Part shown: positions 1-53,808 of the stretch, piece after piece | Layout of the letters: the number at the start of each line of letters is the position of its first letter | Position numbering within the stretch: position 1 is the first letter of the stretch | Source: Mollicutes bacterium | Lineage (GTDB): Bacteria > Bacillota_I > Bacilli_A > Izemoplasmatales > Izemoplasmataceae | NCBI GenBank assembly: GCA_003551005.1 | Contig: PULR01000002.1 | Span: 1-53,808, forward strand | Reading direction: 5' to 3' | DNA: 53,808 nt | Position numbers and translations under genes: made by a program | Notes under the pieces: generated by a model | Database searches by the model: none | What the model saw: the letters and a program-made list of their open reading frames with translations, nothing else | Told to the model about the DNA's origin: nothing

Positions 1-228
1 CGTTTTTACCTTGTCATCTTCAACCTGCTTTTCATTCTGCCGCTCATCCTGATCGCCATCGCCGCCGTCCGCAGCCGGGACATCCTCTCCATCTCCGCTT
101 TCGTGAGACGACGGATGCCCCTTGTCAAGCTCCTTACAAGCCTCTTCTTTTTCGCAATGATGATCTATTTCATCTCCCAGGTGCTGGGCGTGCCGCTCTT
201 CGGCCCCGCCCTGGTGCAAGGAGGATGA
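1..228 (+). CDS. C-terminal part of a polytopic membrane protein (5' end outside window)
   Basis: The reading frame is open from the first base and ends at TGA 226-228, giving the last 75 residues of a protein. Two strongly hydrophobic segments are visible, one beginning YLVIFNLLFILPL and one containing LFFFAMMIYFISQVLG, separated by a short basic stretch (AAVRSRD and VRRRMP). This is the pattern of the last two transmembrane helices of an integral membrane protein. The N-LxFxLPL helix recalls CcdA-like thiol/disulfide transporters, but no cysteine pair is visible in this fragment, so I do not assign a family. The stop lies just before the ribosome binding site of the next gene, so the two are probably co-transcribed. 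Confidence 0.6.
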   Translation, partial: RFYLVIFNLLFILPLILIAIAAVRSRDILSISAFVRRRMPLVKLLTSLFFFAMMIYFISQVLGVPLFGPALVQGG

Positions 229-230
229 TC

Positions 231-512
231 ATGGAAGAGAAAGTCCGTATCGTCTCAGAAGAGGAAACCCTCTTCGAAGGCCACGCACACGAACTGCCCT
301 TCCGTGAATCCGCCATCAAGCAAAAAAGCCTCGAACTATTTGACGAGGAGGACCCCTGCATCCTGCATCGCTCGTTTGTCTTTGAAGCCCTGGGCGACGA
401 AGTTCTCGAGGCGCTCGACGAGCTCGGGAATGACGTCGCTCGTCTTGATGCACACGAAGCATTCGCAAAGATCGATATCGAGGCCGTGGAAGCGACGATC
501 TCGAGATGTTGA
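231..512 (+). CDS. Small acidic protein of unknown function (93 aa)
   Basis: A short, acidic soluble protein with no signal peptide or membrane segment. I do not recognise a family. AAGGAGG at 218-224 sits directly against an ATG at 225 but has ideal spacing to the ATG at 231 (MEEKVRIV), so the second start is chosen. The C-terminal half is helical and acidic (EALGDEVLEALDELGND). The gene lies between a membrane protein and a cysteine desulfurase; its stop (510-512) is 11 bases before the desulfurase start, so they look like one operon. One Cys lies at position 51 and another is the last residue. A link to sulfur transfer is conceivable from context only. Confidence 0.55.
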   Translation: MEEKVRIVSEEETLFEGHAHELPFRESAIKQKSLELFDEEDPCILHRSFVFEALGDEVLEALDELGNDVARLDAHEAFAKIDIEAVEATISRC

Positions 513-523
513 GGAGGAAGCGC

Positions 524-1639
524 ATGATCTATCTGGATTACGCCGCCACCACACCCCCATCCGAAACGGTCATCGAGGCTGTCACGCAGACGCTGCGGGA
601 TTACCCCGGTAATCCTTCATCCTTCCACCGACCCGGCCGGGAGGCGAAAAAACGCTACCAGCAGGCAAAACGCCACATTGCGACGCTGCTCGGCACCATC
701 CCCGAGCGGATCTTTTTCACCGGTTCGGGAAGCGAAGCCACCGCCCTCGCCCTCAAGGGACACCCCTTCACCCCGGGCGAGACCATTCTGACCACCACCG
801 TCGAACATCATGCCACGCTGCACACCCTCGAGCAGCTGAAAAAAAATGGAATCCGGGTCCGCACGCTGCCTTGCGACCACGAAGGCTTTCTGCCGGAAGA
901 AACACTCGAAGCGGCGCTTGCAGAGGAACGCACCGGCATGCTTTCCTTGGTCCATGCCAACAACGAAATCGGGACCCTTCAGGATCTCAAGGCCCTCGGG
1001 GACCTTGCCCACGCACACGACGTAAAGGTCCACGCGGACATGGTCCAATCCCCCCTGCACATGCAGCTTGCCTTGGACGAGATGCCCGTCGACTACGCGA
1101 GTTTCTCCGCTCACAAGTTCTTCGGCCCCAAGGGCATCGGTATCCTCTACGCGAGGGACGTCAACGAACTGACCCCGCTGATCGATGGCGGCGGACAAGA
1201 ACACGGGCTTCGCTCGGGTACGGAGAATCTTCCCTACATCGTCGGATTGGAGAAGGCGCTAGCAGAAGCTGTCGAGGCTCTAACGCCCCGCGAGGCCGCT
1301 ATCCGCCGTCTTGCGAAGCGTTTCCTATGGCGTCTGGAAGCATCCACCCTTGAATACAATCTCAACGGTCCGCCGCTTGAGAAACCCCGCCTTTGGAACA
1401 TCCTCAACATCGGCTTCAAGGGGGTCGACCCCCAGCGCCTCGCCTATAAGCTCGACAGACACGACATCGCCGTCAGTCTCGGCAGTGCGTGCAGCGGAGA
1501 CACGATCGAGAGAAGCCATGTCCTCGAAGCCATCAAGGCTCCCCGCTCACACGGAGCCTTGCGTTTCTCCCTCTCACACCACGAAAGCGAGGAGGACATC
1601 GATGACGTCGTGGAGGTCTTGCAGCGGCTGTTGCTGTGA
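524..1639 (+). CDS. Cysteine desulfurase, NifS/IscS-like family
   Basis: PLP enzyme that takes sulfur from L-cysteine, giving alanine and an enzyme-bound persulfide for Fe-S cluster assembly or tRNA thiolation. The 371-residue protein begins MIYLDYAATTP, the typical family start. The PLP-binding lysine lies in SAHKFFGPKG and the HxxNNEIG-like segment is seen as HANNEIGTLQD. The persulfide cysteine is in GSACSGDTIERSHVL. An in-frame ATG at 506 exists, but AGGAGG at 512-517 selects the ATG at 524. No scaffold (iscU/sufU) or thiI gene follows, so the sulfur acceptor cannot be named and I give no symbol. Transcription is on the plus strand together with the two upstream frames. Confidence 0.93.
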   Translation: MIYLDYAATTPPSETVIEAVTQTLRDYPGNPSSFHRPGREAKKRYQQAKRHIATLLGTIPERIFFTGSGSEATALALKGHPFTPGETILTTTVEHHATLHTLEQLKKNGIRVRTLPCDHEGFLPEETLEAALAEERTGMLSLVHANNEIGTLQDLKALGDLAHAHDVKVHADMVQSPLHMQLALDEMPVDYASFSAHKFFGPKGIGILYARDVNELTPLIDGGGQEHGLRSGTENLPYIVGLEKALAEAVEALTPREAAIRRLAKRFLWRLEASTLEYNLNGPPLEKPRLWNILNIGFKGVDPQRLAYKLDRHDIAVSLGSACSGDTIERSHVLEAIKAPRSHGALRFSLSHHESEEDIDDVVEVLQRLLL

Positions 1640-1824
1640 AGGCGATGCAGAGGCAATGACTGGATGAGGTAACCCTTGACCGATGCGCTAATTCCGCGCT
1701 ATGTCAGGGGTTTTTCATTTGCTGCGGGGTTTCCGGTTCGTGCAAAGCGAGATGTCTTTATAAGTATTGCATTTAAGATCCGCTTTCCCTTCGCGCATCG
1801 CTCACCACTGTCTACGCATCCGAT

Positions 1825-1866
1825 GAAAAAAGAGCCCCGCCCAGTTGATCGGCTGTCGGCTCTTTC
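1825..1866 (-). terminator. Intrinsic terminator after the rRNA pseudouridine synthase gene
   Basis: Read on the minus strand, GAAAGAGCC pairs with GGCTCTTTTTTC around a loop of about 20 bases, and the 3' arm runs into a U-tract. It lies about 45 bases past the stop of the pseudouridine synthase gene. The rest of the 1640-1911 interval shows no convincing gene. Confidence 0.7.
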
Positions 1867-1911
1867 GTTGAGTGACGCTGTTCACGATTCAGGAAAATTG
1901 ACGTTGATGGT

Positions 1912-2643
1912 TCAATCACGATCTTCATCACTGGAGGGGTCTTCAAACAACAACTGTCGTTCGTCATCGGTGAGCGTACGCGCCTCGCCCTCGGCGAGGT
2001 CGGAGTCGAGCTCGAGCGCACCGATCGCAATCCGGCGCAGATGACTCACCCGATGATTCACGGCCGCCATCATCTGTTTGACTTGATGGTACTTGCCTTC
2101 CCTGATGCGCAGCACCGCACGGTTGCCGGAGGCCTCGAGCACCTCGGCCGGGTCGGTCCAGTAAGGGCGGTTCTTTCCATCAAGGATTTCCACCGGGTGC
2201 CGCAGTCGCTCCAGGCTATCAATACGGGATTCCGTATAGATTTCATAGGTCTTGGGCACACCCTTCTTCGGGTGCGTGAGCTCGTGGGCCAAGCCCCCCT
2301 CGGCGGTCAGCACCAAGAGCCCAGAAGCGTCTTTGTCCAGCCGTCCGGCGATGTGCAGGTCGTGGCGTCGAAACACGATGTCCAAATCGCCGAAGACGCT
2401 CGGCCCCTCCGCATCCGAAGCGCTGGAGACCGTTCCGGGCCGCTTGTTCATCATCAAGGTGAGCGAAGAGAAGTACACCACGTCCTCGCCCGCAAGGTTC
2501 ACCCAGTCACGCTCCGGGTCGATGTGCGCATCCTTCCTGCGGACGGTTTCACCGTTCACACTCACAAGACCGTCGCGGATGGCTTTCGCGACGCTTTTAC
2601 GGGTGCCGTATTTCAAATTGACGAGGAAGCGGTCCAAACGCAT
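1912..2643 (-). CDS. RsuA-family rRNA pseudouridine synthase
   Basis: 243-residue enzyme that converts a uridine in ribosomal RNA to pseudouridine. An S4-type RNA-binding domain is at the N-terminus (MRLDRFLVN, residues 1-55), followed by the catalytic domain. The catalytic aspartate is in GRLDKDASGLLVLT. Other family signatures are LMMNKRPG, KTYEI, GKYHQVKQMM and HLRRIAIGALEL. The length and the K-x-H-Q-V-K-Q-M motif fit the RsuA/RluB/E/F group; whether it modifies 16S (like RsuA, U516) or 23S cannot be decided by eye. It starts 51 bases after the UPF0223 gene behind GGGAGGAGG, with a strong palindrome between them. Confidence 0.92.
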   Translation of the reverse strand: MRLDRFLVNLKYGTRKSVAKAIRDGLVSVNGETVRRKDAHIDPERDWVNLAGEDVVYFSSLTLMMNKRPGTVSSASDAEGPSVFGDLDIVFRRHDLHIAGRLDKDASGLLVLTAEGGLAHELTHPKKGVPKTYEIYTESRIDSLERLRHPVEILDGKNRPYWTDPAEVLEASGNRAVLRIREGKYHQVKQMMAAVNHRVSHLRRIAIGALELDSDLAEGEARTLTDDERQLLFEDPSSDEDRD

Positions 2644-2664
2644 CGGTTCCTCCTCCCTTCAAGA

Positions 2665-2688
2665 GAAAAGGGGGGCGCCCCCCTTTTC
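2665..2688 (-). terminator. GC-core palindrome between UPF0223 and pseudouridine synthase genes
   Basis: A perfect inverted repeat, GAAAAGGGGGGC followed by its complement, lies seven bases downstream of the UPF0223 stop. On the minus strand it forms a hairpin with an A-rich 5' flank and a four-T 3' end, so it could be a (leaky) intrinsic terminator or an mRNA stabiliser. It ends about 10 bases before the next gene's GGGAGGAGG site, so read-through would be needed unless that gene has its own promoter. Confidence 0.5.
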
Positions 2689-2694
2689 CGTCAG

Positions 2695-2946
2695 TCATAG
2701 ATTCTTCATCGTTTGATAGATAGAGATGCCGGTCTGCTTGGCAAAGGCCTTGTCGATCCGCTTCTCTTCCGCGATGCTGTTGACAATCTCGCGGAACCGG
2801 CCATGCGCCTGTTTGAGCTTCTCGGCCGAGACGTTCCCACGCTCGTCATGATATTGTTCGAGAAGGGCGAGGAATTCAACAATCTCGATCAGCTCATCAC
2901 GCTCATAAGCCTCGAAATCGATCGGATAGACGAGCCGGTCACTCAT
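2695..2946 (-). CDS. UPF0223 family protein (YktA-like)
   Basis: 83-residue soluble protein of unknown function. The start MSDRLVYPIDFEAYERDEL and the following EIVEFLALLEQ match the UPF0223 family of Bacillota (B. subtilis YktA), where an aromatic-Tyr-Pro-Ile-Asp motif is followed by a helix used to describe the family. A longer upstream frame exists, but it lies wholly inside pfkA in another frame and is a shadow. The ATG at 2946 overlaps the pfkA stop by eight bases (ATGAGTGA), indicating translational coupling to phosphofructokinase. Confidence 0.8.
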   Translation of the reverse strand: MSDRLVYPIDFEAYERDELIEIVEFLALLEQYHDERGNVSAEKLKQAHGRFREIVNSIAEEKRIDKAFAKQTGISIYQTMKNL

Positions 2947-4069
2947 CGCCGAAGGAGATGCCGATGGATTTCGCTGCCCGGACGATCTGCCCCTCGGGGT
3001 CGACGTGTTTTTCGCCGCCTTCGCTGGTTTCGCCTGTCTCACCCGTGCCGACGACTTCCTCGAGATCGACATGGGTGATGTCCCGGCCGCGATAGCGGAC
3101 CATCTTGCCTGCGCCCCCCTGCATGAGCAGATCGAGGGCCGCCACGCCGAAACGCTGCCCGACGAGCCGGTCGAACTGGCTGGCGATGCCGCCGCGCTGC
3201 AGGTAGCCGAGGTTTGTGTAGCGGACCTCGTGTTCGGGGACAATCTTTGAAAGCTGGTCGGTGATGGTGCGTCCCACGCCGCCAAGACGGACAGAATCGG
3301 GCGAGTCGTCGACCACTTCACGGACGTGGACGTCGCCATCCTTCGGTTTCGCTCCCTCGCTGACGACAATCACGCTGAAATGCTTCCCTTGCGCGTCGCG
3401 ACGACGAATCTTCTCCGCCACTTTCTCCAGATCATAGGGGATCTCCGGAATCAGGATCGCATCGGCACTGCCGGCGAACCCTCCTTCAAGCGCGAGCCAG
3501 CCGGTGTGACGACCCATGACCTCCACGACGATCACCCGGTCATGCGAGTAGGCGGTCGTGTGGATTTTATCCAGCGCATCGACGATGTTCTCAAGCGCCG
3601 TGTTGAACCCGAACGTGATGTCGGTCGCGGGCAGGTCGTTGTCGATGGTCTTGGGCACACCCACGACAGGAACTCCTTTGCGATAGAAATCGCGAGCACT
3701 CGTCAAGGTGCCATCGCCGCCGACGACAATCAGCGCGTCCACACCTTCTGCTTTCATGTTCTCGATGGCGACGTCCGAGACATCCTCGTAATCGTAGCTG
3801 CCGTTTTCACGCTTGATACGGTAATTGAACAGATTGTCCTTGTTCGAAGCCTTGATCAGCGTCCCGCCTTCGTGGGCGATGCCGGAGATGGAATCCGCGT
3901 CCAGTTCGATGAAATCGTTGTGGTATAGACCGAAATATCCGCGACGATAGCCGATGACCTCGATGCCGTACTTGCTGAGGGCGGTTTTCGTCACACCGCT
4001 GATGACGGCGTTCAAGCCGCTGCAATCGCCGCCTCCTGTGATGATGCCGACTTTTTCAATAGGTTTCAT
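2939..4069 (-). CDS. pfkA: 6-phosphofructokinase, G104/K124 type
   Basis: 376-residue phosphofructokinase that phosphorylates fructose 6-phosphate to fructose 1,6-bisphosphate in glycolysis. Visible motifs are GGGDCSGLNAVI (phosphate loop), GGDGT, PKTIDNDLP with the catalytic Asp, MGRHTGWLA and LGYLQRGG. The two positions that usually report the phosphoryl donor are mixed: the Gly after GGD is the ATP-type residue, while Lys in PKTIDND is typical of PPi-dependent enzymes. Proteins with this pair, such as some actinobacterial and trypanosomal PFKs, are known to use ATP, so ATP use is my inference. It is longer than the usual 320-residue bacterial PfkA, with an acidic Gly/Glu-rich tail (GTGETGETSEGGE). 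GGAGGT seven bases upstream of 4069 selects that start over the ATG at 4081. Confidence 0.93.
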   Translation of the reverse strand: MKPIEKVGIITGGGDCSGLNAVISGVTKTALSKYGIEVIGYRRGYFGLYHNDFIELDADSISGIAHEGGTLIKASNKDNLFNYRIKRENGSYDYEDVSDVAIENMKAEGVDALIVVGGDGTLTSARDFYRKGVPVVGVPKTIDNDLPATDITFGFNTALENIVDALDKIHTTAYSHDRVIVVEVMGRHTGWLALEGGFAGSADAILIPEIPYDLEKVAEKIRRRDAQGKHFSVIVVSEGAKPKDGDVHVREVVDDSPDSVRLGGVGRTITDQLSKIVPEHEVRYTNLGYLQRGGIASQFDRLVGQRFGVAALDLLMQGGAGKMVRYRGRDITHVDLEEVVGTGETGETSEGGEKHVDPEGQIVRAAKSIGISFGDE

Positions 4070-4118
4070 GATAACCTCCATATGACACAGATATACGTAC
4101 TCTCACTGTCACTAGTTT

Positions 4119-4147
4119 ATTTTACTTTGTCAACACACAAATCTCAA
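4119..4147 (-). promoter_or_regulatory. Probable pfkA promoter
   Basis: On the minus strand, TTGAGA (4142-4147) and TAAAAT (4119-4124) are separated by 17 bases, about 50 bases upstream of pfkA. A second TTGACA lies inside the spacer but has no matching -10 at correct distance. The divergent def gene begins at 4262; a TATACT at 4239-4244 could be its -10, but I see no good -35. Confidence 0.55.
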
Positions 4148-4261
4148 CACTATCGCTACTTTTGAAAACGCTTTACTCGTGATGCGCATCCTGGAGAAAG
4201 TCCCATGCGCGAGGGTGGGTTTTCCTCCGCGCTTTTGTTATACTGTTCATGAGGTGAGAAC

Positions 4262-4861
4262 ATGCTGACCATGGACGATATCGTACGCGAGGGTGATCCC
4301 ATCCTAGAAAAGCGGGCGGCCGAAGTGGAGTCGCCCATATCTGAACAGACGAAGCGATTGCTGCTCGACATGCGGCAGTTCCTCATCAACTCCCAGGACG
4401 AGGCGATGCGGGAAAAATACGCACTGCGTGAAGGCGTGGGGCTCTCAGGCCCGCAGGTCGGCTTTCCCAAACGTCTCGTGGCTATCTATACTCTGGATGA
4501 GAAGTTCGAGACTCTGCACGATTACATGCTGATCAATCCGAGAATCGTGAGCCACTCGGTCGTTACAACCTACATGCCAGGCGGGGAAGGCTGTCTCAGC
4601 GTCGACCGCGAGGTCGAAGGACTCGTCCCCCGCTACCGCCGCGTCACGGTAAAGAGCTGGGTCTACGAGCAGGATGCCGACCGCATCGTCGAGCGGGAGC
4701 TGCGACTGCGCAACTTCGCTTCCATCGTCATCCAGCACGAAATCGACCACCTGGATGGTGTGCTGTTCACCGAGCGGGTCGTCCCCTCGCTCGAAGGCAT
4801 CAGCCCCATCGAGTTCAAGACAGAGGAAACGGATAACACAAAGGAGGAATCCGCAGAATGA
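4262..4861 (+). CDS. def: Peptide deformylase (type 2, Gram-positive form)
   Basis: 199-residue metalloenzyme that removes the formyl group from nascent proteins. The three metal-site motifs are present: [10 protein letters not shown] (motif 1, with Ser-Gly where Ala-Ala is common), EGCLSVDRE (Cys metal ligand) and QHEIDHLDG (HExxH). The start [13 protein letters not shown] and the insertion between helix 1 and motif 1 are those of the long Gram-positive type 2 enzymes. GAGGTGAG at 4251-4258 precedes the ATG. The acidic C-terminal tail ([12 protein letters not shown]) is longer than usual. The stop overlaps the transaldolase start (ATGA), so def, transaldolase and glutathione peroxidase form one operon. 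Confidence 0.96.
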
Positions 4862-5517
4862 AACTGTTCATCGACACCGCCAACGTCGAAGAGATCCGCG
4901 ACATCGCCGGGCTGGGCATTCTCAGCGGCGTCACCACGAACCCGACGCTCATCGCCAAAGAGGGTCGGGATTTCCAGGAAGTCATCCGGGAGATCACCGA
5001 CATCGTCGACGGGCCCATCAGCGGCGAAGTCATCAGCCTCAAAGCCGAGAAAATGCTCGAAGAAGCCCGGGAGATCGCCAGAATCCATCCGAACATGGTC
5101 ATCAAGATTCCCATGACGAAAGAAGGCCTGAAAGCCGTACGGAAGCTTCACGAAGAAGGCATCAAGACGAACGTCACGCTGGTCTTCAGCCTCAATCAGG
5201 CTTTGCTCGCGGCGCTTGCCGGCGCGACGTATGTAAGTCCTTTCGTCGGCCGTCTCGACGACACGCTGCATGATGGCATCGAGGTGATCCAGGAAATCCG
5301 CGACGTCTACGACATGTATGGACTGAAGACCGAAATCATCAGCGCGTCCATCCGCCATCCGAAACACCTCGCGGAATCCGCCAAGGCCGGCGCGCACATC
5401 GCGACCGTGCCCTACGCCGTCTTTGAAAAGGCGTTCAAGCATCCCTTGACGGACAAAGGCATCGACGCGTTCCTCGCGGACTGGGAAAAAGCTTTCGGCG
5501 AACAGGGGAAGCGCTGA
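4858..5517 (+). CDS. Transaldolase / fructose-6-phosphate aldolase-like protein
   Basis: 219-residue small class I aldolase of the TalC/MipB/FSA family, acting in the non-oxidative pentose phosphate pathway. The start [15 protein letters not shown], the SGVTTNPTL loop and the Schiff-base lysine in VIKIPMT are diagnostic, as is [14 protein letters not shown] and the SPFVGRLDD segment. Distinguishing transaldolase from fructose-6-phosphate aldolase needs active-site comparison; in Bacillota most such proteins are transaldolases, so that is the more likely role. AAAGGAGGAATCC gives a good ribosome binding site and the ATG overlaps the def stop. Confidence 0.92.
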
Positions 5518-5990
5518 TGTCGTTCTTCAAGCACGAAGCGAACCTGATCAACGGCAAGCCGAGCGATTTTCGCGACCTCGAGGGGAAGGTCGTCCTCGTC
5601 GTCAACACCGCCAGCCAGTGCGGGCTCGCAAAACAGCTGAAAGGTCTGGAGTCTCTCTATCAGGACTATCGCAGCGAGGAATTCATCGTCCTCGGCTTTC
5701 CAAGCGACGATTTCGGAAACCAGGAACTCGATGACCCCAAACAGATCTTCAAGACCTGCCGGACGAACTATGGGGTCACCTTTCCGATGTTCGAGAAAGT
5801 CAAGGTCAAAGGCTCCGATGCGCATCCCGTGTTCAAATGGCTCAAACGTCAGAAACGGGGCCTCTTGGGCCATGAGATCCGCTGGAACTACACCAAGTTC
5901 CTCATCGATAGAGAAGGACAGGTCATCAAACGTTTCGGCCCCCTGCGCACCCCGGAAAAACTGCGGGTGCCGATCGCCAGGGCGCTTTGA
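5517..5990 (+). CDS. Glutathione peroxidase-family thiol peroxidase (cysteine type)
   Basis: 157-residue peroxidase of the GPx/BsaA family. The peroxidatic cysteine is in NTASQCGLAKQLKGLE, encoded by a normal Cys codon, not by a UGA selenocysteine. The following family motif reads GFPSDDFGNQE, where most members have GFPCNQFGGQE, so the usual second (resolving-region) Cys and the Asn-Gln there are replaced. The catalytic Trp-Asn pair is in IRWNYTKFLID. Bacterial cysteine members usually use thioredoxin rather than glutathione. The gene starts at the TGATG overlap with the transaldolase stop and is last in the def operon, followed by a strong terminator. Confidence 0.9.
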   Translation: MSFFKHEANLINGKPSDFRDLEGKVVLVVNTASQCGLAKQLKGLESLYQDYRSEEFIVLGFPSDDFGNQELDDPKQIFKTCRTNYGVTFPMFEKVKVKGSDAHPVFKWLKRQKRGLLGHEIRWNYTKFLIDREGQVIKRFGPLRTPEKLRVPIARAL

Positions 5991-6014
5991 ACCCGCTTTT
6001 CCAGTCAGGATACG

Positions 6015-6066
6015 AAAAAAACTCCTCCCTTCTCGGCGGTTGCTACGTCGCAGGGAGGAGTTTTTT
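6015..6066. terminator. Bidirectional intrinsic terminator between gpx and M48 protease genes
   Basis: AAAAAAACTCCTCCC and GGGAGGAGTTTTTT form a long stem with A/T tracts on both sides, so it can end the plus-strand def operon and the minus-strand yjbQ-protease operon. It overlaps the last bases of the protease gene. Confidence 0.85.
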
Positions 6067-7075
6067 ACGCTTCAACACGCGTATCCAGCCGCCGCAGGCG
6101 GTCTTTCAAGGACGGGTGCGTGCCGCGCCAGCGAGTGTAAAAAGGCGGCGCGACTTCATGCGAACCAATCGCCACCAGCGCGGAGGACAGGGCGCTTCGC
6201 AACCCCCTTCTTGCCGCATAGGCATCGGCGGCGTACTCCTGCGCATGCAGCACGCGGATGAGAATTACCACGAACACCGAAGTGAGAATATAAAGAGCGG
6301 CGAAACAGCCCACGTAAGCCTCCACGCCCTCGAAAGCCGCCGTGTTGAGCGTCAGGTGAGCGACCAGGAAGGCCGCGATGAAATACAAAACGGACAGCCC
6401 CAGCCTCTGCGGAAGATGCGCTTGACGCGCATGAGCGACCTCATGGGCGAGGATGGCCTTCGTCTGCTCGTGTGTCAACCGCGAGAGCAGCCCCGGGAAG
6501 ACGAAGAGACGTTTCCTGCTGAAGACGCCGAGCATCACGGCGTTGGGTCCCAGATCGATCTTTCCTCCCGTCGCGAGACGGACATTCTTTAGCAGGGTTT
6601 CAGGGGCGCCGAGCGCCTCGGCGTCCATGCGATGTTCATAAGGGACGAGGCGAAAAAGCTTTGAGATCAAGCGGAAGTGCAGAAACTCGAACAACACCCA
6701 CAGCATCAGGGCGGCGACTGCGAAAGTACCGCCCAGCAGAAACACAGACGTCGTCTGAAGCAACACGGCGGCCGAAAGCAGCGCCGCGAAAAATACCCCG
6801 TACTGAAAGAAGAAAAGCAGCGTCCGTCGAAAAGGGTCGCCCTCCTGAAAGATGAGCGGGGTCAGCGCCGCCACGACAAAAGCAAGCAGCGCTTCTGAGA
6901 GCGGATGGCCATCCGTAAGCAGCAGCCGCAAAATCAACCCTGCCAGGATGACGCGACGTGCAAGGCGCCCATAAGCGGAGAACTTCGCCTGCTTGTGCGC
7001 GCGGAAGCCCTCCAGCCCCGCCTCCGCCAGAGCGAAAAGAAGCGCCGTCGTCAACAGCGCTTCAAGCATGCTCAT
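6065..7075 (-). CDS. M48-family membrane metalloprotease
   Basis: 336-residue integral membrane zinc protease of the M48 (Ste24/HtpX-like) family. The zinc site [10 protein letters not shown] is preceded by [11 protein letters not shown], and the third ligand is the Glu in [14 protein letters not shown]; the C-terminal [12 protein letters not shown] is also typical. Several hydrophobic helices fill the first 145 residues, with two more after the active site. Family members remove damaged membrane proteins or process prenylated peptides; the substrate here is unknown. The ATG at 7075 overlaps the yjbQ stop (ATGA), so the two genes are translationally coupled. Confidence 0.88.
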
Positions 7076-7488
7076 TCACCGATGACCTTGATCAGGACGC
7101 GTTTGGAGCGCTTGCCGTCGAACTCGCCGTAGAAAATACGCTCCCAGGGCCCGAAATCGAGTCTGCCCCCCGTAATCGCGACGACGACTTCACGTCCCAT
7201 GAGGGTGCGCTTCAGGTGCGCATCCGCATTGTCTTCACCGTTGTTGTGGTCGTATTGGTCGTGCGGTTTCTCCGGAGCGAGTGCTTCGAGCCAGCGTTCA
7301 AAGTCCGCATGCAGGCCGCTTTCATCATCGTTGATGAAGACGCTCGAGGAGATGTGCATCGAGTTCACGAGCACCATCCCTTCTTCAACGCCGCTCTCGG
7401 ATACGGCCTGTTCGACCTCGGATGTGATGTTGATGAGCTCGCGGCGATTCCGGGTGTGGAATGTCAATGTCTTGCGATAGGATTTCAT
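7072..7488 (-). CDS. YjbQ/UPF0047 family protein (secondary thiamine-phosphate synthase type)
   Basis: 138-residue protein of the UPF0047 family. The conserved blocks are [35 protein letters not shown] and the C-terminal [20 protein letters not shown]. coli YjbQ has weak thiamine-phosphate synthase activity in vivo, which is the reason for the common family name, but the physiological role is not settled. It lies 20 bases after the first HTH-TPR regulator gene and overlaps the M48 protease gene, so the three make one minus-strand operon. Confidence 0.9.
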
Positions 7489-7508
7489 GTGTGAACCCTC
7501 CTGTTCAT

Positions 7509-8753
7509 TTATTTGGTTTTCCTGAGCATGGACAGGTATTGACTGGCCTTCAAGTAGGCCTCCTTGTAGCGTCGCTGTTGCTTGAGAACCTGCAGATACA
7601 ATTCCACTGCCAGCATCGAGACCAGGAAATCCCCCGTTTGGAAAGCTTTGTCCACAACAGTACTCAGCGCTTCGATATACCGTTCCTCTTTGCCTTCAAC
7701 AGCAAAACCCATCGCCTCGAGCAGGTCCATCTCGGTCTGGCGGGGAAAATCCGCCCCGTGCTCATAGTCCTCATAGATGGCCTGCGCCTCGGCGTAGCGT
7801 CCCTCGATGAAGGCGGCGTACATCTTTAACAGATAATAGGTGCATACGGGCAGCGTAAAGGACTCAAGCGTTTCCGTGGCCGCTTCGTAATTCCCGCGGA
7901 CCACATGGTAGCGCGCCCGGTTCAGCTGCGTGAAATGATAGAGCGCCAGCGCGCCATGGCGTCTGGCGTAGGCCATGGTATCGGCGTAGGATTGTTCGAA
8001 GCGGTCGAAGCGATGGAGATAGATATAGAGCGTCTGCTGAGCCGATTTGGCACGGTTCAACCGCTCGAAGTTGGAATAGCGGCTGAAGATCTCCACCGCC
8101 GAATCCAGAAAACTGAGCGCCTCATGAAAACGGGTGTAGTCGTTGAAGACGGCGATGGCATGCATGTAATACGCAATGGCTTGAAGGTGACTATCTCGGC
8201 CGAGCTCGATGGTCTGCTGGAAAAGCGCCCGGGCCTCTTCATACTGTTCGAGAAGATGTGAGTAGATGCCCTTCTCCAACAGAAACAGTTCGTGCTGCGC
8301 ATCGTCCATCAGATCCTCCATCACGCTCAGCGGGCGATAGAAAGCCTCGATCCACTCACGGTCCATCTGCAGATGAACGGCCGTCATGAGCATGACCAGA
8401 TGGTAATCCACGGCCACGAGGCTGTTGGAGAACTTATCATGCGCTTCAAAAAGCTTGTCGAATCGTTGTCTGGCACGGGTGTAATCGACGTAGAGGATGT
8501 CGTGATAGAGGGGTTTTGAGAGACTGGAAAGTTTATCGTGGAGGGCATGGTCGAAGTGGAAGTCAATGCCGAGCACGCGCAAGAGACGTTCTATGCTGTT
8601 GGCACGCGCATGGACAAGACCCCTTTCAATCCGGCTGATGTGCGCCGGAGAGAGACCGGTCTGTATGGAAAGCTCTCGCAAGGTCAGCGCCGCCTCTTTT
8701 CGGGACAGATGTATACGTCGACCGATAATTTTCCTTGTCTTCTCGGCATCCAT
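7509..8753 (-). CDS. HTH-TPR transcriptional regulator, paralogue 1
   Basis: 414-residue protein with an N-terminal Xre-type helix-turn-helix (residues about 8-65; [20 protein letters not shown] is the recognition region) followed by about 340 residues of helical hairpins in TPR-like register, for example [20 protein letters not shown] and [17 protein letters not shown]. This is the architecture of RRNPP regulators (Rgg, PlcR, PrgX), which sense small peptides through the TPR domain. No candidate peptide gene was found beside it, so the ligand is unknown. AGGAAGGTGACC precedes the ATG. It is first in an operon with yjbQ and the M48 protease. Two paralogues lie at 11580-12860 and 16343-17620. 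Confidence 0.85.
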
Positions 8754-8864
8754 ACGGGGTCACCTTCCTGACTGTCATGAAATGATTCGTAGTGCGAACC
8801 GCCCGATGTGCATCTGAGCGGACATCCAGCCGCTGCGATGGTATGATATTGATGAGGTGAGAGT

Positions 8865-9362
8865 ATGCTGCGTTTGGTACTGCACGAACAGAAACGACCG
8901 AAGAACCTGATGGTGCTCGCTGTCGCCACTGTCTTCCTATACGGCTTGTATCTGTTTCTCGACGTCCTGGCGAATGCATCGGTGCCGACGCTCATCGAAG
9001 AATGGGGGCTCGGCTTGTTTGTGCTGCATCAATTCCTGAATCTGACGATGGCCGTCCTCGCAGGGTTGATGATCAGTACGAGCCACATCAACCTCCGGCT
9101 TAATGGCAGCGAACCGAAAGGCGGCACCAGCATCCCGTTCTTTTCATTTATCTTCGGGCTTTTGACTTTCGGCTGTGCACCCTGCGTCGTTGCCTTTCTC
9201 TCCGCAATCGGCATCGCGTTCACACCGATTGTCCTGCCCTTTGGCAACCTGCCGTGGAAATTGTTGCTGCTGGGGCTGCTTGCAGGGGGACTGGCCTGGA
9301 TTTTCTACAGCATCCAGACGACAACCTGCGGATTGCGCCGAGCCGAAGACCGTTCACACTAA
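8865..9362 (+). CDS. Four-helix membrane protein with intramembrane CxxC
   Basis: 165-residue integral membrane protein with about four transmembrane helices. A Cys-Ala-Pro-Cys pair lies at the start of the third helix (LTFGCAPCVVAFLSAIGIAF), followed by a short loop and a last helix ending in a single Cys (TTTCGLRR). Membrane-embedded CxxC pairs occur in CcdA-type thiol carriers and in metal transporters; I cannot assign either. GAGGTGAG is followed by ATG at 8865, and a TATGAT at 8842-8847 may be its -10. The stop codon overlaps that of the convergent phosphodiesterase gene by four bases, inside a terminator hairpin. Confidence 0.75.
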   Translation: MLRLVLHEQKRPKNLMVLAVATVFLYGLYLFLDVLANASVPTLIEEWGLGLFVLHQFLNLTMAVLAGLMISTSHINLRLNGSEPKGGTSIPFFSFIFGLLTFGCAPCVVAFLSAIGIAFTPIVLPFGNLPWKLLLLGLLAGGLAWIFYSIQTTTCGLRRAEDRSH

Positions 9363-9377
9363 GTGGCGGTCTTTTTT
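9346..9377 (+). terminator. Intrinsic terminator overlapping two convergent stop codons
   Basis: AAGACCG (9346-9352) pairs with CGGTCTT (9367-9373), followed by a T-run to 9377. The loop contains the TAA of the plus-strand membrane protein and the TAG of the minus-strand phosphodiesterase gene, so the terminator is built into the last codons of both genes. Confidence 0.7.
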
Positions 9378-11197
9378 AATATCGGAAGCACATCCGAGCG
9401 GTGTAGGGGCCGATTGAGATAAAACCCTTGCGCATATTGTGCGCCGGCCTCGGTGATGACGTCAAGATGCGCTTCTTTCTCTACACCTTCGATGAGCACG
9501 TGAAGCTTGAGATTCCTTCCTAATAAGGCGGCGTTCTTCACTATCTCGCGACCACCGTGTTCAGGAATAGAAAGGAAACTCTTGTCGACCTTCAAAATAT
9601 CCGCCGGGAGACGATGGAGGTGACGAAAGGAAGAATATCCGGTGCCGAAATCGTCGATAGCGATCTTTACACCGTGTCGCTTTATCTTTTTCACTTGTTC
9701 GACTGCCACCTCGATGGCCTCGAGAAAACTCGATTCCGTAATCTCAAACGTCAAGGTTGACGGATCCTCGACCTGCTCAGCCGCCTTTGCCACGCGTCTG
9801 AGCAGACGCTCACCGACAAGTTGTTTGCCGCTGATGTTGATGAAAAGATAGAGCGGTCGTCCCGCCGCCTCCTCAAAGTCCCTTTTCGCATCCAGACCTT
9901 CCTCGAGGACGAAATCGGTCAAACCATCAATCCAGCCGTATTGCTCGGCGACGGGGATGAACCAATCCGGGGAGATCTCCCCCATTTCCTTTGACCGCCA
10001 CCGCAGTAAACACTCAAAGCCGATGATTCGCCAATCGGAAATAGCATGGATAGGTTGATAATTCACAAAAAACTCTCCGGCTCGCAAGGCGGGTTCCATC
10101 GCGTCCTTCATGCGCTGCTGGTAGGATAACCGCTCATGCAGGGCTGGCGAATAGTGCACACTGTCGGTCTGTGTCTCGACCGCTTGTTCGACGGCAATCT
10201 TCGCCCTCGAGAGAAGGGCGGAGACCGCCTCTGCATCGTCGGGAAAAGCTACGACTCCCTGGCTTACCTGAAAATGGACGCCCTTGTCGAGCGGGCGGCT
10301 GAGTGCCTGGTGAACCTGTTGCAGCTCCTGCAAGAAAAGCTCCGTCTGCGACTGCTTGCTGTATAGAATGATGGCGATGTAATCATCATCGATCTGTGCG
10401 AGGAAACCGGTCCCTTCCTGGCCTATCTCGAGCTGTTTAACGGCACTGGCCAATGCTTCATCAAGTTCAGCTGTGGTATAGACCGCTTCAAGCTGTGCAC
10501 GGTTTACAAGCTTTATCATGATGAGCTGAAAGGGAACAGCGCGCTCAATCAATGTTGAAAGCCGCCGGCGCAGATAATGTTCGTTCGGAAGGCCGGTCTG
10601 TTGTTGAAAATACTGCAACCGATCGCGTTGTGATGCTATTTCGCGTAATTCGGTGACATCTTTGTGAATAGCGGCGTATCCACGTGCGCGGCCGCGAATG
10701 TCCGTGATGCAAAAAAGCTGCGTGTCACGTTCGATCAGCGTGCCATCCTTGCGTTGATCCCAGACAGTGCCATGCCAGTAACCGCGGTTTTTAAGTTCGG
10801 TCCACATTTTTTTGTAGAAGGCGTCGTCGTGGACACCTGATTTGAATAGCGAGGGTTTCTGCCCTCTTGCTTCGGCCAATGTGTAGCCCATCATTCTGGA
10901 AAAGCCCTCGTTCAGATAGATAATACGATTATCCGCATCCGTCACCAGGATGCCCTCATCCGCATGCTCGGCCAACCGTAGGACAAGACGCAGACCGAGA
11001 TGCAGACGAGAAAGAACAAGATATAATAAGAAAAGCGACCCCACAAGCAGCACCGAGACACCGAAGGAAACCCCTGCGGGAAAACGTCTCCCGAAACCTG
11101 CAAGCACCGCACCGAGTAGAACCAGGAGCGTGACTGAAACGACCCATGTCAAAGCGATGCGACGAATACACCTCAGACGACGCAGGGCATCCTCCAT
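9359..11197 (-). CDS. Membrane PAS-GGDEF(degenerate)-EAL protein, probable c-di-GMP phosphodiesterase
   Basis: 612 residues. Two N-terminal transmembrane helices (about 12-60) are followed by a PAS domain (about 73-185; ILVTDADNRIIYLNEGF), a GGDEF domain (about 190-350) and an EAL domain (about 360-605). The GGDEF signature is replaced by QIDDDY, so cyclase activity is not expected. The EAL domain keeps the metal and catalytic set: FECLLRW (Glu of EAL), NISGKQL, FEITES, IDDFGTGYSS, LKVDKSF, IEGVEKE and YAQGFYLNRPL. I therefore expect breakdown of cyclic di-GMP controlled by the PAS sensor. It starts three bases after the HIT gene and is last in the tdh operon. Confidence 0.93.
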   Translation of the reverse strand: MEDALRRLRCIRRIALTWVVSVTLLVLLGAVLAGFGRRFPAGVSFGVSVLLVGSLFLLYLVLSRLHLGLRLVLRLAEHADEGILVTDADNRIIYLNEGFSRMMGYTLAEARGQKPSLFKSGVHDDAFYKKMWTELKNRGYWHGTVWDQRKDGTLIERDTQLFCITDIRGRARGYAAIHKDVTELREIASQRDRLQYFQQQTGLPNEHYLRRRLSTLIERAVPFQLIMIKLVNRAQLEAVYTTAELDEALASAVKQLEIGQEGTGFLAQIDDDYIAIILYSKQSQTELFLQELQQVHQALSRPLDKGVHFQVSQGVVAFPDDAEAVSALLSRAKIAVEQAVETQTDSVHYSPALHERLSYQQRMKDAMEPALRAGEFFVNYQPIHAISDWRIIGFECLLRWRSKEMGEISPDWFIPVAEQYGWIDGLTDFVLEEGLDAKRDFEEAAGRPLYLFINISGKQLVGERLLRRVAKAAEQVEDPSTLTFEITESSFLEAIEVAVEQVKKIKRHGVKIAIDDFGTGYSSFRHLHRLPADILKVDKSFLSIPEHGGREIVKNAALLGRNLKLHVLIEGVEKEAHLDVITEAGAQYAQGFYLNRPLHRSDVLPILKKTAT

Positions 11198-11199
11198 GC

Positions 11200-11565
11200 C
11201 TAATACCCCCGCTTGTGCGGAATCACGCCGCGCACCCCGCCGCGGGGGGCGGGAATGTCCCCATGATAGCGAGGTATCAGGTGGATGTGGACATGATAGA
11301 TCGTCTGGCCGGCCGCTTTGCCGACATTGACTCCGACATTGTATCCATCCGGGTTATATCGTCGGTCGATAACACGCTTCGCTTCTTCAAGACAGCCATA
11401 CAGGCTTCCGACCTCTTCGGCCGAGAGCTCGAAGAAGGAAGCCACGTGCCGCTTGGTGAGAATCAGTGCGTGCCCTTCATTCACCGGATAACCATCGTAC
11501 ATGGCATAGGCATGCGCATTTTCAACAAGCTTGTCCTTCCCTGATTCACAAAAAAGGCAGTCCAT
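11200..11565 (-). CDS. HIT family nucleotide hydrolase (HinT-like)
   Basis: 121-residue histidine-triad protein, likely to hydrolyse nucleoside phosphoramidates or dinucleoside polyphosphates. The triad is HVHIHLIPRYHGD; the N-terminal MDCLFCESGKDK gives a CxxC that in relatives binds zinc with a downstream His. GHALILTKRH is another family block. The frame is open much further upstream, but that part is the shadow of the preceding regulator; AAGGTG before the ATG at 11565 fixes the start. It lies 14 bases after paralogue 2 of the HTH-TPR regulators and three bases before the phosphodiesterase gene. Confidence 0.93.
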   Translation of the reverse strand: MDCLFCESGKDKLVENAHAYAMYDGYPVNEGHALILTKRHVASFFELSAEEVGSLYGCLEEAKRVIDRRYNPDGYNVGVNVGKAAGQTIYHVHIHLIPRYHGDIPAPRGGVRGVIPHKRGY

Positions 11566-11579
11566 GCTTACACCTTCTT

Positions 11580-12860
11580 TCAAAAGAGCGCTTGTTTGGT
11601 GATGGCGATTATGTTCTGGGTAAGCTCGAACGCATCCTTGTAGCGGCGGGTATCCTCGTAGAGGTCCACCAGATATCGATAGGCGATCTGGACTTCGATG
11701 TAACTCCGGGTCGTGAAGGACTCTTGAAAGAACCACTCGAGCTCCTGCTCATAGGGTTCCCCCATCACGTACCGCCAAAGAAAACGCAGTCCATAACGAT
11801 AGAGAATCATCCGATCCCCGGCGGGGGGATGTTCCAGATCGAGCTGCTCGAGGTAGTCCGTCGCTGCCGCTGCTCCCCGGGAGTAGAATCGGTTCAATGC
11901 GTGATAGAAACGAATCCGAAGACTATCCTCCGTTGTCTTTGCCAGCATCGCGAGCGCCGCTTCGTGCTCCCTCCGCAGGAAATGATACAGCATGTAGTGG
12001 AAGCGCACAGCGGAGGCTAGACTGCTAAGCTGGTGGCGATGGGCGAAATTCAATGCCTCATCAAGCACGTCGACAACGCCGTCGAACGTTCTCATCTTGA
12101 TACGGTTCGCACATCCGAGAAAACGGGTGTTGCTGGCGCGCATCTCGTTGTTCGAGGCATGGAAGAACGATTCCGCCCGGCGATAGTATTCGTTGGATTC
12201 GGGCAGACGGAAGGTCTCGCCGTAGACCCTGCCGATCAAATAGAGCGCCAGCGGCTTGAGCCCGGGCACCACGTCGAAGCTGAGTGAGTGCTGATAGTCA
12301 CGGACGGCGGCATCGTGTTCATTCTCGCAATAATGATAAAGCCCGCGGTAGAGGTAATAACGCTGCCGCTGGGCATCGCTCATCATCTCCACCACGCTGT
12401 CGAGCTCCGTGATAGTCGAATCGGCATCACGATGGTCCTTATAGGGGACGAAGGTCATGCATCCCACATAGAGTATCATGTAGTCGATGACCCATAGCGA
12501 ATGCGCGTGAAGGTTTGCATCCTGTTCGAGCACATCAAGGTTCGTCCGCATGTTCAGGCTGTTCAAGTAGAGGATGTCGTGCTCGATTGTTTTCTTGAGA
12601 TCGTAAAACCTTTCCTGAAGGGTTTTATCCACGCACAAATCAAGGTCGAACACACGACAGAGCCGGTCGTATAGATGCTGGCGCAGCGCCGTCTCCCCAT
12701 ACTCCACTTTCCGCATGTAGGCGTGGGAGAAGTTGACTTTCTCCGCGAGCGCACGCAGTGTCAGTTGATGCCGTGTGCGAAGGATCCGAATCAGCCTGCC
12801 GAAAGCCTTGAGATTCGGCGGGCGGTTGATGAGTGCTAACTTGTCCACGGCTTCACCCAC
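11580..12860 (-). CDS. HTH-TPR transcriptional regulator, paralogue 2
   Basis: 426-residue relative of the protein at 7509-8753. The N-terminal HTH covers about residues 18-75 (LTLRALAEKVNFSHAYMRKVE), and the rest is helical hairpins such as RGLYHYCENEHDAAVRDYQH and YLIGRVYGETFRLPESNEYY. A peptide- or ligand-sensing TPR domain is inferred from the RRNPP architecture. Its ATG overlaps the stop of the duplicated membrane protein gene by eight bases, so it is made together with that membrane protein, and it precedes the HIT and phosphodiesterase genes. It could regulate the operon it sits in. Confidence 0.85.
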   Translation of the reverse strand: MGEAVDKLALINRPPNLKAFGRLIRILRTRHQLTLRALAEKVNFSHAYMRKVEYGETALRQHLYDRLCRVFDLDLCVDKTLQERFYDLKKTIEHDILYLNSLNMRTNLDVLEQDANLHAHSLWVIDYMILYVGCMTFVPYKDHRDADSTITELDSVVEMMSDAQRQRYYLYRGLYHYCENEHDAAVRDYQHSLSFDVVPGLKPLALYLIGRVYGETFRLPESNEYYRRAESFFHASNNEMRASNTRFLGCANRIKMRTFDGVVDVLDEALNFAHRHQLSSLASAVRFHYMLYHFLRREHEAALAMLAKTTEDSLRIRFYHALNRFYSRGAAAATDYLEQLDLEHPPAGDRMILYRYGLRFLWRYVMGEPYEQELEWFFQESFTTRSYIEVQIAYRYLVDLYEDTRRYKDAFELTQNIIAITKQALF

Positions 12861-13836
12861 TCATCCTGAAGAAGTTTTTCTCGAACACCGTCTCGATGAG
12901 GGTTCGCAACCCCCCCGCCGTCAGAGTGCTGGCAAAAGCGATGGTTCCAAGCTTTCCGCCGGCGCCGGCGAAGTAGGGTTCGCTGAAGACGAACACGAGT
13001 GCGAAGACAAACCCTCCCAGGGCGATGAAACGTTCATCCAGCAGTCGCTGGGTCGAGGCCATGCCGACGAACGACGCACCGAAGGCTGCGACCGCGAGGG
13101 TCTCTCCGAAAGCACCGATAATCTCCGGGAAAAACAGACCGCTCAGAACACCCCAGATGCCGACCACGACACCGACAGCACCGCTGCCGAAGACCGGACC
13201 GAGACGGAAACGGACACTGAGCACGAAGGCCGCCACCGCGCCAAGCACGCTAGCGATAATCAAGGCAACGATTTGTGGGTGGGCGAAGATCTCTCCTTCG
13301 AGAAAAGGGCGGCTGAACAACACGCCGCCACCAGCGGTGCCGACTAGTGCAATAGTCCCCAGCTTGCCGCCATACCCATTGAAGACGTCCTTCGTCAAGA
13401 CGAACACGAACGCCGCAATCACGCTGGCCGCAAGCAGCGGCAAAAACGGAAGGAAAGCCGCCGAAGACATACCGGCGAAGGATCCGCAATAGATAGGCAC
13501 CGCGTGCGAACGGAGAAAAAGCGCGGCCACGACCCCCACCAGCCCTGAAGCGATGACCGGACCGAGATTCAGATGCACGCTGATCAGATAGGTCACCACG
13601 GATCCTGCCGCGGTCGCCGTAAAATCCAGCAGCGCAGTCTTTGATGGAATTGGAAATGAGTCCCTCAGCCGCGCCGCCTCTTTGAAACCTTTGAACGCCG
13701 AATAGATAAGCAGCAGGCTGATTAAAAGCAGTAAGCCCCCAAGCGGCAGGTGGATCGACAATGCGTTCCCGACAGTAAAGGCCATGAGAATAAGTGTCAG
13801 GAACACCAGGACGATGGATCCGAGATAGCGTCTCAC
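12853..13836 (-). CDS. Polytopic membrane protein with an internal duplication
   Basis: 327-residue integral membrane protein with roughly ten hydrophobic segments. It contains two related halves. The first (about residues 75-170) has LNLGPVIASGLVG, YCGSFAGMSS and GYGGKLGTIALVGTAGG; the second (about 199-308) has FRLGPVFGSGAVG, FGASFVGMAS and GAGGKLGTIAFASTLTAGG. The shared G-x-G-G-K-L-G-T-I-A loop and the G-S-F-x-G-M-(S/A)-S segment suggest paired re-entrant or pore elements, as in channels or transporters built by duplication. I do not recognise the family. It starts seven bases after kbl and overlaps the HTH-TPR gene. Confidence 0.8.
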   Translation of the reverse strand: MRRYLGSIVLVFLTLILMAFTVGNALSIHLPLGGLLLLISLLLIYSAFKGFKEAARLRDSFPIPSKTALLDFTATAAGSVVTYLISVHLNLGPVIASGLVGVVAALFLRSHAVPIYCGSFAGMSSAAFLPFLPLLAASVIAAFVFVLTKDVFNGYGGKLGTIALVGTAGGGVLFSRPFLEGEIFAHPQIVALIIASVLGAVAAFVLSVRFRLGPVFGSGAVGVVVGIWGVLSGLFFPEIIGAFGETLAVAAFGASFVGMASTQRLLDERFIALGGFVFALVFVFSEPYFAGAGGKLGTIAFASTLTAGGLRTLIETVFEKNFFRMSG

Positions 13837-13843
13837 AATACGC

Positions 13844-15022
13844 TCAGATCACGTCGAGAGCTTTTCCGGTTTCCTTGAACGCTTCGATAGCCTGGTCTAG
13901 ATCGTCCTTGGTGTGGCTGGCGCTGATCATGGCCCGCAGCCGGCCGGTTCCCTCGGGCACTGTCGGATAGACGATGCCGGAGACGAAGACTCCGGCTTCG
14001 AGAAGGGCTTTGGAAAAACGGAGGGTCTTGGCTTCATCGCCGATCATGACCGGCGTGATGGGGGTCCTGCTGATGCCGGTGTCAAAGCCGAGCTTTTCTA
14101 AGGAGCGTTTGAAATACCGGGCGTTCGCCCAGAGCTTTTCTGTATGTTCTTCGCTTTCCATCAGCATCTTGACGGATTCAATGGTGGCGGCGGTCGCGGC
14201 CGGCGGCAGGGCCGTCGAGAAAAGCAAGGGCCGTCCGCGATGCAGCAGCCAGTCCTTGACTGTCTGTTTGGTGGCCACATAGCCACCCACCACGCCGATC
14301 GCCTTGCTCAAGGTGCCGACAATGAAATCGACGTCTCCATGGAGGTCGAAATGGTCCACCGTTCCCCGTCCGCTGCGACCGAGGACGCCGCTACCATGCG
14401 CGTCGTCGACATATGTCAAGGCATCGTAGCGCCTGGCGAGCGCGACAATCTCCGGCAAGGGGGCGATGTCCCCGTCCATGGAAAACACGCCGTCGGTGAG
14501 AATAAAGACGTTGTTGTAGTCCGCGCGCTTTTCCTTGAGCACACGTTCGAGATCGTCGACATCCGCGTGTCGGTAGACCGCCTTGTCCGCCTTGCTGAGG
14601 CGCACACCATCAATAATCGAGGCATGGTTCAGTTCATCGGAGACCAAGAGGTCTCCTTTGCCACTGATGGCCTGTATGGTGCCGATGTTGCAGTTGAATC
14701 CCGATTGGAACGTGATGACGGCCTCTTCTTCCTTGAACTCTGCAAGCAATTCCTCAAGCCGCCCGATGAGGTCCTGGTTGCCGACGATGGTGCGTACCGC
14801 ACCGGCCCCAGCACCGTAGGCATCGACGGCCTCCTTGGCGGCGTTGATGACACGTGGATGAGTCGCGAACCCCAGATAATTGTTGCTCGAAAGGTTGACG
14901 ACACGTCGGCCATCAAGGTCGATGACATGATCGCAAGGCCCGTGGTTCACGGGCAGTTCACGATAGACACCCTGATCTTTCAGCGATTGGACTTTCTCTT
15001 CTAGAAAACGCCATTTACTCAT
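13844..15022 (-). CDS. kbl: Glycine C-acetyltransferase (2-amino-3-ketobutyrate CoA ligase)
   Basis: 392-residue PLP enzyme of the alpha-oxoamine synthase family. It cleaves 2-amino-3-ketobutyrate with CoA to glycine and acetyl-CoA, the second step of threonine degradation. Motifs include [54 protein letters not shown] and the PLP lysine in [14 protein letters not shown]. The start at 15022 ([10 protein letters not shown]) has AGGAGG at good spacing and overlaps the tdh stop by eight bases (ATGAGTAA). The pairing with tdh settles the substrate; by sequence alone AONS/KBL members can be confused. Confidence 0.94.
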
Positions 15023-16085
15023 AATCATCCTCCTCCGGAAGCAACACAATCTTACCGCTATCGCCGCTGCCCATGATTTCTGCGGCTTCATTGACTTGCT
15101 TCAACGACAGTTGATGCGTGATGATCTTATCGAGATTCAGCCGACCTTCGTCGAGAAGCCGACGCACTTCATGCCAGGTCTCGTAGATCTTGCGTCCGAC
15201 GACTCCGTAGACATCGATGCCTTTGAAGACGATGTCGTTCGCCAGATCCAGCTCGATCGTCTCTGCGGGAATGCCGAGGAGGCTCACACCTCCACCGGCC
15301 TTGACATACTTGAAGGCTTTCTCGATCGCGTCCTTGTTGCCGCTGAACTCGCCGACAACATCAACCCCGCGTCCGTCCGTCTCTTCCAGAACGCGGGCGA
15401 CGACATCCTCTTCTTTAGGATTAATCACCAGGTCCGCTCCCAGCTCATAAGCTTTCGCGATCCGATACTCGTTGATCTCGATGCCGATGATCTGTCGGGC
15501 TCCATAAGCCTTTGCAAGGTCGATGCCCATCAGTCCGAGCGGGCCGGTACCGACAACCGCGACACTACGTCCGGCGACAGGATACTTCGCCATCGTATGG
15601 ACCGCGTTCCCCAGAGGCTCCTGCACCGAAAGGTGCAGCGGATCCATATCGGGGTCGTTGATGAAACAATTCGCCGCAGGAATCTTGACATAGCCCGCAA
15701 AACACCCATCGGTATCCACACCGATGATGCGGGTGTTCTCACAGATATGACCTTCGCCGCGAAGGCAGAACTCGCACGTTCCGCAGATGATGTGGGTCTC
15801 GGCGCTGACGACATCGCCCACAGCGACATCGTCGACCTTTTCCCCGACGGAGAGCACCTCCCCGCTGAACTCGTGACCCACTATCAAGGGCAGTTCCAAC
15901 CTGGATTCCGCCCACTCGTCATAGGTGTAGATGTGATGGTCCGTCCCGCAGAAAGAAACGGTAAGGACCTTGATCAGTACCTCCTCTGGGTCCAGATCCG
16001 TGGAAATCTGTCGCTTCGTGACTGTGAAACCTTTCGTCGGGCGGTCCTTCACGACCGCGGTCATGCTCAACGTTGGACTAACCAT
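15015..16085 (-). CDS. tdh: L-threonine 3-dehydrogenase
   Basis: 356-residue zinc-dependent medium-chain dehydrogenase that oxidises L-threonine to 2-amino-3-ketobutyrate with NAD+. The catalytic zinc ligands are in [10 protein letters not shown] and GHEFSGEV, the structural zinc cysteines in [15 protein letters not shown], and the NAD fold in [27 protein letters not shown] and [11 protein letters not shown] are typical of threonine dehydrogenases. The GTG/ATG choice is settled by AAGGGG eight bases before the ATG at 16085. It is the first gene of the operon tdh-kbl-membrane protein-regulator-HIT-phosphodiesterase. Confidence 0.94.
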
Positions 16086-16169
16086 GTCTCGACCCCTTAT
16101 CCATAAGATTAAAGGCAAACCACAATTGACATTATAACATACAGCCTATCTCAACATAGCGCCCTGAAC

Positions 16170-16202
16170 AAAAAAATCACCGGGCCTGCGGCTGGCCCGG
16201 TG
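16170..16202 (-). terminator. Intrinsic terminator after HTH-TPR paralogue 3
   Basis: On the minus strand CACCGGGCC and GGCCCGGTG form a nine-base stem with a seven-base loop followed by a run of seven T. It lies about 140 bases past the stop of the regulator at 16343, and upstream of tdh, so it separates the two transcription units. Confidence 0.85.
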
Positions 16203-16342
16203 AAGAAACGAAAGAGTGTCAGTGAGAAACTAAGCATCATCCCTGGATTCCCTTAATCCGCCGCTTGTAATTTCATTATGCAACACAAACCCGAAAAATG
16301 CAACGTAGCGGCGGTTGTTTACAAGTTGTTCATAATTGCTTC

Positions 16343-17620
16343 TCAATGTTTTTTTGAACCCCGTTTTGCATAAAAGTTGTTTTCCACATCCGTTTCATAC
16401 TGTTTGCGCAACAATTGATAAGCCGTTTCAAAGTCTTCCATGTATTCGTAGTAGGCAAGCAACAAACCAATCATGAAAATACGAAGAAAGATATTCGTCG
16501 TCTGGTGGATACATCTATGCAAGGTCTCTGAAGCCTCTGCGGAGGGCTCTCGTTGCTTGAGACGCCATAGGAACAGTTCAGCTGCGGCGATGTAGAGATC
16601 GTCCTTCAGCCGCTTCTTTTTCGCCGGGGAAACCGACTCGAGGAAAACGAGCGCATCACGGACGCGCCCGAGCTGATGGGAAAGATAGCCTTTGAAAAAA
16701 AGCAGCTGTGGCGTTTCATCGTGAATCCGCTCGAGATGGGCGAGCGCCTCCTGAAAATCCTCCCGTGCATAGGCATGGTAGGCACGATACAAATAGAAGC
16801 GACGTCCCAGCGCGTGATCTAAATCCTGTGTCCCTTCAAATACCTGTCGCAGTCCTTGTATGTGCTGTTCGGCGGTCTCGAGATTCCACAAGTCGATATG
16901 CTTTTTGAGCACCAGCAGATTCATCTCCACCTTGCGCGGGAGATTGTTCAGCTCTACATGCAGCTTGGAGGCGGTATCGGCCGTCTTCAGCGTCTGATGC
17001 GACCAATCAAGCTGATCCAGAGCTTTTGCTTTCAGCGACACGGACAAGGCATGGTAATGCTTCGATTCCGGGCGTTCGCAGCTTCTTTCAAGATACACCA
17101 GAGCCTCCTGATGGCGGCCCTGCTCATAGAGAGCCCAGCCCTTCAACAGATCGAAAAGCTGGCGTTGTTCAGCCGAAAGATGGTCGTAATAATCCTCGAG
17201 TTCATCAAGGATGCCAAGCCGGAAGTCTCTACCAGAAAAGATGCGTTCAGTCTCAAGCGCCAATAAGTAAGACACTCTCAGCGGCGAGCGTAAAAAGACG
17301 GCCGCTTCCGCCCGGAGCGCGTCGAAATACATCTCGACATCGTCCTCGGAGGCTTGATATATGGCTTCATAAAATGCATCCAGCACTCTTCTGAGTTTCC
17401 GCAGCTGTTGCGGATCCCGGTAAAACGGCGAACCGACCGCTTCAAAAAGCTGAGCAATGGTTTCTTCATGCGGCGTGAGACGGCAATTCTCAATCTGCGA
17501 GATCATCGCGTGTGCAACGCCGACACTGCGAGCCACACCGCGCAGGGAGTAATCCCTGCCCTCCCGGCGGTTTTTGAACATACGCCCCAATAAACGCAGG
17601 TTCTCCTTGTGATATAGCAT
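16343..17620 (-). CDS. HTH-TPR transcriptional regulator, paralogue 3
   Basis: 425-residue protein of the same architecture as those at 7509 and 11580. The HTH covers about residues 9-65 (YSLRGVARSVGVAHAMISQIE), then helical repeats follow, such as LLKGWALYEQGRHQEALVYL and RAYHAYAREDFQEALAHLER, which have clear TPR spacing. The tail is basic (YAKRGSKKH). It stands alone between terminators at 16170-16202 and 17641-17674. GGGGAGGGGC precedes the ATG. Sensing of a small peptide or other ligand is inferred from domain order only. Confidence 0.85.
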   Translation of the reverse strand: MLYHKENLRLLGRMFKNRREGRDYSLRGVARSVGVAHAMISQIENCRLTPHEETIAQLFEAVGSPFYRDPQQLRKLRRVLDAFYEAIYQASEDDVEMYFDALRAEAAVFLRSPLRVSYLLALETERIFSGRDFRLGILDELEDYYDHLSAEQRQLFDLLKGWALYEQGRHQEALVYLERSCERPESKHYHALSVSLKAKALDQLDWSHQTLKTADTASKLHVELNNLPRKVEMNLLVLKKHIDLWNLETAEQHIQGLRQVFEGTQDLDHALGRRFYLYRAYHAYAREDFQEALAHLERIHDETPQLLFFKGYLSHQLGRVRDALVFLESVSPAKKKRLKDDLYIAAAELFLWRLKQREPSAEASETLHRCIHQTTNIFLRIFMIGLLLAYYEYMEDFETAYQLLRKQYETDVENNFYAKRGSKKH

Positions 17621-17640
17621 GGTGCCCCTCCCCTGGAAAC

Positions 17641-17674
17641 AAAAGACGCAGCTAGCGTCAAATGCAGCTGCGTC
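17641..17674 (-). terminator. Intrinsic terminator after the alpha/beta hydrolase gene
   Basis: GACGCAGCT (17645-17653) and AGCTGCGTC (17666-17674) form a nine-base stem; on the minus strand it is followed by TTTTGTTT. It starts about a dozen bases past the hydrolase stop. Confidence 0.75.
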
Positions 17675-17686
17675 ATGTGATCGTAA

Positions 17687-18610
17687 CTAGTTGTCCTTGA
17701 TCCATTTGACTAAGTAATCGTACACATAAGCGCGGTTTTTTTCGTTGAGGATCTCATGCCGGGCATAATAGATCGGCTTGACCTCTCCCCAGAAACCTTT
17801 TATCTTTCGCTCGTAGGTCTGGGCCAATTTCTCGATGCCTTTCATCTCCTTCTTGACGAGCGGGTCGGAAGCTCCGGAGATGAACAGCACCGGAATGTTC
17901 GCGGTCTTCTCGATGTTCTTTGAAAGCGAGACCTTGAACACGCCTTTGAAAAATTCACGGTAAAAATACTTGTTATAGATGAAACCGGAGAGGTCGTCCT
18001 CCTGATAGGCTTGAATGACTTCCGGATTCAAAGCGAGCCAATCGTACTTCCCCTTCGCGTTGGGAAGTTTGCGGTTGACCGAACGGCTCATCAGCCAGTT
18101 CATGAGGCGATGGCGCGCAGCCGAGGGCATGAACCAGCCGGTGAAGTAAGCCAGCCCGGCCATCAGCGGAGCGACGATATGGCTTCGTGGCAACGTCCCC
18201 ATGACGATAGCCCGCTTGACATGTTTCGGGTCTTTCTGCAGATAGCGACGTAGCAGTATGGAACCCATGCTGTGGCCCAGAATAGTGACGTTCTTGCTGT
18301 TTTCATGCTGGGTGATATATTTCTGGACGTCACCGATATCGTCCACGAGACGCTCGAAACGGTCGTGTTTCGTAAAGACGCCGAGACTTCCGTCTTCATC
18401 CAGGCTCCGGCCATGACGACGGTGATCTTGCAAATAGACGCTATAACCTTGTTCAGCGAGGTGGGTCGCGAATTCATCATAACGTCCCGAGTGCTCGCTC
18501 ATGCCATGAAGGACATGGACAACGCCCTTCTTGCGTCCATCGGGTGCGTAGTTCTTCACATGAAGACGGATGCCGTCGCTGGTCTTCACGGATTCTTCTG
18601 TGAACTTCAT
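17687..18610 (-). CDS. Alpha/beta hydrolase, monoacylglycerol lipase-like
   Basis: 307-residue serine hydrolase. The nucleophile is in LGHSMGSILLRRYL, the oxyanion region in VVHVLHGMSEHSGRYDEFA, the acid in FISGASDPLV and the histidine in YARHEILNE. The HGMxEHxxRY and DHRRHGRS segments are typical of the monoacylglycerol lipase / lysophospholipase (PldB-like) group, Hydrolase_4. The protein has no signal peptide, so a cytoplasmic role in lipid turnover is likely, but the substrate is a guess. It is a single-gene unit with a promoter (18656-18683) and a terminator, divergent from the nucleotidase gene. Confidence 0.9.
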   Translation of the reverse strand: MKFTEESVKTSDGIRLHVKNYAPDGRKKGVVHVLHGMSEHSGRYDEFATHLAEQGYSVYLQDHRRHGRSLDEDGSLGVFTKHDRFERLVDDIGDVQKYITQHENSKNVTILGHSMGSILLRRYLQKDPKHVKRAIVMGTLPRSHIVAPLMAGLAYFTGWFMPSAARHRLMNWLMSRSVNRKLPNAKGKYDWLALNPEVIQAYQEDDLSGFIYNKYFYREFFKGVFKVSLSKNIEKTANIPVLFISGASDPLVKKEMKGIEKLAQTYERKIKGFWGEVKPIYYARHEILNEKNRAYVYDYLVKWIKDN

Positions 18611-18655
18611 AAGGACCTCCCGATTTCAATGTTTTGGTCAGTTTCTCTAAAAATT

Positions 18656-18683
18656 ATTATACCACATTTTTTTCATCTAACAA
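18656..18683 (-). promoter_or_regulatory. Promoter of the alpha/beta hydrolase gene
   Basis: On the minus strand TTGTTA (18678-18683), a 16-base spacer and a perfect TATAAT (18656-18661) lie about 45 bases upstream of the hydrolase start. Confidence 0.65.
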
Positions 18684-18705
18684 CCGCCCCAAGCCTTGCA
18701 TATTC

Positions 18706-18736
18706 ATGACACAAAAGCCAGGCTGCATGTTATAAT
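18706..18736 (+). promoter_or_regulatory. Extended -10 promoter of the nucleotidase gene
   Basis: TGTTATAAT, an extended -10 element (TATAAT at 18731-18736), lies 36 bases before the ATG. The best -35 candidate, ATGACA at 18706-18711, has a long 19-base spacer, so the extended -10 may carry most of the activity. Confidence 0.6.
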
Positions 18737-18772
18737 GCAATGAGTATTCAATACAAAGAGAAGGTGGGACAC

Positions 18773-20257
18773 ATGAAACGGACATTGCTGCTGCTTCTAA
18801 TGATAATGACCGCATTCTCCGTTGCGGCCTGTGGCACTATCGACAACGGTTCAGATGACACTACAGACGGCTACGACGACAACATCATCAACATCTATCA
18901 CATGAACGACCTGCATGGCGCCCTCACAGATGAGCAAGGCGGCATGCACATGGCGAATGTCGGCAACTTCCTGGTCGACGAGAAGACCAACAACCCTGAG
19001 AACACCATCATCGTTGCCGGCGGAGACATGGTCCAGGGCACGCTGCTATCGAACTATTTCTACGGCGAAAACGTCGTCGAAGTCATGGACGCAGTCGGTT
19101 TCGACGCCGCGGCCATCGGCAACCACGAATTCGACTGGGGACTTGAAAAGGTCACCCGTTATTATCAGGACACCGATGAAGACGTCCACCGCGCCGAACA
19201 TCCGATGCTGGGGGCGAACGTCTTCTACGAAGGCACCGAAACCATCCCGGACGGCATCGAACCCTACACCATCCTTGAACGCGGTGAGTGGGAGATCGGC
19301 ATCATCGGCACCATCGGCTACGGGCTTGAATCCTCCATTCTGGCCCCCATGGTCGAGGATTATGAATTCGCCGACCCGGTCCCCGTCGTCGAGGACCATG
19401 CACGGATGCTGCGCGAAGAAAAAGACGTCGATTCGGTCATCCTCATCACCCATGACCCCGGCGAAGCGGATCTCGGCAGTGACCTGAACGCCAGCGTTGC
19501 AGCCTTCCCCGAGGACGCACGCGTCGACGCGGTCTTCAACGGCCACAGACACTATGAGCGAATCGACTGGTACGGCGACATGCCCACCATGGAATCCGGC
19601 GATGACGGCGAATATGTCGGGCACGTCCAGCTTGAGATGTCCGAGGACGGGGCTGTCGCGACCTACGCGGCCAACCTCTCCCAGACCGATGTCTCACGAT
19701 TCTGGGAACGCAACGAAGACGTCGAGAGGCTGATTGAAGGATACCAGGAAGACATCTCCCATCTGTTCGAACCGGTCACGAAAGCCGACTCCGATGCCAG
19801 CCAATACGACCTTGCGGAATGGATGGCGCGACTGATGATGAAAGGAACCGAGGCCGACATCGGCATTCAAAACAGTGGAGGCACCCGGACCGACTACAGT
19901 GCAGGCGAGGATATCTCCCACGCCAGACTCTACGACGCCTTTCCCTTCGACAACACTGTCGTCACGGTCGAAGTCCCCGGTGACGTTGCCGCTCAAGTGA
20001 TGGATGACAATGTCTACGCTTCGAATGTGGATCACATCGAGTCCGATGAAACCTACAAGGTCGCGACCAACAACTACATTTTCCATCATGAACGCAACGA
20101 ACTCGAACAGGCAGGCGAGAACATCATCTACAAAGAAGCGGAGATGTTCGAGTTCGCCGTCGGCGCACTCGAATGGATGGTCGACGAATACGATTCCTTC
20201 GACACCGGCCACACACTGAATCTCGGCTACTATGAAGAATGGGTTGAAACGGACTAA
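18773..20257 (+). CDS. Lipoprotein 5'-nucleotidase / metallophosphoesterase
   Basis: 494-residue exported lipoprotein. The signal peptide ends in a lipobox (SVAAC), so the mature protein is anchored outside the membrane. The metallophosphatase domain shows HMNDLHGAL, GGDMVQGTL, GNHEFDWG, ITHDPGE and GHRHYE; a 5'-nucleotidase C-terminal domain follows (about residues 320-470; QNSGGTRTDYSAG, DAFPFDNTVVTVEVPG). Such enzymes release phosphate and nucleosides from extracellular nucleotides. The mature part is extremely acidic. GAAGGTGGG before 18773 and the signal peptide fix the start rather than the upstream in-frame ATG at 18740. Confidence 0.93.
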   Translation: MKRTLLLLLMIMTAFSVAACGTIDNGSDDTTDGYDDNIINIYHMNDLHGALTDEQGGMHMANVGNFLVDEKTNNPENTIIVAGGDMVQGTLLSNYFYGENVVEVMDAVGFDAAAIGNHEFDWGLEKVTRYYQDTDEDVHRAEHPMLGANVFYEGTETIPDGIEPYTILERGEWEIGIIGTIGYGLESSILAPMVEDYEFADPVPVVEDHARMLREEKDVDSVILITHDPGEADLGSDLNASVAAFPEDARVDAVFNGHRHYERIDWYGDMPTMESGDDGEYVGHVQLEMSEDGAVATYAANLSQTDVSRFWERNEDVERLIEGYQEDISHLFEPVTKADSDASQYDLAEWMARLMMKGTEADIGIQNSGGTRTDYSAGEDISHARLYDAFPFDNTVVTVEVPGDVAAQVMDDNVYASNVDHIESDETYKVATNNYIFHHERNELEQAGENIIYKEAEMFEFAVGALEWMVDEYDSFDTGHTLNLGYYEEWVETD

Positions 20258-20269
20258 ATCCCGATAAAC

Positions 20270-20305
20270 AAAGCGGCCCGACGAAACATCGCCGAGCCGC
20301 TTTTT
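20270..20305 (+). terminator. Intrinsic terminator after the nucleotidase gene
   Basis: AAAGCGGC and GCCGCTTTTT form a stem with a loop of 18 bases, ending in a T-run, 13 bases past the stop. Confidence 0.8.
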
Positions 20306-20332
20306 CTATGACTGTTAACAATAAGACGAGAA

Positions 20333-20407
20333 TGGAGGTCCCGACCGGATTCGAACCGGTGATCACGGAGTTGCAGTCCATTGCCTTAGCCACTTGGCTA
20401 CGGGACC
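20333..20407 (-). tRNA. tRNA-Cys (GCA)
   Basis: On the minus strand GGTCCCG pairs with CGGGACC, followed by U73 and an encoded CCA. The anticodon loop CTGCAAC gives anticodon GCA. The T arm contains GGTTCGAATCC. U73 is the usual cysteine identity base. Confidence 0.95.
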
Positions 20408-20466
20408 CTTTCAGCGCAGATTATGATACCTCACCCGACAGCGGTTGTCAACCTTTCGCCTCGGCC

Positions 20467-21153
20467 TTATGATGACGTATCCTGATGTGTATCCACGGCT
20501 GGGTCCGCTTCTTCGTCCGGGCCGGCCTTCTTCTCGAAATATCTCAGCAACAGACGTTGCAGGGACATCATCAGCAGAGCGAATGACACACCGATGATGG
20601 CAATCCAGAAGACAAGCGTGCCCGTCTGTGCCGCATCCCCCATCAGATAGACGAAATAGGACGTGATGGAGAAACGCACCGCACGAGAGAAGAACGCCGC
20701 GAAGACGAAGGGACGGAATTTCATCTTGGCGATCGCCGCGGTGAAGACGATTACGAAGAAAGGCAGCGGAGTCATCGCGAAGATGAAGATCGCCCAGAAC
20801 CCATAAAGGTCGAACATACGTTTCGCTTTCCGCTGGTTCTTTTTACTGACGAAACGGTTGTAGAGACGATTATCTTCTTTCGCTAGAAAAAAATAGACGA
20901 TGATGGCGCCGATGGTGTTCGCGGTCACAAGGTTCAATGTCAAAAACCACCAACGCTCCGGGCTAGCGACAACCAGAGGAATCAGGATGAACTCGACCCC
21001 GGCCATCGGGGTGATGGTTTCAAATATGGAATAGAAAAAGAGACCGATCTCACCGAACCGGATAAAGAATTCAATCACCGGTTCAAAAAGTTCGGTTATG
21101 GTATCTATGATAGACTGGTCGTTATTGGTACTCAAGAGGAGACGCATCAGCAT
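20467..21153 (-). CDS. VTT/DedA-like membrane protein (YqaA type)
   Basis: 228-residue membrane protein of the VTT domain superfamily (SNARE-associated/DedA/YqaA). The family-like segments are FETITPMAGVEFILIPL, LVTANTIGAIIVYFFLA and the later FAMTPLPFFVIVFTAAIAKM followed by SRAVRFSITSYFVYLMG, which has the characteristic Arg in a membrane segment. Members are linked to lipid carrier flipping and membrane homeostasis. I chose the ATG at 21153 because AGGGGTG lies six bases before it; the frame stays open to 21204. It has its own promoter and its C-terminal tail is acidic. Confidence 0.82.
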   Translation of the reverse strand: MLMRLLLSTNNDQSIIDTITELFEPVIEFFIRFGEIGLFFYSIFETITPMAGVEFILIPLVVASPERWWFLTLNLVTANTIGAIIVYFFLAKEDNRLYNRFVSKKNQRKAKRMFDLYGFWAIFIFAMTPLPFFVIVFTAAIAKMKFRPFVFAAFFSRAVRFSITSYFVYLMGDAAQTGTLVFWIAIIGVSFALLMMSLQRLLLRYFEKKAGPDEEADPAVDTHQDTSS

Positions 21154-21217
21154 GGCATACACCCCTACTAACCTTCCTGATGAAGTTCCAGAACGTATTC
21201 CCATTCCTTAACAATTT

Positions 21218-21246
21218 ATTATAGCACATAGACCCCGGACCGACAA
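21218..21246 (-). promoter_or_regulatory. Promoter of the VTT/DedA-like gene
   Basis: On the minus strand TTGTCG (21241-21246), a 17-base spacer and TATAAT (21218-21223) precede the gene by about 65 bases. Confidence 0.65.
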
Positions 21247-21302
21247 TTTGGAAAGCTTAGGAATGGCCCCTGGGAGAATATCGAGCCAGAATTACCAAAA
21301 TA

Positions 21303-21328
21303 AGAAAACGGCGGAATCCTCCGCCGTT
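21303..21328 (-). terminator. Terminator of the tRNA-Pro/Arg cluster
   Basis: AACGGCGGA (21307-21315) and TCCGCCGTT (21320-21328) form a perfect nine-base stem with a four-base loop; on the minus strand it ends in TTTTCTTATTTT. It lies just past tRNA-Pro(CGG). Confidence 0.85.
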
Positions 21329-21338
21329 GTCCACAAAC

Positions 21339-21415
21339 TGGTCGGGAAGACAGGATTTGAACCTGCGACCTCTTAGCCCCGAACCAAGCGCTCTACCAAG
21401 CTGAGCTACTTCCCG
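21339..21415 (-). tRNA. tRNA-Pro (CGG)
   Basis: CGGGAAG pairs with CTTCCCG, followed by A73 and an encoded CCA. The anticodon loop TTCGGGG gives CGG. The anticodon stem contains one G-U pair (CTTGG with CTAAG). An 8-base-scale hairpin (CCGTGC-AAAC-GCACGG, 21419-21434) lies just upstream of its 5' end. Confidence 0.93.
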
Positions 21416-21442
21416 TGACCGTGCAAACGCACGGGGTGATAT

Positions 21443-21474
21443 AAAAAAGAGCATATGCCGTCTAATGGCTGCTC
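21443..21474 (-). terminator. Possible terminator between the two tRNA-Pro genes
   Basis: On the minus strand GAGCA and TGCTC flank a small GCC/GGC inner pair and are followed by TTTTTT. It would end transcription from the upstream promoter after tRNA-Pro(TGG), leaving tRNA-Pro(CGG) dependent on read-through; no second promoter was seen. Confidence 0.5.
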
Positions 21475-21502
21475 CGATGCCCGGTCGCAAACTGCATGCT
21501 CA

Positions 21503-21579
21503 TGGTCGGGAAGACAGGATTTGAACCTGCGACCTCTTGGCCCCAAACCAAGCGCTCTACCAAGCTAAGCTACTTCCCG
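21503..21579 (-). tRNA. tRNA-Pro (TGG)
   Basis: Same acceptor and T-arm sequences as tRNA-Pro(CGG); the anticodon loop TTTGGGG gives TGG. CCA is encoded. It starts four bases after tRNA-Arg, so both are cut from one transcript. Confidence 0.95.
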
Positions 21580-21582
21580 TGG

Positions 21583-21659
21583 TGGCGCGCCCAAGAGGAT
21601 TCGAACCCCTAACCTTTTGATCCGTAGTCAAACGCTCTATCCAATTGAGCTATGGGCGC
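21583..21659 (-). tRNA. tRNA-Arg (ACG)
   Basis: GCGCCCA pairs with TGGGCGC, followed by G73 and an encoded CCA. The anticodon loop CTACGGA gives ACG, which in bacteria is deaminated to ICG by TadA. First gene of the tRNA cluster. Confidence 0.95.
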
Positions 21660-21965
21660 ACAGGCATGCTCCGCAACCGCAAAGGAATTATAACATACGG
21701 CCATATTCTTTGCAAGTTGAGACAACCGCATTAAAGCATACCAGAAAACCTACTAGACTGCAACCCTTTTGTGTCATGGTCTGGATTCCTCCGTGTTTGC
21801 CAATCCCTTTGAACGTTTCGCAGATCACACCGTCCATTCAAGGGAGCCGAAGAGGAAAGAAAACTGGAACATTCCACTGCTAGAGACAGGCAACTTCTAC
21901 TGGGCCCATACAGGGTGTTTATGATACAATTGTTAAAGAACCCATTCATAGGAGGCTTTTGACAT
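21660..21965. other. Intergenic region between tRNA-Arg and the MsrQ-like gene
   Basis: 306 bases. The left end holds the tRNA promoter. The right end holds AGGAGG (21951-21956) for the MsrQ-like gene and a TATGATACAAT that may be its -10, without a clear -35. Short frames in the middle have no ribosome binding site or recognisable composition. I see nothing else in it. Confidence 0.6.
21687..21715 (-). promoter_or_regulatory. Strong promoter of the tRNA-Arg/Pro cluster
   Basis: On the minus strand TTGCAA (21710-21715), a 17-base spacer and TATAAT (21687-21692) lie about 28 bases upstream of the tRNA-Arg 5' end. Confidence 0.8.
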
Positions 21966-22640
21966 ATGGACGCATTGCTTGGTTTCACCGGTTTCATCGC
22001 CATCGTCCCCGTGGCCCTTTTCGTCTACTACAAGGGACGACATTTGCACAAGAATGAATATACCTACTACTGGGGAGCCGGATTGATCGCACTCATCGCA
22101 ACGATTCTCTCCATCTGGACCCAGGTGGGCGAACCGCCGATCGACATTGAACGTCTGCCACTCATCTATGAGCTGTTCTTTCAAGGCCATCTGACCTTCG
22201 CCCTCTTCATGCTCGTGATGTTCGCGGGCGCTTTCAAGAAGAAAACGAAACCCAAGATCACCCTGATGATGGTGCGGCGGGAGATGGCGATTATCGGCTT
22301 TTTCTTTCTCGTCCCGCATGCTGCTTTCCTGCTTTTGACGGCGCTGGGCGCATGGAATCCGACCGGCTCGATCGCCTTCTTGATCATGGTTCCGCTTTTC
22401 ATTACCAGTTTTCCGAAAATCCGCAGGAAAATGCATCCCTTACAATGGCGCAAGCTCCACAAGGCCGCCTATGCTGCCTACGCATTCATCTATGCCCATC
22501 TTCTCACTATCAACTTGATTGCTCAGGATGACGGATTACGCTTTGTCCGCTTCGCCCTCTACACAATTATCTTCATCGTCTATACGTATTTGAAATTCAA
22601 TAACTATATCCTCCCTGAACGAAAGAAACAACAAGCCTGA
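21966..22640 (+). CDS. Ferric reductase-like transmembrane protein (MsrQ/YedZ-like)
   Basis: 224-residue membrane protein with about six helices. The segment MHPLQWRKLHKAAYAAYAFIYAHLL carries the W-x2-LH-x2-x-Y and following H pattern of the ferric reductase-like heme-binding domain, as in MsrQ, where the histidines ligate heme b. An earlier helix holds another candidate His (VPHAAFLLLT). In other bacteria MsrQ passes electrons to the MsrP methionine sulfoxide reductase, but no msrP is nearby and the role is open. AGGAGG precedes the ATG. It is a single gene closed by a terminator. Confidence 0.75.
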   Translation: MDALLGFTGFIAIVPVALFVYYKGRHLHKNEYTYYWGAGLIALIATILSIWTQVGEPPIDIERLPLIYELFFQGHLTFALFMLVMFAGAFKKKTKPKITLMMVRREMAIIGFFFLVPHAAFLLLTALGAWNPTGSIAFLIMVPLFITSFPKIRRKMHPLQWRKLHKAAYAAYAFIYAHLLTINLIAQDDGLRFVRFALYTIIFIVYTYLKFNNYILPERKKQQA

Positions 22641-22643
22641 AAG

Positions 22644-22667
22644 CCGGAGCATGACTCCGGTTTTTTT
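22644..22667 (+). terminator. Intrinsic terminator after the MsrQ-like gene
   Basis: CCGGAG-CATGA-CTCCGG followed by seven T, directly after the stop. Confidence 0.85.
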
Positions 22668-22682
22668 CTGCAAGCATTTTAT

Positions 22683-22710
22683 TTGTAAATATTATATTTT
22701 ATGAGATAAT
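22683..22710 (+). promoter_or_regulatory. Promoter of sodA
   Basis: TTGTAA (22683-22688), a 16-base AT-rich spacer and GATAAT (22705-22710), 32 bases before the sodA start. Confidence 0.65.
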
Positions 22711-22742
22711 GACCCTGTAACGAAACTTAAGGAGGGAAAACC

Positions 22743-23351
22743 ATGGAATTTACTCTTCCGAAACTGAATTACAATTATGATGCATTAGAACCCTACATCG
22801 ACGCAAGAACAATGGAAATCCATCACACCAAGCATCACCAGACCTACATCACGAAACTAGAAAACGCCGTCAAGGAAAGCGGCCTTGAAGAGAAAGACCT
22901 CGCCGAGGTCCTCGCGAATCTAGACGACGTGCCTGAGGAGATCCGCACCGCTGTCCGCAACAACGGCGGCGGCCATTACAACCACACGTTGTTCTGGGAG
23001 ATCCTCAAGCCCGCCGGTCAAGTTGAACAGCCTGAAGGCGAGCTGAAAGAAGCCATCAATCAGACCTTCGGCGGATTCGAAGACTTTAAGGAGGCTTTCG
23101 CGGCTGCTGCCAAGGGGCGTTTCGGAAGCGGCTGGGCATGGCTCGTCGTCGATGATGCGGGAGAGCTACGCATCACATCAACGCCGAACCAGGACGTCCC
23201 CTTTGATGAAGGCACCCCCATTCTCGGCCTGGATGTGTGGGAGCACGCCTATTACCTGAAGTATCAGAACCGTCGGCCGGACTACATCGAGGCGTTCTGG
23301 AACGTCGTGAACTGGAGACAGGTCGAAACGTACTATCAACAAGCACGTTAA
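22743..23351 (+). CDS. sodA: Superoxide dismutase, Mn/Fe family
   Basis: 202-residue enzyme that converts superoxide to oxygen and hydrogen peroxide. Metal ligands are His in [12 protein letters not shown], His in [10 protein letters not shown], and Asp/His in [23 protein letters not shown] and GGGHYNH are family signatures. The Gly-Gly before HYNHTLFW is usual for Mn-type enzymes, but the metal cannot be proven by eye. TAAGGAGGG gives a strong ribosome binding site. It is a single-gene unit with its own promoter and terminator, consistent with independent control by oxygen stress. Confidence 0.97.
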
Positions 23352-23361
23352 GACGATGTTC

Positions 23362-23389
23362 AACCCGGGGTAGCCCCTCGGGTTTTTTC
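23362..23389 (+). terminator. Intrinsic terminator after sodA
   Basis: ACCCGGGG, a short TAG loop and CCCCTCGGGT form an imperfect stem followed by a T-run. Confidence 0.8.
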
Positions 23390-23435
23390 ATGAGGACCCT
23401 TCTGTGCTATACTCATGGAGAAGGGAGCGTTGGCA

Positions 23436-23546
23436 ATGTGGACAGTCTATGGATTCACATGCAAACAAACAGCCTCCGACCTTCAGTTCAAGCTGGACTG
23501 TCGTCGATGTCTGAATAAGAACCGGGAACAACCATGGGCACGTTGA
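23436..23546 (+). CDS. Possible 36-aa Cys-containing small protein overlapping the DUF554 start
   Basis: Starts MWTVYGFTCKQT and ends REQPWAR, with three Cys including CRRC. AAGGGAG lies eight bases before its ATG, a better ribosome binding site than that of the DUF554 gene. Its TGA lies 10 bases inside the DUF554 gene, a pattern of translational coupling. TATACT at 23408-23413 may be its -10. No family recognised. It may be a real small protein or a leader peptide, or chance. Confidence 0.4.
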   Translation: MWTVYGFTCKQTASDLQFKLDCRRCLNKNREQPWAR

Positions 23547-24235
23547 TTAACGCAGCGGCGATCGTGCTCGCGGCGGCGATCGGCACGATTCTCAAGCGCG
23601 GCCTCCCGCAGCATTTGCAGCGCACCGTGCTTTTTACTATGGGGCTCGCGCTCGTGGCGCTTTCCCTGGGCTGGTTCCTCTCCGATTTCCTGCAGGTCGC
23701 CAACGGGACGCTAAAGAGCCGCTTTGAACTGCTGATACTTGTCTCGTTGGTACTCGGCACCCTGATCGGTGAAAAACTTGATATCGACGGCCGCATACAC
23801 AAAGCAGCGCAACGGGTCGAGGACCATTATAACCTCCCCCCAGTCGCAAAAGGGTTTGTGACGGCGACCATCATCTTCTGTGTTGGCGCCTTGGCGATTC
23901 TCGGCCCCATCCAGGAAGCCACCACCGGAAACATCGCCCCCTTGCTTGTCAAGAGCGGTCTCGATTTCACAACCGGCATGATGCTCGCCGCCGTCTACGG
24001 CATCGGGGTGGCCTTTGCTGCTGCAAGCGTGCTTCTTTATCAAGGCGCCTTTTTCTTCATCGGCATTCTTGCGGGCGATCTGATGGGCGCGGAGGCGATC
24101 GCCGCCTTCTCGATGGTCGGAAACATCATCCTGATCGCGATGGGCCTCTCCTTCATGCGCATCGTTGATGTCAAGCCGGCGAACATGCTGCCGGCATTGC
24201 TAATCCCGGTTATTTATTTCCTGCTTTTCGGTTAA
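23534..24235 (+). CDS. DUF554 family membrane protein (YdfK/YqgA-like)
   Basis: 233-residue polytopic membrane protein. The N-terminal GTLINAAAIVLAAAIGTIL, the FCVGALAILGPIQEATTG segment and the SMVGNIILIAMGLSFM near the end are the recognised DUF554 blocks. The family is widespread in Bacillota and its function is unknown; transport is assumed because of the many helices (about seven). The ribosome binding site just before the ATG is weak (GGGAACAACC), so translation may depend on the small frame that overlaps it. Confidence 0.9.
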   Translation: MGTLINAAAIVLAAAIGTILKRGLPQHLQRTVLFTMGLALVALSLGWFLSDFLQVANGTLKSRFELLILVSLVLGTLIGEKLDIDGRIHKAAQRVEDHYNLPPVAKGFVTATIIFCVGALAILGPIQEATTGNIAPLLVKSGLDFTTGMMLAAVYGIGVAFAAASVLLYQGAFFFIGILAGDLMGAEAIAAFSMVGNIILIAMGLSFMRIVDVKPANMLPALLIPVIYFLLFG

Positions 24236-24241
24236 GCTGCC

Positions 24242-24278
24242 AAAAAAGGACGTGAAGCCTCGGCTTCACGTCCTTTTT
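24242..24278. terminator. Bidirectional intrinsic terminator between DUF554 and EF-G-like genes
   Basis: GGACGTGAAGCC and GGCTTCACGTCC form a perfect 12-base stem with a two-base nominal loop, flanked by A and T runs. Confidence 0.9.
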
Positions 24279-24288
24279 CCTTGTACGT

Positions 24289-26367
24289 TCAGGAATCTTC
24301 CTTGCGGTAGGACTCGACAATCTTGTCAATCAAGTTTCCCGGCACTTCCTCGTAGCGGTCGAATTCGCGAGTGAACACGCCGCTGCCTTGCGTCATGGCC
24401 TTGAGATCGATGGCGTAGGTCACAATCTCCGCTTCAGGGATTTCGGCGGTCACTTTCTGTCGACCGCCCTCGAGGGGGTCCATGCTGAGGACGCGGCCGC
24501 GACGCTTGTTGATATCGCCCATGACGTCACCGACGTAATCGTCCTTGACGAACACCTCGACGCGCATGATCGGCTCAAGGATGGTCGGCTTCGCTTTCTT
24601 GTAGGCTTCGCGGAGAGCCAGCTGGGCCGCCATCTTGAAACTGATCTCATTCGAATCGACCGGATGGTGCTGACCATCGAACAGCGTAGCCTTGACGCCG
24701 ATGACGGGGAACCCGGCGGTGGGGCCTTTTTCCATGCCTTCGACGAGGCCTTTCTCAACAGCCGGGAAGAAATTCTTGGGAACCGCGCCGCCGTAGATCT
24801 CTTCAGCGAACTCGAACTCGGTCTCGTTCGGATCAAGCGGCTCGAAGCGGATATGAACGACCCCGAACTGTCCGGCTCCGCCGGATTGTTTCTTATGACG
24901 CCCTTCGGCTTCGACCTTCTTCTTGATGGTCTCGCGGTAGACAATCTTCTGGTCCTCTTTCTCGACGTCGACTTTGAACATGTTCTTCATCTTCTCGAGG
25001 ATGAAGTCGATATGCGTCATCCCTTGCCCGCCGATCAGCAGTTGTGCGGTCTCCTTGTTGCGCTTGACTTCGAAAGAGGGATCCTCGACATTCAAACGCT
25101 GGAGAACGCTGGAGATCTTGTCTTCATCCGCTTTCTGCTTGGGACGGATCGCGACATAGATGGTCGGCGAGGGAATACTGGGGCCCTCATAGATTATGGG
25201 GTGCTTGCGGGCTGTTATCGTGCACCCGGTGTACATGGCATCGACCTTGGTGACCGCGCCGATATCGCCGGCGGGCACCGAATCGACCTGCAGCTGTTCT
25301 TGGCCGCGCAAGGTGAAGAGAGTGTTGATTTTCGCGGTCTTCTTCGTGTTGGCGACCAGCAGTTCACTACCGGGCTCGAGGGTTCCTGAATTGACTTTGA
25401 TGAGGCTGACAGAACCGACGAAGGGATCCACCGTGGTCTTGAACACATAAGCGGAAAGCGGGGCGTCGGCCTTTGTCTCACGGGTTTCTTCTGCTTCTGT
25501 TTCAGGATGCTTGCCCTTGATGGCCTTGAGCTGGTCAGGAGAGGGCATGAACCGTCCGAGCATCGAAAGCAGCGTACGGATGCCGATGTCGTTATAAGTC
25601 GAACCGACAACGATAGGTTTGAGATCGCCATCGACGACACCCTGCCGAAGCCCGCCGTAGATTTCCTCTTGTGTAAGCTCCTGTCCATCGAAGTGTTTCT
25701 CGAGCAGCTCCTCGGACGTCTCGGCGACACTCTCGACAATCTGTTCACGGAGTTCGGCGGCCCGGTCGGACAGTGAATCGGGGACCTCGCCCTCCTCGAG
25801 TGAACCGTCTTTCAAATAACGCGCCCTGACATCGACGAGGTCGACATAACCTTCGAAGGATTCGCCCGTGCCGATGGGCAATGTGAAGGGAACCGCCTGA
25901 TAGCCGATGGTGTCTTTCAGTTTCTGGACAAGCTCGTCGAACTTGACGTTGTCCTTGTCCATCTTGTTGACGAAGAGTACGGTGGGGACATTCCTCTGGT
26001 TCAGCTGATGGAGAATCCTCTCCGTTCCGACCTCGATCCCTTTCGTAGCGTCGATGACGAGCACCGCGCCTTTGACCACTTCGAGTGCCTGCTCGATCTC
26101 GTGGGGGAACTCTTCGCTGCCCGGCGTGTCGATGAAGTTGAACTTGCACCCTTCATGCTCCGTCGGGGCGAGGCTTATCGACAGGCTGGTCTGACGATGT
26201 TTCTCCTCCTGCATGAAATCGGTCGAGGGGTTCTTCTCCTCGACAGTCCCCTTTTTCTCCTTGGCTCCGGAGACATAAAGGGTAGATTCGATGAAGGATG
26301 TCTTTCCAGCGCCGAGATGACCCATAACGGCGATGTTTCGGATGTCTTTGGTCTCGTATCGCTTCAT
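24289..26367 (-). CDS. Elongation factor G-like GTPase (EF-G paralogue)
   Basis: 692 residues with full EF-G domain order: G domain, domain II, domains III-V. G1 is GHLGAGKTSF, G3 is DTPGSEEF, G4 is NKMDKDN. The switch I signature of true EF-G (RGITI) is replaced by RQTSLSIS, and the second Thr of GKTT is Ser. Domain IV begins with a GGAGQFG segment and the C-terminus keeps GVKATLFDGQHHPVDSNE. This fits the EF-G-like paralogue group (EF-G2 of Thermus and mycobacteria), whose role is unclear and which often lacks normal translocation activity. The true fusA should be in the str operon elsewhere. It is a single gene with its own promoter. Confidence 0.93.
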   Translation of the reverse strand: MKRYETKDIRNIAVMGHLGAGKTSFIESTLYVSGAKEKKGTVEEKNPSTDFMQEEKHRQTSLSISLAPTEHEGCKFNFIDTPGSEEFPHEIEQALEVVKGAVLVIDATKGIEVGTERILHQLNQRNVPTVLFVNKMDKDNVKFDELVQKLKDTIGYQAVPFTLPIGTGESFEGYVDLVDVRARYLKDGSLEEGEVPDSLSDRAAELREQIVESVAETSEELLEKHFDGQELTQEEIYGGLRQGVVDGDLKPIVVGSTYNDIGIRTLLSMLGRFMPSPDQLKAIKGKHPETEAEETRETKADAPLSAYVFKTTVDPFVGSVSLIKVNSGTLEPGSELLVANTKKTAKINTLFTLRGQEQLQVDSVPAGDIGAVTKVDAMYTGCTITARKHPIIYEGPSIPSPTIYVAIRPKQKADEDKISSVLQRLNVEDPSFEVKRNKETAQLLIGGQGMTHIDFILEKMKNMFKVDVEKEDQKIVYRETIKKKVEAEGRHKKQSGGAGQFGVVHIRFEPLDPNETEFEFAEEIYGGAVPKNFFPAVEKGLVEGMEKGPTAGFPVIGVKATLFDGQHHPVDSNEISFKMAAQLALREAYKKAKPTILEPIMRVEVFVKDDYVGDVMGDINKRRGRVLSMDPLEGGRQKVTAEIPEAEIVTYAIDLKAMTQGSGVFTREFDRYEEVPGNLIDKIVESYRKEDS

Positions 26368-26413
26368 GTACCCACAGTCCTTTTTATAATGGATTTTTTC
26401 TGAACGCCCTTAC

Positions 26414-26443
26414 ATTATAGCACAAGCCGTTTCTACCGGGCAA
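26414..26443 (-). promoter_or_regulatory. Promoter of the EF-G-like gene
   Basis: On the minus strand TTGCCC (26438-26443), an 18-base spacer and TATAAT (26414-26419), about 45 bases upstream of the start. Confidence 0.6.
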
Positions 26444-26454
26444 TGCCAAGCCGC

Positions 26455-27432
26455 TTACAGCAACCCTGTGGACCGGAAGAAGACGACGAACGTGAAAATC
26501 GTCAGGACAGCAAGCGCCGTGGACCAGATGACAATCTGGCTCGCGAGTTCCTCCTCGCCTCCGAGTTCCTGCGTGACGGCGACGCTCGAGACCGCGACCG
26601 GTGAAGCAAAGAGCGCGATCAGCGCCGGCCAGGCCGGCGTGAAATCCAGACCGAGCGGCCGTTCGATAGCCAGAGCGACCAAGAAGACAACCAGCGGCAC
26701 GACGACCAGCCTTGAAGCGACCCCGTGGATAATCGGCCGCAGCATCGTCCGTGTCCGTTCCATGCGGAACTGGGCGCCGACGGCCACAAGCGCCATCGGC
26801 GTCGCCGTGCGTGAGATGTAATCAAGCGCATCCGGAAGCACCGCGACACCCTGGGGAAGCCCGGCGGGAAACCCCACCAGAAAGGCGAGCAGCCCGGCGA
26901 AGACCCCGATCATGATCGGGTTTCCCGCCGTGCTTTTCAAAAGCCGCCACAGCACCTCGCGGGTGGTGGTGGAGCCATCATAAAGCCGGAAGACAACGAT
27001 GGAGCCGAAGTTGGCTAGCGGAATCATGGCGGCGTTGAGGATGACCAGCACCTGCAGCGCTTCGAACCCGCCGAGACGTTCGGCGAGGGGGAAGCCGATC
27101 AGGACGAAATTCCCGCGGAAGAGGGCTTGCAGGATGATCGGCCGTTCCACGCCCCTTAGCGGGGCGAGACGAACATAGAAAATCCCGACCGCGACGACAA
27201 ACAGGATGGCGATGACGGCAAAGGCGACCACGCCGCCATCAACCAGACGGAAATCCTCCATATCCGTCAACGTGGTGAAAATCAGTACCGGCAGGGCGAT
27301 GTAAAAGACGTATCGATTCAATTGCTGGACAAAAGCCTCTCCCACGAGGCCCACCCGGCGGAGCAGATACCCCACCACGGCGACCAGCAACAGCGGAACC
27401 AGCGCTTCATACGCAAAGAAAAAGCTTTCCAT
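26455..27432 (-). CDS. AEC family transporter (auxin efflux carrier-like)
   Basis: 325-residue membrane transporter with about ten helices in two halves of five. The N-terminal VPLLLVAVVGYLLRRVG and YVFYIALPVLIFTTL, and the later ATPMALVAVGAQF, FASPVAVSSVAVTQELGG are typical of the AEC family, whose bacterial members transport organic acids such as malate or malonate. The frame is open much further upstream, but that part covers the tRNA genes, so the ATG at 27432 (MESFFFAYEALV), preceded by GGAG, is taken. Its substrate cannot be told from sequence. Confidence 0.9.
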   Translation of the reverse strand: MESFFFAYEALVPLLLVAVVGYLLRRVGLVGEAFVQQLNRYVFYIALPVLIFTTLTDMEDFRLVDGGVVAFAVIAILFVVAVGIFYVRLAPLRGVERPIILQALFRGNFVLIGFPLAERLGGFEALQVLVILNAAMIPLANFGSIVVFRLYDGSTTTREVLWRLLKSTAGNPIMIGVFAGLLAFLVGFPAGLPQGVAVLPDALDYISRTATPMALVAVGAQFRMERTRTMLRPIIHGVASRLVVVPLVVFLVALAIERPLGLDFTPAWPALIALFASPVAVSSVAVTQELGGEEELASQIVIWSTALAVLTIFTFVVFFRSTGLL

Positions 27433-27483
27433 GGCTATCGCTCCGTTTCCAAGGATATTGTAACACAGCCCTGCGCCGATAAA

Positions 27484-27510
27484 GAAAAAAACTTGCCCGG
27501 AGGCAAGTTT
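27484..27510 (-). terminator. Terminator of the rRNA-tRNA operon
   Basis: AACTTGCC and GGCAAGTT form an eight-base stem with a four-base loop; on the minus strand it ends in a run of seven T. It lies just past tRNA-Glu. Confidence 0.9.
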
Positions 27511-27520
27511 CGTTTGTAAT

Positions 27521-27597
27521 TGGTGACCCGTGCGGGATTCGAACCCGCGCATGCTAGCGTGAAAGGCTAGTGAGTTAAACCGCTTCTCCAACGGGCC
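27521..27597 (-). tRNA. tRNA-Glu (TTC)
   Basis: GGCCCGT pairs with ACGGGTC (one G-U), followed by A73 and an encoded CCA. The anticodon stem CTAGC/GCTAG encloses CTTTCAC, anticodon TTC. Last gene of the rRNA operon. Confidence 0.94.
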
Positions 27598-27602
27598 ACG
27601 AC

Positions 27603-27677
27603 TGGCGCCCCATCTAGGATTCGAACCTAGGACCCCTTGATTAACAGTCAAGTGCTCTACCGCTGAGCTAATGAGGC
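27603..27677 (-). tRNA. tRNA-Asn (GTT)
   Basis: GCCTCAT pairs with ATGGGGC, followed by G73 and an encoded CCA. The loop CTGTTAA gives anticodon GTT. It is separated from tRNA-Glu by five bases and follows 5S rRNA. Confidence 0.95.
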
Positions 27678-27733
27678 GGATCAGCCGATAGTCTCTATCG
27701 ATTCGGCGCTTAAGGAACATGATAAAGAAAGAA

Positions 27734-27844
<111 letters not shown>

Positions 27845-27847
27845 ATT

Positions 27848-27869
27848 CTTTCAAAACTGGATAATACGG
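27848..27869 (-). other. 23S rRNA processing stem, distal arm
   Basis: This segment is complementary to 30727-30748 at about 20 of 22 positions. The two flank 23S rRNA and would pair in the precursor to form the double-stranded stem cut by RNase III-type or mini-III enzymes. Confidence 0.75.
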
Positions 27870-27877
27870 GTCAGAAA

Positions 27878-30722
<2,845 letters not shown>

Positions 30723-30726
30723 CTTT

Positions 30727-30748
30727 CCGTATTATCCACTTTTCAAAG
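30727..30748 (-). other. 23S rRNA processing stem, proximal arm (in 16S-23S spacer)
   Basis: Pairs with 27848-27869. The 16S-23S spacer is only about 100 bases long and carries no tRNA gene. Confidence 0.75.
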
Positions 30749-30768
30749 ACCTTCTTGAGAAACCGAAT

Positions 30769-30791
30769 GGTCTCTCAAAACTGAATAGAAC
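30769..30791 (-). other. 16S rRNA processing stem, distal arm
   Basis: Pairs with 32419-32441 in the 5' leader at about 21 of 23 positions, counting one G-U pair, enclosing 16S rRNA. Confidence 0.75.
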
Positions 30792-30822
30792 TCCCTTGTT
30801 TTCGAGTCGTGTGTTGCTCCCT

Positions 30823-32360
<1,538 letters not shown>

Positions 32361-32418
32361 AGTATCGAAACTCCTCAAATGGAGTCGCTTGTCTAGCTAG
32401 AAACTCAAAAACAAGTTC

Positions 32419-32441
32419 GTTCTATTCAGTTTTCAAAGACC
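32419..32441 (-). other. 16S rRNA processing stem, proximal arm
   Basis: Complementary partner of 30769-30791, located in the leader about 60 bases before 16S. Confidence 0.75.
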
Positions 32442-32477
32442 ATTCCTGTCGTGATGTCAATCCTAGTCGCGCCTAAT

Positions 32478-32506
32478 ATTATATAGCATGGCACGAGCGA
32501 TGTCAA
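32478..32506 (-). promoter_or_regulatory. rRNA promoter P3 (nearest 16S)
   Basis: On the minus strand TTGACA (32501-32506), 17-base spacer, TATAAT (32478-32483): a perfect match to both consensus elements. Confidence 0.9.
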
Positions 32507-32578
32507 TGTTTTCGTCTGGCAGGTTCCGGCCGAACCGGCTCCTCCAAAACGAATGCGAGCATTTGGCCCGCAATGAAA

Positions 32579-32607
32579 AGTATATAACTTGAAGGGTCCA
32601 AAGTCAA
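32579..32607 (-). promoter_or_regulatory. rRNA promoter P2
   Basis: On the minus strand TTGACT (32602-32607), 17-base spacer, TATACT (32579-32584). Confidence 0.8.
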
Positions 32608-32701
32608 CACTTTTTTACGGTTTTTCTAAGAACCCCATTCGGCGCCCGGACAAGACCCATTCCGCACTCCACGGGATGAATCCCTTGGACAGCCAAGCGC
32701 A

Positions 32702-32730
32702 ATTATACCGAAGCGCGAGGCCTTTGTCAA
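32702..32730 (-). promoter_or_regulatory. rRNA promoter P1 (farthest)
   Basis: On the minus strand TTGACA (32725-32730), 17-base spacer, TATAAT (32702-32707): perfect consensus, 20 bases after the proS stop. Confidence 0.85.
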
Positions 32731-32750
32731 ACAAAAACGATGATTTTTAG

Positions 32751-33983
32751 CTATTGACCGGAAAGGTAGACTTCCAGATCGTCGATGGGGACCAGCTGAA
32801 CCTCGTCGTTGCGGCGGTTGACAACTTCCGCTTTCCCCTCCTTGGTCGACTTGCCGAGAATGATGCGCCACGGGATGCCGATCAGGTCCGCATCCTTGAA
32901 CTTGACGCCGGGGCGTTCATCCCGGTCGTCCAGGAGGACTTCATGTTGTGTCGCGAGGCGGTCGTGGAGCCGCCGACCCAGATCCTCATTGCCCTTGAGG
33001 GGGACGATGTGCACATCGAAGGGGGTAATGGAATCCGGCCAGAGAATGCTATCTTCCGTGCTGTGCTGCTCGACGGCGGCCATCAGCGTGCGGCTGACAC
33101 CGATTCCGTAACATCCCATCACGAGCGGTTTACGCTGACCGTCTGCATCGGTGAAGAAGGCGTTCATGCTCTCGCTGTATTTGGTTCCGAGTTTGAAGAT
33201 GTTGCCGACTTCGATGCCTTTCGCGGTCTTGATCGTCCCTTCGCAATGAGGACAGGAGTCCCCTTCAGAAAGGGCGCTGTATTCCTGGTTGGCCGCATAG
33301 TCGCAGGTATCGCAGTACGTAATGGTATCCTCGCCGACTTCGCTGAGCACCATGAACTCATGAGCCTGGTCGCCGCCGATCTCACCGGTGTCGGAAGCGA
33401 CAATCTTGGTCTCGAGCCCGCTCCGGCGGAAAATCTCCGTATAGGCCGTCATCATGGTCGCATACCAGCGATCGAGGTCCGCTTCATCGGTGCTGAAAGT
33501 ATAGAGGTCCTTCATCACGAACTCGCGGCCGCGCATCAAGCCGAAACGCGGACGGAGCTCGTCGCGGAACTTCGTCTGGATCTGATAGAGCGCAAGCGGC
33601 AGTTTCTTGTAGGAATCGATGTAATCGCGGACAATGGCGGTGATGACCTCTTCATGGGTCGGACCGAGGCAGAAGTCCCGCTCCTTGCGGTCCTTGAGGC
33701 GCATCAGGGCGGGCCCGTAATCGTCCCAGCGTCCGCTCTCCTCCCACAAGTCGCGGGGCTGCAGCGCCGGCATCAGCATCTCGCTGCATCCGCGGGCGTC
33801 GTGTTCCTCGCGGATGATGCGCTCGATCTTCTGCATGACGCGGATGCCGAGGGGGAGGTAGGTATAGACGCCGGCCGCCGTCTGCTTGATGAGCCCCGCG
33901 CGGGCGAGCAGTCGATGACTCTTGACTTCGGCGTTGCTGGGCGCTTCTTTGAGTGTCGGTACGTAGAGCACGCTTTGTTTCAT
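32751..33983 (-). CDS. proS: Prolyl-tRNA synthetase lacking the INS editing domain
   Basis: 410-residue class II synthetase of the bacterial type, charging tRNA-Pro. Motif 1 lies in GVYTYLPLGIRVMQKIE, motif 2 in FRDELRPRFGLMRGREFVMK, motif 3 in GCYGIGVSRTLMA; an anticodon-binding domain ends the protein. Bacterial ProRS is usually about 570 residues because a 180-residue INS domain, which removes mischarged alanine, lies between motifs 2 and 3. Here that stretch is only about 50 residues and carries CDTC and CPHC, which could bind zinc. Standard flanks (YAANQEYSAL and KGIEVGNIFKLGTKYS) are kept, so the domain is missing rather than misread. GAGGTGG precedes the ATG. Last gene of the uppS operon. 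Confidence 0.95.
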   Translation of the reverse strand: MKQSVLYVPTLKEAPSNAEVKSHRLLARAGLIKQTAAGVYTYLPLGIRVMQKIERIIREEHDARGCSEMLMPALQPRDLWEESGRWDDYGPALMRLKDRKERDFCLGPTHEEVITAIVRDYIDSYKKLPLALYQIQTKFRDELRPRFGLMRGREFVMKDLYTFSTDEADLDRWYATMMTAYTEIFRRSGLETKIVASDTGEIGGDQAHEFMVLSEVGEDTITYCDTCDYAANQEYSALSEGDSCPHCEGTIKTAKGIEVGNIFKLGTKYSESMNAFFTDADGQRKPLVMGCYGIGVSRTLMAAVEQHSTEDSILWPDSITPFDVHIVPLKGNEDLGRRLHDRLATQHEVLLDDRDERPGVKFKDADLIGIPWRIILGKSTKEGKAEVVNRRNDEVQLVPIDDLEVYLSGQ

Positions 33984-34011
33984 GTTACCACCTCGTTGTT
34001 TGCATTCAGGT

Positions 34012-35568
34012 TCAATTGATCAAGTGAAGAATGTCGTTGTAGGTCACGTAGAGAATCAACCCGATGAGCAGGAAGAAGACAATGAAATGCAGGGTGTTCT
34101 CCACGGTCTTGTTCGGTTTACGACGCGTCACGCCTTCATAGGCGAGGAAGACGAGCCGTCCGCCATCCAGGGCCGGTATCGGCAGGAGGTTGAGGATGCC
34201 GATGTTGACGCTGAGGAAGGCCATCCAGCTCAAGAGGGTGAGAAAACCGGCCTGCACGGCATCGGCGGTGATGGCATAGATGCCGACCGGTCCGGCCAGA
34301 TCCCCCACGCCCACGTATCCTTGCGCCAGCATGTTGATGGTGCTGAAGATCATCGTTCCGGCCCCGACGAAATTCGCTCCGGCTCGGGAGAAACTGTCGA
34401 AGAACCGGAGTTCAGTCTCCGGAGAGATGCCGATACTGATCTGGACCGCCGGAACATTCTGACTTTCTAAGACACGCGGATGATGCGGCTCGACATCGAG
34501 CGTATCACGCTCGCCGTCACGGTCGACGACAAAGCTCAAGGATTCAGCCTCCGCGTTCGCTTCAAGATGGTCCAGCAGGGTCTGCCAGTTGTCGATGGTC
34601 ACCCCGTCGACCTCCTCGATCACATCCCCTTCCTGCAGACCCGCCTCATCGGCTGGCGTTCTCGACTGCACCGGGCCGACGACGACATCGTCGACGCTAT
34701 CGGGGGCGCTGCGGACGCCGATCATGTTGATGAAGATGTTCGGTGTCACCGTCGCGTAGGCATAATCATCGTCTTCAGTCCTGTGGAGGCGGAATTCAAG
34801 CTCCCTGGCACCTTTGTTGTCGTTGAGGGTCTCCTGCATGCCGTGCCAGGTGGAGATGTTGACGCTCTCGCCATCGGGCAGCGTGATCCGGTTGATGTAA
34901 TACCCCGGCTCGATCTCCCCATCCGCGGGGGAGCCCTCCTGTACGCTACCGACCACAGGCTTGATTTGATCTTGTCCGTCCGTCGCCGGAAATCCCGAGA
35001 AGAACGCAAGAACCAAAAACAAGACAAACGCCAGGATGAAGTTCATGAACGGTCCGGAAAAAATCGCCAGAAAGCGGGCGCCGAGCGGCTTCGATTCAAA
35101 ACTGCGGTCATGCGGCGCAATCTGCAGCTTCTTGTCCTTTTGTACATAGTGGGCTTTCCGGTGGACTTCGTACTCGTTGATGTATAACGGCGCGTGCCGC
35201 TCTCCCTTGAGATCGAAATCCTCGACGGTGATCCGCTCCGCTTCGGGGTAACGGGGGTCGTCGGGGTCGAGGACGATCTCCGTGATGCGGCCACCTGCAT
35301 TTTTAACAATGCGGATGTCCCGGCCTTTCTTGAGAACTTCGTCGTTGACTTCCTCTCCGGCCATCATCACGAACCCGCCTAATGGAATCGCGCGGATGGT
35401 GAAAAGCGTCTCGCCTTTCTTGCGCTTGTAAAGGATAGGACCCATGCCGATCGCGAATTCATGGCAGAGGATTCCCGCCCGTTTCGCCATCAGGAAGTGT
35501 CCGCCCTCATGGACGAGGATGACCAGTCCCAGAACGAGCAGGAAGACAAGAATATCAAGTATGACCAT
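34012..35568 (-). CDS. rseP: Site-2 intramembrane metalloprotease RseP/RasP
   Basis: 518-residue membrane protease that cuts transmembrane segments of anti-sigma factors and signal peptide remnants. The zinc site is HEGGHFLMAKRAG in the first helix, with the third ligand in NLLPIPALDGGRL. Two PDZ-like regions seem present in tandem (about residues 205-290 and 295-370; SRTPADEAGLQEGDVIEEVDG in two parts belongs to the second), whereas Gram-positive RasP usually has one. A charged insertion of about 90 residues follows the first helix, explaining the length. Position between dxr and proS is the classical one. Confidence 0.94.
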   Translation of the reverse strand: MVILDILVFLLVLGLVILVHEGGHFLMAKRAGILCHEFAIGMGPILYKRKKGETLFTIRAIPLGGFVMMAGEEVNDEVLKKGRDIRIVKNAGGRITEIVLDPDDPRYPEAERITVEDFDLKGERHAPLYINEYEVHRKAHYVQKDKKLQIAPHDRSFESKPLGARFLAIFSGPFMNFILAFVLFLVLAFFSGFPATDGQDQIKPVVGSVQEGSPADGEIEPGYYINRITLPDGESVNISTWHGMQETLNDNKGARELEFRLHRTEDDDYAYATVTPNIFINMIGVRSAPDSVDDVVVGPVQSRTPADEAGLQEGDVIEEVDGVTIDNWQTLLDHLEANAEAESLSFVVDRDGERDTLDVEPHHPRVLESQNVPAVQISIGISPETELRFFDSFSRAGANFVGAGTMIFSTINMLAQGYVGVGDLAGPVGIYAITADAVQAGFLTLLSWMAFLSVNIGILNLLPIPALDGGRLVFLAYEGVTRRKPNKTVENTLHFIVFFLLIGLILYVTYNDILHLIN

Positions 35569-35579
35569 AGTAACACCTT

Positions 35580-36725
35580 CTACTGTTTTAAGAGTGCGGC
35601 GTGGACGTAGCGACGAACCTCGCGGTCGTGCGCAAGCACTTTTTCGAGAGTCAAATGGTTGTCGTTGTCGAAATGATCCAGCGTCCGCTTGATGATGCGT
35701 TCAATGTCGACAAAGCCGAGGTGCCCCTCGAGAAAGAGACGGACGGCCTCTTCGTTGGCTGCGTTAAGGGTCACAAGGTGTAATCCGCCCTTGTTGGCGA
35801 CGGCCATGCCCAGATCGAACAGCGAGAAACGTTCCCGGTCGATCGGTTCAAAATCGAGCCGCCCATGGGCGGTCAGATCGAAGAGCGTGGGGAACCGCTG
35901 CCGTTGCGAGCCCTGCAGGGCGCTCAGGATGGGGATGCGCATGTCGGAGGGGCCCAGATGCGCCAGCACATTGCCATCCTTGAAGTGCACGAGACCATGA
36001 ACGACGCTTTGACGGTGGAGCACGGCCTCGATGGAGTCGTAAGGAACATCGAAAAGGTAATGGGCCTCTACGAGCTCGAAGACTTTGTTCATCATGGTCG
36101 CCGAATCGATGGGGATCTTCGATCCCATCGACCAGTTCGGATGCGAGAGCGCATCCTCGATGGTGACATGTTCAAGCTCCGCCTTGGAAAGATCACGGAA
36201 ACTTCCGCCGCTGGCGGTGATGACAATTTTTTCAATGGCCTCCGGAGAACTGCCCTTCAGGCACTCGCGGATGGCTGCGTGTTCGCTATCCACAGGAATG
36301 AGGTCGCTGGAAGAGCGCTTCAGCGCCTCTTTTATCAGTTCCCCGCCCACGACAAGGGATTCCTTGTTGGCAAGCAACACATCCTTGCCGGCCTCGATCG
36401 CACGCAGCGTCGCGACCAGGCCCACGCTGCCCACCAATGCGTTGAACAGCACGGTAGAAGGGGCGGAAGCCGCGAGCTGTTCGAGACCACCCTCTTCGAG
36501 GGCATGGAATGTGATGTCCGGATAGGCGCGCTGAACCGTCTCTTCGTGTTCTTTCGCCATCGCTACGGCTTCGACGTCGTGCCGGGAGAGAATCTCCAGC
36601 ACGCGTTTCACGCTGTGGCGGGCGCTGATGGAGTGCAGTTTGAACTTTGCGGGGAATTCCTCGATGATTTCAAGCGCCTGCGATCCGATACTGCCGGTTG
36701 CACCCAACAACTGAATCTCGCGCAA
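35580..36725 (-). CDS. dxr: 1-deoxy-D-xylulose 5-phosphate reductoisomerase
   Basis: 381-residue NADPH enzyme of the MEP isoprenoid pathway, making 2-C-methyl-D-erythritol 4-phosphate. The NADPH fold is QLLGATGSIGSQALEII; LLANKESLVVGGEL, VDSEHAAIRECL and ASGGSFRD are further signatures with metal-binding Asp/Glu. The frame extends to a GTG at 36740, but GGAGGTG lies six bases before a TTG at 36725 that gives the expected family start M-R-E-I-Q-L-L-G, so I choose TTG. The cdsA stop is one base upstream. Confidence 0.95.
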   Translation of the reverse strand: MREIQLLGATGSIGSQALEIIEEFPAKFKLHSISARHSVKRVLEILSRHDVEAVAMAKEHEETVQRAYPDITFHALEEGGLEQLAASAPSTVLFNALVGSVGLVATLRAIEAGKDVLLANKESLVVGGELIKEALKRSSSDLIPVDSEHAAIRECLKGSSPEAIEKIVITASGGSFRDLSKAELEHVTIEDALSHPNWSMGSKIPIDSATMMNKVFELVEAHYLFDVPYDSIEAVLHRQSVVHGLVHFKDGNVLAHLGPSDMRIPILSALQGSQRQRFPTLFDLTAHGRLDFEPIDRERFSLFDLGMAVANKGGLHLVTLNAANEEAVRLFLEGHLGFVDIERIIKRTLDHFDNDNHLTLEKVLAHDREVRRYVHAALLKQ

Positions 36726-36726
36726 C

Positions 36727-37533
36727 CTACACACCTCCACCGACGAGGATGAGGGTCAACACAAGCGCGGCCAGCAGCGTCGAATCGAAGCGGTCCAGGA
36801 CACCGCCATGCCCCGGGAACAACCGGGAGAAATCCTTGACCTGATAAAAACGTTTGATCGCTGAAGCGACCAGATCCCCTAGCTGGGCGGCCACCGAAAC
36901 GACAACACCGATGGCGAGAAAAACCACAGGCGAGGATGACAAGTCCATTCCTAGAAGGAACCCGAACGCACTGGCGGCCGTGACCGCGATCAGCGTGCCG
37001 CCCACCGCTCCTTCGATGGTTTTCTTCGGACTGATGGCGGGCGCCAGCTTGCGGCGCCCGAACGCAAGCCCGCTGAAATAGGCGAACGTGTCGGTAAGCA
37101 GCGTCAGCAGCAGCAGATACACCAGCACAAGCAGCCCCTGCATATGGATGAATGAAAGGGCCGCGAAAGCCAGCGAGAGATACAAACTGCCGGCGAACAC
37201 TTCACCGAAGGCTCCGAAATGGAACCCTCTCACGCTGGTTATAAGCAATAAACCAATCAGGAGGACTATCCCTATCGTAACGAAAAGGATTGAAGGGTCC
37301 AGCCATTGTTGGTGAAATGCAACCCAGGACCCATAAAGCACACCCCCCGCCCCGGCGGGATAGAGGAACGCGGCCTTCGGTATCTGATAGGCATTTCTCA
37401 GCAATGCAAACAGCTCGGCCGAGGCAATCAGCAAAACCACAAGCAACGCACCGGAGAAGGCAAGACTCGGCAGGAACAAAAGCGGCACCAGCACCGCCGC
37501 CATCACCAGCGCCGTCAGAATTCGTCTTTTCAT
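36727..37533 (-). CDS. cdsA: Phosphatidate cytidylyltransferase (CDP-diglyceride synthase)
   Basis: 268-residue membrane enzyme that makes CDP-diacylglycerol from phosphatidate and CTP for phospholipid synthesis. About seven to eight helices are seen. The signature SAIKRFYQVKD-FSRLFPGHGGVLDRFDS near the C-terminus is diagnostic. Two ATG codons are possible; AAAGGA fits the one at 37533 (MKRRILTALV) better than 37542, which overlaps the uppS stop. Between uppS and dxr, as in most Bacillota. Confidence 0.95.
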   Translation of the reverse strand: MKRRILTALVMAAVLVPLLFLPSLAFSGALLVVLLIASAELFALLRNAYQIPKAAFLYPAGAGGVLYGSWVAFHQQWLDPSILFVTIGIVLLIGLLLITSVRGFHFGAFGEVFAGSLYLSLAFAALSFIHMQGLLVLVYLLLLTLLTDTFAYFSGLAFGRRKLAPAISPKKTIEGAVGGTLIAVTAASAFGFLLGMDLSSSPVVFLAIGVVVSVAAQLGDLVASAIKRFYQVKDFSRLFPGHGGVLDRFDSTLLAALVLTLILVGGGV

Positions 37534-37538
37534 CGCAA

Positions 37539-38273
37539 TCATCCTTTCTTCAGACCGCCGAACTTCCGGTTGCGCTTTTGGAAGTTCGCAAGCGCCCTGC
37601 GAAAGCGGTGCGGCCTGAACGCCGGCCAGGGTGTCCGGGTGAAGTAGAATTCAGCATAGGCGACCTGCCAGAGAAGGAAGTTCGACAGACGTTGTTCGCC
37701 GCTTGTCCGGATCAACAGATCGACCGGCGGCAGACCGGCCGTATACAGCCCCTCTTCAAGGTGGCGCTCCTCGATGGCATCCAGCGAGAGCTCCCCGGAG
37801 CGGACCTTTTCGGCAAGCTTGGAGGAAGCGCGGACAAGTTCATCGCGTGAACCGTAATCGAAACAGATGTTCAAGATGAGTCCTTCGCGGTCTTCTGTCT
37901 TCTGCTCGACTTCCCGCATGAATTCCGCATTGCGTTCGCCGATACGGTCTCTGCGGCCGCTGAAACGGACCCGGATGCCGCTTTCTTCGAAATCGCCTCG
38001 AAACTGCTCCTCGAACTCCGTCGGGAGTCGCATGAGGAGGTCGATTTCGTCTTTCGGGCGCTTCCAGTTCTCCGTGCTGAAGGCATAGACGCTCAGCACT
38101 TCGATGCCGAGCGCGTTGGCCTCCGTAGCGATCGCCCGGATGTTCTCCGCACCCTTGCGATGACCATACGCACGGTCTTTTCCTCTGCGGCGGGCCCAGC
38201 GTCCATTGCCATCCATGATCAAAGCGACGTGTCTCGGCAGGGTGCCGTTGATCAACCGTTGTCTTCGGGGCAT
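37539..38273 (-). CDS. uppS: Undecaprenyl diphosphate synthase
   Basis: 244-residue cis-prenyltransferase that builds undecaprenyl diphosphate, the lipid carrier for cell-wall polymers. Motifs are HVALIMDGNGRWARRRG with the catalytic Asp, YAFSTENWKRP, and RTSGEQRLSNFLLWQVAYAE. It is the first gene of the uppS-cdsA-dxr-rseP-proS operon, with its own promoter after the frr terminator. Its presence implies wall polymer or glycan export even if the lineage is related to wall-less groups. Confidence 0.96.
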   Translation of the reverse strand: MPRRQRLINGTLPRHVALIMDGNGRWARRRGKDRAYGHRKGAENIRAIATEANALGIEVLSVYAFSTENWKRPKDEIDLLMRLPTEFEEQFRGDFEESGIRVRFSGRRDRIGERNAEFMREVEQKTEDREGLILNICFDYGSRDELVRASSKLAEKVRSGELSLDAIEERHLEEGLYTAGLPPVDLLIRTSGEQRLSNFLLWQVAYAEFYFTRTPWPAFRPHRFRRALANFQKRNRKFGGLKKG

Positions 38274-38302
38274 GCTAACACTCCCATGTTCATATCAAGC
38301 CC

Positions 38303-38331
38303 ATTATATAACACTGCGGGGACTTTGACCA
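38303..38331 (-). promoter_or_regulatory. Promoter of the uppS-proS operon
   Basis: On the minus strand TGGTCA (38326-38331), 17-base spacer, TATAAT (38303-38308), 30 bases before uppS. Confidence 0.65.
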
Positions 38332-38343
38332 TCCACAAGGCCT

Positions 38344-38372
38344 CAAAAAAACCACCGCGGGAAGCGGTGGCC
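38344..38372 (-). terminator. Intrinsic terminator after frr
   Basis: CCACCGC and GCGGTGG form a seven-base stem with a five-base loop, followed on the minus strand by seven T. Confidence 0.88.
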
Positions 38373-38376
38373 TTTC

Positions 38377-38934
38377 TTACACTTCGGTGAGGTCCTTCTC
38401 CTTGCGTTCAAGCTGCTCATCCACCCGTTCAATGAAGGTGTCGGTCAGCTTCTGGACTTCCTGCTGGTAGTCGATGGAGTCGTCCTCGGTGATGTCACCG
38501 GCCTTTTCCGCTTTCTTGATCTGATCGTTCGCCTCGCGACGGATATTGCGGATGCGGACTCTTGCTTCCTCGCTCATCTTGCGGACTTGTTTCACAAGCT
38601 CCTTGCGGCGCTCTTCGTTAAGCTGGGGAAGGATGATCCGGATATGTTCGCCCTCGTTGTTCGGATTGACGCCGAGATCCGCCGCCGCGATGGCTTTCTC
38701 GACCTCCTTGATGACGTTCTTGTCATATGGCTTGATCAGCAGCTGGTTCGCTTCCGGCGTGGATACCGACGCGAGCTGATGCAAGGGCGTGGGAGCGCCG
38801 TAATAGTCGACGCGGACCCCATCGAGCATGGCCGGGTTCGCGCGACCGGTGCGGACCTTGGCCAGTTCGTAGCCAAGCGATTCCAACGCTTTCTCCATCT
38901 TCTCTTCCGTTTCCTTCATGACATCGTCAATCAT
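38377..38934 (-). CDS. frr: Ribosome recycling factor
   Basis: 185-residue protein that splits post-termination ribosomes together with EF-G. Family segments are KVRTGRANPAMLDGVRVDYY, PEANQLLIKPYDKN and PQLNEERRKELVKQVRKM. AGGAGGAG precedes the ATG. It follows pyrH by 11 bases, the usual order rpsB-tsf-pyrH-frr. Confidence 0.97.
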   Translation of the reverse strand: MIDDVMKETEEKMEKALESLGYELAKVRTGRANPAMLDGVRVDYYGAPTPLHQLASVSTPEANQLLIKPYDKNVIKEVEKAIAAADLGVNPNNEGEHIRIILPQLNEERRKELVKQVRKMSEEARVRIRNIRREANDQIKKAEKAGDITEDDSIDYQQEVQKLTDTFIERVDEQLERKEKDLTEV

Positions 38935-38945
38935 CTTCTCTCCTC

Positions 38946-39659
38946 CTATCTGATGACTGTGCCGATATTTTGGCCCAGTGCGGCACGTTTGATGTTCCCT
39001 TCAATATTCATATCGAAGACGACAATCTCGATATCGTTGTCCTTGCAGAGTGCTGCCGCCGTTGAATCCATGACTTCCAGCCGGTGCTCGAGAATCTCGT
39101 GGTGGGTGAGGACTTCATATTTCTTGGCGCCGTTGGAGGTCTTCGGGTCATGGTCGTAGACGCCGTCCGTGCCATTCTTTGCCATCAGGATGGTCTTGGC
39201 GCCGATTTCCGCCGCGCGCAGCGCGCTGGTCGTGTCGGTGCTGAAATACGGGTTTCCCGTGCCACCACCGAAGATGACGATCATGCCTTTTTCGAGGTTG
39301 CTGATGGCCTTGCGGCGGATGTAGGGTTCGGCTACCTCGGGAATGTTGAGGCTGGTCATTGTCCGGGTTTCAACGCCGATTGATTCGAGGCCGTTCTGAA
39401 GCGCGAGCGCGTTCATGATCGTCGCGATCATGCCCATGTAATCGGCGCTACTACGTTCCATCCCCATCTCACCGGCGGTCTTTCCCCGCCAGATGTTCCC
39501 ACCGCCGACAATGATGCCGATTTCGAATTTGCCCAGGTCATGGGCGGCCTTGATCTCACCGGCGATCTCCTTGACGCGCAACGGGTCGATGACCCGGCAG
39601 TCAGGACCGGAGAGGGCTTCGCCGCTGAGTTTGATGATCAGTCTTTTCCTATCCTGCAT
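38946..39659 (-). CDS. pyrH: UMP kinase
   Basis: 237-residue hexameric bacterial UMP kinase of the amino-acid kinase fold, phosphorylating UMP to UDP. The start [45 protein letters not shown] and [15 protein letters not shown] are diagnostic. GGGGAAT lies before the ATG. Located between tsf and frr as in most bacteria. Confidence 0.97.
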
Positions 39660-39708
39660 GAGCGGATTCCCCTATCTATAAAAGGAGGACACTAGTGTGC
39701 CCTGACTT

Positions 39709-40584
39709 TTATGCGGACATCGACTTGACTTCGTCCGCAAAGTTCTCTTCTTCAACTTCAATGCCTTCGCCGACTTCAAAGCGGTCGAAGGAAATAATGG
39801 ACGCGCCGGCATCCTTCACATGCTGACCGACTGTGACATCCTGATCCTTGACAAAGGGCTGATGCACAAGGCAGATCTCCTTGAGTCGCTTGTTCAAGCG
39901 ACCCTGGACCATCTTCTCGACGATGTGTTCAGGTTTCCCTTCATTGAGGGCCTCCTTGTGCAGGACGCTCTTCTCGTGCTCGATAAAATCCTCGGGGACG
40001 TCATCTTCCGAGAGATAGCTGGGGTTGATGGCCGCCACATGCATCGCGACGTCACGGGCGAGCGTCTCGTCTCCGCCTTCCAGCACAACGAGGGCGCCGA
40101 TTTTTCCGCCCATGTGTACATAGCTGCCGAATACCTGATCAGAGGATTTCTCCCGGACGACCATGCGTCGGAAGGAAATTTTCTCGCCGAGTTTACCGGA
40201 CGCCCGCATAATCTGGTTTTCGACAGTCTCACCGTCCATCTCAAGCTGAAGGGCATCCTCGAGCTTGTCGACGTCGGCGGCCAGAATGCGGCTGCCGATG
40301 CTTTTCATCAAATTGACGAACTCGTCGTTCTTAGCGACGAAATCCGTCTCGCTGTTCACTTCATAGAGCACAGCCTTTTCATCGCCTTCGACCACGTGGG
40401 CGAGCCCGTCGGCCGCAACTCTCGTAGCCGCTTTCTTCTGCGCTTTGGAAATCCCTTTCTCGCGCAGGTAGTCGATGGCTTTATCCATGTCGCCGTCAGT
40501 TTCCTTCAGTGCTTTCTTGCAGTCCATCATGCCGGCTCCGGTACGTTGCCTGAGTTCCTTGACTGCTGATGCCTTGATTGCCAT
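39709..40584 (-). CDS. tsf: Elongation factor Ts
   Basis: 291-residue nucleotide exchange factor of EF-Tu. KELRQRTGAGMMDCKKAL and YLREKGISKAQKKA are the N-terminal signatures, and NSETDFVAKNDEF contains the conserved TDFVA motif. The ATG at 40584 has AGGAGG seven bases upstream; in-frame ATGs at 40590 and 40608 are rejected. A strong terminator lies between rpsB and tsf, and a promoter candidate (40613-40641) follows it, so tsf may be transcribed separately from rpsB. Confidence 0.97.
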   Translation of the reverse strand: MAIKASAVKELRQRTGAGMMDCKKALKETDGDMDKAIDYLREKGISKAQKKAATRVAADGLAHVVEGDEKAVLYEVNSETDFVAKNDEFVNLMKSIGSRILAADVDKLEDALQLEMDGETVENQIMRASGKLGEKISFRRMVVREKSSDQVFGSYVHMGGKIGALVVLEGGDETLARDVAMHVAAINPSYLSEDDVPEDFIEHEKSVLHKEALNEGKPEHIVEKMVQGRLNKRLKEICLVHQPFVKDQDVTVGQHVKDAGASIISFDRFEVGEGIEVEEENFADEVKSMSA

Positions 40585-40612
40585 ATGCATACCTCCTATG
40601 TGTCTCATTGTA

Positions 40613-40641
40613 ATTTTATCACAAACGGGCCGCGGTGAAAA
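40613..40641 (-). promoter_or_regulatory. Candidate promoter of tsf
   Basis: On the minus strand TTTTCA (40636-40641), 17-base spacer, TAAAAT (40613-40618), directly after the rpsB terminator. Confidence 0.5.
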
Positions 40642-40655
40642 CCTGCCCGACCTGT

Positions 40656-40685
40656 GAAAAAATAGAGAGCAGAAAGCTCTCTATT
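40656..40685 (-). terminator. Intrinsic terminator between rpsB and tsf
   Basis: On the minus strand AATAGAGAGC pairs with GCTCTCTATT around a five-base loop and runs into TTTT. The 5' arm overlaps the rpsB stop codon. It would reduce or stop read-through into tsf. Confidence 0.85.
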
Positions 40686-41745
40686 GTTTTTTCAGTGCGT
40701 CGATCAATTCAGCTTTCCGCAATTTCGAATATCCGCTCATGCCCTTCTGTTTCGCGAGCTGGCGAAGTTCAGGAACCGTCAGGGACTCGAGATCGGCCTG
40801 CGGCTTTGCCGGAGCCTCTTGCTTCGCCTGCTCCTGGGCGGGCTGTTGCGCTTGCTCCTTGCCTTTGGCGGGCTGTTCTCGCTTCGTCTCGGTCGGCTTG
40901 GCCTGCGAACGGTCCGCCCTGGGGGCTTGTTCCGCTTTGGAGGATTCCGATTTGCGTTTCGCTTGCTGTTCGGTGTCGACCTTTCGCTTCAAGTCTTCCT
41001 TCTTCTTCTCGACGGTTTCCTTAGTCTGCTTTTCGGATTCTGTCTCGGTCTCGGCCTCGCTTTGCCCGCCGGCTCCCTCGATCAAGGCATCCGCCAGGGT
41101 CTTGGTGATGAGCTTGATGGAGCGGATGGCGTCGTCGTTGGCGGGGATGAGGTGGTCGATCGGATCGGGGTCGGAGTTGCTGTCGACCATGGCGAAGATG
41201 GGTATGCCGAGTTTATTCGCCTCATGGACGGCGTTGTGCTCCTTGCGGGTATCGACGATGAACAAGGCGTCGGGGAGGGTCCGCATGTCCTTGATGCCGC
41301 CAAGGAACATCTCGAGGCGGTCGAGTTCTTTGCGGAGATCCACGGTTTCTTTCTTGGGCAGGCGCTCAAAGGTGCCGTCCACTTCCCATTTCTTGATGGA
41401 GTGCAGTCTGCGGATGCTCCGGCGGATGGTCTTGAAGTTGGTGAGCGTGCCGCCGAGCCAACGTTTGGTCACATAGAAATGACCGGCCCGCGTGGCGTGT
41501 TCCTTGATGGCGTCCGCCGCTTGTTTCTTGGTTCCCACAAAAAGGACCTTCTTGCCCTCTTTGCCCATCTCGAGAAACCTCTTGTAGGCGTCTTCGATGT
41601 AGGAAACCGTCTTTTGCAGGTCGATGATGTGGATGCCGTTGCGTTTTGTGTAGATGTATTTCTTCATCTTGGGGTTCCAACGGCGGGTCTGGTGACCGAA
41701 ATGGACACCGGATTCGAGCAGTTGCTTCATGGTTACTACAGCCAT
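40681..41745 (-). CDS. rpsB: Ribosomal protein S2 with a long charged linker and C-terminal Rho-N/SAP-like domain
   Basis: 354 residues; normal S2 is about 240-260. Residues 1-235 are ordinary S2 ([55 protein letters not shown]). Then about 80 residues of low-complexity Glu/Lys/Gln/Ala sequence follow, and the last 37 residues ([20 protein letters not shown], then [16 protein letters not shown]) have the helix-extension-helix pattern of the Rho N-terminal / SAP fold, which binds nucleic acid in other proteins. The fusion is in one unbroken frame. CAGGAGGC before 41745 selects this start. Transcribed from its own promoter with a structured leader. Confidence 0.96.
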
Positions 41746-41861
41746 AAAAAAAGCCTCCTGTTTGATTTTGCCTCCACGGTCGTCATCGCCTCCATCCACC
41801 GCTTTTCGGCGGCTCTAGGATGAATCCGGCTCCGACCGTGTGCGTATTTACGGCACTCAAT
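41746..41861 (-). promoter_or_regulatory. Structured rpsB 5' leader, possible S2 autoregulatory site
   Basis: In the untranslated leader CACGGTCG (41833-41840 read on minus) pairs with CGACCGTG (41775-41782), enclosing a smaller CCGC/GCGG hairpin. rpsB leaders that bind S2 are known in several phyla; whether this one does is inference. The B12-like or other riboswitch motifs are absent. Confidence 0.45.
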
Positions 41862-41890
41862 AATATATCAGATACCCGCTTCATGTGCAA
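41862..41890 (-). promoter_or_regulatory. Promoter of rpsB
   Basis: On the minus strand TTGCAC (41885-41890), 17-base spacer, TATATT (41862-41867), about 115 bases before rpsB. Confidence 0.65.
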
Positions 41891-41893
41891 GTC

Positions 41894-42469
41894 CTAAATT
41901 CGTTCACCCGGCAGCCCCCGGGCTTTCTTGTTTCCGCTTCGGATAGTAGCGGGGCGTTTCCACTGCATCCCGAACTGTTCGAGGCCGCTGGCAAGAACCC
42001 GATATAAGGGCGCATAAAGCCAAAGGATGGTCACTGTGTTCGAGACGGCCATGATAATCTCGAAGGGGAGGTCGGCCAGCAGATAGGGCCAGAACCGGTC
42101 GATGCCCGTCTGAATCATCACGAAAGGTATGAAGATCCATCCATAAATGAATCCATAGAGGCAACCGAAGATGGCCAGTTTCACTTCGTCGGTGGTCCGC
42201 TTCAGCACCAGCCGATGCAGCACGGGCACAAGCGACCAGGCAAGCAGCATCGGGGTCATATAGAAAGGATTGAACGCCCCCATGTAGAGGCTGTCGACGA
42301 TGACATAGACGAAAATCAGAACCAGGGTCTCACGCAGGGTGAACACACTGGAGAAAAGCACGATCAGCAGCATCGTGAACTGCACATTCGCCAGCACGAC
42401 CAGAAGCTGTTCCTGGACGAACAGGATGGTCACCGACATGGCCAGGAAAATCATCCGTCTCAGCGGCAT
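41894..42469 (-). CDS. ECF transporter S component-like membrane protein, candidate cobalamin-specific subunit
   Basis: 191-residue protein with about six hydrophobic helices, the size and layout of ECF substrate-binding (S) components. The segment FWPYLLADLPFEIIMAVSNT and the basic C-terminal tail fit this group, as does VLIFVYVIVDSLYMGAFNP. I place it in the ECF S superfamily by topology and context, not by a decisive motif. It is the last gene of the cobalamin-riboswitch operon, so cobalamin or a corrinoid is the likely substrate; EcfA/EcfT would be shared and encoded elsewhere. AGAGGTGAG precedes the ATG at 42469; the frame itself extends to a TTG at 42484 that overlaps the previous stop. 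Confidence 0.7.
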   Translation of the reverse strand: MPLRRMIFLAMSVTILFVQEQLLVVLANVQFTMLLIVLFSSVFTLRETLVLIFVYVIVDSLYMGAFNPFYMTPMLLAWSLVPVLHRLVLKRTTDEVKLAIFGCLYGFIYGWIFIPFVMIQTGIDRFWPYLLADLPFEIIMAVSNTVTILWLYAPLYRVLASGLEQFGMQWKRPATIRSGNKKARGLPGERI

Positions 42470-42480
42470 CGACTCACCTC

Positions 42481-42864
42481 TCAATCAACTTCGACAACTT
42501 TCAGGGTGTATTCGGCGCCATCCTCGAGATAGACGCCCTCCATCCCGTAGTCCGCAGGCTCCCCGTCCACCTTGATCTTCAGGAAATTGTTCTGGAAATC
42601 GGTCTCAATCGTTTCGATGGACAACAGCACTTTGGAAAAGTCCTCACGATAATCAATCTCGTAGTTCTCAACCAGCAGGCGATAGAGGCTCGTCCGCCCA
42701 TAAAAGCGGTGGTGCTCATCGATAACCGTCTCCTCATCGCCATCGATGACCTCAAGGCGTACTTCGCCGTAGACATCTCCGCCAAGCGGCGTGAAATGAA
42801 TCATCGAGAATGAGGCGGCCAGGATGAGCAGTACGCTCAAAAGTATCTTGGCGCGCGTTTTCAA
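42481..42864 (-). CDS. Membrane-anchored DUF4430-like protein
   Basis: 127 residues. One N-terminal hydrophobic helix (KILLSVLLILAASFSMIHF) acts as anchor or signal, without a lipobox Cys. The remaining about 100 residues resemble DUF4430, the domain related to the C-terminal part of transcobalamin/intrinsic factor: FYGRTSLYRLLVENYEIDY, FLKIKVDGEPADYGMEGVYL and DGAEYTLKVVEVD. The start codon is TTG at 42864, inside the TTGA overlap with the upstream lipoprotein gene, so translation is probably coupled. It likely hands a corrinoid from the lipoprotein to the membrane S component; this is inference from context. Confidence 0.75.
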   Translation of the reverse strand: MKTRAKILLSVLLILAASFSMIHFTPLGGDVYGEVRLEVIDGDEETVIDEHHRFYGRTSLYRLLVENYEIDYREDFSKVLLSIETIETDFQNNFLKIKVDGEPADYGMEGVYLEDGAEYTLKVVEVD

Positions 42865-43934
42865 GGACTTCCCGTCCGATAAGGATGCGGCGTTTCTTCC
42901 TCTATCGAGCGCAAGGCCGTCACAAGCGCAAGATAAGCCTGGGGCGAAGCGAACTGCGAGTCCGTTTCGTCGTCATCGGCAGCAAAGTAGAACAAACCTT
43001 CTTCGGACTGCAGATCAAGCAGCGCCTCAAGCGGGGACTCGCCGTTTTCGGGGCCGAAGACGTCGCGGCCGGCGGCGACATATGCCATGGTCATCCAGGC
43101 ATAGGTCGCGGCGTTGTTGCCGTAGGGATGTTCATGAAGATTCGCCTCGAGCGTATCCAGCAGCTGCTCCTCGAAGTCGGTGTCGTGGTCGATCAGCTGC
43201 AGCGCTAGATAAGCATGGGCCGCCGAATCCAGATCGTCTTCGAGAGGCATGCGGGCCTCGAGGTCTTCAAGGTAGCTAGCGATAAGCTGTTCATCGCCTT
43301 CGGCAACCGCAAGTGCCGCTGCTTGCAGCGAGGCGGTATATGGATGGTCGAAACTATAATCCGTCTCGAGCTCATCGATGCGTTCAGAAACGTCTTCGCC
43401 CCATATGTCGGCAAGGAGGATTTCGCGCGCCAGCCCGTATACACCTTCCCCGGCTAGTGCATCCATATCGAAGTCAACGTCGGTGTGGTCATGCTCCATG
43501 GCCATCAAGGCATAAAAATCTCCGGCATCAACAAACGTCTCCTTGCCCGCGTTGCGAAGTTCCTCGATGGCTGCGGCCAGCCGCTCGGCATCTTCGTCGT
43601 ACCAATCTAGACTGAAGGTATAATAGTCGCCGGCTTCAAGCTCGAGTTCCTCGATGCCAGCCTGCACATCTTCACCGTCAGGACCCGAGATATGGATGAA
43701 AGAGCCGGGAAGCGTTGCCGATAAATCATCCACGCCTTGCAGCATCACCCCGTGCTCCGTCGTATCCACCTCTAGATCATGGTGGCGATCCAGCAGGTCA
43801 TAAAGCGTGTCTTCTGTCTCGATAGCATGTGTGTGTGTCTCGCCCTCGATATCCACCGTCACTTCCGCTGTGTCGCCAGCACAGCCTGCGAGCGGTAGCA
43901 AGAACAATGCCAATGCAATGAACCTGAGTGTCAT
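42861..43934 (-). CDS. Transcobalamin-like lipoprotein: DUF4430 plus alpha-helical barrel domain
   Basis: 357 residues. The signal peptide ends in a perfect lipobox, LAGC (Cys18). Residues about 22-118 resemble DUF4430 (EDTLYDLLDRHHDLEVDTTE, SFIHISGPDGEDVQAGIEEL). Residues about 120-350 are helical repeats of the prenyltransferase/squalene-cyclase-like type (AATYAWMTMAYVAAGRDVFG, GESPLEALLDLQSEEGLFYF, ASPQAYLALVTALRS). This is the two-domain composition of vertebrate transcobalamin and intrinsic factor, in the reverse order. The protein is very acidic. AGGAGG before 43934 fixes the start. It is the first gene behind a cobalamin riboswitch, so a cell-surface B12-binding role is strongly suggested. 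Confidence 0.85.
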   Translation of the reverse strand: MTLRFIALALFLLPLAGCAGDTAEVTVDIEGETHTHAIETEDTLYDLLDRHHDLEVDTTEHGVMLQGVDDLSATLPGSFIHISGPDGEDVQAGIEELELEAGDYYTFSLDWYDEDAERLAAAIEELRNAGKETFVDAGDFYALMAMEHDHTDVDFDMDALAGEGVYGLAREILLADIWGEDVSERIDELETDYSFDHPYTASLQAAALAVAEGDEQLIASYLEDLEARMPLEDDLDSAAHAYLALQLIDHDTDFEEQLLDTLEANLHEHPYGNNAATYAWMTMAYVAAGRDVFGPENGESPLEALLDLQSEEGLFYFAADDDETDSQFASPQAYLALVTALRSIEEETPHPYRTGSP

Positions 43935-43961
43935 GTAAAGCCTCCTGTAAAAGGGTATCCA

Positions 43962-43992
43962 AATAAAAAGCCATCCCACTCCTGGATGGCTT
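43962..43992 (-). terminator. Expression-platform terminator of the cobalamin riboswitch
   Basis: On the minus strand AAGCCATCC and GGATGGCTT form a nine-base stem with a seven-base loop followed by TTTATTT. It lies between the aptamer and the first gene, so ligand binding probably favours termination. Confidence 0.85.
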
Positions 43993-44075
43993 GACGGAAA
44001 GTCGAGCGACACTACTCCCGTAGCATCGACGAAACATTCACGCCAGCGCTCAAACCCAGGAGCGTGGTTCCCGAT

Positions 44076-44227
44076 GGCCTGCAGGTAGGTCTACCGGCTC
44101 GACATCCTCCTACTGTGCGCGCCTTCCCGCTCTCGCAGTGGCAAAGTGCGCAGGTCGTCCGTCTCACGGTTGCTGGGACAGCCCGGGATTCGCACCCGGT
44201 TCCCTGTTATATCGGACCTACAGGCCT
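44076..44227 (-). promoter_or_regulatory. Cobalamin riboswitch aptamer
   Basis: Core elements of the cobalamin riboswitch are visible in order on the minus strand: GTGCGAATCCCGGGCTGTCC, CAGCAACCG (44167-44175), GCCACTG (44136-44142), GGGAAGG (44122-44128) and GAGCCGGTAGACCTACC. The outer ends AGGCCTGTAGGT and ACCTACCTGCAGGCC pair to form P1. It controls the DUF4430 lipoprotein operon and is expected to shut it off when cobalamin is abundant. Confidence 0.95.
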
Positions 44228-44243
44228 ATGCGTTTCTAAGTTC

Positions 44244-44272
44244 AGTCTATATCACCCGAGGGGGAAAGTCAA
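44244..44272 (-). promoter_or_regulatory. Promoter of the cobalamin-riboswitch operon
   Basis: On the minus strand TTGACT (44267-44272), 17-base spacer, TAGACT (44244-44249), just upstream of the aptamer. Confidence 0.55.
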
Positions 44273-44302
44273 GTGCATTCATGTCCCTCCCGCCCGGATG
44301 TG

Positions 44303-44331
44303 TTCCACAGCCGCCAGGACTGTGATATAAT
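44303..44331 (+). promoter_or_regulatory. Promoter of the phospholipase D-like gene
   Basis: TTCCAC (44303-44308), 17-base spacer and an extended -10, TGATATAAT (TATAAT at 44326-44331). It points away from the cobalamin operon. Confidence 0.65.
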
Positions 44332-44361
44332 TCCCTTAGACCCTTGGAAAGGGGGTGGTCC

Positions 44362-45759
44362 GTGGTGCGTAAGACCTCCCTGCTGAAAGCGGCGTTGTTC
44401 CTCGTATACTTTGCGGTGGGATATCTATTCATATTCGCCGTTCTGCCTTTCGGAACCGGATTCATGATCGCCCCGGAGACCGTTTCCTTCGACTCCGAGG
44501 AAATCCGCTCGCCAAGCGATGAGACCACCTATGCCTATATACTCGATGACCGGCTTTTCTCGCTTGAAAGCCGGGTCGCTTTACTCGAAGAGGCTGAAGA
44601 GACCATCGACATCTCGACGTTTTCGGCTTTCGACAGCGAGACTAAGAGGATTCTTTTCGGCGCGATACTCGACGCTGCCGACAGGGGTGTCGAAGTCCGC
44701 TTCCTGATTGACGGTGTGACGTTCATCGCCAACATCACAGGCAATCCTTATCTAGACGCACTCAGAGAACACGAGAACGTCTCGATTCGACTCTATGAAC
44801 CGTTCAATCCCTTCCTCCCCCACACCATCAACAACCGCCTGCACGACAAGATGTTCATCATCGACGAACAATACGCCACCAGCGGCGGACGGAACATGGA
44901 TGACCGTTATTTCCTCAGCGAAGGCGAGGAAGCCACCTACGACCGGGACATCCTCATCTTCGGCGAGGAAGACGGGCACGGCACCATCAAGGACATGCGC
45001 GCCTATTACGAGAAACTCTACGAAAGTAACTACACCCGGGACTACCGGGGTATCCGGCAAGCCGACCCGGATGTTTTCCAGTCCGAGCTTAAGGCGTCCT
45101 ACGAAAGCTTCCACAAGGATTACGGTGTCAAGACGGCGATGAACATCATACATGAAGACGCGATCACGGTTGAACGAGCCAGCTTCATCCATAACCCCAT
45201 CCATCGCGGAATGAAATACCCATCCGTCCTCAAGACCCTGAGCGAACTGGCCGCGGATGAAGACGAATGGTTCATCCAATCCCCGTATTTCATCTTTTCA
45301 GAGGCGATGGTCCCCTATCTGCCAAAACCGGAGGGCCACAACATCACCGTGCTCACCAACAACATCGCCGAGAGCCCCAACGCCTGGGCCAGGGGCGCTT
45401 ATCTGCTTGATCGGGACACGCTGGTCGAACACACCACGCTGTATGAATTCCAGAGTCGTTCGAGCCTGCATGCGAAGACCATGCGTTTCGGCGATGATCT
45501 GAGTGTGATCGGCGCCTTCAACGTCGATCCGAGAAGCACCTTTTTGAGCACCGAGAACATGATTGTCGTCTATTCGGAGGAATTCAGCGCCGAGCTTGAC
45601 GAGACCCTGGATTATTACCTCGAACAAAGTCTCGAGGTCGACACGGACGGCACGCTCATCGAGGATGGCGAGACGGAAGCGCTCGAACCCTCCTTCCGCC
45701 GCATGGTCTCCCTCCGGCTGCGTTCCGCCGTTGCCTATTTCTTCGATTATCTATTCTAA
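44362..45759 (+). CDS. Phospholipase D-superfamily protein (cardiolipin synthase-like)
   Basis: 465 residues with one N-terminal transmembrane helix (LLKAALFLVYFAVGYLFIFA). Two HKD motifs are present: RLHDKMFIIDEQYATSGGRN and SLHAKTMRFGDDLSVIGAFN followed by VDPRS. This resembles the ClsC/YmdC group of the PLD superfamily, which can make cardiolipin from phosphatidylglycerol and another phospholipid. A lipase role is possible. The frame extends to TTG 44344, but AGGGGG lies six bases before GTG 44362, which is chosen. The dUTPase gene follows closely. Confidence 0.88.
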   Translation: MVRKTSLLKAALFLVYFAVGYLFIFAVLPFGTGFMIAPETVSFDSEEIRSPSDETTYAYILDDRLFSLESRVALLEEAEETIDISTFSAFDSETKRILFGAILDAADRGVEVRFLIDGVTFIANITGNPYLDALREHENVSIRLYEPFNPFLPHTINNRLHDKMFIIDEQYATSGGRNMDDRYFLSEGEEATYDRDILIFGEEDGHGTIKDMRAYYEKLYESNYTRDYRGIRQADPDVFQSELKASYESFHKDYGVKTAMNIIHEDAITVERASFIHNPIHRGMKYPSVLKTLSELAADEDEWFIQSPYFIFSEAMVPYLPKPEGHNITVLTNNIAESPNAWARGAYLLDRDTLVEHTTLYEFQSRSSLHAKTMRFGDDLSVIGAFNVDPRSTFLSTENMIVVYSEEFSAELDETLDYYLEQSLEVDTDGTLIEDGETEALEPSFRRMVSLRLRSAVAYFFDYLF

Positions 45760-45789
45760 GACAGCAGCATGCTGGAAAGGACGGTCTAT

Positions 45790-46233
45790 ATGCGAGGGTT
45801 TGAAATCGCCGATGGATACAAAAACACGGAGGTCAAGCTGCCGGCTCGCTCGACAACGAGCAGCGCGGGCTATGACTTCTCGCTCTGCAGAAGCTTGAGT
45901 GTCCCGCCCGGGGAGATCCGGCTCGCCGAGACCGGCATCAAGGCCTACATGAAGCAGGACGAAGTGCTCAAAATCTACCCGAGGAGCTCCCTGCCGAAGG
46001 CTTTCACGCTGACCATCCCCAACGGCGTGGGCATCATTGATGCGGATTATTATGAAAACCCGGATAATGACGGCGCTATCTTCATCCAACTTTACAACTT
46101 CGGCACCGAGACCGTCACGCTCGAAGCCGGGACTCGCATCGCACAAGGCATCTTCGAGCGCTACCTGACCATCGATGCCGACGTGGCGCAGGGCAGGCGA
46201 AACGGCGGCTTCGGCAGCACCGGCATGCGGTAG
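45790..46233 (+). CDS. dut: dUTP diphosphatase, trimeric type
   Basis: 147-residue enzyme hydrolysing dUTP to dUMP, keeping uracil out of DNA. The five motifs are seen: SSAGYDF, PRSSLPKAF, NGVGIIDADYYEN with the catalytic Asp, RIAQGIFERY and GGFGSTG. Asp-Tyr-Tyr in motif 3 replaces the common Asp-Tyr-Arg. The ATG at 45790 has AAAGGA eight bases upstream; an earlier in-frame ATG at 45769 is less well placed. Second gene of a two-gene unit closed by a strong terminator. Confidence 0.94.
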   Translation: MRGFEIADGYKNTEVKLPARSTTSSAGYDFSLCRSLSVPPGEIRLAETGIKAYMKQDEVLKIYPRSSLPKAFTLTIPNGVGIIDADYYENPDNDGAIFIQLYNFGTETVTLEAGTRIAQGIFERYLTIDADVAQGRRNGGFGSTGMR

Positions 46234-46240
46234 GGACAAG

Positions 46241-46271
46241 AAAGGCGGCCCGGAAAAGGGGCCGCCTTTTT
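46241..46271. terminator. Intrinsic terminator between dut and fabZ
   Basis: AAAGGCGGCCC and GGGCCGCCTTTTT form a nine-to-ten-base stem. A- and T-runs on both sides suggest use from both directions, ending dut and the convergent acc-fab operon. Confidence 0.88.
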
Positions 46272-46289
46272 CATCCATTGAACCCTGTC

Positions 46290-46724
46290 TCAGTCGTCGA
46301 TGGCGAAGGTAATCTCGGCGGTTGCGGCGAGCTCGCCGTCCACCCGGGCCTCGGCATGGCCTTTGCCGATGTTTCGGCGCATCTTGAGAATCTCGACGTG
46401 GAGCTCCAGGGTGTCGCCGGGCACCACTTTGCGCTTGAAGCGACACTTGTCAAGGCCGGCGAAGTAGGCGGTGCGACCTTGGTATTGTGGTTGCTTGAGC
46501 ACGGCGACGGCACCAGCCTGGGCAAGCGCCTCGATAATCAGCACCCCGGGCATAACGGGGTTCTCCGGGAAATGACCGGCAAAGTGGGGTTCCGAAGCCG
46601 TGACGAGCTTGAGCGCCTTGATGCGCTGACCCTCCTCGAGCTCGACGACCCGGTCGATGAGCAGGAACGGATGGCGGTGCGGAATAATCTCTTGAATCTG
46701 CTGGCTGTCCAGTAGGGTTTCCAT
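46290..46724 (-). CDS. fabZ: 3-hydroxyacyl-ACP dehydratase FabZ
   Basis: 144-residue hot-dog enzyme that dehydrates 3-hydroxyacyl-ACP in fatty acid elongation. The catalytic His is in [13 protein letters not shown] and the Glu in [26 protein letters not shown] precedes ATG 46724; the in-frame ATG at 46739 lies inside fabF. Last gene of the acc-fab cluster. Confidence 0.96.
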
Positions 46725-46726
46725 GT

Positions 46727-47965
46727 TCAAGGCCTCCATTTCTTGAATACGAGTGTGGCGTTGTGTCCGCCGAAGCCGAAGGAATTCGTCAAAGCGGCTT
46801 CGGCGCTGCTTGGGCGCCCTTTTCCGGGAACGTAGTCCAGATCGCAGCCTTCCCCCGGCTTTTGGAGATTCAACGTCGGCAGTACGAATCCTTCCCGCAG
46901 AGTCAGGACCGTGAACAGACTTTCAACGGCGCCGGATGCGCCGAGCAGGTGGCCGACCTGCGACTTGTTCGAACTGACCGCGAGGTTGTCGGCATGGGCT
47001 CCGAAGAGGCTCCGGATGGCTTCGCTCTCGATCTGGTCGTTGAGGGGGGTGGAGGTTCCGTGCGCGTTGATATAGCCGATGTCCGATACGGAAAGGTCCG
47101 CATCCTTCAAGGCCTGCTCCATGCAGCGGTAGGCGCCAGCGCCTTCGCTATCGGGCGCGGTGATATGGTAGGCGTCGCACGTCGAGCCGTAGCCGGCAAG
47201 CTCGGCATGGATGGTCGCTCCGCGGGCGCGGGCGTGCTCGTAGGATTCGAGAACCAGCGCGGCGCCGCCCTCGCCCATGACGAATCCATCACGGTTGCGA
47301 TCGAAGGGGCGCGAGGCGGTATGCGGGTCATCCTCTGCGGAGAGCGCCTGCATAACCTTGAAACCCGACAACCCAAGCGGCGTGATGCTCGCTTCGCTGC
47401 CGCCGGCGATGGCAAAGTCTAGGTATCCTTCGCGGATTTCGCGGAAGGCGTCCCCGATGGAATTGGTCGCACTGGCACAGGCCGTCACGCTGGCGGTGGC
47501 CTTGCCTTTCAAGCCGTGCTCGATGGCGATGTTGCCGGCGGCGAGGTTGATGATGGACATCGGGATGAAGAACGGCGAGATGCGATGATACCCTCGGCTT
47601 CTGGCTTTGTCCTCCTGGTCGGCGATCGTCTCCAGACCGCCGATGCCGCTGCCGAAGAAGACGCCGCCGCGCGTCGGGTCGAGGGTATCCATGTCCAGCT
47701 TGGCGTCTGTCACCGCCTCCTCGGCGGACTTCAAAGCGAACAGCACGAACCGGTCCAGTCGTCTGACCCGTTTCTTGCCGAAATGCTCGGCGAAATCGAA
47801 ATTCCGGACCTCCCCGGCAATCTTGACGCCGATCTCGGAGGGGTCGAAGCGGCTGATCTCGCCGATGCCGTTCGCCCCTTCCTTGGCGGCCTGCCAGGAA
47901 GCGTCCACGGAGGGACCCAGGGGGTTGATGGTCCCGAGGCCTGTCACCACGACGCGTCGACTCAT
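46727..47965 (-). CDS. fabF: 3-oxoacyl-ACP synthase II
   Basis: 412-residue condensing enzyme that extends acyl-ACP with malonyl-ACP. The nucleophile is in [15 protein letters not shown], the histidines in [11 protein letters not shown] and [16 protein letters not shown]. The C-terminal [15 protein letters not shown] is conserved. The ATG overlaps the fabG stop (ATGA), showing coupling. Confidence 0.97.
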
Positions 47966-48708
47966 CCGAACATCCCCCCGTTGACACCGAGCGTCTGGCC
48001 GCTGATGTAGCCGGCATCCTCGCTCGCAAGGAATAAAGCGGCCCTGGCAACATCATCGGGACTGCCGAAGTGTCCAAGAGGAATCTGCTCGAGATACGTC
48101 TTTCGAATCTCCTCGGAGAGCTCCTTTGTCATCTGGGTCTCGATGAAGCCCGGAGCAATGGCGTTGATGGTCACCTGCTTCTTGCCGTACTCCTTGGCCA
48201 GCGATTTCGTGAGTCCGATCAGACCGGCTTTCGAGGCGACGTAGTTCGCCTGGCCCGGATTGCCGATCAGCCCGACGACGCTGGAGATATTGATGATGCG
48301 GCCATAGTTCTGCTTGAACATCGGCCGTGTCACGTGCTTGATCATGTTCCAGGCGCCTTTGAGGTTCACATCGAGCACGCTGTCGAAGTCTGCTTCCTTC
48401 ATACGCAGCATCAAATTGTCGCGGTTGATGCCGGAATTGTTGATCAGGACATCGACGCGACCGAACGTCTCCAGCGTCTGTTTCACGAGCGCTTCCGTGG
48501 CCTCGAAGTCGGAGACGTCGGCTTGAATAGCCAATCCTTCCCCCCCGGACTCGCGGATCTCCTCGACGACACGTTCGGCGTTCTCGGGGTTTTCGAGATA
48601 ATTGACGACGACCGCGTCGCCGTTGGCCCCGAAAGTCTTTGCAATGGCTTTGCCGATGCCTTTGGAAGCCCCGGTGACAATGACGACCCTTCTGCGGTTT
48701 TCATGCAT
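47962..48708 (-). CDS. fabG: 3-oxoacyl-ACP reductase FabG
   Basis: 248-residue short-chain dehydrogenase using NADPH to reduce 3-oxoacyl-ACP. VTGASKGIGKAIA is the cofactor loop, NNSGINRDNLMLRM the conserved Asn region, and the catalytic Ser-Tyr-Lys is in ISSVVGLIGNPGQANYVASKAG (Ser, Tyr, Lys in order). AGGAGG precedes 48708, and the gene overlaps the fabD stop by eight bases. The longer upstream frame belongs to fabD in another phase. Confidence 0.96.
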   Translation of the reverse strand: MHENRRRVVIVTGASKGIGKAIAKTFGANGDAVVVNYLENPENAERVVEEIRESGGEGLAIQADVSDFEATEALVKQTLETFGRVDVLINNSGINRDNLMLRMKEADFDSVLDVNLKGAWNMIKHVTRPMFKQNYGRIINISSVVGLIGNPGQANYVASKAGLIGLTKSLAKEYGKKQVTINAIAPGFIETQMTKELSEEIRKTYLEQIPLGHFGSPDDVARAALFLASEDAGYISGQTLGVNGGMFG

Positions 48709-49624
48709 GTTGCTCTCCTCCTTTAAGTTCCGCAAGCGTCTGCTTGAACGAATCCACATCGTAAACGGAATAGGTAGTGACGCTGCGGTCTATCTTTTTG
48801 ATGAAGTTGGTCTGCACACCGCCCGGTCCGAGTTCGACGAACGTGTCAAACCCATCTTCAATCATCCGCTCGACCATGCGGAAGAAGCGGACGGGCCGAC
48901 GGACCTGCTCAACCAACGTCTCCGCGATGGGCGCCTCATGAAGAGCGGCGGTGGTGTTTGAATAGAGCGCTCCCTGAGGAGTCATCGGAGGATGCTTGGC
49001 AAGCACATCGCGGAAGCGCGAGGCCGCTTCGCTCATGAACGGCGTGTGGAAGGCGCCGCTTGTCTTGAGAGGGCGGACCTTGAGATTGGCATGGCGCGCA
49101 GCCTCCGCGTAGGCGTCGATGTTGCTGAAACTGCCGGCGACGACCGTCTGCTTGGGCAGATTGTAATTCGAGACGAAGACATCCTCATAATCCTCCGCGA
49201 GGCGCTCCGCCCGCTGGTGGTCGCCGAGCACCGCGAGCATGCCGCCGGGATGCTTGCGGCTGATCTGGTCCATAATCTCAGCACGGGACGCGACGACCTC
49301 GAGCGCGGTCTCCAAGGAGAAGACCCCACGGTCGTAGCACGCGGTGAGCTCGCCGAGGGAAAGACCGGCGGCCCCTTCCGCGAAAATCCCCTGCTGGTTG
49401 AAAAGATCCCGGATCGCCGCGCCGACGACAAAGAGTGCAATCTGGGCGTTACGCGTTGCGTGCAAGTCGCCCTTTCCTTCGAAGACAAGCGGCTTCAAAG
49501 ATTTCTGCAGCTGCTTTTCAGCCCGCTGAAAGGTTTGCTGCACGGCTGGATAATGGTCGTATAATTGCTTTCCCATGCCGGGGGTCTGTGACCCCTGGCC
49601 GGGAAAGAGGAAAGCGAGTTTCAT
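48701..49624 (-). CDS. fabD: Malonyl-CoA:ACP transacylase
   Basis: 307-residue enzyme moving the malonyl group from CoA to ACP. FLFPGQGSQTPGMG, the catalytic Ser in AAGLSLGELTA, the catalytic His region SGAFHTPFM and the Arg-containing VVASRAEIM are present. The start follows a GGAGG behind a 69-base gap after fabH, the only real gap in the cluster. Confidence 0.96.
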   Translation of the reverse strand: MKLAFLFPGQGSQTPGMGKQLYDHYPAVQQTFQRAEKQLQKSLKPLVFEGKGDLHATRNAQIALFVVGAAIRDLFNQQGIFAEGAAGLSLGELTACYDRGVFSLETALEVVASRAEIMDQISRKHPGGMLAVLGDHQRAERLAEDYEDVFVSNYNLPKQTVVAGSFSNIDAYAEAARHANLKVRPLKTSGAFHTPFMSEAASRFRDVLAKHPPMTPQGALYSNTTAALHEAPIAETLVEQVRRPVRFFRMVERMIEDGFDTFVELGPGGVQTNFIKKIDRSVTTYSVYDVDSFKQTLAELKGGEQHA

Positions 49625-49693
49625 CTGAACTCCTCCGTTCCTGCATGCAGATTTGTTGTTCTTTTATTAATGAGCCGCTATGTGGGCCGCAAC

Positions 49694-50662
49694 CTAATAC
49701 TGAATGAGGGCGCCACCCCATGTCAAGCCGGCGCCAAACGCTACAAGCGCGAAGACATCACCCGGGGAGATGTGTTTCCCGCGCACCGCCTCGTCTAAAG
49801 CGAGCGGAACGCTCGCGGCCGATGTGTTGCCGTAATCGCCGATGTTGATGTACATCCGCTCCTTGGGCATGTTGATCGCCTTCGCGGCCTTGTCGATAAT
49901 GCGTTTATTCGCCTGATGGGCGATGACGTAGTCAAGCTCACTGATTTCACGACCGCTTGCAGAGAGAAGCTCGTCAATCGTCCTGGGGATCACGGAAGTG
50001 GCGAAACGAAAAATCTCCTTACCGTTCATCCGGATGAAGGGGCGCTTCGATTCCACGGTCTGGAAGTTCTCCTTGAGGGGATAACTCTCCATCCGCAGGT
50101 AGCCTTCCAGGTCGCCCTGCGTATGGGTGACGATCTGTTCGATACCGGGTTTGTTTGAACGCTCGAGCACAACGGCCCCGGCCGCATCCCCGAACAGAAC
50201 GCAGGTGTTGCGGTCGGTGTAGTCCGTGAACTTGCTCAGGGTCTCCGCACCGACAACCAGCGCCCGTCGACGGTTCTGCTTCTGCAGCATCGCATCGGCC
50301 ACTTCCAGGGCATAGATGAACCCTGAGCAGGCAGCGTTGACATCAAAAGCTGTGATCGCGCCGCAGCCGAGCCTGCGTTGCAACAGCTGCGCCACTCCCG
50401 GGAAAAAATAATCGGCGGAGACAGTCGCGACCACGATCAGATCGAGCTCTGCGACATCCGTTTTGGATGCTTCCAAGGCCTTCAAGGAAGCCTCGTAAGC
50501 CAGATCGGAGGTGTTCTCGCTCTTTGTGATCGGACGGCGTTCGATGCCGGTCCGTGTCCGTATCCATTCATCGGATGTCTCGACGAGCTGCTCGAACGTC
50601 TCGTTGGGTATGAAGTTGTCCGGCACATAGGAGCCTGTGCCGGTAATGGTTGTGTGATTCAT
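49694..50662 (-). CDS. fabH: 3-oxoacyl-ACP synthase III
   Basis: 322-residue initiator condensing enzyme joining acyl-CoA primer with malonyl-ACP. The nucleophile is in DVNAACSGFIYALE, His in VIAHQANKRI and Asn in GDYGNTSAASVPLALDEA. The primer (acetyl or branched) cannot be told from sequence by eye. The ATG overlaps the accA stop in TGATG. Confidence 0.96.
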   Translation of the reverse strand: MNHTTITGTGSYVPDNFIPNETFEQLVETSDEWIRTRTGIERRPITKSENTSDLAYEASLKALEASKTDVAELDLIVVATVSADYFFPGVAQLLQRRLGCGAITAFDVNAACSGFIYALEVADAMLQKQNRRRALVVGAETLSKFTDYTDRNTCVLFGDAAGAVVLERSNKPGIEQIVTHTQGDLEGYLRMESYPLKENFQTVESKRPFIRMNGKEIFRFATSVIPRTIDELLSASGREISELDYVIAHQANKRIIDKAAKAINMPKERMYINIGDYGNTSAASVPLALDEAVRGKHISPGDVFALVAFGAGLTWGGALIQY

Positions 50663-51615
50663 CAGACCATCCCTTTCAGGTTCTCATAGTTGAAACGCTG
50701 GAAGAAACCCATGTTTCGGTATTTGGCGTAGCGGCCGGTCTTGATCTCGAAGGGGCTTTTCTGCGAAAGATGCGCAAGAGACTGCACCAACGTCGTCCGA
50801 ATGTCGCGATAGACCGGCTTCGGGTCCCGTTGGAAACCACCGGCGGGCTCCTCGAGAATCCCTTCGAGAAGATCGAACTCTCTAAGGTCGTAGCTGGTGA
50901 GTTTCATGACTTCGGCGGCCTGCTCGGCCAGCGAGGCATCCTTCCAGAGGATGCTGGCATAACCTTCCGGGCTCAGGATTGAGAAGATGCTGTTTTCGAG
51001 CATGTATAGCTGATTCGCGCCACCGATGGCCAGCGCGCCGCCGCTGCCGCCTTCACCGATGACCAGGGAAATGATCGGGACGCCGAGGTTGCTCATCTCG
51101 TAAAGATTCTCCGCAATTGCATGGCTCTGGCCGCGCGACTCCGCCCCGATGCCGGGGAAGGCACCGGGCGTGTCGATGAGGGTGACGATGGGCCGCTTGA
51201 ACTTGGCGGCCTGCCGCATGAGTCGACGAGCTTTGCGATATCCTTCCGGATGCGGCATGCCGAAATTCCTTTCAATATTTTCCTCGGTGTTCCTTCCCTT
51301 CTGCTCGCCGATGACGGTGACCACTTGATGTTCAATTTCGGCAATACCGCCGATCACGGCCTTGTCATCCGCATAGAGGCGGTCACCATGCAGTTCAACG
51401 AAAGTGTTGAAGACATTGTCGATAACATCCCTGGCAGTCGGTCGCCGCTTATGCCGGGCGAGAAGGACCCGATCCCAGGCGGTGAGGTTTTGCATTGTTT
51501 GTCTTTTATAATCTTCGATTTCAATCCGGAGATCCTGGATGGCGCTGTCGTCTTCGAGTTGCGCGAGTTTCTCCTCAAGTGCGTCAAGCCGCTTCTCCTT
51601 CTCCAATATATCCAT
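50662..51615 (-). CDS. accA: Acetyl-CoA carboxylase carboxyltransferase, alpha subunit
   Basis: 317-residue subunit of the carboxyltransferase that moves CO2 from biotin to acetyl-CoA. An N-terminal coiled-coil (LDALEEKLAQLED) is followed by the crotonase-like domain: TLIDTPGAFPGIGAESRGQS, GEGGSGGALAIG and SILSPEGYASILWKDA. TGATG overlaps accD and fabH at the two ends. Confidence 0.97.
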   Translation of the reverse strand: MDILEKEKRLDALEEKLAQLEDDSAIQDLRIEIEDYKRQTMQNLTAWDRVLLARHKRRPTARDVIDNVFNTFVELHGDRLYADDKAVIGGIAEIEHQVVTVIGEQKGRNTEENIERNFGMPHPEGYRKARRLMRQAAKFKRPIVTLIDTPGAFPGIGAESRGQSHAIAENLYEMSNLGVPIISLVIGEGGSGGALAIGGANQLYMLENSIFSILSPEGYASILWKDASLAEQAAEVMKLTSYDLREFDLLEGILEEPAGGFQRDPKPVYRDIRTTLVQSLAHLSQKSPFEIKTGRYAKYRNMGFFQRFNYENLKGMV

Positions 51616-52523
51616 CAGAGCCGGGCTCCTTTCTCGTGAAGATAAAGCAGCCGATACAGCGTATCCTTCATCGCATGGCGGTGTACAATCTTATCCAGCA
51701 TGCCCTTCTCGAGCAGGAACTCTGCGGACTGAAAGCCTTCAGGCAGCTCTTGTTTGATGGTCTGCTTGATCACGCGGGGGCCGGCAAACCCGATCAACGC
51801 TTCCGGTTCGGCCAGGATGATATCCCCGAGCGAGGCAAAAGAGGCGCTGACACCGCCGGTAGTGGGATGGGTGAGAATACTGATGTAGAGCAGGTCCTGC
51901 TGGTTGAGCTTCTGAATGGCGCCGGCGGTCTTGGCCATCTGCATCAGGCTGTAGATGCCCTCCTGCATGCGGGCGCCGCCGGAAGCGATGAAGAGCACCA
52001 GCGGCAGCCGGCGGACAAGGGCGTATTCCACACTCTTGACGACCTTCTCCCCGACCACGCTGCCCATGCTTCCCATCATGAAGTGGCTGTCGAGCACACC
52101 GAGAACGCAAGGAATGCCCTTGATCTCGCCGTAACCATAAATAAAAGCTTCGTCAGCTCCCGTCCGTTCACGGTTCTCGGCAAGTTTCTGTTCATAATCC
52201 TCCTGGAACAGAGGATTCAGGGAAATATAACCAAGACCTTTTTCGATGAAGGTCCCCTCATCAACGGTCATGTTCAGCCTGTCGATTGCACGCAGGCGAA
52301 AATGACTGTCGCAGGAGGGGCAGACCATCTTGTTCTCGAGGATATCGTCCTTGACAAAACGTTCTCTGCATCTCTTGCACTTCTCGTAGAGCCCTTCGGG
52401 AACCCCGACATGCTTGAGTGGCGAGGTTTCGCCCCGATAAGTGCGATGGCGTGCACGAAAACGGCGCCGTGCTTCAAACGCCTGTTTCATCAGTCTCCGT
52501 TTCTGGCCTTCTTCAGCTCTCAT
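51615..52523 (-). CDS. accD: Acetyl-CoA carboxylase carboxyltransferase, beta subunit
   Basis: 302-residue partner of AccA. The N-terminal zinc ribbon is KCKRCRERF and CPSCDSHFRL; the catalytic domain shows GGARMQEGIYSLMQMAKTAG and HPTTGGVSASFASLGDIILA. The spacing of the ribbon and the KDDILENKM linker are slightly unlike the common CPKC-KxxL form. The start overlaps the accC stop by 11 bases. Confidence 0.97.
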   Translation of the reverse strand: MRAEEGQKRRLMKQAFEARRRFRARHRTYRGETSPLKHVGVPEGLYEKCKRCRERFVKDDILENKMVCPSCDSHFRLRAIDRLNMTVDEGTFIEKGLGYISLNPLFQEDYEQKLAENRERTGADEAFIYGYGEIKGIPCVLGVLDSHFMMGSMGSVVGEKVVKSVEYALVRRLPLVLFIASGGARMQEGIYSLMQMAKTAGAIQKLNQQDLLYISILTHPTTGGVSASFASLGDIILAEPEALIGFAGPRVIKQTIKQELPEGFQSAEFLLEKGMLDKIVHRHAMKDTLYRLLYLHEKGARL

Positions 52524-53808
52524 AGCTTAACAGCCTTTCAAGATGCCGTTCGACAAATCCCGTGTCGATCTCGTTATCCTTGAACTCACGCTGCAGCATC
52601 AACATGGAAAGGAACGGCCGGTTGGTCCTTAGCACCCCTTCGCCGGCGATAATCAGCTCATCCAGCGCCGAGCTCATGCGCTGGATTGCATCCGCACGGT
52701 CGTCTCCACGGACGATGAGCTTTCCGACCATGGAATCGTAATGCGGCTGGATGTCCCCATCCGTGTACAGCAAGGAATCGAAACGGATGCCGGGGCCTTG
52801 CGGAAGATGCAGAAAAGACACACGCCCGGGTGCGGGACGGAATTTCTCCCGCGGTTCCTCGGCGTTGATGCGCGCCTCGATGGCGTGTCCGTTGAAAGTG
52901 ACAGCCTCCTGGTCGAAGGCAAGGCTTTCACCGGAGGCGATACGCAGTTGCTCGCGGACCAGATCGACACCCGTGATGGCTTCGGTGACGGGGTGTTCGA
53001 CCTGCAGGCGGGTATTCATCTCGATGAAATAGAAGGATTCGCCCTCGACGATGAACTCCACGGTCCCCGCATTCGTGTATCCGACATGCGTCGCGGCCCG
53101 GATAGCAGCCTCGTACATGCGTTCCTTGAGAGCATCGGGCAGGATAGCGGGCGCTTCTTCAATGATTTTCTGGTTCCGGCGCTGGATGCTGCAGTCCCGT
53201 TCGCCCAGATGCAGAGTGTTGCCATATTCATCCGCGAGAATCTGCACCTCGATGTGACGCGGGTTCTCTACGTATTTTTCGAGGTAGACGCCTCCATGAC
53301 CGAAGGCGGCCTCGGCTTCATAGCGTGCGGCCTGAAATGCGGATTCAAAATCTTCAACCTTGCGGACGATGCGCATCCCGCGCCCGCCACCGCCGGCACT
53401 GGCCTTGATCAGCACCGGGAAGCCGATGGATTCAGCGAGCTGCTTTCCTTCCTCGAGCTCGACTTCTTCGGCGCTCCCCGGCACGAGGGGCACACCGGCG
53501 GCTTTCATCAGTTTTTTCGCGGTGGACTTGTCCCCCATCTTGGCGATGACCTCGGCGGAAGGGCCGACAAACGTCAGCCAGACCGATTCGCACAGCTTGA
53601 CGAACCGGCTGTTCTCGCTTAGAAATCCGTATCCGGGATGAATGGCCTCGCAGCCGGTGTTGAGGGCGGCGCTCAGGATATTCTCCATGTTCAAATAGGA
53701 ACCCTGGGCGGCCGCTCCTCCCACACACACAGCGTCATCGGCCAGGTGCACGTGCAGCTCGTCCGCATCCGCCGCGCTGTAGATGGCGACCGTCTCGATC
53801 TCCATCGC
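52513..53808 (-). CDS. accC: Acetyl-CoA carboxylase, biotin carboxylase subunit (5' end outside window)
   Basis: The frame is open to the window edge; 430-431 residues are visible and about the first 28 (the ILIANRGEIA region) are missing. This subunit carboxylates biotin on BCCP using ATP and bicarbonate. IHPGYGFLSEN, the ATP loop KASAGGGGRGMRIV, LGERDCSIQRRNQKIIEEAP and EMNTRLQVEHPVTE-AITG are diagnostic. It overlaps accD. accB would be expected just upstream, outside the window. Confidence 0.97.
   Translation of the reverse strand, partial: AMEIETVAIYSAADADELHVHLADDAVCVGGAAAQGSYLNMENILSAALNTGCEAIHPGYGFLSENSRFVKLCESVWLTFVGPSAEVIAKMGDKSTAKKLMKAAGVPLVPGSAEEVELEEGKQLAESIGFPVLIKASAGGGGRGMRIVRKVEDFESAFQAARYEAEAAFGHGGVYLEKYVENPRHIEVQILADEYGNTLHLGERDCSIQRRNQKIIEEAPAILPDALKERMYEAAIRAATHVGYTNAGTVEFIVEGESFYFIEMNTRLQVEHPVTEAITGVDLVREQLRIASGESLAFDQEAVTFNGHAIEARINAEEPREKFRPAPGRVSFLHLPQGPGIRFDSLLYTDGDIQPHYDSMVGKLIVRGDDRADAIQRMSSALDELIIAGEGVLRTNRPFLSMLMLQREFKDNEIDTGFVERHLERLLSYES

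Follow-up and report, generated by a model that had tools for sequence, protein, structure and literature searches.

A riboswitch-controlled operon with a proposed role in corrinoid capture and import

We identified in a Mollicutes bacterium related to Candidatus Izemoplasma (genome of 1.35 Mb, 97% complete) a three-gene operon that is most likely a B12-repressed corrinoid importer, in which a lipoprotein (gene 1) would capture the corrinoid outside the cell, a second surface protein (gene 2) would mediate the handover and an ECF transporter with the gene 3 product as its S-component would provide entry. The operon lies on the minus strand, from 44272 to 41894 of the window (the whole stretch of 53,808 nucleotides that was analyzed), and is composed of a riboswitch followed by three adjacent genes:

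44244..44272, minus strand: candidate promoter TTGACT-17-TAGACT, immediately 5' of the aptamer (consensus match only)
44067..44236, minus strand: full-length aptamer of the cobalamin riboswitch RF00174, covering positions 1-189 of the 189-position model (90.7 bits, E 3.1e-21)
44054..44064, minus strand: predicted antiterminator strand CGCTCCTGGGT, directly 3' of the aptamer, which pairs with the 5' arm and loop of the terminator
43968..43992, minus strand: predicted intrinsic terminator AAGCCATCC-AGGAGTG-GGATGGCTT, then TTTATTT (9 bp plus T tail)
42861..43934, minus strand: gene 1, lipoprotein of 357 aa with a LAGC lipobox, a DUF4430 domain (residues ~24-111) and an alpha/alpha barrel (~113-348)
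42481..42864, minus strand: gene 2, 127 aa, with an N-terminal transmembrane helix and a predicted extracellular DUF4430 domain; its TTG start overlaps the gene 1 stop
41894..42484, minus strand: gene 3, predicted ECF S-component with six helices and distant kinship to CbrT, 196 aa if read from TTG 42484 (ATG 42469 is the likelier start)

The first-pass annotation of this DNA had the three genes overlapping through TTGA and ATGA junctions, a reading that survived in part. Genes 1 and 2 probably do overlap at TTGA, which supplies gene 2 with a TTG start in register with its homologues. For gene 3, on the other hand, the overlapping TTG 42484 is a less likely start than ATG 42469, which is preceded by GAGAGGTGA. 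The rpsB gene is located downstream of the operon and in the same direction.

The leader as a predicted transcriptional off-switch

The annotated cobalamin riboswitch and terminator in front of the three genes were both recovered. RF00174, the class-I cobalamin riboswitch, is present in a single copy in the 1.35-Mb genome and scores 90.7 bits, above the 31.5-bit cut-off, and the terminator spans positions 43992-43968. The CGCTCCTGGGT strand can form 11 base pairs with ATCCAGGAGTG, a segment of the 5' arm and loop of the terminator, and the two structures are therefore predicted to be mutually exclusive. An antiterminator of 11 pairs was matched by only 1 of 200 shuffles, and folding of the leader segment in isolation is predicted to favour it over the terminator. 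The same design recurs in the leaders of the family, with a terminator in 20 of 20 and an equivalent antiterminator of at least 8 pairs in 19 of 20. Read from the sequence, the anatomy of the leader is that of a transcriptional off-switch. When adenosylcobalamin is scarce, the antiterminator would form and the operon would be transcribed; when it is plentiful, the cofactor would bind the aptamer, allowing the terminator to form and transcription to stop.

Gene 1 combines the domain folds of transcobalamin in reverse order

Structure prediction of the gene 1 and gene 3 products, one of the checks proposed with the first-pass annotation, returned a DUF4430 domain plus barrel for the former and an S-component fold for the latter. 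The AlphaFold model of gene 1 has two domains (pLDDT 89, pTM 0.84). Residues 24-111 resemble the beta domain of human transcobalamin in its apo and cyanocobalamin-bound forms (5no0 and 5np4; Foldseek E 6-7e-4, rmsd 1.8), and this DUF4430 domain is modelled with the same beta-grasp fold. Residues 113-348 are modelled as an alpha/alpha barrel that, in structure comparisons, matches intrinsic factor (2pmv_A, Z 17.9), haptocorrin (Z 17.2) and transcobalamin (Z 16.7). The barrel fold is, however, common to terpene cyclases, glycosidases and complement thioester domains, some of which outscore transcobalamin (terpene cyclases reach Z 19.8). The order of the domains, DUF4430 before barrel, is the reverse of that in PF01122 proteins, where the barrel comes first. 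Thus, the models, together with the LAGC lipobox, bear out the earlier description of a lipoprotein carrying both transcobalamin domains in reversed order.

The likeness of the barrel is one of structure. Against PF01122 it scored 10.3 bits, below the cut-off of 25, and its sequence profile matched transcobalamin and intrinsic factor in the PDB with insignificant E values of 0.12-0.56. The match to transcobalamin was still insignificant with a broader barrel profile built from 50 sequences. As the barrel has no significant sequence match to the animal proteins, we describe gene 1 as encoding a protein that may work like transcobalamin rather than class it as one. The corrinoid would be held on the outside of the membrane, between the DUF4430 domain and the barrel of the lipoprotein.

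Gene 2 as a probable second DUF4430 protein

Assignment of the DUF4430 domains required family alignments. The DUF4430 proteins of the window fell below the cut-off of PF14478 (no match; 13.4 versus 23.8 bits), and a search of the whole genome with this model gave no match, a null result explained by the divergence of the window copies. The NCBIfam search with the three window proteins produced no useful match either. Among homologues, DUF4430 was matched at E values of up to 1 by 16 of 20 proteins for gene 1 (best 4e-14) and by 10 of 19 for gene 2 (best 5e-7). With its N-terminal helix and this homologue profile, gene 2 is, as had been suspected, probably a second, membrane-anchored DUF4430 protein. 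It would sit on the S-component and receive or cap the corrinoid at the outer mouth.

Gene 3 is a predicted ECF S-component with distant kinship to CbrT

The membrane protein encoded by gene 3 had been called ECF S-like, an assignment now strengthened by its predicted fold. Its AlphaFold model (pLDDT 88) has the six-helix S fold and matches FolT (Z 14.3), RibU (12.7) and BioY (11.7), as well as PanT and ThiT. ECF S-components ranked top and were the sole matches with Z >6, the next non-S match having a Z of 5.8; no CbrT chain was among the VIA-align matches listed for gene 3, which is not evidence against kinship with CbrT. A small-xxx-small motif in helix 1 of S-components makes the contact with EcfT. 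In gene 3 this motif falls at positions 15 (A/S) and 19 (T/A/S) in 19 of 19 family members.

At the sequence level, the gene 3 window protein did not match PF12822 (ECF_trnsprt), whereas 2 of 19 homologues did (best E 0.0028) and one distant homologue scored above the cut-off (33.1 versus 30.7). The window-family profile found no S-component in the PDB, and direct comparison with CbrT was weak (hhalign probability 24.5%; 12 bits). The family does, however, match intermediates in other Bacilli, and profiles of these intermediates, alone or together with the gene 3 family, matched CbrT (6fnp_A) with E values of 2.1e-20 and 2.7e-23 and had no other significant PDB match. Gene 3 is thus predicted to be distantly homologous to CbrT, through these intermediates.

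Conservation of the operon and variant loci

The operon is not a chance arrangement, because it recurs in all 19 relatives whose loci were first fetched and in 80 named loci. A gene 1 homologue is present in 32 of the 37 genomes of the family and a gene 3 match in 114 of 395 genomes at class level. The riboswitch is upstream in all of the first 19 loci, 18 of which have the order gene 1-gene 2-gene 3; in the nineteenth (L008) the contig ends after gene 1. The 80 named loci come from records titled Candidatus Izimaplasma or Izemoplasma, Mollicutes, Acholeplasmataceae and a few Clostridia, in part from the same assemblies as the first 19, so that the two sets are not independent. RF00174 lies upstream at 71 of the 80, which is 71 of the 75 with upstream sequence. 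In five of the nine loci without it, the contig ends at or just before the first gene, and another (L152) has a near-threshold AdoCbl-II riboswitch. Hence, the linkage of most homologues to riboswitches of other ligands, which the first-pass annotation had named as a refutation, was not seen, and the connection with cobalamin that it had drawn held in all but four of the 75 testable loci.

A DUF4430 gene adjoins the S gene in 80 of 80 loci, but the barrel lipoprotein is present in only 62, and with 18 loci lacking it the barrel cannot be essential to the core of the system. Four variants point in the same direction. First, eight genomes from two genera carry genes 2 and 3 as a single fused reading frame, in which an additional hydrophobic helix separates the DUF4430 domain from the S domain that follows it (the L209 copy is truncated by the end of its contig). 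The extra helix is a topological need for joining a domain outside the cell to an S-component that starts inside. A DUF4430-barrel gene is found just upstream in 7 of the 8 fusion loci, the eighth having no upstream sequence, and the sister genomes of the fusion bearers keep genes 2 and 3 separate. Assembly error was ruled out as the source of the fusions by their presence in eight genomes of two genera and by the extra helix between the domains. Second, eight distant loci read RF00174-DUF4430-S-PduO; the last gene was identified as an adenosyltransferase in one of them (PF01923), and most of the others have a YTKxGDxGKT-type start. Third, a minimal variant in one branch of the same order as the window genome consists of the riboswitch, a DUF4430 lipoprotein and the S gene, without a barrel. 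Fourth, one locus (L155) has the riboswitch and a barrel-only lipoprotein together with DUF4430 and S genes. These variants suggest a core composed of DUF4430 and S proteins, to which the barrel is a capture add-on.

The same observations lend some weight to a different division of labour, in which genes 2 and 3 are the importer, DUF4430 serves as a lid or allosteric subunit, and the barrel lipoprotein is an optional store or scavenger that makes no direct handover. The invariant DUF4430-S pair, the fusions, which join gene 2 to gene 3 and never to gene 1, and the same-order branch that dispenses with the barrel would all fit such a scheme. Yet the barrel gene, where present, is always the first of the riboswitch-controlled operon, even in front of the fusion gene, and the barrel-only lipoprotein of L155 suggests that it pairs with the DUF4430 domain of gene 2. 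We therefore regard a lipoprotein that stands apart from the transfer as possible but somewhat doubtful, and favour its participation in capture and handover. The parts themselves, their folds, linkage, conservation and fusions, like the anatomy of the switch, are read from sequence or prediction. From these we infer corrinoid binding, the handover and its direction, and the use of the common ECF module.

Corrinoid physiology of the genome

The genome encodes a single ecfA1-ecfA2-ecfT-truA cluster on another contig (C50), away from the S gene, as fits a Group II ECF transporter. The CbrT-like S-component would dock with this EcfA1-EcfA2-EcfT motor to bring the corrinoid inside, where a PduO-type enzyme may adenosylate it for use by ornithine aminomutase and glutamate mutase. 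These two adenosylcobalamin-dependent mutases are encoded (D-ornithine aminomutase OraE and glutamate mutase GlmS), and a candidate PduO-type adenosyltransferase scored 99.4 bits, below the cut-off of 108.5. CobS was not detected in the genome (97% complete). With both mutases and PduO but no CobS match, the cell appears to need corrinoids and shows no sign of finishing them itself. The sole FecCD match, a possible BtuC, was rejected as a zinc-type ABC permease adjoining its ATPase. In the search, which covered FecCD (BtuC-type) permeases, no second B12 importer was recognised.

Instead of B12, the imported molecule could be cobinamide or a different cobamide, since the riboswitch reports the cellular cofactor and not the imported form, and CbrT is described as carrying both cobalamin and cobinamide (PMC5997447). 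We consider this unlikely: a search of the genome (97% complete) gave no sign of CobS, without which cobinamide salvage cannot be completed, and a complete cobamide would therefore seem more useful to the cell. It is very improbable that the riboswitch reflects regulation only, with a lipoprotein that binds a peptide, glycan or lipid and an S-component that imports some other vitamin or a metal, because, although the alpha/alpha barrel is a widespread fold and the DUF4430 structure 3u7z is annotated as 'putative metal binding', more than 70 loci share one class of riboswitch, PduO genes are adjacent in the eight distant loci and CbrT is the only significant PDB match of the intermediate profiles.

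Relationship to known B12 uptake systems

A system akin to the proposed B12-repressed importer was predicted by Burroughs et al. (2007; PMC1796856), who described bacterial proteins in which an SLBB (DUF4430) domain and a toroid are combined in one order or the other, often accompanied by a second SLBB paralogue and CbiO/CbiQ genes, in hosts that do not synthesize B12. The authors predicted a role in B12 scavenging and proposed a bacterial origin for animal transcobalamin. The window operon shares with those systems the two domains, the second extracellular SLBB paralogue, the proximity of ECF-type genes and, apparently, a host that cannot synthesize B12. The neighbours reported there are, however, CbiO and CbiQ (the ECF ATPase and T components), whereas the operon has a dedicated CbrT-like S gene and its ECF motor is encoded elsewhere. 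Loci of the window type also feature riboswitch control and DUF4430-S fusions, while neither a riboswitch nor an S-component is mentioned in the passages of the 2007 paper that were consulted. A literature search on DUF4430 and transcobalamin proteins in the context of ECF transport and cobalamin retrieved no paper evidently describing the joint system (most subscription journals were outside the search). The earlier view that such a three-part relay is poorly characterised in Bacillota thus needs qualifying: B12 scavenging by toroid-DUF4430 proteins had been predicted (PMC1796856), as had some of the parts, but the organisation with riboswitch, CbrT-like S-component and fusions, and the full three-gene set, were not found in the literature searched and appear to be new.

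The proven vitamin B12 transporter ECF-CbrT of Lactobacillus delbrueckii (Santos et al., 2018; PMC5997447; PDB 6fnp) has an S-component that is homologous to gene 3 through the intermediates, although the window protein is too diverged for a direct match, and each of the two systems would use a shared ECF module of its own cell. Its genes are arranged as nrdJ-cbrS-cbrT-pduO, and the distant relatives of the window locus likewise have an S gene followed by pduO. No extracellular binding protein is described for ECF-CbrT in the passages of PMC5997447 that were consulted.

BtuFCD is alike in role, as it also couples extracellular capture to ATP-driven B12 import, but its proteins are unrelated to those of the operon, and it was not found in this genome, whose sole FecCD match is the zinc-type permease. 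The BtuG-type surface lipoproteins of Bacteroides capture B12 for an outer-membrane TonB system and differ in fold from gene 1. ECF transporters are not known to depend on a binding protein outside the membrane; the membrane S-component alone is generally taken to bind the vitamin. An extracellular capture step would break this rule. We tentatively propose, as a reading that could well be right but of which we are not yet persuaded, a branch of ECF importers whose CbrT-like S-component has a DUF4430 protein as a permanent subunit, sometimes covalently fused to it, that receives its substrate from a transcobalamin-like lipoprotein. Such a branch would show how B12-dependent bacteria without detectable BtuFCD scavenge the scarce vitamin and would give the 2007 prediction concrete form as a set of three genes that could be reconstituted in E. 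coli. The full gene set and the natural fusions of genes 2 and 3 make the idea of B12 capture directly testable.

Animal transcobalamin, haptocorrin and intrinsic factor resemble gene 1 in the folds of their alpha/alpha barrel and beta-grasp DUF4430 domain. Gene 1 differs from these carriers in its reversed domain order, lipid anchor and bacterial host, in a barrel with no significant sequence match to theirs and in having a ligand that is still putative. If the proposed role is correct, the lipoprotein would be a working analogue of animal transcobalamin in bacteria, and its kinship with the B12 carriers of animals would make it useful for studying their origin.

Fusion proteins and properties of the operon components

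Two of the operon's three proteins are joined in some relatives, where one polypeptide consists of DUF4430, an added transmembrane helix and an ECF S-component (loci L206 and L208-L214). The fusion is present in 8 genomes from 2 genera, and in 7 of these a gene for the DUF4430-barrel lipoprotein lies upstream of it. It is represented by:

L206, 2894-4051, (+) strand: DUF4430-ECF S-component fusion, single protein

Among the S-component homologues found at class level, those of six genomes (G232, G238, G262, G406, G168 and G390) contain several in-frame TGA codons; such read-through is as expected if TGA encodes tryptophan there. The DUF4430 domain, by both sequence and fold, is also that of PDB 3u7z (RUMGNA_00854), labeled 'putative metal binding protein' in the PDB, which may be a corrinoid binder. 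The window's lipoprotein (42861-43934) is extremely acidic (D+E, 23.5%; K+R, 3%), suggesting from its composition a salty or soda-lake habitat.

Additional riboswitches and a B12-binding-domain protein

Two family members (L057 and L059, in genomes G031 and G015) have a second RF00174 riboswitch preceding genes that by eye look BtuFCD-type, together with one that, also by eye, looks cobyric-acid-synthase-like; some relatives thus apparently have two ways of importing corrinoids. A lysine riboswitch (RF00168) shortly follows the B12 operon at seven Acholeplasmataceae-type loci (L123, L124, L126, L127, L136, L140 and L141). G031 also has a strong cobalamin riboswitch before two membrane-protein genes, YitT-like by eye and not obviously B12-related:

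L055 (G031, contig C7), 19903-20101: cobalamin riboswitch, 121 bits

Elsewhere in the window's own genome is a protein with partial similarity to CarH and corrinoid proteins:

L024, contig C32, around 21314-21652: B12-binding-domain protein, 318 aa

Its gene is divergent from that of a PduO-type adenosyltransferase and shortly upstream of one with a GGDEF-type motif, an arrangement possibly indicating a corrinoid-sensing c-di-GMP regulator.
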